Source of the DNA: Siphonodentalium dalli
Lineage: Eukaryota; Mollusca; Scaphopoda; Gadilida; Siphonodentaliidae
Direction of reading: 5' to 3'
Length of the DNA stretch: 64,000 bases
Assembly (NCBI GenBank): GCA_032622095.1
Contig: CP136065.1
Span: 207,492,151 to 207,556,150, forward strand
The translations under genes and the position numbers were made by a program. Of the stretch, positions 1 to 64,000 are shown piece by piece (position 1 is the stretch's first letter; every line of letters starts with the position of its first letter). Under the pieces are notes generated by a model. That model saw only the letters and a list, made by a program, of their open reading frames with translations. It did not search any database and was not told the origin of the DNA.

Positions 1-177
1 CAAATGTATTCAAACCCATTGTTTTTGGTCTTCTCGTAATTACTGTTCAGATTATACACGCAATGATGATGATATGTGAAGAAGAGTTTTCGCTACAAAG
101 CTTCCAAGAAATGCTTTATTGAAATGTCCTCGCATTTATTACCTGAATTATGCATAACGAGCGTCCATAGGCCTTAA

Positions 178-419
178 CCCTTTCTACACTAAATGGATTC
201 TCCCAGTCAGTTAAACAGTGTATATTGGAATGAGCTATTATTCATTCGGAGGGATGTTAATGTGATAAAAGCAGGCGACAGATAAATAAAAGTACAGAAG
301 GAGTTCTATTTATTGAGAGAAATGTTTAGATAATAAGTTCAATAAACGACCTCTTATTCACTGAATATTTCCTATGGGGTATATAACTACTCATCAATGA
401 TGCTTTAGTATAGAAAGGG
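178..419. mobile_element. piggyBac-type MITE, family 1
   Basis: A 242-bp element begins CCCTTTCTACACTAAA and ends TTTAGTATAGAAAGGG, which are near-perfect inverted ends, and it is flanked on both sides by TTAA (174-177 and 420-423). It has no coding capacity. TTAA target duplication with CCCTTT ends is the signature of piggyBac-mobilised elements. A second copy lies at 21968-22225, and a tandemly amplified left end lies at 20210-20481. Confidence 0.8.
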
Positions 420-423
420 TTAA

Positions 424-3299
424 ATTCTTCTACATATTAGGCTGCTTTGGGGGACATTCGTGATGGTGCGGCACAGGTCGATAATGAATGTTGTGTTGTG
501 GAATGTCGGTTTCTTCTTGTATTGGCCGGATTTGCATGTCCACAATTATTCCCAGAGTTGCGACATGAAACCAGCTGTGATTTTAAAGTGGATTTTGTGG
601 AAAGTTCGCATATGTTTGCCTTATGAAAGGGAGATATATCTGTTTTCATTCCTGTGAAGAGATTCTAGGATGGTCGACGCATGCAGGTATGGAGATTCGG
701 TCTCCCTGGATGCTTATACCTGTACGGAATATATATGCTGTTTGTTTCTGTACTGCCATGTATACTGGTTGTCATAATCAACTATATTGATTTGGAAGCT
801 AACAAGTTCATAAGAATAAAGGATAATAGTAATTGAATAATTAATCCATTTATTACACGACATTCTATAGTAATCAGTTGAACGTGAGGAGTACTAATTA
901 CACTGCATGCATTGCTTGGTTTACAGGCGAGTCCGTCACGACAATCGCAATACAAGACTTGTCGAAGTTTACCAACATCAACATGGCAACAATTCGCACG
1001 CATAACGAATTCGTACCATGACGTCACGAGTCGATCACGCTAACAACGCTGGACACATTCCCAAAAATCAACGATGGATCATTCCATTGTGTATATTTAA
1101 ATATGAATGGAATAGAAGAATTCATTTTAGCAATCAAAGTGTTAAAATGTCGAATTATTGTGTTTGCCCAGAATCATATACAGCAGGCGAAAACGAAAAT
1201 TAGTCTATATATACACACATGGTTACATGGTCCTGCTAATGTTGGTAGGTTCTGCTGCTTTACATGTGTTGTTGGTGATGTCTTTGGCTGATCCGAAAGA
1301 CTCAAAGAAAAGTCATCATCTCTATAAAACATTCACGGGTATATATAATTTGTCTTACACTTTAGTTATTTTTCCTCAAATAAACGTGAAACACCTAGGC
1401 GGTTTCCTATCTTGTATCATGCAACAAGTCGTATTCTGGGTGGCAACAGTGACTGCGCGTGAGCTGCGGAGAGACTGGCTTCGTTTGTAAAAAAAAAAAT
1501 ATGGTTATATATAAACCGGCCAATTGGCATCAATTAGTCCTGTAGTTTTCAACATATCGGGCTGAGACATCTAGTATATCAATTTAATTAAATCGTTTGC
1601 GATGACAATGCCCAAAACACTAAATAAAATCGGTTGCATTTCACACAAAAAAGTATTGTTTTGATTTGGTGCGTATAATTATTCGAATCGATTTGGATAC
1701 ACTTGATCGTTGATGACGTCAATCTTGATGGTGACACACCAGGACGTTAACGTAACTGTGCGGTGCGATATCCATATACGCTCAACGACATAGTTCTCAT
1801 AAGATATACTACCTTTTAGTATAAAATTAGAAATGTCATTTTGAGATGCACAGACAGTGGAAATAGGACACAAACATGAGTGAATGACATAACGAAATTA
1901 TGTATAGTGTTGCAATATACAAATTATATATTGTCGTTTAGTTATCCATTCGACAACACGGAATTTTTATGCAACAAATATATATTCTGTATCCCCTGGA
2001 AATTTACTGATACCGTCAGATGCACTTTGTGAGATACATGCCCATCTGATGGTTTGCCTGTGTCATCCTGGTAAGATAATAAGCTTTTCAATGAAAACAT
2101 AAATTCGGTACAAAACGATTATCTATACTCATATATCTGAATGAACTCAGCGTGTGCCTCATAATATCATATATGAAGTAAAACCATATCTCAATAGAAG
2201 TGATCGCCCACCGTGCGCGAGAGTAAAGCAATCTATTTCCAACGAATTATGCACGGTGCTAAATTTGTCCCATTTACGTCATTCAAACCGGACACCCCAC
2301 TTAAAACATAAGAGATTTGTTATATTTGAATCAACTTAGCGTTTTATTCGTCGACTCAAAGTCCTTAGGGTGTTTGACTGCTAAGGTAGGTTATGCTACA
2401 TAGTAGATGTTATCTCACCTGTATTTTTGCATATACCATCGCTTGTGTCATGCAAAGATCACACGACAAGGAATTATCCATTAACGTGTTCGCAATACTA
2501 ATATCCATGTAGCGATTAACTTTCAACGAAAACAGGACTTAACATATCCACACTATAAGGGTTGAAGAGAAAACGAATTATTAAATCCAAACGATCAAAT
2601 AATATGCAATTACTTCTCCCCTCTTAAAACGCAGTCGTCTGCTGTGAAACACGCGGGTTGGCACTGACTCGCGGAATGGGACGTGAACCATCTAGCCGGT
2701 AATCACACACTCAATGGAAGCCGATAAGTGAGGCTTGCGTTCAGTTTATACTTAATAAATTGAATACATCCCCTGGATGGTGTCCCGCGGCGAAACGCCA
2801 CAGGATAACATATAGAGCTTTGAGCTTATCTCAAAAACAATGGCTCGAGATTATTAAAATCGTCTCGTCGCATGATGAATACTCTCTCGGAAGTTCGGGA
2901 TATGTGGTTCGCTTCTTTGAACCCGTTCCGACTTTTTAGTTCTTCCATTTGGTCTCTCGAGGCGGTATTGGAATTATGTGTATCAGCCACGCAATGTGTC
3001 TCCAGGGAGGTCGTCGGATCGCTTTAGTATACGTCTCCGGTGTAGAAGGCGTATCGCGAACATGGCGGACCGAACAAGCTCAAATAAAACCGACAATGAA
3101 TGACTCGATCGTGTTTGAAAGATGCATCATCCGATGTATATGTCATTGTAACCGTTACATTCACGAATAGAGCACCATCGAATACCACAAGACAAGAAAT
3201 TACACGGATAAAATGAGTTGTGAGCTGTTGGTTGGGTGTATGATAAACACAAAACCGCACATACTGTCGGTGTTAGTAGTCGTTAGTTTATTAGTTCAG
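424..3299. other. No gene recognised
   Basis: Only short chance-sized frames occur here (110 codons at most, 1158-1490, with no recognisable motif). There is no tandem array or clear transposon end apart from the MITE before it. Confidence 0.5.
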
Positions 3300-3707
3300 G
3301 CGATATGTGACACAATTGATATAATTGTGAGAAAAGCATGAAACTTGGTACATATGTATATTAGGTCCCACTGATCTTTTTAAGATGTGGAGGCAGTCGT
3401 GTAAATCCCTTCCTTAGCAACGGTTGCTAAGCAACGGTTTCCACCTTAGCAACGGGTGGGTAGGAGGGCTTAAACCATCATTTTACCTACATCTATAGGG
3501 AAATATGCATGTATGAGTATTTTAAATGATAGAATACATGATATAAACCAATATTTTCAGCATATTTTGATTAAATTTCTTTAACATATCAAAATTGACC
3601 GCCAAACAGGTCAATATGCAGGATTTTGTTAAAAAATCAAAAAAAAAATCTATAAAGTCAATAATTTGGGCCATAATTAATTAATATTGTGGTTGGGAAG
3701 GCATAGT
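3300..3707 (+). repeat. Left terminal inverted repeat of the 5.9 kb transposon
   Basis: This matches the reverse complement of 8785-9205. It contains several short inverted copies of AGCAACGGTT around 3415-3455, and it ends at the GGTTGGGAAGGCA block near 3707. Confidence 0.85.
3423..3435. promoter_or_regulatory. X-box-like palindrome in left TIR
   Basis: GTTGCTAAGCAAC fits the RFX X-box pattern (RYYNYY, 1-3 bases, RRNRAC). The right TIR has the equivalent palindrome at 9060-9072. It could bind the transposase or a host RFX factor. Function is inferred from pattern only. Confidence 0.35.
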
Positions 3708-4250
3708 GATGATATATGCATGTATTAATATTGTGCCCATGTAGTATGCCAACTAGTTTGAATAAAATTACCATATGACCAGTTTGGTTACATACCGGTA
3801 TTATGAAAGTTAATATTAATTGTTGGTGATATTAGTGAAATGTATTGTCAAAATTTCAATTTCATTCTAATTGTGTATTTATTATATAATATAATGTGGT
3901 ATTTGCTAATTAAATTGATTAGTTTTATCCAAATATCAGTTTTGTAATATATGCATTTGTCATACTTCTGGGCTTCCATAGTCAAACACATGCTAATTGA
4001 AAGTTCACATGGTGGGCTTTTTGAATCCTGATGACTATTTTGTGCGGATTTTCAAATAATACGAAGGTAAGTGACAAGTATTATTGATATATATATCCCA
4101 AATTTGTCATAGCCACACACTAGCAAAACAAATGCCAGAATAAATATTGATAAATTGCAATTAAGGCAAAAAAAAAAAAGGGGTTTTGATTCTCGGGCAA
4201 TTTTTGTTTAGAATCGATAAGGGAGCGAGGGTTTTATTTTTATTTTTGTT

Positions 4251-7200
4251 ATGGAGATAATGCCCATAGTTAGCATGGGTTATTATAACATCCCATCATT
4301 GAGTTGTTATCACAGTGGTCGTGATGCATATCTCGCCTTCAACGACGACATTGGATTAGTATTGCGCCATGGTTACGACAACGATCGCGATGAGCAGATG
4401 TTATCAATTCGCAGGATAGCCAATGCGATTAGGAAGGACATTTTCGCCACCGAAACGCAATTCGATGGATCGTATGACGTCCAAAGACAAGTAAAATCAG
4501 TTCCACATTCACTGCTGGCATTGATGAGCATGGTTATATATGGTACTAATATCGAAGAACAGGTTCAAGATCAAATATCTTCAGAAGAAGACGCAACGAC
4601 AAAAGTGTTGTTGATGTGAATTATAGACACAATCCACAACGCACTCCACCAATACCAGTTTATGTCGGTCTTAAGTTACATTCCTCAACAAGACAAGAGA
4701 CAGTTGATTGACAGTATGTTCGCACTGGGCATCTCGGATTCCTATGACCGGATAATGGACATCATCATATCTCTCGGCAACACAGTATGTGACTATTACA
4801 ACGAGATTGGTGTTGTCTGTCCGCCACAGCTATTACCTGGAAACTTCATCACAGCTGCTGCCGATAACATCGACCACAATCCAAGTTCGATGACTGCGAT
4901 GTCGTCATTCCCATGGCACTGGTAAATTGCCATTTCAGAACATAGACGAAGGTGTACAAATAAGAAGCCAGAATTCATCATTTTCTCATCAGGTGAGAGT
5001 GATAAGAAAACGGAGACAAATGTCAGATCTACCCATTGGCTACACAACTGTATCTTCTGCATTTCTACCAGATGGCGATGTTACTGTCCCGATATGTGCA
5101 ACTGAGTATACCAGTTGTGATGTAGTAAAGGCTGACATTAGCGCGGAAGTTGATTGGTTAAAACATGTTGACCACTCACTTGGAGAATCAGAAACAGCGG
5201 AACACCTCTCTTGGTCTGCTTTCCATGCAAACAGATTGACCCAGCAACATGCTATCACATCCATAAACGCGATGCTACCACCATTTACAGAGGAAGCGTC
5301 ATCTGTGCCAATGGTCAAGCACTGCATGAAGGTGATAATGGCAGCCATAGAGCATTCTAACCCAGGTCAGACTGCTGTCACATGTGTGGACCAACCACTA
5401 TATGCAAAAATGAAGTCCAGTGGGCAGATGACACCGATGTATACGGAGAAGACAAATGCGTTGTTTTGTTAGGTGGATTACACACCGAATTAACTGCATA
5501 CAAACTCTTAGGCCATTGGCTCGCTGGAAGTGTGTGGATAGAGTCTCTATCGGAGGTGGGAATTGCTACTCCTGGAGTATCGGAATCATTCCTTGCAGCA
5601 TCACATATCAAGAGGACCGGACATGCTCACCGGGTCACTGCCTGCTCACTGTATATCCTTATGAAGAGGTCATACAACGATTACCTTGTATATAACATGG
5701 ATGATGAGGAACTAACGTTCGAATCATGGTGTGTCCATAGAGCAAAAGAGAGCCCCCAGTTTAATTTCTGGGGGACAACCTTAGACTTGGAACTGCTAGT
5801 ATTGGCATTCATACGGTCGCTGCGAACGGGCAACTTTACGTTGTATTTGGATACTCTACAGGAACTCACACCTTGGTTTTTTCCATGAACCACGTTCACT
5901 ACGCACAATGGATGCCTGTGCATATACGCGATATGCGCAACCTTACTCTTACACACCCATATGTAGCTGCTGAATTTCATGCCGGCAAGTTTGTGATTAA
6001 GAAAAGCAACCGCATATTCTCAGTTATGTCTATCGACCAAGCACATGAGCAGAACAACGCGGTCATGAAGTCGGATGGTGGAATAATTGGTCTCACACAA
6101 GACGGTGATGCGCTCAATCGGTGGGCAATGGCGAGTGCAGAAGTAGTACGTTGCATAGCAGAATTTGAAGCTTCATCCGCATGTCACATTAATGTTTCAT
6201 CAACTACAACGTATCTACACCATGAACAAACCAGATCGCACCAAAACAGATTTGCAGTCCACGTGAAATCATTAACCAGTGCAATAGAAGCATTCGGAAA
6301 CCCTTTTGCAGAAGACAGCAAGTACCTGATACGACTACATTCGCGGGACATTATGCCACAAATCAGCGTTGAATGCTTGTCAAATCTACCTGCAGCCCTC
6401 TCTCGGACACCATCAAAAGAAACGACGTAACACTATTCGCACAACATCCACATAACCCTTCAACTAAAGGAAAGCAAACTGTTGTTGCTCTTCTTAAGAG
6501 TGAATGTGCCTTGTTTTCAAAGCTGTACATCGCTTGCCAAACACGACAAGGGGACCTGGATAATTTCTTCAGCCATGAACACCAGTCATTTCCTGTTGCA
6601 TTATCCCAGGGTGGACGACTCAGATTTGGCAATAAATCTGACTTGATGTCATGCTTGGAGCAAATTGTAGCTGCCCCGACGCAGGACAGACCACCAACGG
6701 GTGTAACCATCTTCGATGGTGCGGCGCTTGTAAACATACCCGGACCAAGAGACTGCAAGACCTTCCTGGAGTATGCCACAAAGATATTCATCCCGCATAT
6801 CCGATTACAGTATGGATTCGCATGTCGCGTGGATATTGTCTGGGATAGGTACTTTGGTGACAGTTTAATAGCACAGGCGAGGGATTCGCGGTGTACTGGT
6901 CCAGTAAACATTATTAAAGTGTGTGCTCTCACACCAATTCCCGGCAAATTGGCTGAATTCCTGCAAGTGCCCAGCAACAAGGAGCAGTTATTCAAGTTTT
7001 TAAACAATCAGTTGCTAAATCAGATTGGTGACAAAGAACTCATTGTCACAGAAGACGAAAACATCAAGAGCAACCCGATAAGAGATCCTGGTCGACTGGC
7101 CCCATGTAACCATGAAGAGGCGGACACTAGAATCATGGTCCATGTCGCAGATGCAGCGTCTAATGGATATCGGAACTGCCTGATCAGGACGGTAGACACC

Positions 7201-7908
7201 GATGTACTGGTGCTTGCAGTATCCACGGCGCACATCTTGGATAACATGAATTTATGGGTGGCTGTGTGGACAGGTAAAGACTATCGTTACATCAACGCCT
7301 CTGATATCACCAAGAGTCTGGGACCAACTCGATCAACGGTATTACCGGTATTCCATGCATACACTGGGTGCGACACCGTTTCTCACTTCGCGCACATCGG
7401 GAAAAATGACAGCATGGCGCACCTGGGACATATACTCTGGGGTAACCGACGCATTTAATGCATTGCACTCTATTCCTACTAGCATATCGGATGACACCCT
7501 GAAGATGTTAGAGAGATTTGTCATTCTTATGTACGATCGTTCAAGCAGCAGTTGCAACGTTAACGAAGAGCGGAGGCGGTTCTTCACGAAGAAGAACAGG
7601 CCAATGTCACGCTACCACCAACAAGAGCCTCCCTGAAGCAGCATGTTTTGAGGACAGCACTACAGGCGGGCTATTACTGGGCTAACCCAACTCAAAGCTC
7701 ACAGACCATTCCGTCCGCAAGTGAGTGGGGCTGGACCGGCCAGGATAAGTGGTCACCGCTCTGGGCCGACCAGGGCCAGGTGCGCGACAGCTGTACAGAA
7801 CTGATCAAGTGCAAGTACAGGAACCATTGCGTCACCTGTAAATGTACACACGCCAATCAAAAGTGTACAAAGTTCTGCACATGTAAGGGAAAATGCCAGA
7901 ATGTCTGA
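4251..7908 (+). pseudogene. Transposon-encoded protein with EADTR/TVDTD motifs and CXC-like C terminus (broken)
   Basis: Pieces of one protein follow in order in different frames: 4251-4619 and 4662-4925 (same frame, in-frame TGA at 4617), 4927 to ~5408, ~5400-5880, ~5873-6400, ~6400-7408, ~7409-7595, ~7596-7908. I recognise the series from long uncharacterised cnidarian and mollusc proteins. Motifs are ADNID (about 4860), VDQPLY (5383-5404), GGLHTEL (5471), IDQAHEQNNA (6032), ACQTRQGDLD (6535), HEEADTR (7111-7131), TVDTDVLVLA (7189-7218) and HAYTGCDTVS (from 7357). A tail with nine cysteines resembles a tesmin/TSO1 CXC domain. HEEADTR, TVDTD and GCD, in that order, recall the XPG-I acidic motifs and the following helix-turn-helix; this is inference. 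There are six frameshifts and one stop; three shifts lie in short homopolymers (5404-5409, 5877-5882, 7411-7415). It is probably the element's transposase or nuclease. Confidence 0.8.
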
Positions 7909-7913
7909 ATAAA
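7908..7913 (+). promoter_or_regulatory. Polyadenylation signal overlapping stop codon
   Basis: AATAAA begins on the last base of the TGA stop at 7906-7908, so the element's 3' untranslated region would be very short. The same arrangement is repeated at 10085-10090. Confidence 0.55.
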
Positions 7914-8140
7914 ACATTGATAAATGTGACTTTCTGTGTTTGTATTTGGTTTGGTGATACTAATGGGTGGCGAATTTGGGAAACTACTTTATTAATATAT
8001 CAATAAAACAAAGAACACATTGTGGTATTCTGCACAAACAATCTCACTTGTTGTCCAAGTATAAATTAAAATAGCACCAAACATACAACTGACAATATAC
8101 ATTATTTCACGAATATCACAAAATATAATGCTCATATTAA

Positions 8141-8690
8141 AGGGGTACTGTACGCCATTTTCATAAAATTTCCGGTGACAACAACGATCTAATATCGATA
8201 ATATATAGAAACATAAGTAATTTGAGTCGAAGAATGACGAAGATGTATTCTGTAAACGCTCAGGTTAATAGGCTATCTTAAAATTTAATAATTTAAAAGT
8301 TAATAATTTAAAAGTTAATAAATTGAATTTATGACTGGAGCCATAAAATGGCGTCAATTAAATTACGAATTACCGTAATCAAAAATAGTAATTGAGAATT
8401 TGAGGGATACTGGATTTTTAAACCGATCGCACACACGATTGCTTACAATAACTTAAATGATTATATGGGACTAGTATGCATATAATATAACTTTTATTTG
8501 ATTCATTTGGTTGAAAACTTTACAAAAATTACTCGACAACGACAATTTGTATTTTTGCATTCCGGTAAATTTGTCATCCGTAACATGACTTCGTACTCAA
8601 CAGACTTTCAAATAATGGAAAATTTGTTACCTTATTCTCCGACTCGGAGACTATAGAAACCAACAACAACATTTGGCGTACAGTACCCCT
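8141..8690. mobile_element. TTAA-flanked MITE nested in the transposon 3' region
   Basis: Ends are AGGGGTACTGTACGCCA and TGGCGTACAGTACCCCT, perfect inverted repeats flanked by TTAA at 8137-8140 and 8691-8694. It is about 550 bp and AT-rich with no coding frame. TTAA duplication is used by piggyBac and Kolobok elements; the AGGGG end differs from the CCCTTT families in this window. Confidence 0.85.
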
Positions 8691-8784
8691 TTAAATATGA
8701 ACACAATATATATACCACCTGGTAAATGTATTCAAGCTAGTAGTTATAAAACATGGCCAAACATCTTAACAGATGTTTACATAA

Positions 8785-9205
8785 TACTCTGCCTTCCCAA
8801 CCACAATATTAATTAATTATGGCCCAAATTATTGACTTTATAGATTAAATTTTTTTTTTTTTACAAAATCCTGCATATTGACCTGTTTGGCGGTCACTTT
8901 TGATAATATATTAAAGAAATTTAATCAAAATATGCTGAAAATATTGGTTTATATCATGTATTCTATCATTTAAAATACTCATACATGCATATTTCCCCAT
9001 ATATGTAGGTAAAATGATGGTTTAACCCCTCCTACCCACCCGTTGCTAAGGTGGAAACCGTTGCCTAGCAACCGTTGCTAAGGAATGGGTTTACACGACT
9101 GCCTCCACATCTTAAAATGATCAGTGGGACCTAATATACATATGTACCAAGTTTCATGCTTTTCTCACAATGTTATCAATTCTGGTGTTTTTTGTCACAT
9201 ATCGC
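8785..9205 (-). repeat. Right terminal inverted repeat of the 5.9 kb transposon
   Basis: This is the inverted counterpart of 3300-3707. It contains the palindrome GTTGCCTAGCAAC at 9060-9072. A duplicated copy is present at 10962-11382. Confidence 0.85.
9060..9072. promoter_or_regulatory. X-box-like palindrome in right TIR
   Basis: GTTGCCTAGCAAC is the partner of the left-TIR palindrome at 3423-3435 and is repeated at 11237-11249 by the duplication. It differs at one base from the left copy but keeps the X-box pattern. Confidence 0.35.
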
Positions 9206-9797
9206 TTGCACTATATGGCACTCTTGCGGTCGTGTATGGGTGGTATTATGACTCTGGTTCCATTCTTACCCTATAACAGTCCTGATATAAACTGGCTTCC
9301 AGACAAAAGTATGGGGCTGTGTGTGTAGCAACGGTATAGCACGGTTACACTCACGCATTAGTTGTCCTGTATGAAAGCTGGCATATATGAACCGATTTCT
9401 ACACCATATACATGTAGTTACGATATATATCTCCAAATATAACTGTTATTCCTCCATTCTGGAGAGTGTCAATATATTACACAAACTGTACTTGTATCAT
9501 GATATATGCAAATTCATAGTAATTGAATATATACAATAACACGCACGAGATGCTTTTCCAAGCGACATGCTAATTTGACGATAACTTAACAGTTCACTTT
9601 TATAGTAGAGAGAAACAAAAAGGCAGCTTATAGTTCAATTGAATATCTAATAGTCGATGATTCTGTTTGGTGGGTATTTATCTTGGTATAGATTTGCAGG
9701 TAATATGTAAGTGTGTACATTCTGAACACGAGTATGCTAACGGGAATAGAGCCTGGACGTTCCTCTACTTTATCGCCGATTATAGCTTGTATATGTG

Positions 9798-10085
9798 ATG
9801 ATGGATCACATGAAGCAGCATGTTTTGAGGACAGCACTACAGGCGGGCTATTACTGGGCTAACCCAACTCAAAGCTCACAGACCATTCCGTCCGCAAGTG
9901 AGTGGGGCTGGACCGGCCAGGATAAGTGGTCACCGCTCTGGGCCGACCAGGGCCAGGTGCGCGACAGCTGTACAGAACTGATCAAGTGCAAGTACAGGAA
10001 CCATTGCGTCACCTGTAAATGTACACACGCCAATCAAAAGTGTACAAAGTTCTGCACATGTAAGGGAAAATGCCAGAATGTCTGA
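9798..10085 (+). pseudogene. CXC-like domain fragment with start codons from the duplication junction
   Basis: The tandem duplication re-creates the last 90 or so codons of the transposon protein without its upstream part. Flanking sequence supplies in-frame ATGs at 9798 and 9801, and a third at 9810-9812 straddles the junction itself. The result is a short open frame of about 95 codons carrying the SEWGW segment and the nine-cysteine tail in the native reading frame, ending at a TGA that overlaps AATAAA. Whether it is transcribed cannot be told from the sequence; it is most likely an inert duplicate. Confidence 0.6.
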
Positions 10086-10317
10086 ATAAAACATTGATAA
10101 ATGTGACTTTCTGTGTTTGTATTTGGTTTGGTGATACTAATGGGTGGCGAATTTGGGAAACTACTTTATTAATATATCAATAAAACAAAGAACACATTGT
10201 GGTATTCTGCACAAACAATCTCACTTGTTGTCCAAGTATAAATTAAAATAGCACCAAACATACAACTGACAATATACATTATTTCACGAATATCACAAAA
10301 TATAATGCTCATATTAA

Positions 10318-10867
10318 AGGGGTACTGTACGCCATTTTCATAAAATTTCCGGTGACAACAACGATCTAATATCGATAATATATAGAAACATAAGTAATTT
10401 GAGTCGAAGAATGACGAAGATGTATTCTGTAAACGCTCAGGTTAATAGGCTATCTTAAAATTTAATAATTTAAAATTTAATAATTTAAAAGTTAATAAAT
10501 TGAATTTATGACTGGAGCCATAAAATGGCGTCAATTAAATTACGAATTACCGTAATCAAAAATAGTAATTGAGAATTTGAGGGATACTGGATTTTTAAAC
10601 CGATCGCACACACGATTGCTTACAATAACTTAAATGATTATATGGGACTAGTATGCATATAATATAACTTTTATTTGATTCATTTGGTTGAAAACTTTAC
10701 AAAAATTACTCGACAACGACAATTTGTATTTTTGCATTCCGGTAAATTTGTCATCCGTAACATGACTTCGTACTCAACAGACTTTCAAATAATGGAAAAT
10801 TTGTTACCTTATTCTCCGACTCGGAGACTATAGAAACCAACAACAACATTTGGCGTACAGTACCCCT
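10318..10867. mobile_element. Duplicated copy of the TTAA-flanked MITE
   Basis: This is the element of 8141-8690 copied with the 2177-bp duplication; it is not an independent insertion. Confidence 0.85.
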
Positions 10868-10961
10868 TTAAATATGAACACAATATATATACCACCTGGT
10901 AAATGTATTCAAGCTAGTAGTTATAAAACATGGCCAAACATCTTAACAGATGTTTACATAA

Positions 10962-11382
10962 TACTCTGCCTTCCCAACCACAATATTAATTAATTATGGC
11001 CCAAATTATTGACTTTATAGATTAAATTTTTTTTTTTTTACAAAATCCTGCATATTGACCTGTTTGGCGGTCACTTTTGATAATATATTAAAGAAATTTA
11101 ATCAAAATATGCTGAAAATATTGGTTTATATCATGTATTCTATCATTTAAAATACTCATACATGCATATTTCCCCATATATGTAGGTAAAATGATGGTTT
11201 AACCCCTCCTACCCACCCGTTGCTAAGGTGGAAACCGTTGCCTAGCAACCGTTGCTAAGGAATGGGTTTACACGACTGCCTCCACATCTTAAAATGATCA
11301 GTGGGACCTAATATACATATGTACCAAGTTTCATGCTTTTCTCACAATGTTATCAATTCTGGTGTTTTTTGTCACATATCGC
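10962..11382 (-). repeat. Duplicated copy of the transposon right TIR
   Basis: This is copied with the 2177-bp unit. The window therefore has one left TIR and two right TIRs, so two nested element sizes (5.9 and 8.1 kb) could in principle be excised. Confidence 0.85.
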
Positions 11383-12735
11383 TTGCACTATATGGCACTC
11401 TTGCGGTCGTGTATGGGTGGTATTATGACTCTGGTTCCATTCTTACCCTATAACAGTCCTGATATAAACTGGCTTCCAGACAAAAGTATGGGGCTGTGTG
11501 TGTAGCAACGGTATAGCACGGTTACACTCACGCATTAGTTGTCCTGTATGAAAGCTGGCATATATGAACCGATTTCTACACCATATACATGTAGTTACGA
11601 TATATATCTCCAAATATAACTGTTATTCCTCCATTCTGGAGAGTGTCAATATATTACACAAACTGTACTTGTATCATGATATATGCAAATTCATAGTAAT
11701 TGAATATATACAATAACACGCACGAGATGCTTTTCCAAGCGACATGCTAATTTGACGATAACTTAACAGTTCACTTTTATAGTAGAGAGAAACAAAAAGG
11801 CAGCTTATAGTTCAATTGAATATCTAATAGTCGATGATTCTGTTTGGTGGGTATTTATCTTGGTATAGATTTGCAGGTAATATGTAAGTGTGTACATTCT
11901 GAACACGAGTATGCTAACGGGAATAGAGCCTGGACGTTCCTCTACTTTATCGCCGATTATAGCTTGTATATGTGATGATGGATCACAAGGGGTGTACAAA
12001 TTGTTGCCAGCTGAAATGGGAGTTTACATGTATTGTTAACTTGTTACCAGCGAGAACCCCGAATTAGATTGCACATGTGGATAAGAAATATTGCAAAGTC
12101 CATAAGAATAAAGTCCCGGACCAAGACCATATTCGCTCCCTGCAGTAAGGTGAACTCCCAAGGAGGAACGAGAGACATTCTTCTAATGTCAGCATATCCA
12201 AGAAGTTGTAAACGTAAATTCATGTTTTTGTCGATTATTCTTTCCCAAAAGACATTACGGAAATGCACCAAAATGTTCGCTTTTCATAGAAACATCGCGT
12301 GCGTTAACTCATCTCTGTAGACTAACCCACATAGAAAACAACATAGTCTATTATCATATGTGGATTTGGTAAGGTTGAATGCTGTATGGGTGTATGACTG
12401 CCTTCGATTGGCGACGGTTGTTGGATAATAGTGTCCATATCGGCCATGGGCATAGCGGTTCTTTGTGGCATTTCCAGAAGAACTGTAGAGTACTCTATCT
12501 GGAAACTGTACACTTCCATTCGGATGTGCAGGCATCGCGCACCTTCGATTTTAAAATGTTGTCCGGGTATCCTTAGTGGGGAAAGTACCCTGTGTCCAGA
12601 TAGTCCATCAAGAAGGAAATCAAACCATATATAGGTCTCTAAGAGTAAAATCCTTCACATAACCAGTACATTGTCTATTGGCACAGATCTTACAGCATCA
12701 TAGCAATTCAGTAAGACGCCAACATCATAGTAATG

Positions 12736-12919
12736 GTCGACTCGCATATATAAGAGAATGCATTGGCACAGGGCTAACTATAACCATCACAATGTGGTCA
12801 ATGAGCCGGTTCCAATGATATCCATATTTGTATGGTTTTATTGAGACAGACCGCAGATATTTTAGGCTGTTGAAGCTTTATTTGGCCGGTTTTGGCCGGT
12901 TTGTTGGGTAAAGGGTTAA
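12736..12919 (-). mobile_element. Half copy of piggyBac-type MITE family 3 inside LINE B
   Basis: This matches the reverse complement of 63280-63460, including CCCTTTACCCAACAAACCGG at its end, with TTAA-type sequence at the junction (GGGTTAAC, 12914-12921). It interrupts the RT coding sequence just after the VYVN residues, so it inserted after the LINE. The distal half is missing. Confidence 0.75.
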
Positions 12920-13199
12920 CGTAGACGAGATAGAGAACTGGCGAGTTGACGGCTCCCTGGTCGTTCCTTGTTGTATGCACAAAGAATCCGATAGACATCC
13001 ATTGTGAACGACGTGGCTCGTACAGTCCGCATGCATGTTAGCGAAGATCCACACTAACTTGCTGCGAATACCAAGGTTGTAGAGTTTCAGTAATAAGCCA
13101 GAATGCCATACCTTAACGAAGGCCTTCTGTTCGATATAATTCAGCAATATATTGTAGCAACAAACAGTTTCGATAACTGAATTTAAAACAAAATACATT

Positions 13200-13550
13200 C
13201 ACAAGGAAGGACTACAAATTGTCTAAGTACACCGGTAAATATAGGAACTATAAGTAATCTACTGGCTCCCCACTTATGGACCTACTCCCCCACTCCATCA
13301 CCAGTTCTCTATTACCTTTATCTATCGTATGTACTGTCTTCCAGAGTAGCTGACTAATACTTGACTAACATATATATATGAAGAAAATACCCCTTTGCAC
13401 AAAACCCTGCTCCAACATTAGTTAAAACGAACAAAATGTTATAGCTACCAAACCAGCCATAACCCATATAATATAGCAATGTGCTCTGGAAGGCACTATA
13501 CATCAAACGCCATAAAATAACAAAATAATGCATGTATATATGTTCAACTG
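13200..13550. other. Non-coding insertion in LINE B, origin unknown
   Basis: Coding similarity to RT is present on both sides but absent here. I see no clear inverted ends. Confidence 0.4.
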
Positions 13551-13969
13551 TCATCTTGTTAACATTTTGTATCTATGTCGACTGTATTGGAAGAGGGGCT
13601 TCATAAGTTGAAAAAAGAATGCCCCAATCCCTTTTGTATTATTTGCAAATAAAATACGTTTCAAGTAAGTAAAAGGCCTTATGTGAATCCAGAAAACAAA
13701 CATAAAACGGGAACCGAGGTCCCGAGCATCACGTAGGGCATCTTGAAATATAGATGACGTCATCAGACAGCTAATACCTTTTTTATATCCATTTTGGAGT
13801 GGACACGGACAGGTCGAAGTTATATCGCACCCGGTTGAGTAAAATACTTTCCAATGTCGTAATACGTTTATTCTCTGATCAAAAAGATATTGAGATACAA
13901 GTAGAAGATATATACAAAATATTGAGAATGTTGCAGTATATGTACAATAGATGTATATACATGAACTTC

Positions 13970-14115
13970 CAATCATCGTCATCTTTATCAACATCATGGT
14001 AGTCGTTTTCGTCGTGCTCGTCGTCAAGACATCATCACCGTAACCGCGTCATCGGTATCACCGTCTTCGTTGTCATCACGTTATCGTCTTCGTCTACTCG
14101 TCGTCACAATCGCCA
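13970..14115. repeat. CGTCGT/CATCAT-type trinucleotide tract
   Basis: Imperfect runs of CGTCGT, CATCATC and ATCGTC lie between two RT fragments. The minus-strand frame across it reads Thr/Met-rich residues that are not part of the RT. Confidence 0.6.
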
Positions 14116-14746
14116 GTATCATTATCATTAATGTATTATACAAGATCGGCAGTAAAGTAATGACACGATAACTATCAGATTTATATTGGGGCTTGTGTGC
14201 CCCTTTATAAGAGAGGAGATATCAGGCCCATTTTCAGTTTCTTTGGGATGTATTCCAAACTAAGAAATCCATTGTAGAATGACGTCATCAGACGCCAAGG
14301 ACGACTTGCTGTGAATGACGACTCGCTGCACAACAGTAATGTGAAAGAAACTCCGTTTGATGCAGGCGATATAAACAATTTGCAGGAAGGTATGCCGATT
14401 GAGTGTGCAATCCGAGAGACAAAAAACACAACTTCATGCAAAGTTTTTACTAAAGACCTTTTGTGCACATATTTGACATTTGTAATAGTTTGAAACATAT
14501 TATAACTGCAAAAGCACCATATCTATGTTACTGTGACTTCGCAAGGCCGTCAGGTGAGATGACATTAAGCTATGACATGTTGCATATGGGACGGTGAGGT
14601 GAAAAACTCCCTTCCCGACACCACTCGGAAAGAAGCTTCGAGAAATGTAAAACTGATATAAATAAACTTGTCCTGGTGTAACTAAGCTTTTAAGTCTCGA
14701 TCAGTGTGCGCGTGGAAAAGGAGCGAACAACTGGCTCAAACATTAA

Positions 14747-15153
14747 AGGTACTCAATCCGATCAGACGCTCCTAAATAACTATTTCTTTGGCTTCGGGGG
14801 TAAAAAAAATAATTGATTCGAGTCGAATAGTATTTCTATTTTTGGACTAGAAACAGGCCATCAAAATGATGGTTTCGGTCAAAATTGGGGATGAAGATGG
14901 ATAACTCTAAAATTAAGTGGTTATTATTATCACTTGATTTTAGAGTTATCAATCTTCTTCCGCAATTTGTTCGTTTGACCTCGTGTTTCTGTGCCAATTA
15001 TTAGTACACATCTCGAAAAATAACAAACTTCAAAAATCAATATCTGATCACTCTGAACTTTGATGGGTGGGTTCCTCGACTCGAATCAAATATTTGTAAC
15101 CCCCGAAGCCAAAGAAATAGTAATTTAGGAGCATCTGATCGGATTGAGTACCT
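14747..15153. mobile_element. Foldback TTAA-flanked MITE
   Basis: Ends are AGGTACTCAATCCGATCAGA and its near-perfect inverse, flanked by TTAA at 14743-14746 and 15154-15157. The two halves pair far inward (CCGAAGCCAAAGAAATAG at 15103-15120 against its complement at 14782-14800, and the GATAACTCTAAAAT blocks near 14900 and 14945), so the whole 407 bp can fold back. There is no coding frame. Confidence 0.85.
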
Positions 15154-15157
15154 TTAA

Positions 15158-16189
15158 TGTGACTACCAATGGCTAGAAAATAACTGTCATCAGACCAGTG
15201 CATCAATTAAACTAATCAGTAAATTATGTGCATGTCTATGAACTCAGATCATATGTTACTCTTACAACACCCAAAGTAGCCAGGTCTGGCATAGTGACTG
15301 CTTGTCATTTTAGTATAACAGAAGTTGCTACAGTAGACTAACAAAAGTGGTATGGAATAATGCTAGATAATGGGTTGGTTGACATACTTATCAGGAAATA
15401 GTTAGAAATTATGGAATTGTGCTGAATTTTGTGTATCGTGCACAATGACCTAGGTTTGCAGATATTATTATAAATTATATTTTCCAATTGCAGCCTGGTA
15501 AATATTCTCTCTATGTATTTATTTTCAAACTATGTAAACTCTAGTTGAATTGGAGATTAACAACTGATATGTCATGGATATGTCTACAAAATGTCATCAG
15601 TAACTCAAAAGTCAAGATAGAGTGCACTGTCCTGAGATGTTATCAGCTTAATATGTATTACAGCCAAATAGCCAAAAACACATGATCGGTGGATGTAATA
15701 GCTTGTGCAATTGGGGAAATTATATCTCACTGGATATGCAGGGGATATGCTGGGATTTGTATAATTTGTTTTGTCAAATTGGATGCAAATAGCTTATACT
15801 TGTGTTTTATGTTCACCTATCAGTTTATGATGGGTTACTGTATTTGTCCACTACATCGATGCCGTAGAATTTCCATTTAGGAGTATCGAATTTGACCACC
15901 TATAGAATACTCTCATCACACATCACTGACCTGTAAACTCCAATGCATGTATGTGGTACATGTAGACAAATGCATATCTGTCAGTATTTGGAAAAATCTT
16001 TACATTTGCCTGCATTAATCATTTATTTTGCAATTAAAACAGCTTCTGAAACATGTTAAACTGACATTTGAACTAAAGGAGCTCATTCCCGAGTCATGTG
16101 AGTGATATCAGTAGGGTTTTAGACCAACATTAGTGAAATTTTTGGGCGGGGGTGTCAAAAATTTGGGAGTAAATATTGTCTCACATATC
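15158..16189. other. No gene recognised
   Basis: AT-rich sequence with only short frames and no repeat structure that I could match elsewhere in the window. Confidence 0.5.
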
Positions 16190-16565
16190 CTCTCGGAAAT
16201 ACGCACATAATCGACATATGATGTGAAATAGGTACATAATATGATTATTTGATTTTGAAATAAGCAGATAATGGACTCTTATCCGTTATTTCGCTTTATG
16301 ACACGGGCCACAGTGAAAACACACGTTAAAGAGCGTACACCTGAAAAGTCGTGAGTTGGCATATTTATGTCATTGTGCGCACATAATCTGTTTGGAATCG
16401 CCTCATTATGAGTCGATTATGTGACTAAAATGTTCTCATTTTCAGCACATTGTCGACTCAAAATGAGGTGATTCTAAGCAGATTACCCAGGATTATCTAC
16501 CTAAAACAAGTTTTATTATATCAGATAATATGCTGGTTTTCGGGAGAACAGGCTGTGCCAATAAT
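16190..16565 (-). repeat. Dispersed repeat R1, copy 1
   Basis: About 370 bp, matching in inverse orientation the repeats at 23997-24363 and 50527-50898. Shared landmarks are CAGCCTGTTCTC at one edge, ATTATCTGCTTA, CCTCATTNTGAGTCGAT, ACTCACGACTTTTNAGGTGTA, and a GCGTATTNNCGCGA-like other edge. The interior is an imperfect palindrome with no clear TIR. It is probably a non-autonomous element. Confidence 0.75.
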
Positions 16566-16569
16566 ATCG

Positions 16570-18860
16570 TATCGTAGAGATTGTCACTCAGGAGTTTGCG
16601 AATGTATGCTTGTGTTGGAATTACTCATGTGGCATTCCACGATGCACAGTTTAGGTCGTAGGTTTGTTCTGACATAGCAGTTACATAGTTTGTACATGAA
16701 TATGAAATCAAGTAACACAAATACCATAGCCAGTTCACATTACAATTTTCATTCTGGGTTTCAGTGAAGGTCGGTCTTCCACGGTCGAGTAAAATTTTGC
16801 TACATGCGTCCCTGGAACTGAGCTTGAAATCATTTTAAGGAAGACTGGGCTTGTTTCAAGTAGTTCATGTTGTCATTGGATGATGTTCTGGTGCCGATTC
16901 TGCCCAGCAGGAAGAATTTGTTTGCTGTTTCGCGCCACAGGGACAAACTGCCAAAAAGGATTTCTAAGTAAGAAAATGATTCTTATTTTGAGATTTATTT
17001 TCTCATTTTATGAAATAACTGTCTTTGTTTAAGAAAAAGTCTAGAAAACGTTATTCATTTGTAGCATATTTTCTTAAATCTAGAATTGTTTTCTAGAAAT
17101 AGGATAACTGTTTTGGTTATACACACTGCATATTTTGTATATAAATACTTTTCGTTATTCTGTCCATCTTATGTATATAATTTCGTTTTCTCAATATCCA
17201 TTCATGTTATTTAATTGGATCAGAGAATAAAGCAATTCAAAACAAAATAAAGCAATTCTAAAACAAGAAATTACGATTAGGGTCCACTCTTTGGACGAAC
17301 TCTTGAGTTCAGAGTGAAATCAGGCTAATTATATTTGATGGAATACGTATATATGAACTGATTTTGATACGAATTGTTTTAAAAGCCGCACAGAACCTTA
17401 TATGTGTGGTTTAGCTGTATTTCGTTAATTACGCTATCGTATGGTCATATCATTGTTTCTATAGGAACATCAGGGTCGACAATTTTTCTTCACGGATAGA
17501 TCCGGAATATAACACTCAATAATGGGACTTACAAGTTAGCGCATACTGCACAAATCGACCCGATCACAGAGCACTAACACTTTATCGGTTAAGGCATGTA
17601 CGATAATGCAGAACATCGCTCCTCAAAGACCCGTTCAATTGGTTATCTTATTTTTTCACTCCACAACAAAGCGAACCAGATTGCCGATAATACTTTCTTT
17701 GACGTGAACGCTTGCCATCGTGCTATTGACGTCGATGAATTTTGGCTTCGTCAGCCGCGTATTGTTTGATTCCTCGGTAAACATCCAGTCGGTCCATATA
17801 AATTGTTTTCGCTGTCACGTCAGCGAAGGTATAATCGCATTACACGTGTCGGTCTTAGATAACTATAACTACTTGGGTGGGTGTTTTCATTACAGTCTAA
17901 CACATTCCAGGCTCTGTCTCACATCGAGCACAATTATATTTGCACGTAGCCGGCCCAAATTGGAAGATTCTGCTGCTGACGATAGTTACATGTTTAATTT
18001 AACTTAAAGTGATGTGAAACACTCCGGTAGGGTGATCAAATAGAAATGGAGAATTATCTTGCTCAAAGTTGTTATTTTTTACAAATATTATATCCAAATT
18101 GATTACATACACAGTATTTCTTATATATTAATTAAATGGAGTGACTCTCGATGAAGAAATCGTTTTTGTTAGTTTGTCGCTGATATATGCGTCCCGAATC
18201 GAGAGGTAAATATTTACAAATGAGCGTAGTTCAGACGATGTTTTCTATGGAGCTGTACGGTCGATTTGCTTGATATTTTCCGTGATGTTAGTAGAATGCT
18301 ACATTCTTCCAGTTGGCATAGCACCTGCATACTAACTTATCAGTTTCATGCACACGGACACGCCCATCAAGTCCATAATATGTCTTTAATTGGTCATGTC
18401 CCTGGTGTCCGAATATGTTGATGAAGCAATTATATATAAGAACATATTTCTTCCTTGAAAAGATTTCTTGTAGCAACAATTCATTACAGATCATTATATG
18501 TATGTAATTAGAATACCCGGAGATCCTGCGTATAATATATGCCTTAAATAGGTAACCTTTAACCTGTGATCACTCACAAAGTACCCGTAATGTAGAGGAT
18601 AATAGCATTTCGCGCCCAAACTCCAAAGCGAGATCAATAGCATACAGTTTTGACATTTCGACTCGATACACCAGACACTTAATCTCATAATGGACACCTT
18701 TCTCAAATTCTCATAATGAACAACTGCTAATAACAGTTGTCACTATAATTTGTGTTATGTTTATCAGTTGTCATTTTGCCATATATCTGTGTTACGGTTT
18801 CGAGAAGCGTCATTTCTGCGAAAAATGTTTGGACTATCGCAAAAATGTTCAACTTCTAGA
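16570..18860. other. No gene recognised
   Basis: No coding frame with known motifs. A stretch near 16970-17110 is rich in short A/T palindromes (TTTCTAGAAA and similar). Nothing else stands out. Confidence 0.5.
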
Positions 18861-19140
18861 AGCTATTCGTAAATCTTATCATTAGTAGTTCATTATGTGA
18901 CTACTATAAGCTATCCGTAATTCTTATCAGTAGTAGTTCATTGTGTGACTACTATAAGCTATTCGCAATTCTTATCAGTAGTAGATAATTGTGTGACTAC
19001 TATAAGCTATTCGTAATTCCTATCAGTAGTAGTTCATTGTGCGACTACTATTAGCTATTCGTAATTCCTATCGGTAGTAGTTCATTGTGCGACTACTATT
19101 AGCTATTAGTAATTCCTATCGGTAGTAGTTCATTGTGCGA
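18861..19140. repeat. 48-bp tandem repeat, ~5.8 copies
   Basis: Units start at 18861, 18909, 18957, 19005, 19053 and 19101 with exact 48-bp spacing. Most units contain TAGTAGT and ACTACTA separated by about 10 bases, a small hairpin. The array stops abruptly inside the hairpin of the last unit. Confidence 0.9.
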
Positions 19141-19239
19141 AAGGTTTAAGATATTCAAAACCCACCAACACGACTCTTTGTTGATAAGTGGGTTACATTT
19201 TAGCTAAATTTGTAACTATTGAAACACCATTTGCCAGTA

Positions 19240-19605
19240 CAAATAGGTTCATATAGGGCCTAAATATTCACATATGTTCATATTGCACTTATTTGACTCT
19301 GAAATAAGCACATATATAACTCATACGCGTTATCTAGTTGAATGGCGCCGGCCACAATGAACCCACATTATCAAGAGCTTTCATCTCGTCGTGTCGTTGG
19401 AAAAAAGTAGATTAAATAGTGCCCACATGAGTTTATTTTGTATTGCAATAAGCTCTACACGGGCTTATATGGAACGATACATTTTACGCCCATACAGGGC
19501 GTATTTTTCCTCAAATAAGCTATATATGGACCTAAAAAGCGACATTCCGATAAGCCCGTATTGTGCTTATTTTCACGAGCACAGGCTAATTGAAAACTGT
19601 TCCGA
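19240..19605 (-). repeat. Diverged relative of repeat R1
   Basis: It keeps the order of R1 landmarks (ATTTGANTCTGAAATAAGCA, then a GGCCACANTGAA block, then an ACATTATCAAGAGCT-like block) but with many changes. Assignment is tentative. Confidence 0.4.
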
Positions 19606-19888
19606 GCAAGATTTCAGACAACCATGATGTGTTGTATTGAACCGCTATCTAAGAATGGAGAAATTGAAATTGAAAATTTATAATATCCTAAATCGCCATC
19701 AACAGAAGGAATATTTAAAAATATATAGTTTTGTTCATATGCCAAGCATAATTAGTGCGTAAATAGTATATTGTCGTCAAGACGTACGATGGTGTACGTA
19801 AACAAGAGCCTGTTCGTGTTACAGAAGTTTTACTTCTGTTTACATAACACAACGCAATTATATTGGTTAATCACACACAAATTATATA

Positions 19889-19985
19889 AACGCTCTTTAT
19901 TATTTCCATATCAGGAAAACAGTAACAAAAAAACGCTCTTTATGTTTACCATATCCGGATCTAAACAAAAGCCAGGTTCCGTAAC
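19889..19985 (+). repeat. Paired CGCTCTTTA motif repeat (R2-type core)
   Basis: CGCTCTTTATTATTTCCATA at 19891 is followed 43 bp later by CGCTCTTTATGTTTACCATA at 19934, and each is followed by ATATC and a GGA. Similar pairs occur at 32892, 46541, 46814, 62092 and 63792. Confidence 0.65.
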
Positions 19986-20209
19986 GTGTTTTGCTTTTCT
20001 TTACATAACAAAGGAAACACATTTGACAATAACATACTGTTTATGGCACATTTCTGATTGGTATAAGAACATATATAAAAGTATGTCTACATTTTACTAT
20101 TCTTTCTGTTTATGGCGGTTTTTGACGGAGCTGAATATTTTAACAGCATACCAACCGCCAATGCCGCCCGTATCTTTAAGAGCGGTATGAGAGCGGGTAA
20201 ATTATCCAT

Positions 20210-20481
20210 GTTAGCCATTTCTATACTAAATGGATTCGCCCATTTAGTTATACGTATCTATGACATCGTAATGGTATATTATTCATTTAGTTATACGTGT
20301 CTATGACATCGTAATGGTATATTATTCATGTTAGCCCTTTCTATACTAAATGGATTCGCCCATTTAGTTATACGCATCTATGACATCGTAATGGTATATT
20401 ATTCATGTTAGCCCTTTCTATACTAAATGGATTCGCCCATTTAGTTATACCCATCTATGACATCGTAATGGTATATTATTA
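20210..20481 (+). repeat. Tandem array of MITE family 1 left end
   Basis: Three full units of about 76 bp and one partial unit, each opening TTAGCCNTTTCTATACTAAA and ending GGTATATTATTCAT. The opening matches the terminal sequence of the family 1 MITE at 178-419, so a transposon end has been amplified locally. Confidence 0.8.
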
Positions 20482-21963
20482 ATTTCATTGGTGTGCATGT
20501 AATAACAGCGGATGTCAAACGGAAACACAAATTGAGAAGATAGTAAGGCGAAGGAAGGGGAAGATCTAGAGCTCTCCATTTCGAAAAAACAGATAGTACA
20601 ATAGCAGAATTATTGATATGCATTGATGGGAAATGTTCCAATAATATGTTTCTTGAACTAATTATGAGTCATTTATCTTAGCATTTCCTAAAGGAACTAC
20701 TCGTTAAAAAGTATTTAGTGAAGAAAGGTTTAAGAAGTTTGTGTAAATTTGTTGGAAAGTGAATAGTTTATTTGATGAAAGAGGAATGTAAGTGATGTTT
20801 GATATCATATCCTGATCTCATTAGATGTAAGTATGTTAGTGTATAGAAATTGTTTCAATATTGAATCATATTTGGTGCCAAGTCTTCGGTGGCTGGTCTC
20901 TAGTCATTACGGAAACCATTTGTGGGCACTCACTAGAATAATTAGGAAATTATAATTACTCACGTATTCAGCTTGTAGAAGGGAGATAATCCGCAATACA
21001 ATGGTCACAATATGTCGGTTCTCTGAGATCCTGCCAGGAGATAATACAACCACGGTACGTCACAGAGCAACATATTGTGTAATATGTGATTCTATGATTC
21101 AAATTTAGTCATCTCGCTACATTATACGGCGAAATTGACAAGGATCCGCCTACTGCATATAACTGATAACACCCACTTAATTATTTATAAACTCCAAATG
21201 CCAACCTGGTAACAATTATCAAATATGAGCCGCCGGTAATTATCCAAATGGAAGGGGGTAACCCTTGTGAGCTCACGTGACCGGATTCCAACAGCTTCAA
21301 CTGTAATGTCGTTTGCTTTTTTGCATGTCGTCTGTTTTGATTTTTGGCACGCGACAGACATGTGCAGCCACCATGTGATGTGATTGATTCAGAATTCTTC
21401 AGAACTCACCAGCTGAACTCACTAATTGTTTCTCATTGTAATCAAAATGTTATACCCGAGTTCTAACTGTAACGTAGTCTCTAAGGAACGATCGGTGCGT
21501 GAATCGCATCGTAGACCTCAAAGGGATAATGAATAATTTATTTCTATGATCACAGGGGTGGGATGGAAGTATCATTCCGATATCAGAAGATGTGTATTGT
21601 GGAGGGACCAACAAGCGTCAGAATTTCACTAACGGTAATGGATTTTTACGCCATGGGGCCTATTTGAAAGCTTTTCACAGCTTTAACACTACAAGCAATT
21701 TGGATAGTGTTTCCCGTTTGAAGATATGTAACATTTGTAGGAGCTTTAACAATAAACTTGAATACAAAAGCTGAAGTCTTAATAATGCAATGGCACATGG
21801 ACAGTTAAACCATTTTGTCTAGCACTGTAATTCCAAATATGTTGACGCGAACATTATATTGCATAATAATTGCTAATGGATTGAGATAGGATATTTGTTC
21901 TCAACTTAGAAAGTGTCTCCATCACCACACAAATTGACACACATGCATAACATAAAATAAGTA
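20482..21963. other. No gene recognised
   Basis: Only short frames and no repeat match found. Confidence 0.5.
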
Positions 21964-21967
21964 TTAA

Positions 21968-22225
21968 CCATATCTCTACTAATCAGCTAATGGATTCTCC
22001 CATTCAGTTAAACAGTTACACGTTAGAACGGTCTATTATTATTCATTTGGAGGGATGTTAATGTGATAAAATCTGACGCCAGATAAATAAAAGTGCAGAA
22101 GAAGCCCTATTTATTGAGGGAATGTTTTTTAGATAATAAGCTCAACAAACGACCTGGTCGAACTTATTATCTGAAAATTTCCTATGGGATAACTATTCAT
22201 CAATGATGCTTTAGTATAGAAAGGG
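21968..22225. mobile_element. piggyBac-type MITE, family 1, second copy
   Basis: Collinear with 178-419 (shared GGAGGGATGTTAATGTGATA, GATAAATAAAAGT, CAATGATGCTTTAGTATAGA). The left flank is TTAA (21964-21967). The right flank has mutated to CTAA. Confidence 0.8.
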
Positions 22226-22421
22226 CTAACCACGAAACTTCATTTGGGGCACATCAATATATGTATGACCTTAAATAAGTGAGAAAATTTATGCCCGGTT
22301 GTGAAGTCATTGCTGGAATAAAACCTCGATGAACTTGGGTATGTGGTCCATCGCACTCGTTGGTCGCAGACTGGTAGCGGTGTTCAGTCGGTTCTCATTA
22401 GGCTATACATTTGGGATTTAA

Positions 22422-22678
22422 CCCTTCCCCGATTGGAGCTGGGCTGGTGCAGCATTATTAAAGATAATGTGCCAGTGCATTCTCTTATATATATATATGC
22501 GTGTTTCACATAGGGAGCCTCGCATTTATTAGAGAATGCACTGCCTTACAATGTGAAGTTAGATATTGTTCGATGCTCTTATATATTGCAAGGTTCCATG
22601 TGTGAGACTAGCGGAAATAAGAGAATGCAATGGCACAGGGTTTTCAAAAAAATTCAGAAAGCTCCAGTCATGGAATGG
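22422..22678. mobile_element. piggyBac-type MITE, family 2
   Basis: TTAA at 22418-22421 and 22679-22682. Ends are CCCTTCCCCGATTGGAGCT and an AGCTCCAGTCATGGAATGG-like inverse. It contains the GAGAATGCA hairpin module of this family. Confidence 0.7.
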
Positions 22679-22825
22679 TTAAAACACCACAGAGGAAATG
22701 GTACCAATGTAGTCAGTGATAGCTTCTTGTGTTCAATGTCGGTGGATGTTTGGACCTGTTGAAAGTGATAACATAGCTGTGAAATAGCAATATTTCGTTC
22801 ATGAAGAAAACTCGCGACATCGTGT

Positions 22826-22963
22826 ATAGTAATGCTCTAAGTAATCGACTTCTTAACCACAGCAGAATTATGGGTAACTTTCAGGATTTAGTCGGAAATA
22901 TGGCTTGTTGCCATTCATCGGAAAGCTCTCGGTTAAGAAGTCGATTACTTAGAGCATTACTGT
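22826..22963. mobile_element. Short hairpin MITE with 31-bp arms
   Basis: Arms 22828-22858 and 22931-22961 are perfect inverted repeats (AGTAATGCTCTAAGTAATCG and inward). TA occurs just outside both tips, and the right tip reads CATTACTG-TA, suggesting a mariner-like element with one tip base mutated. A lone end of the same type is at 29284-29306. Confidence 0.7.
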
Positions 22964-22969
22964 ATTCTT

Positions 22970-23440
22970 CGGAGTCTTAAATATTGGCTGAGATGGCTAC
23001 ACATGGAGTGACATATGTGCTTAGAAATTCGTAAGCAATTGATGGTTAAAAGTGCTATTGAACAGTTATGTTCATATCTTTAAAACCAAGTAACTGGTTA
23101 CAAATGCGTCGTATTTTTTTCTGCACCAAAATCTGCCATATATGGAAAACCAATTGAAGAGTAATATGTTTTAATAACATATAAGAATATGATCCTGAAT
23201 TTGATCCACGTGAAATCATTTCTAATCATGCCAGATAACTTTTCATCTAATATTATTCATTCAAAGGTATTCATGCCATATAGTCAGAGTCTGTACATTT
23301 GTGATATCAACAATTCGCATAACTTGTTTTGCTTATCTGTGTTTGGTGTTTTGCACAGTGGTAGGTTTCTGGCCCCAAATCGAGCTCATGTACTTTGGCT
23401 ATTTTAATTTCTGCATAATCTTGGTCCATTTTGATTTAAC
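22970..23440. other. No gene recognised
   Basis: A short AT-rich spacer before the satellite array. Nothing recognisable. Confidence 0.5.
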
Positions 23441-23444
23441 CAAT

Positions 23445-23945
23445 CGTTATCTCTGTGTTGCTACGACCGTTCGGTATTCTATCGTTATCTCTGTGTTGCT
23501 ACGACCGTTCGGTATTCTATCGGTATCTCTGTGTTGCTACGACCGTTCGGTATTCTATCGTTATCTCTGTGTTGATACGACCGTTCGGTATTCTATCGTT
23601 ATCTCTGTGTTGTTACGCGACCGTTCGATGTTCTATCGTTATGTCTGTGTTGCTGCGATCGCTCCGTATTCGATCGTTATCTCTGTGTTGCTACGACCGT
23701 TCGGTATTCTACCGTTATCTCTGGGTTGCTACGACCGTTCGGTATTCTATCGTTATCTCTGTTTTGCTACGACCGTTCGGTATTCTATCGTTATATCTGT
23801 GTTGTTACGCGACCGTTCGGTATTCTATCGTTATGTCTGTGTTGCTGCGATCGCTCCGTATTCGCTCGTTATCTCTGTGTTGCTACGACCGTTCGGTATT
23901 CTATCGTTATCTCTTTATTGCTACGCGACCGTTCGGTATTCGGTT
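23445..23945 (+). repeat. 38-bp satellite array, ~13 copies, with 5-unit higher-order repeat
   Basis: The consensus starts CGTTATCTCTGTGTTGCTAC and continues GACCGTTCGGTATTCTAT. Variant units (TTACGCGACC, then TGCGATCGCTCCGTATTCG) recur together 192 bp apart (23611 and 23803), giving a five-unit higher-order period. All three plus frames stay open through the array only because the unit lacks stops. I do not consider it protein-coding. Confidence 0.9.
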
Positions 23946-23996
23946 TCTTGATGTCGTGATGTCGTGACGGAAACAAATTAAACCATAATCAATTAA

Positions 23997-24363
23997 CCAG
24001 CCTGTTCTCTCGAAAATCCGACCATTATCTGCTTACAATATAACTTATTTAGGTAGATAATCTGCTGAGAATTGCCTCATTTGGATTCGATAATGTGATG
24101 AAAAGCGTTTTAGTCACATTATCGACTTATAATGACGCGATGCTAAGCAGATTATGTGCGGACAATGACAAAAATAAGCCAACTCACGACTTTTAGGTGT
24201 ATGCTCTTTAACATGCATGTGTTTTCGCTGTGGCCCGCTCCATAAAATTAAATAACAGACATGACTCCATTATCTGCTTATTTCAGAATCAAATAATCAC
24301 ATTATGTACCGATTTTACTTTATAGGTCGATTATTGCGTATTGGCGCGAGTATATGTTGCAGC
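23997..24363 (+). repeat. Dispersed repeat R1, copy 2
   Basis: Collinear with 50527-50898 and inverted relative to 16190-16565. It runs from CAGCCTGTTCTC to ATATGTTGCA. Confidence 0.8.
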
Positions 24364-24364
24364 A

Positions 24365-26980
24365 ACAAAGGAATGAGAGTTGTTGCCAATGAAGAATGTC
24401 CACCCACTATACGGCAGATGTTAAGAGGTTATATACGCCGCGAAAGAGTATGATTGGGGTATATACATATAGTTAAATATCAACAACATCAATATCAATA
24501 TACCCCTTCTATAATCTCACCTCACGTCGACACATTGCACTTGTGTATAACTATAATTCCACAATTGTCCAAACAATAAGAGAAATCAGTACATATTTGT
24601 GATTTGTGACACGGCTTGTCTTACTAACGGCATAAACATGCACAAGGAAGTTGGTCATCGCCCGTGAAAATACTGACCGCCAGTAATTCGGCAAGTAAAC
24701 TGTGCTAATCATTTGATCAGTGAAGGCCAAACGTTTACACATGAGATCCCCTGACTTCTCCTGTGAAATTTCAGCCAACCAAACACATGCATGTGGTATG
24801 TTACAAATGCAACATACGCCGTTATAATGAGTATTGCATTTTTCAATATATCGAATAATCCACCACTGACGAGGACACATTGTATGGTGTGATGTTGCCG
24901 TTGAGGGACTATGACAACAAAAGCACAAGGATATATTTAATTCTCGCAAAAAAGGTAGAACAAAACAAGAGGGGGGATTCCAATGGGACTAATGATACCC
25001 ACCCCTCTCCGCAGTTCACATGATATAAACTAGAGGTGGGACTGTCCCAATGGTACTAATGATACCCCCGCAGTGCAATTGGGTTACATTAAGGGTAGCC
25101 ATATTTATCTTTTCGAAAAAATAACATATGGAATACACGCTCGGGCAAAATTATGAATCTTGCGAAAGTAAGTCGAAAAGGGGGGTAACTTCACTAAAAA
25201 GTCGGACGTACCTCATAATCGCAGTTGTATAGGTTTCCATGGTATTAAATATATGTGCCAAGTTTTTTTTAATTGACCTGATAATGTAGGAATACAATCG
25301 TGTGATTTTGCGTAAAATGTCAAAGTCCACCCAAAAAGTAGGACGGACCTCATAATCGCAGTTGCACAGGTTTCCGTTGTACTAAATACATGTACGAAGT
25401 TAGTCCGTTTCAAAACGTTTAGTTGCAGCTACGAATGCCTGCACAATGTGGAGCAACTTCAACAGAATATTGCGTCCACGGACGGACGAACAGATATACG
25501 TGCCCTTAGACGGACATACCGACGGGCAAACAAGCTGATTCCTTTATACCCTCATAACTCATTACGGGGGTATAATTAATTAATATAGCGAGTGTTAAGT
25601 CTTATTTTCAAGAAAGCCGATATTCCTAATGTTCCTTCGCGTGGAATTGTTTATGTCTTGTGCCGACCCTTCCTAAATCTAAACTAGGCAATCGCAACGA
25701 TCAGGTGATACCTATTAGCAATAAAACAGTCTTCAGAAACCACATGTACATGTATACCAGACTGTATAACACTTAATGTTAATATGGGCAGGATCAATGC
25801 TAGGCTGAAAGGAATTAAAGTAACTTTGAAGTCAAACCACAGTTCGAAACATGGTTAGAAGGAACTAAATGTTTTCCATAGGCCACAGTGTTAATATTTG
25901 ACAACAGTCACAACAACCACGCTAAATTCTTGAGTTCCGAAGTACACGATGCATGCGTTCATGAAGAACAGCCCTTCCGACATATTTTCGCACAGAGATA
26001 CCGACTACCTTTCGAGGCATGCCTTTTTCATAAATCAACATACATTTTGCACTGCCCCACTTTTTGCACAGAATGTGAAAGTCTGACGGAAAGCAAACAC
26101 ACAGCCACAATCTCCCGCCATTGTTTGGACACGAACGCATTTCAGACTAGGAAACGCCCACGTTTTTACATGACACCGGTATTATATCTCTTGAATTAGT
26201 AAATTGATTTCCCAATCGCCAATCGCGCGCAAGAATTTGTTTAACTCGTATTCAAGATACCCTGTAAAAACGAAAGGGACGTAATTCTACTTATTTAGTT
26301 CATTCTGACCACATGTGTTGCTGAGGAACGATAACTCTATGTCTCACCAGAAACGATTGCTTGCGTTATTCCTCTCCCCACAACCACGTGTGATACGATA
26401 TGCGAGACCAACAGGCGGTGCTATATAGTAAATATAACCTATGTTGGGCGAACGACATCGAACAGATATCCTGATCTACAAGAAACACAAGTGTCCCGAA
26501 TTAATTTTCCCCAATGGTTCCTTATTTGCACAAATTTTGGGGTTGTTGTGTACTGGGCTCCGTGTGACCAAAATGTCCGGCTTATTTATGAAAAAATAGT
26601 GCTACGACAGCTCAACAGTAACAGCAGCGCGGTGTCATGAGTAGAAGATGAATGACAAATCCATACCGAGTCACAACCCTTGTACATTTCAATTCGTATG
26701 AAATATGAAGTTGGTGGGATACCTAAACATGTTGGGCGCCATTTCAGAGAGGGTTTCCTGACTTATTTAGACAATAAATGTTGCTTTAATTTCCACCGTT
26801 TCAGAGAAATTCCCCAAAACATAACCCTTTCTCAAACAAGAGTTTCTGGTGAGAAGCGTTAGGAACTTGTGGCTGTGGTTGGATTCAATATGAAAGTCTC
26901 AATGACACTGTAGCTCATCTTGAGAATTAGTTAATTTTTTGCTGAGCAATGAATATAATGTTAAATAAGAAGGAACGTAA
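24365..26980. other. No gene recognised; one dispersed repeat with internal direct repeat
   Basis: At 25205 and 25341 the phrase CCTCATAATCGCAGTTG is repeated about 136 bp apart, inside a block (about 25080-25570) ending with CGGACGGACGAACA-like text that is common in mollusc interspersed repeats. Frames at 24551-24949 (minus, 132 codons) and 25888-26199 (plus, 103 codons) carry no motif that I recognise. Confidence 0.45.
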
Positions 26981-26981
26981 A

Positions 26982-27750
26982 CTAGAGGTCACCCCGAAGA
27001 TCCATATGAAGTTTGGTGATGATCGGAATAGGGACGTGGTCTGAAGGGTGCGCCAAATGATTTAGTCATACAACGAGTAAATACCAAGATGGTCGCTGGT
27101 GGCCACGTTTTTCAACAAATTTCGGTCAAAATAGAAGGCTCCCATCTAGAGGTCACACCGAAAATCTATATGAAGTTTGATGATCATCAGATGAGGGATG
27201 TGGTCTGTGGGGTGTGCCAGAGTATTTAGTCATGCTAAGAGTAAAATCAAAGATGGCTGTCGGCGGCTATGTTTTTCATCGAAAAATGTTCAAATTTGAT
27301 AGCTCCCATCTAGAGGTGATTCTAAACATGCCTGTAAATTTTCAATAAATGCAGGGTATGCCAATGGATTCACATTTAAAATCTAAGAAGGCTGCTGGCG
27401 GCCATTTGTTTTTAAACTTTCGGTCAAAATAGGAGGATCCCATCTAGAAGTCACACCGAAGATCCATATGAAGTTTGGTGATGGTCGGATGAGGGATGTG
27501 GTCCGAAGGGTATGTCAAAGGATTTAGTCATCCAAATAGTAAAATCCAAGATGGCTGTCAGCGGCCATTTTTTACGTCGAAAATCATTCAAACTCGATAA
27601 CTCCCATCTACACTGATCACAATCGTGCCTGCAAAATAAAAATAAAATGATCCGGCCATAATTACTGACTGTAGGGTGTGCCGATGGAAAAAATCGATAG
27701 CTATAGGTCACCCTGAAGCTACATATGAAGTTTTGTGAAGATCGGATCTT
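26982..27750 (+). repeat. Diverged tandem repeat, ~130-165 bp units
   Basis: CTAGAGGTCACNCCGAAGAT-like unit starts occur at 26982, 27145, 27310, 27443 and about 27607. Each is followed by GATCGGA, TTTAGTCAT, AAGATGGCTG and GGCCA blocks. The same text recurs at 55850-56640. Confidence 0.75.
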
Positions 27751-27754
27751 CAAC

Positions 27755-28560
27755 AAGTAGTCACACAGACTTGGTTTCTAGTATCAATGGCTTCCAAAAT
27801 GCTCAATGCATGGCCATATCCATAATGCAAAAGTGCAAACAAATGATAATAGGATAACTTTTTAAAGATGTTTTTTTTACAGCTGCCGATGTAAGCTGAC
27901 ATTTCCTGGGGTGCCATTTGATGATTAATGTATACATATAGCTTGGCATCACTATCAGATTCTATAACCAATTAGGTGTGTCAGCCAGTAGGTTAAAATA
28001 TTTCTAACTTAAAGCTGGCAATTAGGTAGTAATATATATATATATAGTTGTACCGTTTTTTTCAGAAGATATGTCCACTTTAACCGAATGTTATTTTTTG
28101 CATTTGTATGATACATATTTAATTGCAACATCAAATGCTTCCCTAATTGTGTTATTAGAAACATATTTTACAGCACATAGAACGACTTGGATAAACATCT
28201 ATATAGTAGCCTACTTTCGACACATTGCTTGTGGTTCGAAACGTCAGGTACATAGAAAACAGAAGCTCATTTAGTTCATTTTGGCAATTCAACAGCTCTT
28301 GTGTGGTTGGATTTTTTCGCAACTGGTGGTTATTTCAGTTCACAATTTTGACCGAAAGTTGGGAAATACTTTCTTCCTCTAGAACGACCCATTCTACACA
28401 ACTGAATTCGTCGAAATTTAAACTATTTTTAGCCGGAAGCTTTTTTAGAAACGAAAATTAATATTCTGTGAACAATTATTGAATCAAAGTTTGCTTCCAA
28501 CTATCTATGTTGTTAACACACCTGTATTTGTGTTATTTGATACCAGCATAATCAGTAAAT
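27755..28560. other. No gene recognised
   Basis: Short frames only; a TA microsatellite lies at about 28030. Confidence 0.5.
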
Positions 28561-28564
28561 TCTA

Positions 28565-29306
28565 AGTCTAAAACTGGCATATTTGTGTTAGAAATGATCG
28601 GACCGGACCAAAATTCAATCTGTATTTTCACGTGATTAGTCCACATACAAAACTTGATGGCAAATTCGATTATATAATTATAATTAGTTAACATCTGAAC
28701 ACCAAATATAAACTAAAAACATTCTGGTTGAACAAAACGGAATTTAACTGAATTTTTCTGTACCTGTATTTGACCTGTATTTACAAAGCGATTGGTCCAC
28801 ATGCCATATATAAACAGCAACCAAATAGCAGTAAAGTTATCATCCGGACATCAAAATAATCAATACATTCTAAGTCGAAAGGGGGCATAACTCCGTCAGA
28901 TATTATGGGAATGAAACCACATTCGAACTTGACCTGGATTTCCATGTGATTAATCCACACACACGATTTGAAATTTATCAGATAACTCGAGTTATCATCC
29001 GAACAAAAACATGATCATAAAACGTCGAAAAGGGGCACAGCGCCTTCAGAAATGGTCAGACGGGACACAAATTCGAACTTGAGCGGGACTTTCAAATATG
29101 AAGGACACATACCAAGTTTAATTACATTCTGTCAAATAATCTTAAAGTTACAATCCAGACAACAAACGTTTCGGCTGGACAAACACACGGACGAGCAGAC
29201 AGACGGACGCCGCTCATTTCTATAATCCCCCCAAAAAAACGTTTCGGGTGGACGACTAATATCAGAACAATCTCAACCTTTGTTCGATTACTTAGGGCAT
29301 TACTGT
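28565..29306 (+). repeat. Dispersed repeat with CATAACTCC-type units and CGGACGG tail
   Basis: Three loosely repeated units (GGGGCATAACTCCGTCAGA, CAAATTCGAACTTGA, TTATCATCCGGACA-like phrases) end in AGACGGACGCCG and a CCCCCC...GGGTGGAC end. The family recurs inverted at 30200-30690 and direct at 59410-59830. A lone mariner-like MITE end is at 29284-29306. Confidence 0.55.
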
Positions 29307-29309
29307 AGT

Positions 29310-30190
29310 TGTTTCAAACGTAAACTTTCCAACTATTGAGAAATTTTATCGAAGTTGAGGGCGAGACACGTCCGTCGGGTGTACTGAACAGTACATGTCA
29401 TATAGTGCTTTTGTCATAATCATGCGTGTGTCAATTAATCTATAGGTGAGTCTTTGATCTATTGCGGCTCCCTATCTCTCAATAAAGTCACTGATATAGT
29501 TATTTGCTAAGGTCTTAACAAGTGTCTCGTTTGTGAGTTTGATTAAATCCTGCTCGCGTGCCCGGACATTGATCCACCTGACGTAAATGTTATAATTTAC
29601 AAGATATCAGATACGGTACCGGGCCTATTTTACAAAAGCTTTAAAGAAACTTCCATTTCGTTTGTGATTTCCTATACAAATACATGCTATGTTTTCTTTC
29701 GCTATAAGTAATCTTGTTGATAAATACCTTGGATCGGAAATTCTTGTTTTGTTGATTGGATTCTGTTTAAAAATATCCGACACTATTGGGCGCTTATGGT
29801 AGGCGTACATTCCTTAGTCAGGTAAGATGCTATTCGGATAACAAATGCGGAGTTTGTCTTCGTTGCACTTCTAGTCTTCAAGATAAACTCTATATTGCAA
29901 TAATATAATCTTCGAGGCCAGAATAAGACCAATAAGACTTGCATTCCCGCGATAGACGCATAGGCTATAAATATGTTATAATATGCTCATGTCGACGGTT
30001 CATGTACTCTAAAATAACTATACATGTACATATTGATAGGTATTTGACCTTTTTATATACAGAGTAGTGGATCGATGGTTCTTCATTGTTACAACATCAA
30101 GACAAATGTAGCAACGAACCATCATATTTTCAGGAAAAGGTGCAGGTAAAAATGTATATTTCTTTTCGGTGCAAAATTTTCCCATCTTCT
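29310..30190. other. No gene recognised
   Basis: No motif-bearing frame or repeat match seen. Confidence 0.5.
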
Positions 30191-30199
30191 CTGAACGTC

Positions 30200-30690
30200 A
30201 TTTATTGTCCCCCGAAAACATTCGGAGGACATTTATAATCAGCATGTCCGCCCATCCCTGTCCGCATGATGACTTGATCAATATTCAACATAATTTCGTG
30301 ATATTTGGTAGGCTGTTTCACATTTGAGAAGATGCAGGTCAAGTTCGAAAGTGATCATGGTCCGATGGTTTTTTGACGGAGTTATGCCCCTTTTTTACTT
30401 ACAAAATCTCTATTTTCATATATTGTCCACATGGTAACTTGAACAAAATTCAACAGATTTATTTTATATTTGGTATGTGGTTCAATCTTGAGAAGACGCA
30501 TGCCAAGTTCGAATGTGCTCACAGTTCATGATGATTTTTGACGGAGGTCTGCCCCTTTTTCGACTTAGAAATCTGTTTTCTTGTTGTCCGCATAGTAAAG
30601 TCAAAATAATTTCTTGATATTTGGTACGTGGTTCACATTTCAGAAGACGCCGGCCAAGTTCGAATTTGGTCACCGTCCGGTGATGGCATC
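30200..30690 (-). repeat. Inverted copy of the CATAACTCC-type dispersed repeat
   Basis: Begins TTGTCCCCCGAAAACATTCG and carries repeated units AAGTTCGAANGTG and GGAGTTATGCCCCTTTTT, the reverse complement of the text at 28870-29240. Confidence 0.55.
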
Positions 30691-30708
30691 CTAAACCATG
30701 TCAATCGA

Positions 30709-31037
30709 CTGTCCAGCAAAACCCGGTCTATAGTAAGGCCAGCCACAAGTCAGTCCAACAAAATCCGGTTTATAGTAAGGCCAGCCACGAGACAGTCCAA
30801 CAGTACCCGGTTATAGTAAGGCCAGCCACTAGTCAGTCCAACAAAACCCGGTTTATAGTAAGGCCAGCCACAAGACAGTCCAACAAAACCCGGTTTATCG
30901 TAAGGCCAGCCACAAGTCAGTCCAATAAAACCCGGTTTATAGTAAGGCCAGCACTGAGATAGTCCCAACAAAATCCGGGGTATAGTAAGACAAGCCCTGA
31001 TAAATCCGATTTATACATTTAGTAAGACCAGTCCTGA
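30709..31037. repeat. 42-bp tandem repeat, ~7-8 copies
   Basis: CAGTCCAACAAAACCCGG-type unit starts at 30751, 30793, 30834, 30876 and 30918, then a degenerate tail. Because 42 is a multiple of three, the minus strand stays open for 73 codons (30750-30971) with a 14-residue period (GWPYYKPGFVGLT). I treat it as a minisatellite. Confidence 0.85.
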
Positions 31038-31039
31038 GA

Positions 31040-32330
31040 TGACGAAACCGTCCTTATTAGCGTTTGTCACATTGAGCGGAAGTATACAAGGTCATTATTT
31101 GTCGACCCTTATTTGTCGACCTATATTGTCCAATGGAAATATTCTCAGAAAGCTACATTTCTAAGACTCGCATCGCTAGCGACGGCATCTATAATGACCT
31201 TACAGGTAGATTATTAAATCGAGCCATTGTATATAAGCCATATATTACTATATTCAGTAGAAAACATGCAATAAATGAATGACTTTTATTCAGATATGTG
31301 TGCAAAATACACTAATGTACTCTATATGACGATGTAAAACAACATGCTAATTATAATGAAAATGTGTAAATGCCTTAAGCCTTTCACTCATTTTCGTTAC
31401 AATTAGCAGGTATATATCCGTGATTCTGTGTGTGCATCCTGTGTGTAATTTAACTCTCATTCTTGACTCATATTAATTGGGGGGGGGGGGGTATGTTATA
31501 TTGAGTGTAGAAAGAAATGCGCCCATAAATGACTGTATTTATGTACAGTCTCCCTTTAATAGAGATTATCCGATATGTTAAACAACATAAATATACAAGA
31601 CTGGGATTTGGCAGTTGCGTGTGTGTGTGTTTGTCATAATGTGTTCTTACTGAGACATTGTGGCCCTTTGCGATAGCATAAAATAATTTGCGCCGGCGTG
31701 ATGGTGTTAGTTATTGGAGATATTTAAAATTATTCCAACTCATGTCCATATATATAATAAAACTAATACATATTTTGTCAAAGAAAGGGACTCAACGGTT
31801 TTAAACATTATTATATATATTTATAATGAAGAATAAAGCAGTCACAAATATTCCAGCCCAATGAAAACAAATGTTGATATGCAGTGAGGTCCACTCATGC
31901 AGGGAACAATCAATTGGAATTAGGCCACAGTGTTAAGACATATGGTGGTCAGCTTTAATTTGGTTATGGTCCCATGACCCACAACTCATATCAGCCCAAT
32001 TTTTCATTGATCAGGTATGACATGAACATTCCCAAATATAGAAAATTATTTATGGGTAGTTGTTGCCTTTATAATTGAAAGTAATCAGTAAATTTCGCGA
32101 ACCAAGAAACATCAAGTCTCCTCTCATGATCTTCAGATATAATATCATGGACATATGAACTGCAGTTTTGAAAAAAAGAATATGGTGTACAGAAGTTCCT
32201 GGTACCGGAAAACAGTAAAATTTTATATATTGTTCATGCCATAACAGTGAAGTAAATGAGGTTATAATATCAAATGGGTCAATGGTTCTTAAATATTGTG
32301 TTACAAGACAGGTCAAGTTCTATCTCCGGT
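31040..32330. other. No gene recognised; poly-G and AT-rich tracts
   Basis: A 13-base G run sits near 31480-31492. Otherwise there is only AT-rich, non-coding sequence. Confidence 0.5.
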
Positions 32331-32332
32331 TC

Positions 32333-32600
32333 CGTCCAGAGTTATACGGACCTTTGTTCACTTTGAAATTCGGAATCTCTTGGTCTTTGTTTCCTGTTGA
32401 TAACTGCAGTTAGGATTTATTAATCACCACCAAACTGTGTATGTGGCTGAATACTCAAAAACTGTGCTTGAATATGGAATTTTTCAAATAATTCTGTCCA
32501 AACTTATGGGCCCTTTGCTACTTTGTGTTTAATTGTATTCGTTTTCGGTTGATAACTCCAAACTGTGGAATCCTTCTGAAATGCAAAATACGTATTATGA
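32333..32600 (+). repeat. Diverged direct repeat, ~170-bp period
   Basis: TCCGTCCAGAGTTATACGGACC near 32333 corresponds to TCTGTCCAAACTTATGGGCCC near 32503, followed in both by CTTTGTTCACTTTG-like and GTTGATAACT text. Confidence 0.5.
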
Positions 32601-32885
32601 CGGTCCTTTAATTGTTGTCACCGTGATCATTTGACTATTTGGGCTCTGACAAGGCAAAATATTAAAAACATGCTGACTGCCTTTTTTGAAAGACCACACA
32701 CGAATGGGCTTATAGGGCCGGTCACATTGTTTGTCTGATCAGATGTGGCATATTTAAAAGCCACTTAATGAATCTCTTTGGGACATCTAGATAAATACGA
32801 AATATTTGATATTATAATACACCCCTAATGTGCCATCAAAAGTCTTAAATTCGTCGGCTCTGTTCAACCGTTCGCACTGTAGTAA

Positions 32886-33545
32886 GACAAACGCTCTTTA
32901 TTGTCACCATATCAGGAAACGATTATGAGCAGACGCTCTTTATTGTTCCATGCTCAACGGATTATGGGGTTAGAGCCATACGGAGGTATTCACCCACACA
33001 TTAGAGCATGCTTGGCAGTGATCGCTTGTGTCACATTCCGGTCCGGGAGTTCGAATAGGTCGATAAATAAGAGAAATACATTTATACGGATTTTATATCT
33101 CACAATTTATTTTTATTTAATGCCACTTGGCTGTTTGCGCTCCAAAACACGCATAATAATATTCGCTTTTGAATTTTCTCCGGTTTCGAAAGAGGTCGAT
33201 CACAGGTATTGGAATTTGTGTAAAAAAATAGGTTTTTATGACGATATACTCCTCTGAATGAGAATAGATTGAAAAGGTACGAAGGCTGTGGTATCGCCCA
33301 TTTTCGCTACCCGTCCACTTCAACACCCATTTCACAACAATTATCAGTTGATCTCACCTAATTTTTTTCAAACTTGTAAAATGGTCACCCGTCTATAACC
33401 TTACCAGGATAATTTTTTATATGAGCTCTTTTAATAGCCGTGTATGACAGAAGTTCCCACAAATTTCACACGATTCTCAAACGGATCGACCTCATTCGAG
33501 TAATACGTCACGATTTTTACCTTCCTCAAAAACCCGAACTGGGAA
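32886..33545 (+). repeat. Dispersed repeat R2, copy 1
   Basis: Starts with paired CGCTCTTTATTGT motifs (32892 and 32934) and continues through GGTCGATAAATAAG, a variable segment, GGTATTGGAATTTGTGTAAA, ATACTCCTCTGAATGAGAAT, GTTGATCTCACCT and CACACGATTCTCAAACGGAT. The reverse complement is present at 46190-46780, and part of it at 61750-62330. Confidence 0.75.
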
Positions 33546-33549
33546 GCGG

Positions 33550-35225
33550 AACGAAGTTTATGGTTGACAAATTTCCAGCTTTCGGTTTGGGTTAAAGTGT
33601 CTATAATAGATGTGCGATAAAACAATAAAATGTTTCCTTATAGGCAATAACTCCCAAGTTATCAGGGAAAAGACAATGAAATTTGAAAGACAGTAATGCA
33701 TCATTGATCACATCGATCTGGTAGCATGGCACCAATTTGCTACATTTTATAATTTTCTGTATTATTCACGAATGTATGTTATAGGTTTTTTTTCCACAAT
33801 CATGTAGGTTTTACAGTTTGAACATTTATTCCGGGGAGGTCTATGGATTCTGTGTTGGAGTAAGTTCAACTCGGTCACCATTTGATAGGTGGGCTCTCTA
33901 CTTATGTTTGTAGAGGCCTGCTGAACAAAACAGAACCCATAGCCACTGCCGGTGTGGTTGCGTCACTTCATTTGCAATAATTCACGCACAACATCTCTCA
34001 CACTTTCATTCATCAAAACTCTTAGTGCCTAATTTTATTAATATGTCATTCTTAAATGATCTTAATGATTTAAAATGGTTTCACTAGCAAACCAAGTTCG
34101 GTACCGGTTACTCTGAAATTTATCTTATCATTCTTAGGGAATTTCAACACATAATTTAATAAGGAAATATATCTCTTGAAGTCCATTATAACTATATTTA
34201 TTCTTTTGGTCATTTGAAATTTAGAAATTGTTTGCTGATAACATCTATTAATCTGAGGACCATTGTGGAAATAAGTCTGCCCATTTATGGGTCAGACTTT
34301 TCAATGTCATCCTCGGTGCGATGGGTGAGTCTTATTACATCATAAAGACCACTTCTTTAAAAAAATTATATATTCTATTAAATAAATTATAATGAAACTG
34401 AATTTAATCTTTCAAATTATTGTTTGATTTATATTGATACTGTTTAGATTTTTTCTCATATGCTTAAAATCAGTTGTGTACAATCTAAACTGTAATATCT
34501 TATGGTCCATTCAAACTGTAGGACCTTTTTGTAATATGTTTTTACATCGCACCAAATAAATCTATCTATCTATCTCAGTTACATACCATATATTGCCCTT
34601 GTGTAGTGCCTTGTGTGACTGCTGCGTTCAACAACATCGTTCACCATAATATTCGTATCCGTCAGATGCAACAAGAATTATTTAGAAAGTTCTGCATCTC
34701 TGTCAAATCGTTCAGCGTATCTCAAGATTGCACAGACGTGACATCTATATCATCCAGTTTCTGCAATGCATCCTAGCATGCCAATTATCCGGCACATTGG
34801 GACTAAATGAAATTTCCCAAAACACAATTGTTTAAAACGCACAATCAGCATTCCTGATGATGAACCGGAATTTGTATATATATAATACGTCGAATATCAC
34901 AGTACACTTTCAGTGTAACAAAACGTTATTATTCGAACAAGTCATGTGCTTTCACGAGATGTGCTATATGATCCTAAATTTGTTAGTATTTAGGTTATCC
35001 AATAAATTTTGTTCCGACTCGGCTAAAGATGATCCATAGAAAACTTCCGTGACTGTAGCTTTCGTGTTTGCGGTGACATCTACCAGAACCAAAAGGCAAT
35101 CCTTTTAGATATAAGGTGCACAGTCACCGAAACATGACAGCCACTCCAATTTTTACAATATGCTTTGACAAAGTTTGATTATAGTCACACCACTGGTCAT
35201 ACACGCAACTTCATGGCAACGGTTG
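33550..35225. other. No gene recognised; TCTA microsatellite
   Basis: A short (TCTA)n run at about 34561-34576 follows an AAATAAA, which could be the 3' tail of an old retroposon. No coding motif was seen. Confidence 0.45.
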
Positions 35226-35229
35226 TTTT

Positions 35230-37636
35230 TTATTTCTTTTTTGGTGGCAACGTGTGTCCAGTCAAAGATCCGAAGCTAAGCGCTTTCGTTCCACTGTTTG
35301 ATCTGGACGATACTGTTGTCTGTGAAATAGTTGTGGCGGTACACGCGGGTCCGTATTGTGCCAGGGTTGGGTTTGTGTTTAACTCAATGCGGATTCCTCG
35401 TTGCTGACAGAACGTGTTTTCTATTAGGTCGGAGTTAAAATATTTCGGGACAAGGCTGTGCTTTCCATCGATTACCTTGTCGCACAATAAAATAAAGCCA
35501 AGCAAACTGGAGTTTATATAATTATGTCCTTGCGTGTCTCGTTCGTTATTAGATGTTTTCCGTTTATTTTCAACTTACTTTGTGTAACTTCCTTCTCCCA
35601 CTTCCCAAAAAAGTATAAAATTGCACGCAGATCACCCAATCTTTCGTCTCGTAAGCTTATAATGGGGGTTATGTCGGTAAAAATCTTGATTAACGTGGAT
35701 GTTTTTTCTAAGAATGCAATGGTTGAATCGAAGTCTGCTCCATTTGGCTGTGTTTGTCGGTAGCAGGACATTAAATAGAGCATGTCGCGATCTAGAACTT
35801 GAGTAGCCAAATTATTACGCATTTTTTATGTGGATGATAGGTCGATATGTTCAAGTGTTAATTTATGGTGGATACCGGATTCTTGATTATAACGGTACGC
35901 GGCCAGCCAATGATCCCATAGTATTTGTCCCCCCCCCCCCATTTCCAGATATCTGCCTTTTTTCTTTTGTGGTCCTCCCGACTTGATTCGACGTTATTCC
36001 GTACCTTTTTTATCACATGCATGATATCCTGTATTGTGCACACTGTAGCAGAAACGTCGAATATATTTTGCGTGATATACATTTGTGCACGGAGAGATGT
36101 TCCAATCCCTTGGGGAAATTGTTTTAGTGAGAGATCGGTTTGTCGAAGCTCCGTCAAACATTACATACTGCACTTTAAAATTGTGCTCGTCCAGTTTGTC
36201 GATCGCTTCCCAAAAGTTAACCACCAGCTCACTGGCCGTTGCGGTTGTTGAACCGAAATATCCCACTGTCCCTGACTGTCCAGCGAAATCCAGTGTAGCC
36301 TTGGAATACAAATCGCAATGCATGTGTTGCAAGTTTTATGTTTCTTTTTGGACACATATATGTCCATTTCATTATTATGCTTGCCCATGTCTGATGCCCC
36401 TACCAATTTCCACTCAGTTCCTTGCTTGACAATCTGTATATCCGACTGAATTACCATTTCGTCTATGAGCAACCCACCCTGCATTCCAAATTCTGGTATG
36501 GTTTGTCTCTTCGCTTCTCCCGCCATCCATTTTAAATTATCCTCGTTAAACCCGGGTTTTTGTTTTATTGTGTTTGTATACATCTGTAGCAGCCTCTTAG
36601 ATGGAAGCCCTAGCATGCCGGACGGGGCCATGTCGTCGTATGCACCAGGGGAGCGACATTAAAGTCCCAGGCAAAACAGAGATCACTTCTGGGCTCCACC
36701 GTCGATGATATGTATAAGTTGGTCTATTAGTAGTATTGACATCTTTTCAGAGGCTCCCATCTCTAGCACTTTCTCCACTACGGCCAACATGTCGTTGTGG
36801 TCGTTTTCGGCGAGTTGGATATAATCTGATGACTCGGATGGCTCAGAGGAATTTTCATTTGTATTCTCGATCGAAGATAGGGGCTTTCGCTTCCTTGATT
36901 TGGTTTGGTTCATTTGTTGTTGCTGTTGTTCTTCTTGTTTTTGTTTTTCTTGTTGTTCTTTTTGTTTTAAGTTCCACCTGCGCTTCGCGTTGTTAAAGAC
37001 ATTCGTGCACGTTTTGCAATGGACTTCATCTGAAGCTGAAAGAGTTTGAACAATTTTCAAACACCCTTTGGATGTTGCACGCATTTGTCCTTCTCTGTTG
37101 GTCACATTCCGCCAAATCTCACGGCACCATTTCCTCTCAAACTCAACTTCTTTCGCGGGGTAACCTTGACACAACTTGACGTTCTCAAGAAACTAAATCC
37201 AGCCAGTTGTTGGATTTCTTTGTAACACATCAGTAATACCCAGGGATAATGTTCGATCTCTTACGGACAAATGATCGATTTGGCCAAAGTGTAATTTTAC
37301 AGTCTGGTGAAGGCCGCCAACCGACCTGATTGTTGGGCATGTTAGAACCAATTCTCCCGTGTCACTCTTTGTAGCGGTGCAATGTTCTGGTATTTCCATA
37401 TTATCACACCAATCTTCACATGTTCTGCTCATGTTCATCAAAAGAATGCGTTCCTTGCCATCGACATACTTTTTTTGTTTTGTCGGGTTAAACATTGTGT
37501 GTAAAACCAGTGACACTTGCATTTTTGACGGACGTGCCATGTGACACTTCTCAAAATCATCCGCACACATTTCAAACAGATCGTCGATTTTGACAGTGGC
37601 ATTGCTATCTTCACAGCGTTCATATTTGATGGACAC
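35230..37636 (-). pseudogene. P-element-like transposase relic
   Basis: On the minus strand, pieces follow N to C: 37636-37193 and 37174-36683 (same frame, one in-frame TAG; the second has a Gln/Lys-rich coiled-coil-like stretch and a basic SRKRK), 36631-36161 (same frame again after two stops), then 36332-35994, 36157-35858, 35822-35514 and 35505-35230 in shifted frames. Motifs are GGLLIDEM (about 36460), YFGSTTATASELVVNFW, YVMFDGASTN (about 36155), MRNNLATQVLDRDMLYLM and NSDLIENTFCQQRG (about 35420). Their order and the three acidic positions fit the RNase H-like domain of P-element/THAP9-type transposases, which cut and rejoin element ends. I saw no THAP zinc finger and no terminal repeats. 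It is clearly dead in this form. Confidence 0.75.
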
Positions 37637-38019
37637 CCTGAAAATTTCAAACTAGATCTATAACATGTTTCAAAGCTAATCTAGTCGAAAGAGATTGTTG
37701 GCTCTTTCTGAGAATATCTCCAATGGCAGTCATGGCGGTAGGGTGTACCAAAACACAAATTTAACCCCATATCGCCGCCAACTATATAGTAATGTTGAAT
37801 GCCTATAATCTGCCTGATAATTTTTAAACTCTCATTCAACTTTGAGATTTGATACTGATATACATTTTCTGGAGTTATAATTTATGTTGATAAGCATGAT
37901 GGTTTATAAATCACCTGGCTCCCCACAACAATCGACACCATGACCCTGGGCTCCCAGTGTTATTTTTTATTTATTGTCGACTTTGTTTAGGTGCAATGGG
38001 TGGGTTCTGTTTAAGTGGT

Positions 38020-38135
38020 GCCAAAGATCTGAAACTTTACATGTATGTTCCCCATGGACCACTGAGTATTTTAAGACCGGGATACATTACCACACGATCT
38101 CTCCCTGGCAACGGTTGCTATGCAGCTACCCGAAA
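38020..38135 (+). repeat. Diverged solo TIR related to the 5.9 kb transposon
   Basis: The order TGAAACTT, ACATGTATGTT, GGACCACTGA, TTTTAAGA, CACACGAT, GGCAACGGTTGCTATGC parallels the left TIR at 3339-3435 (TGAAACTTGGTACATATGTA, GGTCCCACTGATC, TTTTTAAGATG, GTCGTGTA, AGCAACGGTTGCTAAGC). It is probably the end of a related, older element. Confidence 0.5.
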
Positions 38136-38339
38136 TCGAATTTAAAATGCAATTATAGCTTTTATCGAAGTATTTCAACCCTAGGAAATGGCGTTTTCGA
38201 TGCAGCCCATGCCCCACTGAAATTTTATTATATATCTGGCCGGATGAGTGAACCAAATTTTTGATTAAGGGTATGACAACGGTTGCTAACCCTAATGATC
38301 CAATGACACCATTGCCCTGATCAATCAATCGTATTATGC

Positions 38340-38684
38340 CCCATTTTAGACATTTCCTAGGCGCATGTTACGTTTTTTCGAAATCACGTGACGAGCGTTT
38401 CGGTTGGTCTCGTCGACAATCAAATGCCAGAGTGCATCATCCCAGAATAAATTTAAGTACTCCACCTTGGGGTGTACTGTCCATACTTATTGAAGTTGGT
38501 ACATTCTTTGGTCCCGACTTCTCGTTCGGTGTAAAGGTACGTATGACAAACGAATTTGCGTCCCTTTTCAACGTATGGACATTATGATCACCGTGACTAA
38601 TTGCAGGTATGAAGCCACGCCCCCTGCCACACCCCTACCTCGACATAAGCTCCGTCCACTTCCACAACACCTCAACTACCCCAT
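38340..38684 (-). pseudogene. piggyBac-like transposase fragment, downstream part
   Basis: The minus strand encodes FTPNEKSGPKNVP, then (shifted frame, about 38466-38390) NLFWDDALWHLIVDETN, the hallmark start of the DDE_Tnp_1_7 domain (family pattern: EYF.LFF..EL..LIV.ETN.YA). It follows the N-terminal fragment at 39894-40088 once the nested retroelement is ignored. At least one frameshift and a stop are present, and the catalytic aspartates are not reached. Confidence 0.75.
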
Positions 38685-38696
38685 ACATTGATCTCT
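38685..38696. repeat. Target-site duplication of the nested retroelement (left)
   Basis: ACATTGATCTCT is identical to 39882-39893. Confidence 0.9.
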
Positions 38697-38866
38697 GGCA
38701 GAAGGTGGAGCGAACAAGTCAGATTTTATTTGGCTTAATTAGTTCCTTTTTGTCAGAGCGTCGGTACGAGTGAGTTGTGCGGTCTGTAACCTTTATTGGA
38801 AGCAACCGCCCTCGTGCTGATGCCGGCGAGTGAGACGGTTTTGGATTAGGCTTAGCGCGACGGACA

Positions 38867-39136
38867 ATGGAGCTAATCCCTGACGCCGCGTTAGCTGCAA
38901 TACAAAGATCTCAAATAGTGGACACCGTTAGATGGAGTCTCCAGTCTAACAGGGGCTATTTGGTTCTTTGTGTTGAATTCCGGACGGAGGATGCTGGTAT
39001 CCAGAGATCTTCTACCCGGAGCAGGAACGCCAAGACCAGCCGTACCATGAAAGAGGAGCCTCCTAAGAGAAAGACGCCAGCTCGAAGGAGAAGGGACGCA
39101 GCCAGACGAGCGAAATGGAAGAAAAAGAAGGGGTGA
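38867..39136 (+). CDS. Basic ORF of the nested retroelement (ORF1, 5' part)
   Basis: 90 codons starting at the ATG after GCGCGACGGACA. The C-terminal third is strongly basic (EEPPKRKTPARRRRDAARRA), a tract that I associate with ORF1/gag-like proteins of mollusc retroelements, suggesting nucleic-acid binding. It ends at TGA 39134-39136, overlapping the next frame by 22 bases in the -1 register. The two are probably one protein split by a single-base change, but translational coupling cannot be excluded. I do not recognise a conserved fold. Confidence 0.6.
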   Translation: MELIPDAALAAIQRSQIVDTVRWSLQSNRGYLVLCVEFRTEDAGIQRSSTRSRNAKTSRTMKEEPPKRKTPARRRRDAARRAKWKKKKG

Positions 39137-39717
39137 CTGTTGATCTGCCGGTCACCCCTCCCCGTGTGGTTCAGCCATCCAGTGTCACAGCCGGTAGGCC
39201 GGAGTTGTCTGAGAAACGCCCAGACGACCCGGCCTGCATGGAGACAGGTGACATCAGACCAGCTAGCAGGGACTCCGTAGATCCGCCGGAGGTCCCTGCT
39301 GTCGGCGCAGAGACGAGCGGAGACAGGGACGCGGATACCACCCCCGATGTTCCTGCCGCCAGTTTCGACGTGGAGATGGAAACACCACCCAGCCATTCTC
39401 CACCCGGGGCGGAATCTACCATCACCGCCCCTCCGACGCCGAGGTATGAAGAGAAGCCGGCGACGTCCATCACCAAAGAACAGATGGAAAAACAACGGGA
39501 AAAGATCAAGACAGCGATCGTAACACACCACGCAGCAGGAAAGACTTACCATCTCACCAAATACGAATTCTTCCTGCTGCGTGATCGCCAGGTCTACTGG
39601 CATCGAGACAAAAATGAGAGAACATCTGGGACAGTAACAGTCAACCCAACACAGACATATGGCCAGTTCACACTGGCCTATTCAAAGCATCCAAGACCAC
39701 CAGAAAAAAGAAAATGA
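39115..39717 (+). CDS. Second ORF of the nested retroelement (ORF1, 3' part)
   Basis: 200 codons if the ATG at 39115 is used. The first ~130 residues are Pro/Thr/Ser/Glu-rich and probably disordered. The last ~65 residues (HHAAGKTYHLTKYEFFLLRD, then VNPTQTYGQFTLAYSK) look folded but match no domain that I can name. In the -1 frame relative to the preceding ORF, whose basic tract would naturally lead into it. No RT follows; AATAAA and a poly-A tail come soon after. Confidence 0.6.
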   Translation: MEEKEGVTVDLPVTPPRVVQPSSVTAGRPELSEKRPDDPACMETGDIRPASRDSVDPPEVPAVGAETSGDRDADTTPDVPAASFDVEMETPPSHSPPGAESTITAPPTPRYEEKPATSITKEQMEKQREKIKTAIVTHHAAGKTYHLTKYEFFLLRDRQVYWHRDKNERTSGTVTVNPTQTYGQFTLAYSKHPRPPEKRK

Positions 39718-39807
39718 TCACCACAAAGAATCTCTAAATTGCTATCTTTTTTTCATCTTTTTTTTCTACTTATTTCTCTAATAAAATCAATATCATGAGG
39801 GATTAAG

Positions 39808-39829
39808 GAAAGGGCCCTTCGGCCCTTTC
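39808..39829 (+). other. 3' hairpin of the nested retroelement
   Basis: GAAAGGGCC, loop CTTC, GGCCCTTTC: a 9-bp perfect stem about 30 bases before the A-rich tail. Stem-loops here are recognised by the reverse transcriptase in several LINE clades (stringent 3' recognition). Its role here is inferred. Confidence 0.6.
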
Positions 39830-39881
39830 GACAATCCCGGGGCTAGCTACCCCAAACAACCCAATTAAAAAAAACAAAAAA

Positions 39882-39893
39882 ACATTGATCTCT
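39882..39893. repeat. Target-site duplication of the nested retroelement (right)
   Basis: ACATTGATCTCT directly follows the A-rich tail and is identical to 38685-38696. Confidence 0.9.
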
Positions 39894-40088
39894 TGTCGTA
39901 TCTCTACTTGAAACAACGCCACCCACTCCTGGAGCGACTGACGTCTGAATATCTTCCAGTGTCACTGTGCTTTCGTTCTCCCATTCTAACTCACAAATGG
40001 CGTAGTCTTCATCATCGAAATCTTCCGCGTCCGATTCCAAAATTTGCCGGACCACCTCGTCTACTACCGAAAATGTTTTAGGCTTCAT
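39894..40088 (-). pseudogene. piggyBac-like transposase fragment, N terminus
   Basis: Starts at the ATG at 40086-40088 and reads MKPKTFSVVDEVVRQILESD followed by an acidic stretch (EDFDDEDYAI, ELEWENE), the usual acidic N terminus of piggyBac transposases. The frame runs into the nested retroelement's tail at 39893. The start lies about 210 bp inside the element tip, a normal spacing for piggyBac. Confidence 0.7.
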
Positions 40089-40217
40089 AATGCATTATGT
40101 TGTGTGCTTAAACATAATAGCAACAAGACACAAAGAAAAACATAATTATTGGAGAAGCAGAAGACCACGACGATGTATGTAAACAACAAACACGTGGCGG
40201 TCGATATATGGCCGGTC

Positions 40218-40283
40218 CAGCGGCCGGTATACCGGCCGCTGGGGTATTTGGAGGTTCACGCAGCGGCCGGTTTTCCGGCCGCT
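40218..40283. promoter_or_regulatory. Subterminal perfect palindromes of the piggyBac-like element
   Basis: Two perfect palindromes, 24 bp at 40218-40241 (centre GGCCGGTATACCGGCC) and 22 bp at 40262-40283 (centre GGCCGGTTTTCCGGCC), sit 14-80 bp inside the tip. They are candidate transposase-binding sites. The family 3 MITE has a shorter CCGGCCAAAACCGGCC in the corresponding place. Confidence 0.6.
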
Positions 40284-40346
40284 CGGGTTCAAAGGGTTAA
40301 AGCGCACCGTTTTCGCCAGCTATATTACACCACTGAGTTACTGTAA

Positions 40347-43300
40347 ATACAAATATATATATATATATCTTTAATTCCTCCTTGATAGAAGATCATTACA
40401 AGAATACATTGAAACAAATTAAAGAAACAGAAGCAAAACATGAACATACCATAACCCAAAAAAAAAAATATGTTGGAGAACAAAGATATAGAAATATATA
40501 CTAAAGCAGTCATTCATCACCGCACATACACCGCACATTCGCGCCATACAAACACAAAACCACATTCGAGCACAGTCACACCAATTCGCTCACAGATTAA
40601 TGAACATTATGTACAAGACTACGGAAAACCACACGCTTTGAGCACATACACATACGCACGCATGTACAAACTCTCACATACACACATATATCCACATGAC
40701 TCGCAAATACGAACAAAACTGAAACCCACTAATTTAGTGGCGGCCACAAACCCCCTACCCGTACGGACTGAATCAGCTGTATAGACTCATATTTGTATTA
40801 TCTTGTTAGAAAGCTCCAAGAGAGCTAAGACAACACCATTCAATTCTTATATTAACTAAAGAACATATTTACACTAAAGGATGTAATCCAAGAGAGCAGA
40901 GTACAGCGCCATCGAGCACATAGTGCATTATTCTGCACAAAATTTGAAGTAAGAGTGCGTTAACAATTACAACGGGGATAATTAACTTCGATAGAATATC
41001 ATTTTTGAAGGAGTTTCCAGAAACGAACTCCATTCATACCAGAAGATTTTTGTTGCTTGGATGAAAAATCGCAGTAAATGTGTTACAGGTATCTGACTAA
41101 TATGGACAAGACCCGGTGGTAAATGACCTAAGAAAAGTGCAGTTTGTTGTTCTATCGGGAGATTGTCAACAAACTGATATGCTGTAACTGGCAAGCGGTC
41201 GATGAACAAATACCAGAATTTATTACGGGTGACTGCCAGTGCTGGGCAGAATATTAAGAAATGTTGAACCATGTCAGTATATGTCATCTGGCATGCAGTA
41301 CATTTGGTTTCGTCTGCAGATGTCGGAGCACACAGTAACTGCAATGCAATGTGGAAGCCTTCTTTCTCTTTGGGATAATACTTACAAACACGCCACATGA
41401 ATGCGATATCTGGACTACTATGCACTAAACGAAATCGTTCAAAAGAAGGGTCACTGTGAATTCGAACCAACCAATCATCTTTCCAAAACAAAGATCCTTG
41501 TTTCACAAGAAGCTTCCAACTAACTTTATTAGGGACGGTGGCAGTTACCGTGTACTCAGACAAGCACTGAGTCAAACCAAATTGATGAAGGATATCTCGT
41601 AAGTCCCTGAAAAAGATATTTCTGTTAGCATTGTTACAATCATGAACACATTGTAATAGTCTGATAAGTGTTTACGACGATGGATATAATGCATTAAATG
41701 AGGAGAACCCAGTAAGCCCAGTACCATATCCGTTCGTGTTCTCATGTGGAGACCTTGAATGTGCTTAAGACACAGGCGGTGAGCACGTTCGAGGCGGTCA
41801 CATTATGTATGTGTTAGCCCACAGAGTATTTCGCTTCCATATAAGCCTTTGGGAATTATAACTGAATTGTAAATTTTAAGGGAACTCATTGGTGTTATTC
41901 CGCCGGCATAAATACCAATATTTGATAGTGCAAAGTATGTTTTCCTCATTTTGGAGCAGATATCTTCAACAAAAGATGCTCTAAAGTTATGTTTTCTGAG
42001 AGGGATGCCTAAGTGAGTAACGCATTCATCTTCATCCACTCGATGTGTACCAAGAAACCAGTTTGTTGTGCGCTTTAGTGCCGCGGTTTTTGATTCATTG
42101 AATACTATGACATGTGATTTAGACGGGTTATATTTATACCTCCACTTTGTACTATATTGCATGCAAACGTCAATTAAGGACTGCAACCCTGTTGCAGTGA
42201 GCGACAGCAGGACCATATCATCGGCGTGTGTCGGACAGCAGCATTTCGCATCCTTCATGACGAAACCATAAACTGAGTTATTAAGCTCGCACAATAAGCT
42301 GTCAATGTATAAGGTATAAAAAAGTGGTGCAAGGGTACTTCCCTGCCTTGCTCCTTGCAACATTGGTATCCAGCGTGAATTGCAGTTTTGGTAGCGAGTG
42401 CAACAATGTATATCATTAAGTAACTTTGAAATAATTATCCACGTTTTGCCCTGAACGTGCTTTTCAAATAGCTGATAAAGCAAACCGTTGATCCACACAG
42501 TTGCCAAACGCTTTCCATACGTCCAAGAAGCAGGCAAATAACATACTTTGTCTCTCGGACGTATAAGAAATACATTCGGTCACCAAAAATGATGTCATAG
42601 AACAACTGACCTCACGCTGAAACCCGTTTTGCAAGGGATGAGGCGTTATCAATGAAGGCGTATAAAGCTCAAGTCTTGTGAGAATTAGTTTCTCGAATAA
42701 TTTGTATATGACAGGCAGCAGTGTTATAGCTCGGTAATTGTCGAAAGAGTCTCTAGGTTTAGAGCCACCTTTATGTAGAGAAAAAATAACACCCTTCTTT
42801 GCTGCGTGTGGAATATACTCCAACTGTAAAAAATGATTGAAAAGACAACTCAGTGATTCGGCTAAGCGGGTACCTCCATAGACAAGGTGCTCATAGTTGA
42901 CTCCATCCAACCCTGATGCTTTATTTAAATTAAGGTGTTTATATAAAGACGTTATTTCTGTTGAAGTTACAGGAAAAGCAATAAGAGCGTCTAAAGGGCT
43001 AGAGGAGGAGCGAGCCGATTCCCTTTCTACAAATTCATTTACATTGGCATAATGTGACTCATCGAATGACGGATCCATTAAGGGAACCGAGAAGATGCTG
43101 CTATAATAATCGCCCCATGCCTCGGCTATCTCGTGTGCATCCCTGATGAGGTTACCATTATATTTGAAAAACGAACCAGAAAGAGTACCAAGCTTTTTGC
43201 GTTTTGCATTAAACAGTCTGAAAAAAGTGTCTTGATAAGATTCTACACATTCATCAATGCTGTTGTTGAACGACTGAAGATACTGTTTAGATGCTCTGCG

Positions 43301-44450
43301 ATAATCACGTCTAAAATTACATTTAGCGTTTTTGTAGTTGGCATATAAGCCAGTAGGATCGTTGATCGGTTTAGCGGCTGCTATCCAAACTGACCGTTGA
43401 TATCTCATATTCTGATGAAGTGATTTGAGATGTTGGGACCAGAATGGCATCAAGAATTTTTTGAAACTCTTGCGAGGGACATTGTTTTCTGCTGATTTGT
43501 TTATAGCTTTATATAATATTGCTATAGAATGACTCCAAATCACTTTGGTTGGCTACAACACTACTATTCTTAGGAAGAGAAGATTCCAAGTCATATTGAT
43601 AGCTTGCTTGTGACCAAGGTTCGTGACGAAATTTCTTCCAGTTTAGCATTGGACGATCATCAACTAAAATAGGCGGTTGATGAACTGACATTAAGGCATT
43701 GATTCTGAGTAACATAGGTCTGTGATTTGACACGTCTAATGCATCATCATCATCTAAAACTTGACAATCAGTGATGAGGTCAGTTGCAGACTCGTGTATA
43801 ACAAAGTGGTCTATTACCGAACCGCTACCTGGTAACCACATAGAGGGCACATGAGTTGCTCGAGGCACAGCACATAGTGATGAGCTATTCACAGAAATCA
43901 AACATTTTCTGGTTAGGAAACATTGTAGGCATTCTCCCCGTGAGTCCCCACGTTGAAGACTGGCATTGAAATCGCCCATGAAAATGACAGTCCCCAGCTA
44001 TATGTGTGCCACAAGTCTTCGAGGATTTTGAAATAGTCCCTAAATACTTCAATAGAGTGATTTGTAGACGGCAGATAAACTTGAAAAATGTAGAAGTAGC
44101 TAGACCCATTGCTCATCTGAATACCAACTATCCGGTCATAATCTAAATCGAGTGGTGAAACTTTACTTCCAATCGTATCACGCCTCCACATTATACAAAC
44201 CACCACCGGAGTTTCTGCCACGTTGCATGGGCAGGCGCTGTGTGAAATCACTGACAGCACAGAAATCATACATTGAATCTATTGATTGAAAATAAAGAAG
44301 ATCTTTCTGGGCTAGCCAATGTTCACTGATCCCACATATGTCTAAATTATAGCGCTGGAGAAAGAAACTCAAATATCTGGCTGACGACATAATCCCTGTG
44401 GCGTTCCAAGAGCCAATAGAGATCATTTTGCTGTAAAGTGAGATACCAAC
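40347..44450 (-). mobile_element. Non-LTR retrotransposon (LINE A), 5' part missing
   Basis: Minus-strand element whose ORF2-type coding region spans 44426-40982, followed by ~630 bp of AC/GT-rich 3' untranslated sequence and an AT microsatellite tail at about 40350-40370. No ORF1 is seen beyond 44430, so the copy is probably 5'-truncated. Confidence 0.8.
40982..44426 (-). pseudogene. LINE A endonuclease-reverse transcriptase, broken
   Basis: The minus strand reads, in order: an APE endonuclease with SWNATGIMS and SEHWL (44426-44290), YLPSTN, MGDFNASL (about 43979), GSVIDHF and SNHRPM (about 43810-43720); an RT with ITSLYKHLNLNKASGLDGV, YRAITLLPVIYKLFEK, PLQNGFQ, FLDVWKAF (42600-42460), GARQGSTLAPLF (about 42350), HADDMVLLS (42230; His replaces the usual Tyr/Phe before ADD) and HLGIPL; LERAHRLCLKHIQGLHMRT (about 41785); and a zinc knuckle CTACQMTYTDMVQHFLIFC (about 41315-41255). 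It would nick target DNA and copy RNA by target-primed reverse transcription. Frame changes near 44220, 43960, 43525, 42500, 41810 and 41650 disable it. Clade not assigned. Confidence 0.85.
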
Positions 44451-45065
44451 CTAGTGTGAAAGTAACGTTAGGGGCCCACTCTGTGCGAATGCCTTTACGT
44501 GTACGGCTATATCAATCCATCTAGTGGATGTAATATGCAGTGTTATATGAGTAAATACTGGAATATATAACACAATATAACATATACTGATATTTGCCAT
44601 GACATTATCAATGACCAGGAAATAATAATTATGGTCACATTAAAATAAAACACAGATAATTGAGCTAATACGTTTAACGACTAAAGCGAGGTAACTCTTA
44701 CGTCCACGGTAGCATAACGTTGATTCAATAGTAAATACAAATTTATGATTTTCTGTATTCATTTTGGGTCGCTGCCTTCAATGTTTCATCTCATTGTCTG
44801 GTGTTATATCTTATTTTCAATTAAATATATCTGATGATGCTTAATTTGATATAAATATAGGCTATGATACGGTACATAAAATAATAGAAGTTGATTATAT
44901 TGTGTAGACATTACTCTATTTCCCTAATAAGTTGAGAACGAACAATTTCAACTAAAATACAACTGTATAGTGTAACTATGTGCTTAAATTCCTCCACACC
45001 CGGCGATCAGAGTAAACGCGCCATGTCGCATTATAAACCGCTATCTATATACTAACCGCTTCACA
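44451..45065. other. No gene recognised
   Basis: AT-rich spacer with no coding frame of note. Confidence 0.5.
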
Positions 45066-45069
45066 CACC

Positions 45070-45740
45070 CGTTATAACGTGAAAATATTTTGGGAATTGG
45101 AATTGGAAAATTTTACCCAATGGGTGGAATGAAAATGGAATATTGGAAATTTGGTAACAGACTTGATTGGACAATTGGACCCCAAGGGGTGCAATTGGAA
45201 ATTTGGAAATTCCGAATGGACCCCCGCCCCCTAATTTCCTGACCTCTTTGCTACGTCCAGGGACGTTGCGATGAGGTCAGGAAGAGGGGTGTCCACTTCG
45301 GAAATTCCAATTGCACCCCCCTTGGAGGTACATTTTCCAATCAACTATACCAAATTTCGAAATATGGAAAATTCCATTTGCACACCCCCCCCCCCCCCAA
45401 TTGAGTTCAAATAATTTTCCAAATCTACTGTTTTAAAATTTCAAAATTTCGGAAATTATGTTGTTACATTTGCACCTCCCCCCCCCCCCCCCCCCCTTTG
45501 AGGTCAAATTTTCCAACTTAATATTCCCGAAATTCATAAACTTTTCAACTAGTCACCCACATAGGAGTCCAATTTCCCAACTGAAACATTAAAATCACAG
45601 GTAGAAACTTAAGAATTCCTACCAAATTATACCAAAATTTCGATTTTTGACCTCCGAATTTCCAAAGTTGAAAAATTGAACAAAAATTGGGGAGGGGTGG
45701 CACCCCCCCCCCCCCTCTTTAGAAACGTCCCTGGCTACGT
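45070..45740. repeat. Low-complexity block with long inverted repeat and C runs
   Basis: Recurrent GGAAATTTGG / CCAAATTTCC phrases, C runs of 12-20 bases, and an inverted repeat (45184-45247 against 45271-45324) with the palindrome TCCTGACCTC...GAGGTCAGGA at its heart. CTACGTCCAGGGACGT at the centre recurs as a variant at about 45724-45745. No coding frame. Confidence 0.7.
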
Positions 45741-46189
45741 CCCTGTCGCCGGGATAGGGGCCGTATACTCACCATCCCCAATAGGCCTATATAGCATTGG
45801 TAAGACTTGCCTCCTAAATCTGGACAAAAATGGAAATTAGTGAACTCTATTTATTTTGTATAAGTTATAAACAAATTTGAGGTCATCTATATGCTTGAAC
45901 TTACCATATCATGACCTGCAGTGTCTCAGAAGCTGCTTCAGTAGAAGAAGTCATTTTGAAGTACAAAACCCGTTAAAACTATGAAAATATATGCTCTAGT
46001 ATAATAACAGTCAATAGCAAAGTTAATTTACTACAGATCGACAGAAACCAGACGATAACTTTTTAATTACGCGTGTTTAGAACACTTCTCGTGTGACATT
46101 TTCAAATTTCCCGCCACTATTCAAATATTCAAAATCGCGAGTTTTAAAACTGGACCGTTTTGTGCGATCCGCGTTTTCAAGTTCCAGAA

Positions 46190-46780
46190 GATCCAAGAAA
46201 TCGTGACGTATTACTCGAATGAAGTCGATCCGTTTGAGAATCGTGTGAAATTTGTGGGAACTTCTGTCATTTTACAAGTTTGAAAAAAATTAGAAGGTGA
46301 GATCAACTGAAAATGCGATACCCCAGCCTTCGTACATTTTAAATCTATTCTTATTCAGAGGAGTATATTGTCATAAAAACCTATTTTTTTTACAAAAATT
46401 CCAATACCTGTGGGTCGATAAATACTTGAACCAACTTTCTACGAGTATTATATGTTCGAGGAAGGCGCATTGAAGTCATACAAATACAACTTTGAACACG
46501 ATGTTTGGGTTCAGTCATTTGCACGAAATGGAACAGAAAAGAGCGTTCTGTGAGGCTATTCCTGATATGGTAGAAATTAAGAGCGTTTGATCCACTTCTG
46601 TATAAATAATTGAAAACAGCTAGATAATGGCTGTGACCATGGCAAGTATTTTTGAGAGCACATTGAAGCCGGTATATCAATATTTCGTGTATTGTCAACC
46701 TATGTTATGCCTCCTTCCAAATTTCGTAGGCATAATTTGGAAGTTTGAATGAACCATGGCCGTTTAAGACATAGCATCGC
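46190..46780 (-). repeat. Dispersed repeat R2, copy 2 (inverted)
   Basis: Reverse complement of 32886-33545 with the same order of landmarks, but without the extra segment of that copy. It carries the paired GAGCG motifs at 46541 and 46581. Its 46430-46780 part also matches 61950-62320. Confidence 0.75.
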
Positions 46781-46807
46781 ATTTAGCATTTTTATTCAGT
46801 ATGATAC

Positions 46808-46862
46808 AGTAAAGAGCGTTCAGTGTACGTTTCTTCATAATATCGTATACGTAAAGAGCGCT
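46808..46862 (-). repeat. Additional CGCTCTTTA motif pair
   Basis: GTAAAGAGCG occurs twice, 42 bp apart, about 230 bp beyond the R2 pair and in the same orientation. Confidence 0.6.
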
Positions 46863-46959
46863 TGCCTTATTTCCGTGGGGAAACATTAAAACAGTCGGAA
46901 AATTTCTGGGCTTTTTCCAAAGAATACATGTATGTTGTGTATTTATTGACATATCGTTT

Positions 46960-47990
46960 ACATATATAGTACTAAATTACGTATATGCATGAGATCATCG
47001 TTATTCTCAAAGCTGTGGTATACCAGACTGACTTTCTTTCTATTGCTTATTGGACACTTCGAGGCCACATATGTTTCGTATCGTGGCCGAATATTATATT
47101 TTGTCCCTTCTTGTGACAGAGGTATAGTCCACGAATAATGCTGTGTACTGATAGCTCTGGATTGAAATAATCAAGGCCTCGATCTTTAAGTGGTCCTTTC
47201 ATTAGCATATATACATTGAGATACCCTATACGAGTTCAGTGCCCCTTTAGTTCTGGGAAACGTAAACTTTGTTTCAAACTGTCCTTTGGTGTCGCATCTC
47301 TGTCAATACAAACGGACTGTATGGGGGACCAGATAAATATTTTCGGCAAATATATCTCAGAAGGCAGGATTCTTAGACGAATTAAAAGTGTTGATTTTCG
47401 ATAGTGGATTTTTGTTCTGTGTCATTGATGCGCTATTTGTCCCATTTAGGAAGGGTAAATTTGTTTTGATGACACCCAAGTTTATAGACCGGCATATATA
47501 TTTTAAAAGCTCTTTGTGCATGGTAGTCACAATTCGGATAATTTTAATTGTAACCGCGGGCGTTAACTTCAATGAACGAATTACTTTGAGGTTTTTACAC
47601 CGCAGATAGGAAGGTAATAAAACGAAGTTCATATAGAGGTGTATATTTGTAAGATGGATTTTATTTTCTGTAATTGCACGTTGTGTATTATGGCGATTTC
47701 TTGCTATATTTGTTAATATATAAGGGTTCATGACTTCACCCATGCATAGATGGTTTATCGTGCAATATGTTGATGTAAGTGATGCAAATTACACTTACCT
47801 GGCATTTGCACCATATCCTTTCGATTCTCTGCCACTCGTATCGTTCTCTTTTGCTAACTGCCTGGGTGGCAAACTTACAGATGGACATGTGCTATATCTT
47901 CCCGGCTGCACGTCCAGCAGCACTTTTTTTTGTGAGACTCCACGTTTCAATTATTATTACCAAAAACAGACAACATAAACATCGGGCGTT
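46960..47990. other. No gene recognised
   Basis: Frames up to 128 codons (47357-47743 minus) and 82 codons (47730-47978 plus) have no recognisable motif. A C run precedes the SINE at 47990-48008. Confidence 0.5.
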
Positions 47991-48004
47991 CCAGCCCCCC
48001 CCCC

Positions 48005-48300
48005 CCCCGGTGGTCCAGTCGGTAGCGTGCCATGCAGGTGCATTACCCCGTCACAGGTCATCCAGCGCTGACGAAGCTGGTTCGAACCCCGTCATAGGGA
48101 GGGTGACCAGAATCGTGTATCTGGGCAAGTTTATCATTTGCTTTCCGGTGGTCGGTGGTTTCTACACGCAGTGGGACGATTTCTCGGTTAAATTTAGCCT
48201 CTGCGTGGTCTTTCCTCCACCCGTAAAATTGACAACGTCGTGTGTGGCCTAGCGGCTAGAACGACGATAAACCCTAACAAACCAAACCAAACCAACCTGG
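48005..48300 (+). mobile_element. tRNA-derived SINE
   Basis: The head has a pol III A-box-like TGGTCCAGTCGGTAGCGTG and a B box GGTTCGAACCCC (48079-48090). A body follows with TGTATCTGGGCAAGTTTATC, and the tail is AAACCAAACCAAACC. The tRNA part is longer than a true tRNA and not closable, so it is a SINE. Parts of the body (CTGGGCAAGTT, TGTGGTTTCTACAACCAGT) recur at about 52885-52940 as an old copy. Confidence 0.75.
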
Positions 48301-48419
48301 CGTTCCATAAATATGTCACTTAAAAGTCTTTTAAAATATAGATTTCCAATAAAAATTGTTGTTCTGACTCAATACTATATTATACCTCGAATTCTATACA
48401 GAAGGTCAGAAAAGAGACA

Positions 48420-48745
48420 CGCATTTTTATGGTTTAAACTCGATAATGGCCAACTTATCTGGCAAAACCAACTTTTGTATACATGGTGGAAATATCCAAG
48501 TAAACGTGCGTATTTGGAGGTGGAAATAGGTTCAATATGAACCAATTTCAAAACAAAATATGTCCAATATGGTACATTTTGAGCAATAGGTTCTATACAA
48601 GCCTATTTACTGTGATAATGTGTTTTCACTATACACATGTACATGGACTCTGTCTTTATACGGATAAACTGGTATAAGTTCACTGTGGGATCATTTCAGA
48701 ATTAAATACGTCCAATATGAACCGATATGTGAATACTTAGGTTCA
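48420..48745. repeat. Possible diverged R1-like repeat
   Basis: TAGGTTCAATATGAACC-type phrases are repeated at 48530, 48695 and 48730, with an ATAATGTGTTTTCACT block like R1. Weak. Confidence 0.3.
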
Positions 48746-48940
48746 ATATGTTCAATCACTTCGCAGTAATCCTCGCTTATCGGGTATTGGCCTATCTTGG
48801 TCATCCGTGAACCACTTATGGAGAATAATTAATGTGTCCGTACGTTTGTAGTGTGCGGAGACACAGGTAACACGAAAGGCCACCCTCTGCCACCATCCAC
48901 ACTCGATTTTGTTATATCGATATTATAGACATATATATAG

Positions 48941-49634
48941 GCCGGATTCGTCATCTCCGGTTTAAGCCTGGTCTACGTAAACCTCTAGGTTTAAACCGCC
49001 ATTTGACAGCTAAATCCGTGGTTTAAACCCGCGACCGCAGGTCTAAGTGACACATTCGTCATCTCCGGCTTAAACCTGGTCTACGTAAAAATCTAGGTTT
49101 AGACCGCCATTTACAGCTAAATTCGCGGTTTAAACCCGCGACCGCAGGTCTAAGTGACACATTCGTCATCTCTGCCAGACCAGTCGTATAGCAGTAGTTT
49201 CTCTGCATCGTCCAGATAATTAATCGTACTTGCCTAATGCGGACCTAATGGGGGCCAAACCTGAGATGATAATCCGTCTTTTATGAACCGTGGTTTAAGT
49301 GGGCAGCGCTGTGCGTAATATCGATTGGTGGCGTGTCCATAATGTGAGAGTGGCGGCTTGCAGCTATATGGTATTATCATGTCCATCATATTCATTCCCA
49401 CACGAGTGTGCATGTGCTTGTTCGCGATAATTGAGGGCGTGACAACGATCATTCTAGTAGTGGCCTGTTTGTGGTCCGCCTGGTAATTGGGTAGTTTGAT
49501 TGAATGCTCAGCGTATAGACTCTGCTAGCCACTGAACGACCACAAACGCCCACTTAGGCCCGGTTTGGCTGGACCATCAATGTAGGTTTAAACCTTTAAA
49601 CTCGAAGGTTTAAACTGGAGAGGACGAATCCGGC
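48941..49634. mobile_element. Transposon with GCCGGATTCGTC ends and internal tandem repeat
   Basis: The tips GCCGGATTCGTCATCTCCGG and its inverse at 49615-49634 agree over about 30 bp with few mismatches. Next to the left tip a 108-bp unit is repeated about 2.1 times (starts 48946, 49054, 49161), so part of the tip occurs three times. There are many GTTTAAAC palindromes and no coding frame. I could not define the target duplication. Confidence 0.75.
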
Positions 49635-49797
49635 AACCGTATTTACCCTCGTCCAAGGTAACCGTAGTGCAGACTCTCCTCTATAACCGACACTTCTCGT
49701 ATTATATTTATTCTCATCACGGATTGAGTTTGTAGTATTTTGCACTTTTACTAACGAAAGGGTCCACTTTTGAACAAATAATGCCGTTTCGCCGCGG

Positions 49798-50270
49798 GGA
49801 ATTAGGGTTGTGTCATGAGTACAGTCCTCCCATACATAGGTAAGGAATTATATATTAATAATCGTTGCACGGGGTCGCCAGGAAAACACAGTTATAGTGT
49901 AAATATACGCCACCTCGTGGATAAAGAAATGCCCGATTGCCATATATTCGTTGGGGAACTTTGTACTTTATGTGCCTATATATTTATTCAAAATTACCAT
50001 ATATACCATTACTTATCACGCACCATGTTGAGCGTATCTCAGTTGTGTAATGTAACGACTCTGGACATATACAACTGTACTTTTGTCAATAATCACTCTG
50101 ACTCTGCGTTATATATACACGTTACGGACCTAACCGATGTGTGCCCCAGCAAATACACGAGCTTCAATAAAATTCCAGAACCCTGTCAATGGATAACACG
50201 AGTATCGAATGTTTCAATTTACTTAGCTTATTCTCGAGAAAACAATGCCAAATCACCACAACAAGATTAA
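49798..50270 (+). CDS. Hypothetical ORF of 151 codons
   Basis: One of the longest frames here not attributable to a known transposon protein. ATG at 49815. It has seven or more Cys and several N-x-S/T sites (CNVTTLDIYNCTFVNNHSDS), faintly like a beta-helix or secreted protein, but no signal peptide or known domain is visible. A good splice-donor match, TAG-GTAAGG, occurs at 49838-49846 inside the frame. It may be chance or a remnant exon. Confidence 0.2.
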
Positions 50271-50526
50271 TCATTCACTTTCTGTTGAGTGTTTACTGAG
50301 GACTTAGTCGTGTGTGTTATTTTATCATTCGCACCGTTCTCTTGTCAGCTTTGTCAACTCAAACCTCGACGGCCACTTCGTGGAAATTGAACGACCATTC
50401 AATCTTCCTGACACGGCGATAACCACGAGGTGATATATCCCATGACAGCTGGAGTATTCTGAACGCGCTCAAACTCTAAAACGGGAATTTATCAAACTTT
50501 ACATTTATCCGAGACTGCGACTTGAC

Positions 50527-50898
50527 AGCCTGTTCTCATAAAAACCGCACATTATCTGCTTATAATAGAACTTTGTTTTAGATAGATAAACTGCTTAGAA
50601 TCGCCTCATTTTGAGTCGATAATGTGCTGAAAATAAGAGCATTTGCGTCACATTATCTACTCAAAAAGAGACGATTATAAGTCGATTATTTGCGGACAAT
50701 GAAACAAATAAGCCAACTCGCGACTTTCAGGTGTATGCCCTTTAACATGTGTTTTCACTGTGGCCCGTGCCATACAACGAAATAACGGGTATGAGTCCAT
50801 TATCTGATTATTTCATAATTAAATAATCACATTGTGTACCTATTTCACATTACATATATGTCGATTATCGGCGTATTGGCGCGACGATATGTTGCAAT
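50527..50898 (+). repeat. Dispersed repeat R1, copy 3
   Basis: AGCCTGTTCTC through ATATGTTGCA, collinear with 23997-24363. Confidence 0.8.
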
Positions 50899-51084
50899 TG
50901 AACATGACCAACAGCATTATGGATCATACAGTCTTTACCTGAAATTATGACTTCATATAGTATACACGCGCAAGCGCCTCAAAAACAGGTGTATATTTAT
51001 ATATATATATGTTTTTTTTTTAATTCACTCGTGCTTATACCATGATCTGATCTGTTGCGTATTAAAGGTTCTGGGTCTTCATCA

Positions 51085-51520
51085 TACTGTTCCGTGTCAT
51101 TGCCCGTGACCGCGATGATGTTCGTCTTTGATATGTGTCCACTTACATAGGAAGGTATGGTGATCACGACTGGGTGACTCAGTTGACCTTACATTTGATA
51201 TATGCATTGTGGGCTATGCACGGATTGTCGTTTAATGCGTTTACCGACACCTCAACGTTCTTGTAAGTTTCATATAATACCCGAAACTAAGAGTGTAGTG
51301 CATACTTTTTACATACTGTTCCGTGCCATTACCCGTGACCGCGATGATGTTCGTCTTTGATATGTGTCCACTTACATAGGAAGGTATGGTGATCACGACT
51401 GGATGACCTTACATTTGATATATGAATTGGGGGCTATGCACGGATTGTCGTTTAATATGTTTACTGACACCACAACGTTCTTGTACGTTTCATATAATAC
51501 CCGAAACTAATTAGATACAT
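51085..51520 (+). repeat. 229-bp tandem duplication
   Basis: TACTGTTCCGTGNCATTNCCCGTGACC starts at 51085 and again at 51314. The copies differ by scattered substitutions and a ~13-base deletion (GTGACTCAGTTGA missing in the second). Confidence 0.9.
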
Positions 51521-51887
51521 TGTATAGTAAAGGGACCCGTTCGTGTGACGTTTCCAATAAAATAAATTGAATGTCAAATATGGTCTTTATGTTGTAGATT
51601 TACCAGCTATAAAAGTCAAGTGGTGCATGACCTCTCATATATGGGGAGCACTAATGTTTTCGTTACCCGATGTCTTAGGGGTCTCCGACCGCCCGCGCAA
51701 CTTGTGTTAACTTGTACTTGTTATTGTTATATTAAATGTAAAATATACATGTATGACGACATGGATTTATACATACGAAGTGCTTAAAATAACAAATAAA
51801 TGTTGAGGAATGAGAATGAGGATGTCTTGTACGTTTCCAACAATAACTTAATTAGAACGTTGGTTATTCTTTGTACTCATACTTTAG

Positions 51888-52065
51888 CCCTTTCATGGCG
51901 GGAGCTGTGCTGGTGCAGCATTAAAGATCCTGCGCCAGTATATTATCTTGTATATATATGGAGACTCGCATATATAAGAGAATCCACTGGCTTACAAATA
52001 AGGCCGAGGTAAATATTGTTAGGCCAATATATTCTCTCATATATGCGAGCTCCCTATGTGAGACT

Positions 52066-52130
<65 letters not shown>

Positions 52131-52188
52131 GATAATGCACTGACACAGGATTTTCGCAAAACTCCAGGAAGCTCCAGGCGTGGAAGGG
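51888..52188. mobile_element. piggyBac-type MITE, family 2, with AT microsatellite
   Basis: Starts CCCTTTCATGGCGGGAGCT after TTAG (mutated TTAA) and ends GGAAGGG before TTAA at 52189-52192. An internal (AT)n run of about 58 bp lies at 52069-52127 within the hairpin module. Confidence 0.75.
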
Positions 52189-52194
52189 TTAAAG

Positions 52195-53165
52195 AATCCA
52201 TCAGTTAGTGCCGTTTTATCGATATGTGTTCCTCATTGCTTACATAAAACGGGCCACTCTCGGCCTTAACCGACATATGAATTGGAACAAGTTCACGAAT
52301 GAATGGCAAGTGTACAAAAGGTTATAACTAGATATTCCCGAGTCGCCCCATACTCGCGATTTAATGTAAATTCAGGTGTTGAATTGCAATTTATAGTAAT
52401 GTGAAACAGGTGTAATTTTGGCTACGTTATGCGGAGAGCAAACAAGACACTCAGCGTTGAATGGTAACTTGCTAGTATATTTGAACAAGCGCGGTATGTA
52501 GGTTTTTCGCACATCTCGATTTGTCCAATAAAAGTAAGAGTAAACCAGATTGATAAATATAAGAGTCACCAGGCCGAAATGTCACCAACCGATTATGAAC
52601 ACCTGTATATATCAAGCATATGAGGTGTATAGCTATGTGTACACTAGTGAATAAATGGGAGGAGAATTTTTGTTCTTCCAGAGATTCAACAGTCCCCATA
52701 TTTAACTAGCTCTGGTATATATATGATAATGGACCATACTGCTGCTTTGTTAGTGGTTCCTCTGGTTTGGGTACCACAGTGGATCATCGGGTGAGTTGCA
52801 TAGCGCATTAGGCCGTCATATACGACGTTCGGAAAGCAAAGGTAGTTATATTCCCGATGTGTTATCCCTATACATTATGTATATCTGGGCAAGTTGTAAA
52901 TGTTTATCGGGCGTATGTGGTTTCTACAACCAGTCATAGTATCTGTGATATTTTTTTCTCCATAAATAAAACGACTACTCTCTAATGGCCATTACGCTGA
53001 TGCTCTGGTTTATGTGAACCTCAAATATAATACATTTACATGCATGTATGTATACGTTAAATTTGCTCGTATCGACAATACATAGGTCGCTAAATACACG
53101 AAATACCGTTAAAAAAAATTATATACTCTGAAAAACACCACGGAAGTCATCGAGAATGATCTGCC
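52195..53165. other. No gene recognised; old SINE body
   Basis: Only a decayed SINE-like segment (about 52870-52980) is recognisable. Confidence 0.45.
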
Positions 53166-53169
53166 ATTT

Positions 53170-53660
53170 TCAGTTTGCTGTACAGAATTGAGACAAACGT
53201 TGTTTATTTTGGATGCTGGACGTTTCAGCACTTGGGTTTGCGGTTCGGCACTTGGATGTTTCGGTACCAGATTTGTCCGCACTTCGGATGTTTCGGCACA
53301 TAGTAATTTTGGAACCAACGAAACTATATCAGTGATGACTGGAAATGATTTTAATGAAGTATATAATAACATAGACTACATTTTCGCAGCAATTAGCCTG
53401 TGTATGTGATCTGTACGTCTGTAAAATTCGATTGGGGTTTCCTTCTCCGTTGAACAATGAAGTCATACATGACTACATCTAAAACTGTTCGACTGCACAC
53501 TGTAATCATGCCACAAATAAACTATGTGCTGAAACGTCTGCGATCAAGAGCCGAAACGTCCAAGTTCATGGGCCGAAACAACCAAGTGTGGAAAACCGAG
53601 GTGCTGAAACGTCCCGAACACCATGCAGGTGATGAAACGTCCAGGTACAGAAACGTCATG
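53170..53660. repeat. Inverted pair of ~20-24-bp minisatellites (GGACGTTTCNGCAC)
   Basis: Copies of GGACGTTTCGGCACTTGG-like units run in one orientation at 53216-53300 and in the opposite orientation at 53525-53652, separated by about 220 bp. The pair forms an imperfect inverted repeat and may be the ends of a foldback element. Confidence 0.65.
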
Positions 53661-53664
53661 CACC

Positions 53665-54215
53665 CTTTATTTTGATGTCCAACCATGCATATCGGGAAAT
53701 AATAACAGTGAACACTCTTCATTGCTCCATGTTGAAGAAAAGGGGGTCTTTTTTATCAGGAGGTTATATATTCTATGACCTGACTCTTTTCGCGGTATAT
53801 ATATATATTACGTCCCTATAAAAGTATTTAAGGTATTTTATGACCTATTTTGACCCCCGAGCGAGAATTGTTGTCTATTATTTGAAGCCACACACCGCTA
53901 TGGGTATTTTAAACAGACCGTTGTTACTATTGGAATTTCTATAATGAACGCACACATGACAAATTAAAAAAGATAATGACCAATGCCTTATATCAACGTA
54001 GGGGTCAAAGCAGGACCCACCAGCAACAGTAGCTTTATATTGTGAGTCAAGTCAATCCGGAGTAATAGCTAATATTTATAGTTAACCTGCTTGAGGGGTG
54101 AATCCTTTCTGCCGCTTTGTTGTGATATAAATATAGAGGTTTCCACAACTAAACGCTCTCTAAATTGTGTTTGTTTTGAGTTATCGAGCAGCGGTTTACC
54201 AATACGTATTTTTTC
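53665..54215. other. No gene recognised
   Basis: Short AT-rich spacer. Confidence 0.5.
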
Positions 54216-54219
54216 TTAA

Positions 54220-54659
54220 CCCTTTCATGACGGGAGCTTCCTGAAAACCCTGTGCCAATGCATTCATAGGTCCCCTCGCATATATAGGAGAATGCATTGG
54301 CCTAACACATTTTATATCATGATTTATAATTGTTAACAAATGTAAGAAAAAAATTATAACAAATTGTTAAAGTATGCAAGAATTAATGATAACAATGATA
54401 ATAATAAAAAATTGTTAAAGACTGTAAAAAAAAAATGATTAAAGAATATAATAAAAAATGATAAAAATTGTTATAGAATGTAAGAAAAAAATATAAAAAT
54501 TGTTAAATAATGTAAGAAAAAATAATGTAAGAAACAATTCTTAAGCCAATGCATTCTCTTATATATGAGAGGCGACCTATGGTCGACTCGCATATATAAG
54601 AGAATGCATTGGCACAGGGTATTTAATGTTGCGCCAGCGCAGCTCCCGTCATGAACGGG
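54220..54659. mobile_element. piggyBac-type MITE, family 2, best copy
   Basis: Ends CCCTTTCATGACGGGAGCT and AGCTCCCGTCATGAACGGG, flanked by TTAA at 54216-54219 and 54660-54663. Two hairpin modules (about 54262-54300 and 54545-54620) flank an AT-rich core with repeated AAAAATTGTTAAA phrases. Confidence 0.9.
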
Positions 54660-54983
54660 TTAATATTTAGGATGACATACAGGTTGCTATTGTCGATTCT
54701 CGATGCTCAGATCTCAACCATGTTGCAACTCGTCGTGAAGCGAAAATGTATGAACTTTTGAACGAAAATGATACGACTGTTTTTAAAAATCTAGGGAAGT
54801 TTATCAGAATTGGATTTAAAATTATGGAAACTAACTAAACCACATACATTTCACCATATAATTATGTTACTTGAAAGCTTATGTGAAGTGAGCCTCTGAC
54901 ACTGCATGGGGCGGTGGGTCTGCCTGGGAATGTCGATAATAGTTCAGCGTTCTTACTTTGGTCTGTCTCAGGAATTCCCGCGT

Positions 54984-55300
54984 ACCCTGTGCCAATTCAC
55001 TCTCTTATATATGCGAGTCGACCATTGGTCGCCTCGCATATATAAGAGATTGCATTGGCATAACTTTTTTTTTTTAATCAATTTTACTTACATTCTTTAA
55101 CAATTTTTATAATTTTTTATATATTTTTTTTCTTAAATTCTATAACAATTTTTATTATATTCTTTAATCATTTTATAATTTTTTCTTACAGTCTTTAACA
55201 ATTTTTTTTATAATTTGTTATCTTTATTTCTTACATATTTAAACAATTTTTTTTTTTAAATTTCATTTGTTGACAATTATATATCATGACATAAAATGTC
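54984..55300 (-). mobile_element. Partial inverted copy of MITE family 2 interior
   Basis: A 76-bp hairpin module at about 54987-55062 is followed by the TTTAACAATTTTTATAATTTT core, the reverse complement of 54300-54545. Terminal CCCTTT ends are absent. Confidence 0.7.
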
Positions 55301-55304
55301 TTGG

Positions 55305-55845
55305 TCGTGGCCCAAACCTATCAACATATGCAATTTTAAAATATATTTAGTGTTGTAGCATGTATCTAATTTTGTATATATGTGTACACGTGTTGTCTCA
55401 TTATCTATATTAGTTTATGGCTGAGAATAAAGCATTCTTTCATTCATTCGATTGTCATCCGACTGCCAGCATCCGAGAAAAGAAGGGCTCGACCCTCGGG
55501 ATGCAGATCTATAGAACACCGAACAATGATGAATGGTTGCTTCCTGGTCGATGTGCCATTTGTATAGTGTGTTTGCTGAAGTGGAATAATGGTAATGTTT
55601 GCGAGACTTAAGATAACTATAATTAAACAGCATTGATTCTGTTCGGTGCACTGTTATGGACAACCTGTTTAAAACACAACAAATGAACACGCAACATCAT
55701 AAATAAGCATTGTGAAAATCGGTATGTGGGTTGGGAAAGAGATGTTAGTACAAAGTAAGTATTAATCAAGGGAACTTTTATCTATGTTATAAATATTGCA
55801 AGAAACACAAGCTAAATATTATTAGGTAAAACGTTGTGAAACAAA
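55305..55845. other. No gene recognised; possible retroposon tail
   Basis: AATAAAGCATTCTTTCATTC at about 55426-55446 has the look of a LINE 3' end with a short CATT repeat, but no coding sequence precedes it. Confidence 0.35.
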
Positions 55846-55849
55846 CAAA

Positions 55850-56640
55850 ATGAAAGTGGCAATGACACTGTAGCTGAACTTGGAGTGCGTATAATTACTA
55901 TCATACATTACAGTCAATGGAGCGATAAGGAATGTGGAAAGTTGAAATGTTCAAGTAATACTTGAGGCCAATTGCAACCCAAAGAGCCATGTGAGTTTGT
56001 GATCAAGCAGATGCAAACATATTGGCTGTAGGGCATTACGGGGGATTTAGTCATGCAAAGGGTAAAATCTAAGATAGTTGCCGGCCGCATGTGTTGATCG
56101 AAAATCGTCTCCAATTCATTAGCCCTTATCTGGAAGTGATTCTAAACATGCTTGTATATTTTCAAAACATTTCTCCAATAATATGGCCTGCATGGTGTGT
56201 CGATGGGTTCAAATGTGAACTCCAATATGGTCGCTGACACCCATGTTTTGTCGAAATTCGGTAAAACAAAATTGATAGCACCCATCTGGAGGTCACCCCG
56301 AAGAACCATGTGAAATTTGTGATCTATCGAAAGAAACATAATGGATGTAGGGTGTGTAGAAGATTTATTCGTTCAAAGAGTAAAACCCAAGACAGCTGCC
56401 GGTGGCCACGTTTTTTGTCGAATATCGTTCAAATTAGATAGACCCCACCAAGAGCTGATCCTTAACATGACTGTATTATTATACAATATTTCTCCAATAA
56501 ATTTGTTTTTTGTTATCAAATTCCGAAACAATCGATTACTTCCAGCTATATAGGACACCCGGATGATCCATATGAAGTCTGGTGATGGTCGGTACAGGGG
56601 TGTGGCCTGTAGGGTGTGTCAAATGAAATTGGTGACGTGC
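55850..56640 (+). repeat. Second block of the ~150-bp diverged tandem repeat
   Basis: Shares with 26982-27750 the phrases GGTCACCCCGAAGA, CATGTGAAATTTG, TTTAGTCATGCAAAG, AAAATCTAAGATNG and TGCCGGTGGCCACGTTTTT. Confidence 0.7.
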
Positions 56641-56644
56641 GTAT

Positions 56645-58896
56645 AAGACTGACGCCAACCCATGGAAATATATCATACTTGACTTCGTCAAGTTGAACTA
56701 AAACATATGAACATACATAATGTGCAATTCTGTAAACGTGTGCAAAAAATGCATCATGACCTAAATACTGAGCGTTAATTGAAAGACCGACTTATAGTTA
56801 ATAACCAGGATGAAAGAGGTGTGTCATGTTAAAATGCTGGAAACAGATCGAGGTCTTAAAGTTTCAATGTGTTTTCAATGTGCTTAATTGATGTTTTCTC
56901 GGCGACGTTGTGGTCAGTTGTATTGTTGGAGCAAAGACCGCGAATGCCGAAGAGGTTTACTTTCGCTGCAAAATCACGTCATTACACATGCACTTAAACC
57001 ACCAACACACTTTGTGCATCACACTTAAAAATGTGTTTCATTATCTCGGGAAAAAAAGAGCGGTTCACTAGTCAACGAAACCACCAAGAATACCATCAAC
57101 AAAAGACGTTCTCAGGCAAAACTATATACAAAACGTGAAAAGAACACGTAGAATTACGTAGAATTACACGTAGAATATCACGTTTATTCCGTCAGTAGAA
57201 GGTAGCTACACTAAACAACTAAATAACTGCCTATACCCGACCAGGGCTGTGCGACGTTATTATTAATTTTTAATCCATTTCGCTGCCAAAAAACATGATA
57301 TTATTGCATGGTGGAGTATCTTGCTGGGAGAAATAATGGATACAAACTTATAATTCGACAAAAATCGCATATATGTAGGCTAGTTCAGACGCACTTGCAA
57401 CCACTGCTATCCCGCAAGGTCCAGTGAACATTGCAAAAGGTCTCCTTTTGAAAGGCACTGTTATTTACATGAGTAAAAGTTGCATAAAGAAAATGTGAAA
57501 GTGCATCGAACGATTTCGAACGAGAGGTCAACAACGTGTTTGAATGGAAATTCGAACTTCGTGAGGCCAATCGTTTAAACCCCTCATTCATTGCGGGAAC
57601 AGGAAAACGCACTTATAGATTTGCCATTGAGACACGTCCCGTGGTGATTTCGAGAAACTGTGCTCTGAATTCCCAGACGCGAGATCAGCTTTCGTGTTTT
57701 TGAGAACTTGTAACTTGAGTCTTACTTGACTGGTGATAATCTGCTGACTCAGTATTATATGAGCATGCAAAAGGATCGTTTCTCTTACTTGCAAAAATCA
57801 TGCGCCTGGGTAACACAAAAAAAACTGTGGCACGCCATGATGTAGGTCAGCTTTTTTCTAAGCATCCATGCAGTTGTGCAAACATTTTTCCTCTTTTCAC
57901 ATAATAATGGATTTTCCCGGGAACATTGGAGCACACGCCTCTGTGTCATTATAATTCGTGAACAATACATCCTTCCCCTCCAGCAACACGTCCTTGTCCC
58001 GTGGCCATCTCAGCTGGTCATAATGCAGCCATTATATGTATTACATTGAATGCACCAGGTGGTTTCTACTCCTTATTCCACTAACAATATCCACGTATTA
58101 GTTAATTACGATGAAGTGTTCCGGATCTAAGATTTCTTCGTGTTCCGTATTGTTGTCCGGTGCGGGTATTTTATCTACCTGAGAAATCAAGCATTGTTCG
58201 ACGCGTTCCACATTATAGAGTGGCTCGATGCACGTGCGGGAATCCAAGGCGCATGAATGCAGCATGCATCAAAACTGATTCTTAGAATTAAAGGCATGCT
58301 GATAGATAATTTGTACGGGTGATTGCTTTTTGAGTAACCCTACAGTTCTTAGATTCTTGATACCAATGGTTAGCATTACCCTTAGCATCTTTAATTGACG
58401 ATAGTGATGATAGCAGAAAGTGAAGACATTGTCACAAACAACTAGTCAAGACCTATATTCACCAGCTGAGTTTATATATAATACCGAGCGAGACTGATCA
58501 TCCATTGCGTCTATGGTCCTTGCTCGCGTTAAGAGAGAATCTAAATTATAAGATAAGCATATCCATTTAAAGGGATTTGATAATAACGGCGGACAGGCGT
58601 GTCGCTACCACATCCAGCTAAGACCACATATACGATTGGCGTTATACATCTCTATGAAATACACCACCTAGTTCAGCCTAGTTTATAAAATAAACCCGAC
58701 CGGTGAATATGACCCTTAAATCACTAGATCCGTGTATCGTCGGTGACGGGGTAAAACCAGCAATGCAGTGGCAATCATTAGATAGACTTGTGGTTTTCCT
58801 GGGCGAGACACGACATCCAGAGTGCCTGTGGTCGTTGGTCACGTTAACAACGCACCCTATTCTTAGGATGTTATATATGCTACCACGGAATATTTT
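56645..58896. other. No gene recognised
   Basis: Short frames only (the longest, 57385-57612 minus, has no known motif). A CACGTAGAAT duplication lies at about 57145-57180. Confidence 0.5.
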
Positions 58897-58900
58897 TTAA

Positions 58901-59157
58901 CCCTTTCATGACTGGAGCTTCCTGAATTTTGGCGAAAACCCAGTGCCAATGCATTCTCTGATATATGCGAGTCGCCCGTAGGGCTCCTCGCATATATCAG
59001 AAAATGCATTGGCCTAACACTATATTTACCTTGACCTTGTAAGCCAGTGCAATATATTATATACGCGAGGCTCCCTATGGGAGAATCGCATATATACGAG
59101 AATACACTGGCACGTGGTATTTAATGCTGCACCAGCGCATTTCCCGCCATTAAAGGG
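58901..59157. mobile_element. piggyBac-type MITE, family 2
   Basis: TTAA at 58897-58900, start CCCTTTCATGACTGGAGCTT, end CCCGCCATTAAAGGG, then TTAG (mutated TTAA). It contains two hairpin modules with GCCAATGCATTCTCT-type arms. Confidence 0.8.
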
Positions 59158-59409
59158 TTAGGCCCTGGTAGCGCTAACCAGATCTGATATTTCTATAGCT
59201 TGAGATCCGCTCTCCGTGTTGGCACCGCTAACATTGTTAACAAAATGAACTACAACTATATAACGTACTTTCGACTAAATAACCGATTTGACTGATGCAT
59301 TTTACAAAACCACAAGTGCGTGAGCAACTTTGGTCTTACATAAGTCAAATTCACCTAGTGGGTGAGCTTGAATGATATTTGGGTAGCTCTTTAGAATCAT
59401 TTTTTCGAA

Positions 59410-59830
59410 GAACAAAAAACGTTCTTTAAAAACACGCTCTTTAAAATAACTTCTGTGATGAAAATGGGCAGACCGAACCTAAATTCTAACTCGATCTGTA
59501 TCTTCATATGAGTAATCTATATGCCAAATTTGAAAACAAACAGATAACAATGACTAAAGCTATCACCCGGAAACAAAAACAATCGTCAAATTATCAGTCA
59601 ACAAGGAGCATAACTCCGATAGAACTCTGGCACAAATAGGCGGACGGAACCCAAATTTGAAATTAACCTGTATTTTCATGAGTAATCCATATACTAAATT
59701 TGTAAACAATCAGATAACTAAAACTAAAGTTATCACCCGGAAACAATCCGGGGCGGACGGACGCACTGACGCACGCACGGACACTGCTGATTTCTATTTC
59801 CCCCCAAATATTGTTTCGGGGGACATTGAA
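59410..59830 (+). repeat. CATAACTCC-type dispersed repeat, copy
   Basis: Two units (AACCTAAATTCTAACTCGA and AACCCAAATTTGAAATTAA, each followed by TTATCACCCGGAAACAA), then GGCGGACGGACGCACTGACG and CCCCAAATATTGTTTCGGGGG at the end. Confidence 0.6.
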
Positions 59831-59834
59831 AATG

Positions 59835-61745
59835 CCAATGAATACCTGTGCAGTGAACACCTTCCAGGTACACTCTCGTTCTACACACAAGCCGAGTACG
59901 TGGGACAGGATTTCGCTTTGTTTGTTGAGACCATTCGTGCTCTGGTTTATCTGGTACCACATCTTAAAATATCTTCAGCTCTTGAAACCAGTTCCGTTTC
60001 CATTTAGTCTTCGATCATATAGCTCTATATAGAGAAGCTATATTGATTCCCCATAGCGTAGTCACTTTGTCAATACAGATCGGCAGTAAGCGTGCCTAGG
60101 CCACGAACAACTACACCATTCAGCGATATTATAAAGAGAGGAGTCAGTCATTCACTGCCTCATATATCGGACAGGTAGGTGTATACCTGTGTTACATGTG
60201 CACCTTAATTATACGGTTCTTTGAAGGAGATACGGATGTATTATGTGGAGTTAGTGTCTGGATTACAGGCAATACAAACGGAGATAGTTGTACTGCGACA
60301 GTAAAACTGAGTCAACTAACCTTCGGGATATTTGATTCTGTGTTTGTATCAACGTTGTCTGATATTCTTTCGATCGGGTGAGTTGAAATTATCGATAACT
60401 ATCTGGCTAATTAATACGTCATATCTTGGGGCCATGTTTTGTGTATTCATTCTTCTTCTACTTTCGGTTCCTATTTGTATTAACTTATTTGTCCATACCT
60501 CTAGTGACAAATGTGTTCCTTGGGGACACAATAATTAAAGATTGTATTGAGAATCAAATTGGTGGTTGTTGTCTTGTCCGTTCTGGGCATGCTTGTATAT
60601 TTAGCTTTTGATGTTCATGAATCTTTCTCGGTATCGAAATTTCACAACCATGTTGTCTAAGTCACATATAGTATGCATATACATTGCCTTGATTACATAT
60701 GAAGGTAAATTTTGCCAATGTGTTATGTGGGTTAGTTTGTTGAAAGTCGACGAGAATGGAAACATTCAGATATCTATAACTCAACTTCGTGTGCGGTGGA
60801 TCTTTTCCAGTCATATAAAGTAATTCAAACCCAACGAAAGACACAATTCAACCACAGAATCAGAATCAGTTTACTGCCAAAGCTGATTTAACATAGAACA
60901 TGCAAAGATATATATACATATATCTACAATAGCAGGAAAATATAATGGCCATAATCTTATACTCCTGCCACAGCCATAGTACCATATAATATTTATATAT
61001 CTCAACCCCTTTGGTTTAAGGCACAGCCATTCCCATTTTGTCACCCACATCGAATAATGCAGGGGAAAGCAAGATACAAACTTCAATTTATTTCAAATTA
61101 CAAAACATGATCATGATGTGCATAGTCGTGTGATAACAGCGCCTACCAATCGAACTAAACACCACCACATGATAAAACAGTGGGTACTCAAATGTGGTCA
61201 CCCCTGGTCAAGTGTTCCCGCTAATTTAGTATGATGTTGGTGGGTTCTGTTGAATTGCTATAATGCTGGTGGGGAAAAATGATGAAAAATTACCGTTTCA
61301 ATACAAGCCAGTGCCTATAAAATGGAACATTCAAGATCGAACATACACATTTAAATATTTTAATAATGGATGCGCTGGTGTTTGCAAAACGACAGGAATC
61401 GACATTTTGATTATGGTCTGTTTTCAACAATCAACGCATCCTTTATAAAATTATTTGAAATATATATGTTTTTGAATATATTATATACATAATGGCTTTT
61501 CTGCGACTTGTTCCGATTACACAAAGGCCGCAAAAATGACAACCTGAGAAAATGTTTTGTTTAGAGAGGAGTGGGCAATACTCAATATTTGTATGGATAG
61601 AATATTTTCTCAATCCAACAAGTGGGTATCTGTTTCCCCTAAACTGGAACATCAACAAACCAAATGACAGCCAAATCCGATGATCCATGCCCAAGTTACA
61701 TGCTGAAATTGTCATAGTATGTAGTGTGTTCATACAGACACAAAA
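59835..61745. other. No gene recognised
   Basis: CAGAATCAGAATCAGTTTAC near 60856 resembles the 3' tail of an old retroposon. No coding motif was found. Confidence 0.45.
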
Positions 61746-61749
61746 TTGA

Positions 61750-62330
61750 GAAATTTCCAAGGGTTGTACCTCTGGGAAAAAAATGAAAAGGCAAAACCCG
61801 TAGTATGTGTACGGGTATCCTCCACCCACACACGTGTTATCACATTCCATATTATAGGGCAACGAAATCTCATAATTAAAGCCATAATTTTGCCCTCCAA
61901 AATACACATAATATTATTTGATTTTGAATTGTTCTCACTATCGAAATAGGTCGATAAATATCTTAACTACCTTTCTGCGAGCATTGTGTAAACCCAAAAG
62001 ACGCATTGAAGTAATCAAAAATAACTGTTAATACTGTTAATACGGTGTTTGGTGTTCCAAACACACCATTTGCGGGACATGGAACAGAAAAGAGCGTTCC
62101 GTGATAGTCTATTCCTGATGTGGTAGCAATAAATTAAGAGCGTTTGTCAGATGTCTGACATCTGGCGAAAAGTTGAAAACGGCTGAAAAATGGCCGTGAC
62201 TTTGGTAAGTGTTTTTCAGAGCATACGAAGTCGGTATATAAATAGTTCGTTTATTTATCGACCTATCGAATCAGTCGTTCCAAATTACGTAGAAAAAAAT
62301 TTGGAGGTTCGAATGAGCCATGTCCGTTTA
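61750..62330 (-). repeat. Dispersed repeat R2, copy 3 (partial)
   Basis: Collinear with 46430-46780 (GGTCGATAAATA, GGAACAGAAAAGAGCGTTC, ATTCCTGATNTGGTAG, TTAAGAGCGTTTG). It carries the paired motif at 62092 and 62138. Confidence 0.7.
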
Positions 62331-62339
62331 ACACCATAT

Positions 62340-63275
62340 TTACAATACGATATGTTCGTACGAACACATATTTACAAGTCAAAGAAGGGTCATAACTCTG
62401 GTAAAAATTAATGGACGAAACCCGTAGGATGTGTGTATCATTTCTCCAACCTGTGCTATTGCCACGCCAAAGGACATCGAAACCGAATTACAAGCTGAAC
62501 TGTTCGGACGAACGGATGGAACCCTCGGATGTATACGACCTGAACCGACTCTTTTTTTTTTTTTAAGTTAACCGCCCTCGTATATACACAGATTGGGGTC
62601 GTATTGTTTTATTTTACCCTCCGGTCAAGGTGTTGACCTATATTTCCAATGTCAATTGGATTTCGATGGTAAATATATCCATTCCCATTACCACCGGCCG
62701 ATCCGCCCTCGTATTAAGGTCCGTGGGACAAATTGTCATGCTCGCAGAGAGGTGCTAAATTTCCGAGTAAATAAACAAACATCACCTCGTCCGCTACTAC
62801 CGGTCCTCGCATCAAGGTGATAATTATCGAGAAAAGAAACCGGGATTTCGCGGGGAGCGTGTTAAGTGGCCCGATTCGGGGCCAAGGTGCTAATTTACTG
62901 AATTAATCTCTTATCCCTTCAAACATGTAGCCACACCTTTTGTGAAAATAAACTCAAAATGTGGCGGAAAGTTACAAAGAAACAAACAAGATACAGCACA
63001 GCAACCCATTCATCAGTTATATATATGGTTCTTGTTTGTGCAGTTCGTCTACATTATTTGTGTGGTTCGTACATGTACCTGCATGGGGGATTATTTTACC
63101 AACATTCACGAGCATCCGCGATTTCTATCAAATAGTTAGTGCAAAAGAAAACATGCAAACAGTATTATATAGGTTCTCGAAGGCAGCAGTTCAACCCATG
63201 TCATCCGTGTCTTGAAGTCCAGATACCACATGTCCCTGGAATCAATGTGCGTCTATCTATTTTGGATTTAAACTG
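62340..63275. other. No gene recognised
   Basis: AT-rich with no motif-bearing frame. Confidence 0.5.
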
Positions 63276-63279
63276 TTAA

Positions 63280-63669
63280 CCCTTTACCCAACAAACCGGC
63301 CAAAACCGGCCAAATAAAGCTTCAACAGCCTAAAATATCTTCGGTCTGTCTCAATAGAACCATACAAATATGGATATCATTGGAACCGGCTCCTTGACCA
63401 CATTGTGATAGTTACAGTTATGCCCTGTGCCAATGCATTCTCTTATATATGCGAGTCGACCATAGGTCGCCTCGCATATATAAGAGAATGCATTGGCCTA
63501 AAAAAAAAAAAAATAACACTTTTTACCATTTTTTCTTACATTCTTTAACAATTTTATAATTTTTAATGTGTTAAGCCAATGCATTCTCTTATATATGCGA
63601 GGCGACCTATGGTCGACTCGCATATATAAGAGAATGCATTGGCACAGGGCCGTTCTGTTGGGTAAAGGG
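63280..63669. mobile_element. piggyBac-type MITE, family 3
   Basis: Starts CCCTTTACCCAACAAACCGG and ends CTGTTGGGTAAAGGG, flanked by TTAA at 63276-63279 and 63670-63673. A subterminal CCGGCCAAAACCGGCC is followed by two 76-bp hairpin modules (63427-63500 and 63574-63645) identical in type to those of family 2, around an AT core. Confidence 0.9.
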
Positions 63670-63785
63670 TTAAATTAAAACTAAAGTGCCGGAACAGTTA
63701 GCAGAAGTTGATATATTGCGGACGACATAATTATGCATTGGAAAATATTATTGAAAATTATCACCGCAGAAATATAAAATGTTAC

Positions 63786-63845
63786 AATAAAGAGCGTTAT
63801 TGTTAATTGTGTGCTAATGCAATACAATAAAGAGCGTTGTTCTTA
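63786..63845 (-). repeat. CGCTCTTTA motif pair
   Basis: CAATAAAGAGCGTT at 63785 and again 40 bp later. Confidence 0.6.
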
Positions 63846-64000
63846 CTTTTATGCAGAAAAGAGACAATTGCTGACAAGATAAGTTCATATTATTGTGGTA
63901 TGTCTTTTATGCGGAGTATATAAGCGCGGAAATACAAATTTTAGGTCTGAACATTTTATGACGCTTTATAATGTAAAGCTGGTTTCAAATCGTTTGTGAA

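Follow-up and report, generated by a model that had tools for sequence, protein, structure and literature searches.

A decayed DNA transposon with terminal inverted repeats and a putative FEN/XPG-like nuclease region in Siphonodentalium dalli

A window of 64,000 nt of the Siphonodentalium dalli genome (the whole stretch analysed; GCA_032622095.1, contig CP136065.1, forward strand, 207,492,151-207,556,150) contains a decayed DNA transposon, whose terminal inverted repeats (TIRs) enclose the disrupted coding region of one large protein (Table 1; all positions are those of the window). On balance, and with some reservation, we favour its assignment as a decayed autonomous element of the AcademX type and thus as a member of an already known kind. 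To judge from the order and spacing of its motifs, the protein probably carries a FEN/XPG-like nuclease. All statements on the protein derive from a single decayed copy.

Table 1. Features of the element and of its tandem copy
Feature	Position	Strand	Basis
Decayed DNA transposon, whole element, 5,922 bp	3292-9213	+	inverted repeats, TAT flanking both sides
Left TIR, begins TAGTTCAGGCGATATGTGACA	3292-3775	+	inverted-repeat search, blastn, global alignment
Right TIR, TAGTGCAAGCGATATGTGACA when read from outside	8720-9213	-	inverted-repeat search, blastn, global alignment
Putative 3-bp target site duplication, left, TAT	3289-3291		flank comparison, single copy
Putative 3-bp target site duplication, right, TAT	9214-9216		flank comparison, single copy
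Decayed coding region, one large protein (~1,200 aa), start codon inferred	4251-7905	+	ORF pieces, excess of long plus-strand frames
Putative FEN/XPG-like nuclease region	6679-7455	+	motif positions, motif-order test
Motifs of the nuclease region	IFDG 6709-6720; VWD 6838-6846; EADTR 7117-7131; DTDVLVLA 7195-7218; GCD 7366-7374	+	
Cysteine-rich tail, Cys-to-Cys gaps 5,5,2,1,6,3,1,3 residues	7792-7905	+	cysteine spacing
Second, tandem copy of 7634-9810, comprising the end of the coding region, the right TIR and 597 bp of flank	9811-11987	+	identical over 2,177 bp but for one difference

Boundaries of the element

The inverted arms pair as 3311-3589/8906-9184 (279 nt, 96%), 3587-3642/8850-8905 (93%), 3625-3707/8786-8868 (90%) and, outermost, 3292-3315/9190-9213 (24 nt, 88%). 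By blastn, 3314-3773 matches 9181-8720 with 91.4% identity over 466 aligned columns. A global alignment of the arms together with their flanks is nearly identical inward from GCGATATGTGACA, the right arm having 10 bp of insertions near its end, and the similarity extends outward to TAGT at 3292 and 9213. A preliminary description of this DNA had proposed inverted repeats of about 410 bp around the coding region; the bracketing is confirmed, but the arms measure about 480 bp and reach 3292 and 9213 as their outer limits. Within both TIRs, at 3407-3468 and 9026-9091, there are clustered GTTGCTAAG/CTTAGCAAC units, which may resemble RFX X-box sites.

The similarity of the two arms ends where the left flank closes with TAT and the right flank opens with TAT. 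The chance of such a 3-bp match of the flanks is 0.017 by base composition and 0.019 by position pairs (1,546 of 83,076), and TAT is likely a target site duplication of 3 bp, as read from one copy. The earlier placement of the protein on a TIR transposon is therefore well supported, as the repeats end at a matching 3-bp flank and the coding region is found only between them.

The breakpoints of the tandem copy (7634-9810/9811-11987) are flanked by bases that show no additional match. This copy may be a recent true duplication or an assembly artefact.

Coding region and putative nuclease

Eight plus-strand stop-to-stop pieces span 4221-7905, all of them between the TIR arms. Eight plus-strand frames of at least 100 aa lie in this interval; 500 first-order simulations gave 1.35 on average and never more than 5. 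The reading frame is disrupted seven times, by one in-frame stop (TGA, 4617-4619) and six frame changes. As assembled, the copy is therefore dead, although errors in the assembly could also account for these disruptions.

The motif order of the protein, D..WD..EADTR..DTDVLVLA..GCD..IG..A, parallels that of FEN1, EXO1 and XPG, in which the catalytic acids lie within these acidic motifs. The EXO1 sequence in the PDB reads EADAQ, EDSDLLAFG and GCDYLSSLRGIGLAKA at the corresponding motifs. Counted from start to start, EAD and DTD are 26 residues apart in the element protein versus 21 in EXO1, and DTD and GCD 57 versus 52. The likeness to these Rad2 nucleases thus comprises the order of the acidic motifs, their approximate spacing and the GCD..IG..A motif, whereas significant sequence or profile similarity is lacking and the domain of the element sits in a transposon protein of 1,200 aa. 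When a 420-aa read-through segment was shuffled, the three-motif pattern appeared in 63 of 200,000 shuffles and the four-element pattern in none of 200,000, and the three-motif pattern is present in one of the 55 ORFs of at least 100 aa in the window, namely the element's own; the shuffle test overstates the case for the nuclease because the pattern, in both counts, was composed after the sequence had been seen.

The preliminary description had assigned the protein to a family said to be mostly uncharacterised in cnidarian and mollusc genomes, had noted the resemblance to XPG/FEN nucleases and had named profile comparison and AlphaFold as the means of checking it. Motif order and spacing agree with the resemblance, but the hhalign comparison with FEN1, EXO1 and XPG did no better than shuffles: the alignment covers 94 columns, in which DTD, GCD and IG keep their register, EAD is placed on the EAQ of FEN1, two residues away from the EADTR/EADAQ pairing, and 46 of 200 shuffles scored as high. 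Against five archaeal FEN1s the register was wrong, with 6 of 60 shuffles as high. Two AlphaFold models, each with a single sequence as input, had a mean pLDDT of 33.8 and 33.4, too low for either to be of use.

The C-terminal tail had likewise been called CXC-like. The likeness is one of cysteine spacing, half of which resembles a CXC (TSO1/tesmin) repeat. With the E limit set to 10, Pfam hmmscan yielded no family for 7630-7905, the filters of the program discarding most matches above about 0.1.

Database searches and surroundings of the element

No significant match was obtained for the coding pieces with Pfam (eight of eight pieces searched) or PHROGs (six of eight), and no match with NCBIfam (five of eight); a DDD/E transposase core was not recognised in the Pfam and NCBIfam searches of these pieces. 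A PDB sequence search with the element protein was also without significant match. Sub-threshold matches were taken as chance; these were AsiA (E 0.022), Peptidase_C93 (0.13 and 0.11), GSDH (0.16) and DUF5893 (0.19) in Pfam, five PHROGs without assigned function (E between 0.057 and 0.38), and an actin-capping protein (E 0.21) and intimin (E 0.019) in the PDB.

Three related-locus scans gave 2, 10 and 0 pattern matches in viral contigs, and none was confirmed as a relative. Pattern scans of viral contigs and genome contigs led to the loci L001, L002 and L003, and two further pattern scans of viral contigs were empty. We consider the three loci to be chance matches because tblastn of the 361-aa ORF against the sequence set containing L001-L003 reached a best E of only 0.088. 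L001 reads as containing phage-like genes; a tblastn search of phages gave no match. Of 14 control genomes, 4 were positive for XPG_I, which was absent from the one genome searched, that of L002.

Outside 3292-11987, which was masked, the window contained no second copy of the element: tblastn gave two matches, at E 0.77 and E 0.78, and the TIRs had no further match at E 1e-3. Scans of the window for Rfam families and tRNAs returned nothing. A decayed P-element-like transposase lies on the minus strand at 35997-37651, where two of its four pieces hit the Pfam family TNP-like_RNaseH_N (PF21787), one above the cut-off (E 2e-06) and one below it (1.9e-04). Broken LINE-like frames occupy 40985-44278, also on the minus strand; the one piece scanned, 42467-43552, matched RVT_1 below the Pfam cut-off (E 3.3e-04). 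In addition, the window holds a repeat of about 370 bp in three copies (16183-16556, 23998-24361 and 50525-50896; 81-83% alike, in both orientations) and a tandem array of units of about 38 bp at 23443-23942 with several frames open.

Classification and alternative readings

AcademX elements encode an XPG-like nuclease. Excerpts from PMC10045372 distinguish the two lineages of Academ by helicase versus nuclease and give target duplications of 3 or 4 bp for AcademX and of 9 or 10 bp for AcademH, seemingly tied to the encoded helicase and nuclease. According to excerpts from PMC10294476 and PMC10045372, the superfamily is abundant in bivalves; the 100 curated bivalve elements average 5,565 bp in length, with which the 5,922 bp of the present element agrees (PMC10294476). 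Academ is counted among the DDD/E-transposase superfamilies in the excerpted text of PMC9587614. Terminal inverted repeats are present in our element, and the TAT/TAT of this single copy corresponds to the shorter AcademX duplication, at a chance of about 2%.

The likeness to Academ/AcademX as given in Repbase is that of a 5-6 kb TIR element with a 3-bp duplication and a nuclease-type domain, by published description and not by sequence; it differs in that a DDE core was not recognised in this copy. Membership in AcademX is likely on the basis of duplication length and element length, compared with the published Academ descriptions rather than with Academ sequences. We call it likely rather than shown because no DDD/E core was recognised. 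The term 'Academ-like' of the preliminary description is thus in keeping with the excerpted Academ descriptions as regards size, duplication length and the nuclease-type C-terminus, whereas its other suggestion, a new superfamily, found no positive support.

A separate, undescribed TIR-transposon superfamily outside Academ, with a FEN/XPG-like nuclease on a large protein, would be in line with scanned pieces that match no named family in Pfam, PHROGs or NCBIfam, and with a DDE core that was not recognised, Academ being set beside the element by description only. However, size, 3-bp duplication and nuclease-type accessory domain agree with AcademX in the excerpts cited, and the silence of the profile libraries says little, as these may lack an Academ model; we hold this reading to be unlikely. 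Another known TIR superfamily, for example a relative of Kolobok, P or MULE, might instead have an unrelated C-terminal domain that resembles FEN/XPG by chance, and neither hhalign nor structure prediction supported a nuclease. Yet Pfam detects the decayed P-like transposase elsewhere in the window by PF21787 and nothing in the element, the four ordered motif elements occurred in none of the 200,000 shuffles (with a pattern written post hoc), and the TTAA target duplication of Kolobok is not seen here. Nucleases do exist in Kolobok lineages, and KolobokE, KolobokD and KolobokP share with our element a nuclease added to the transposase (PMC9587614, in excerpt), but the nuclease types differ; we regard this explanation as rather improbable.

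Still less credence is given to a bolder proposal, in which a non-Academ superfamily uses the FEN/XPG-like nuclease as the working enzyme or pairs it with a core dissimilar to known DDE transposases, and is the source of many 'uncharacterised' invertebrate proteins. A host gene located by chance between two inverted repeats would fit with the lack of a further copy in the window outside 3292-11987, genome-wide repetition not being shown, but the coding region lies entirely between the TIRs and has seven breaks, and a matching 3-bp flank adjoins the two ends of the element, which makes a host gene very improbable.

For the favoured reading, an AcademX-type transposon, the following course of transposition may be proposed. 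The large protein would bind the TIRs, and a DDE-type core, as expected of Academ, would cut and join strands. The C-terminal FEN/XPG-like domain would trim or nick branched intermediates, and staggered insertion would yield the 3-bp duplication. Among the literature matches listed, and in the excerpts they offer, there is no description of this protein on a transposon. If our reading is true, the element combines a transposon protein with a nuclease of the repair type, and similar animal proteins that are annotated as uncharacterised would be transposon proteins, to be masked.
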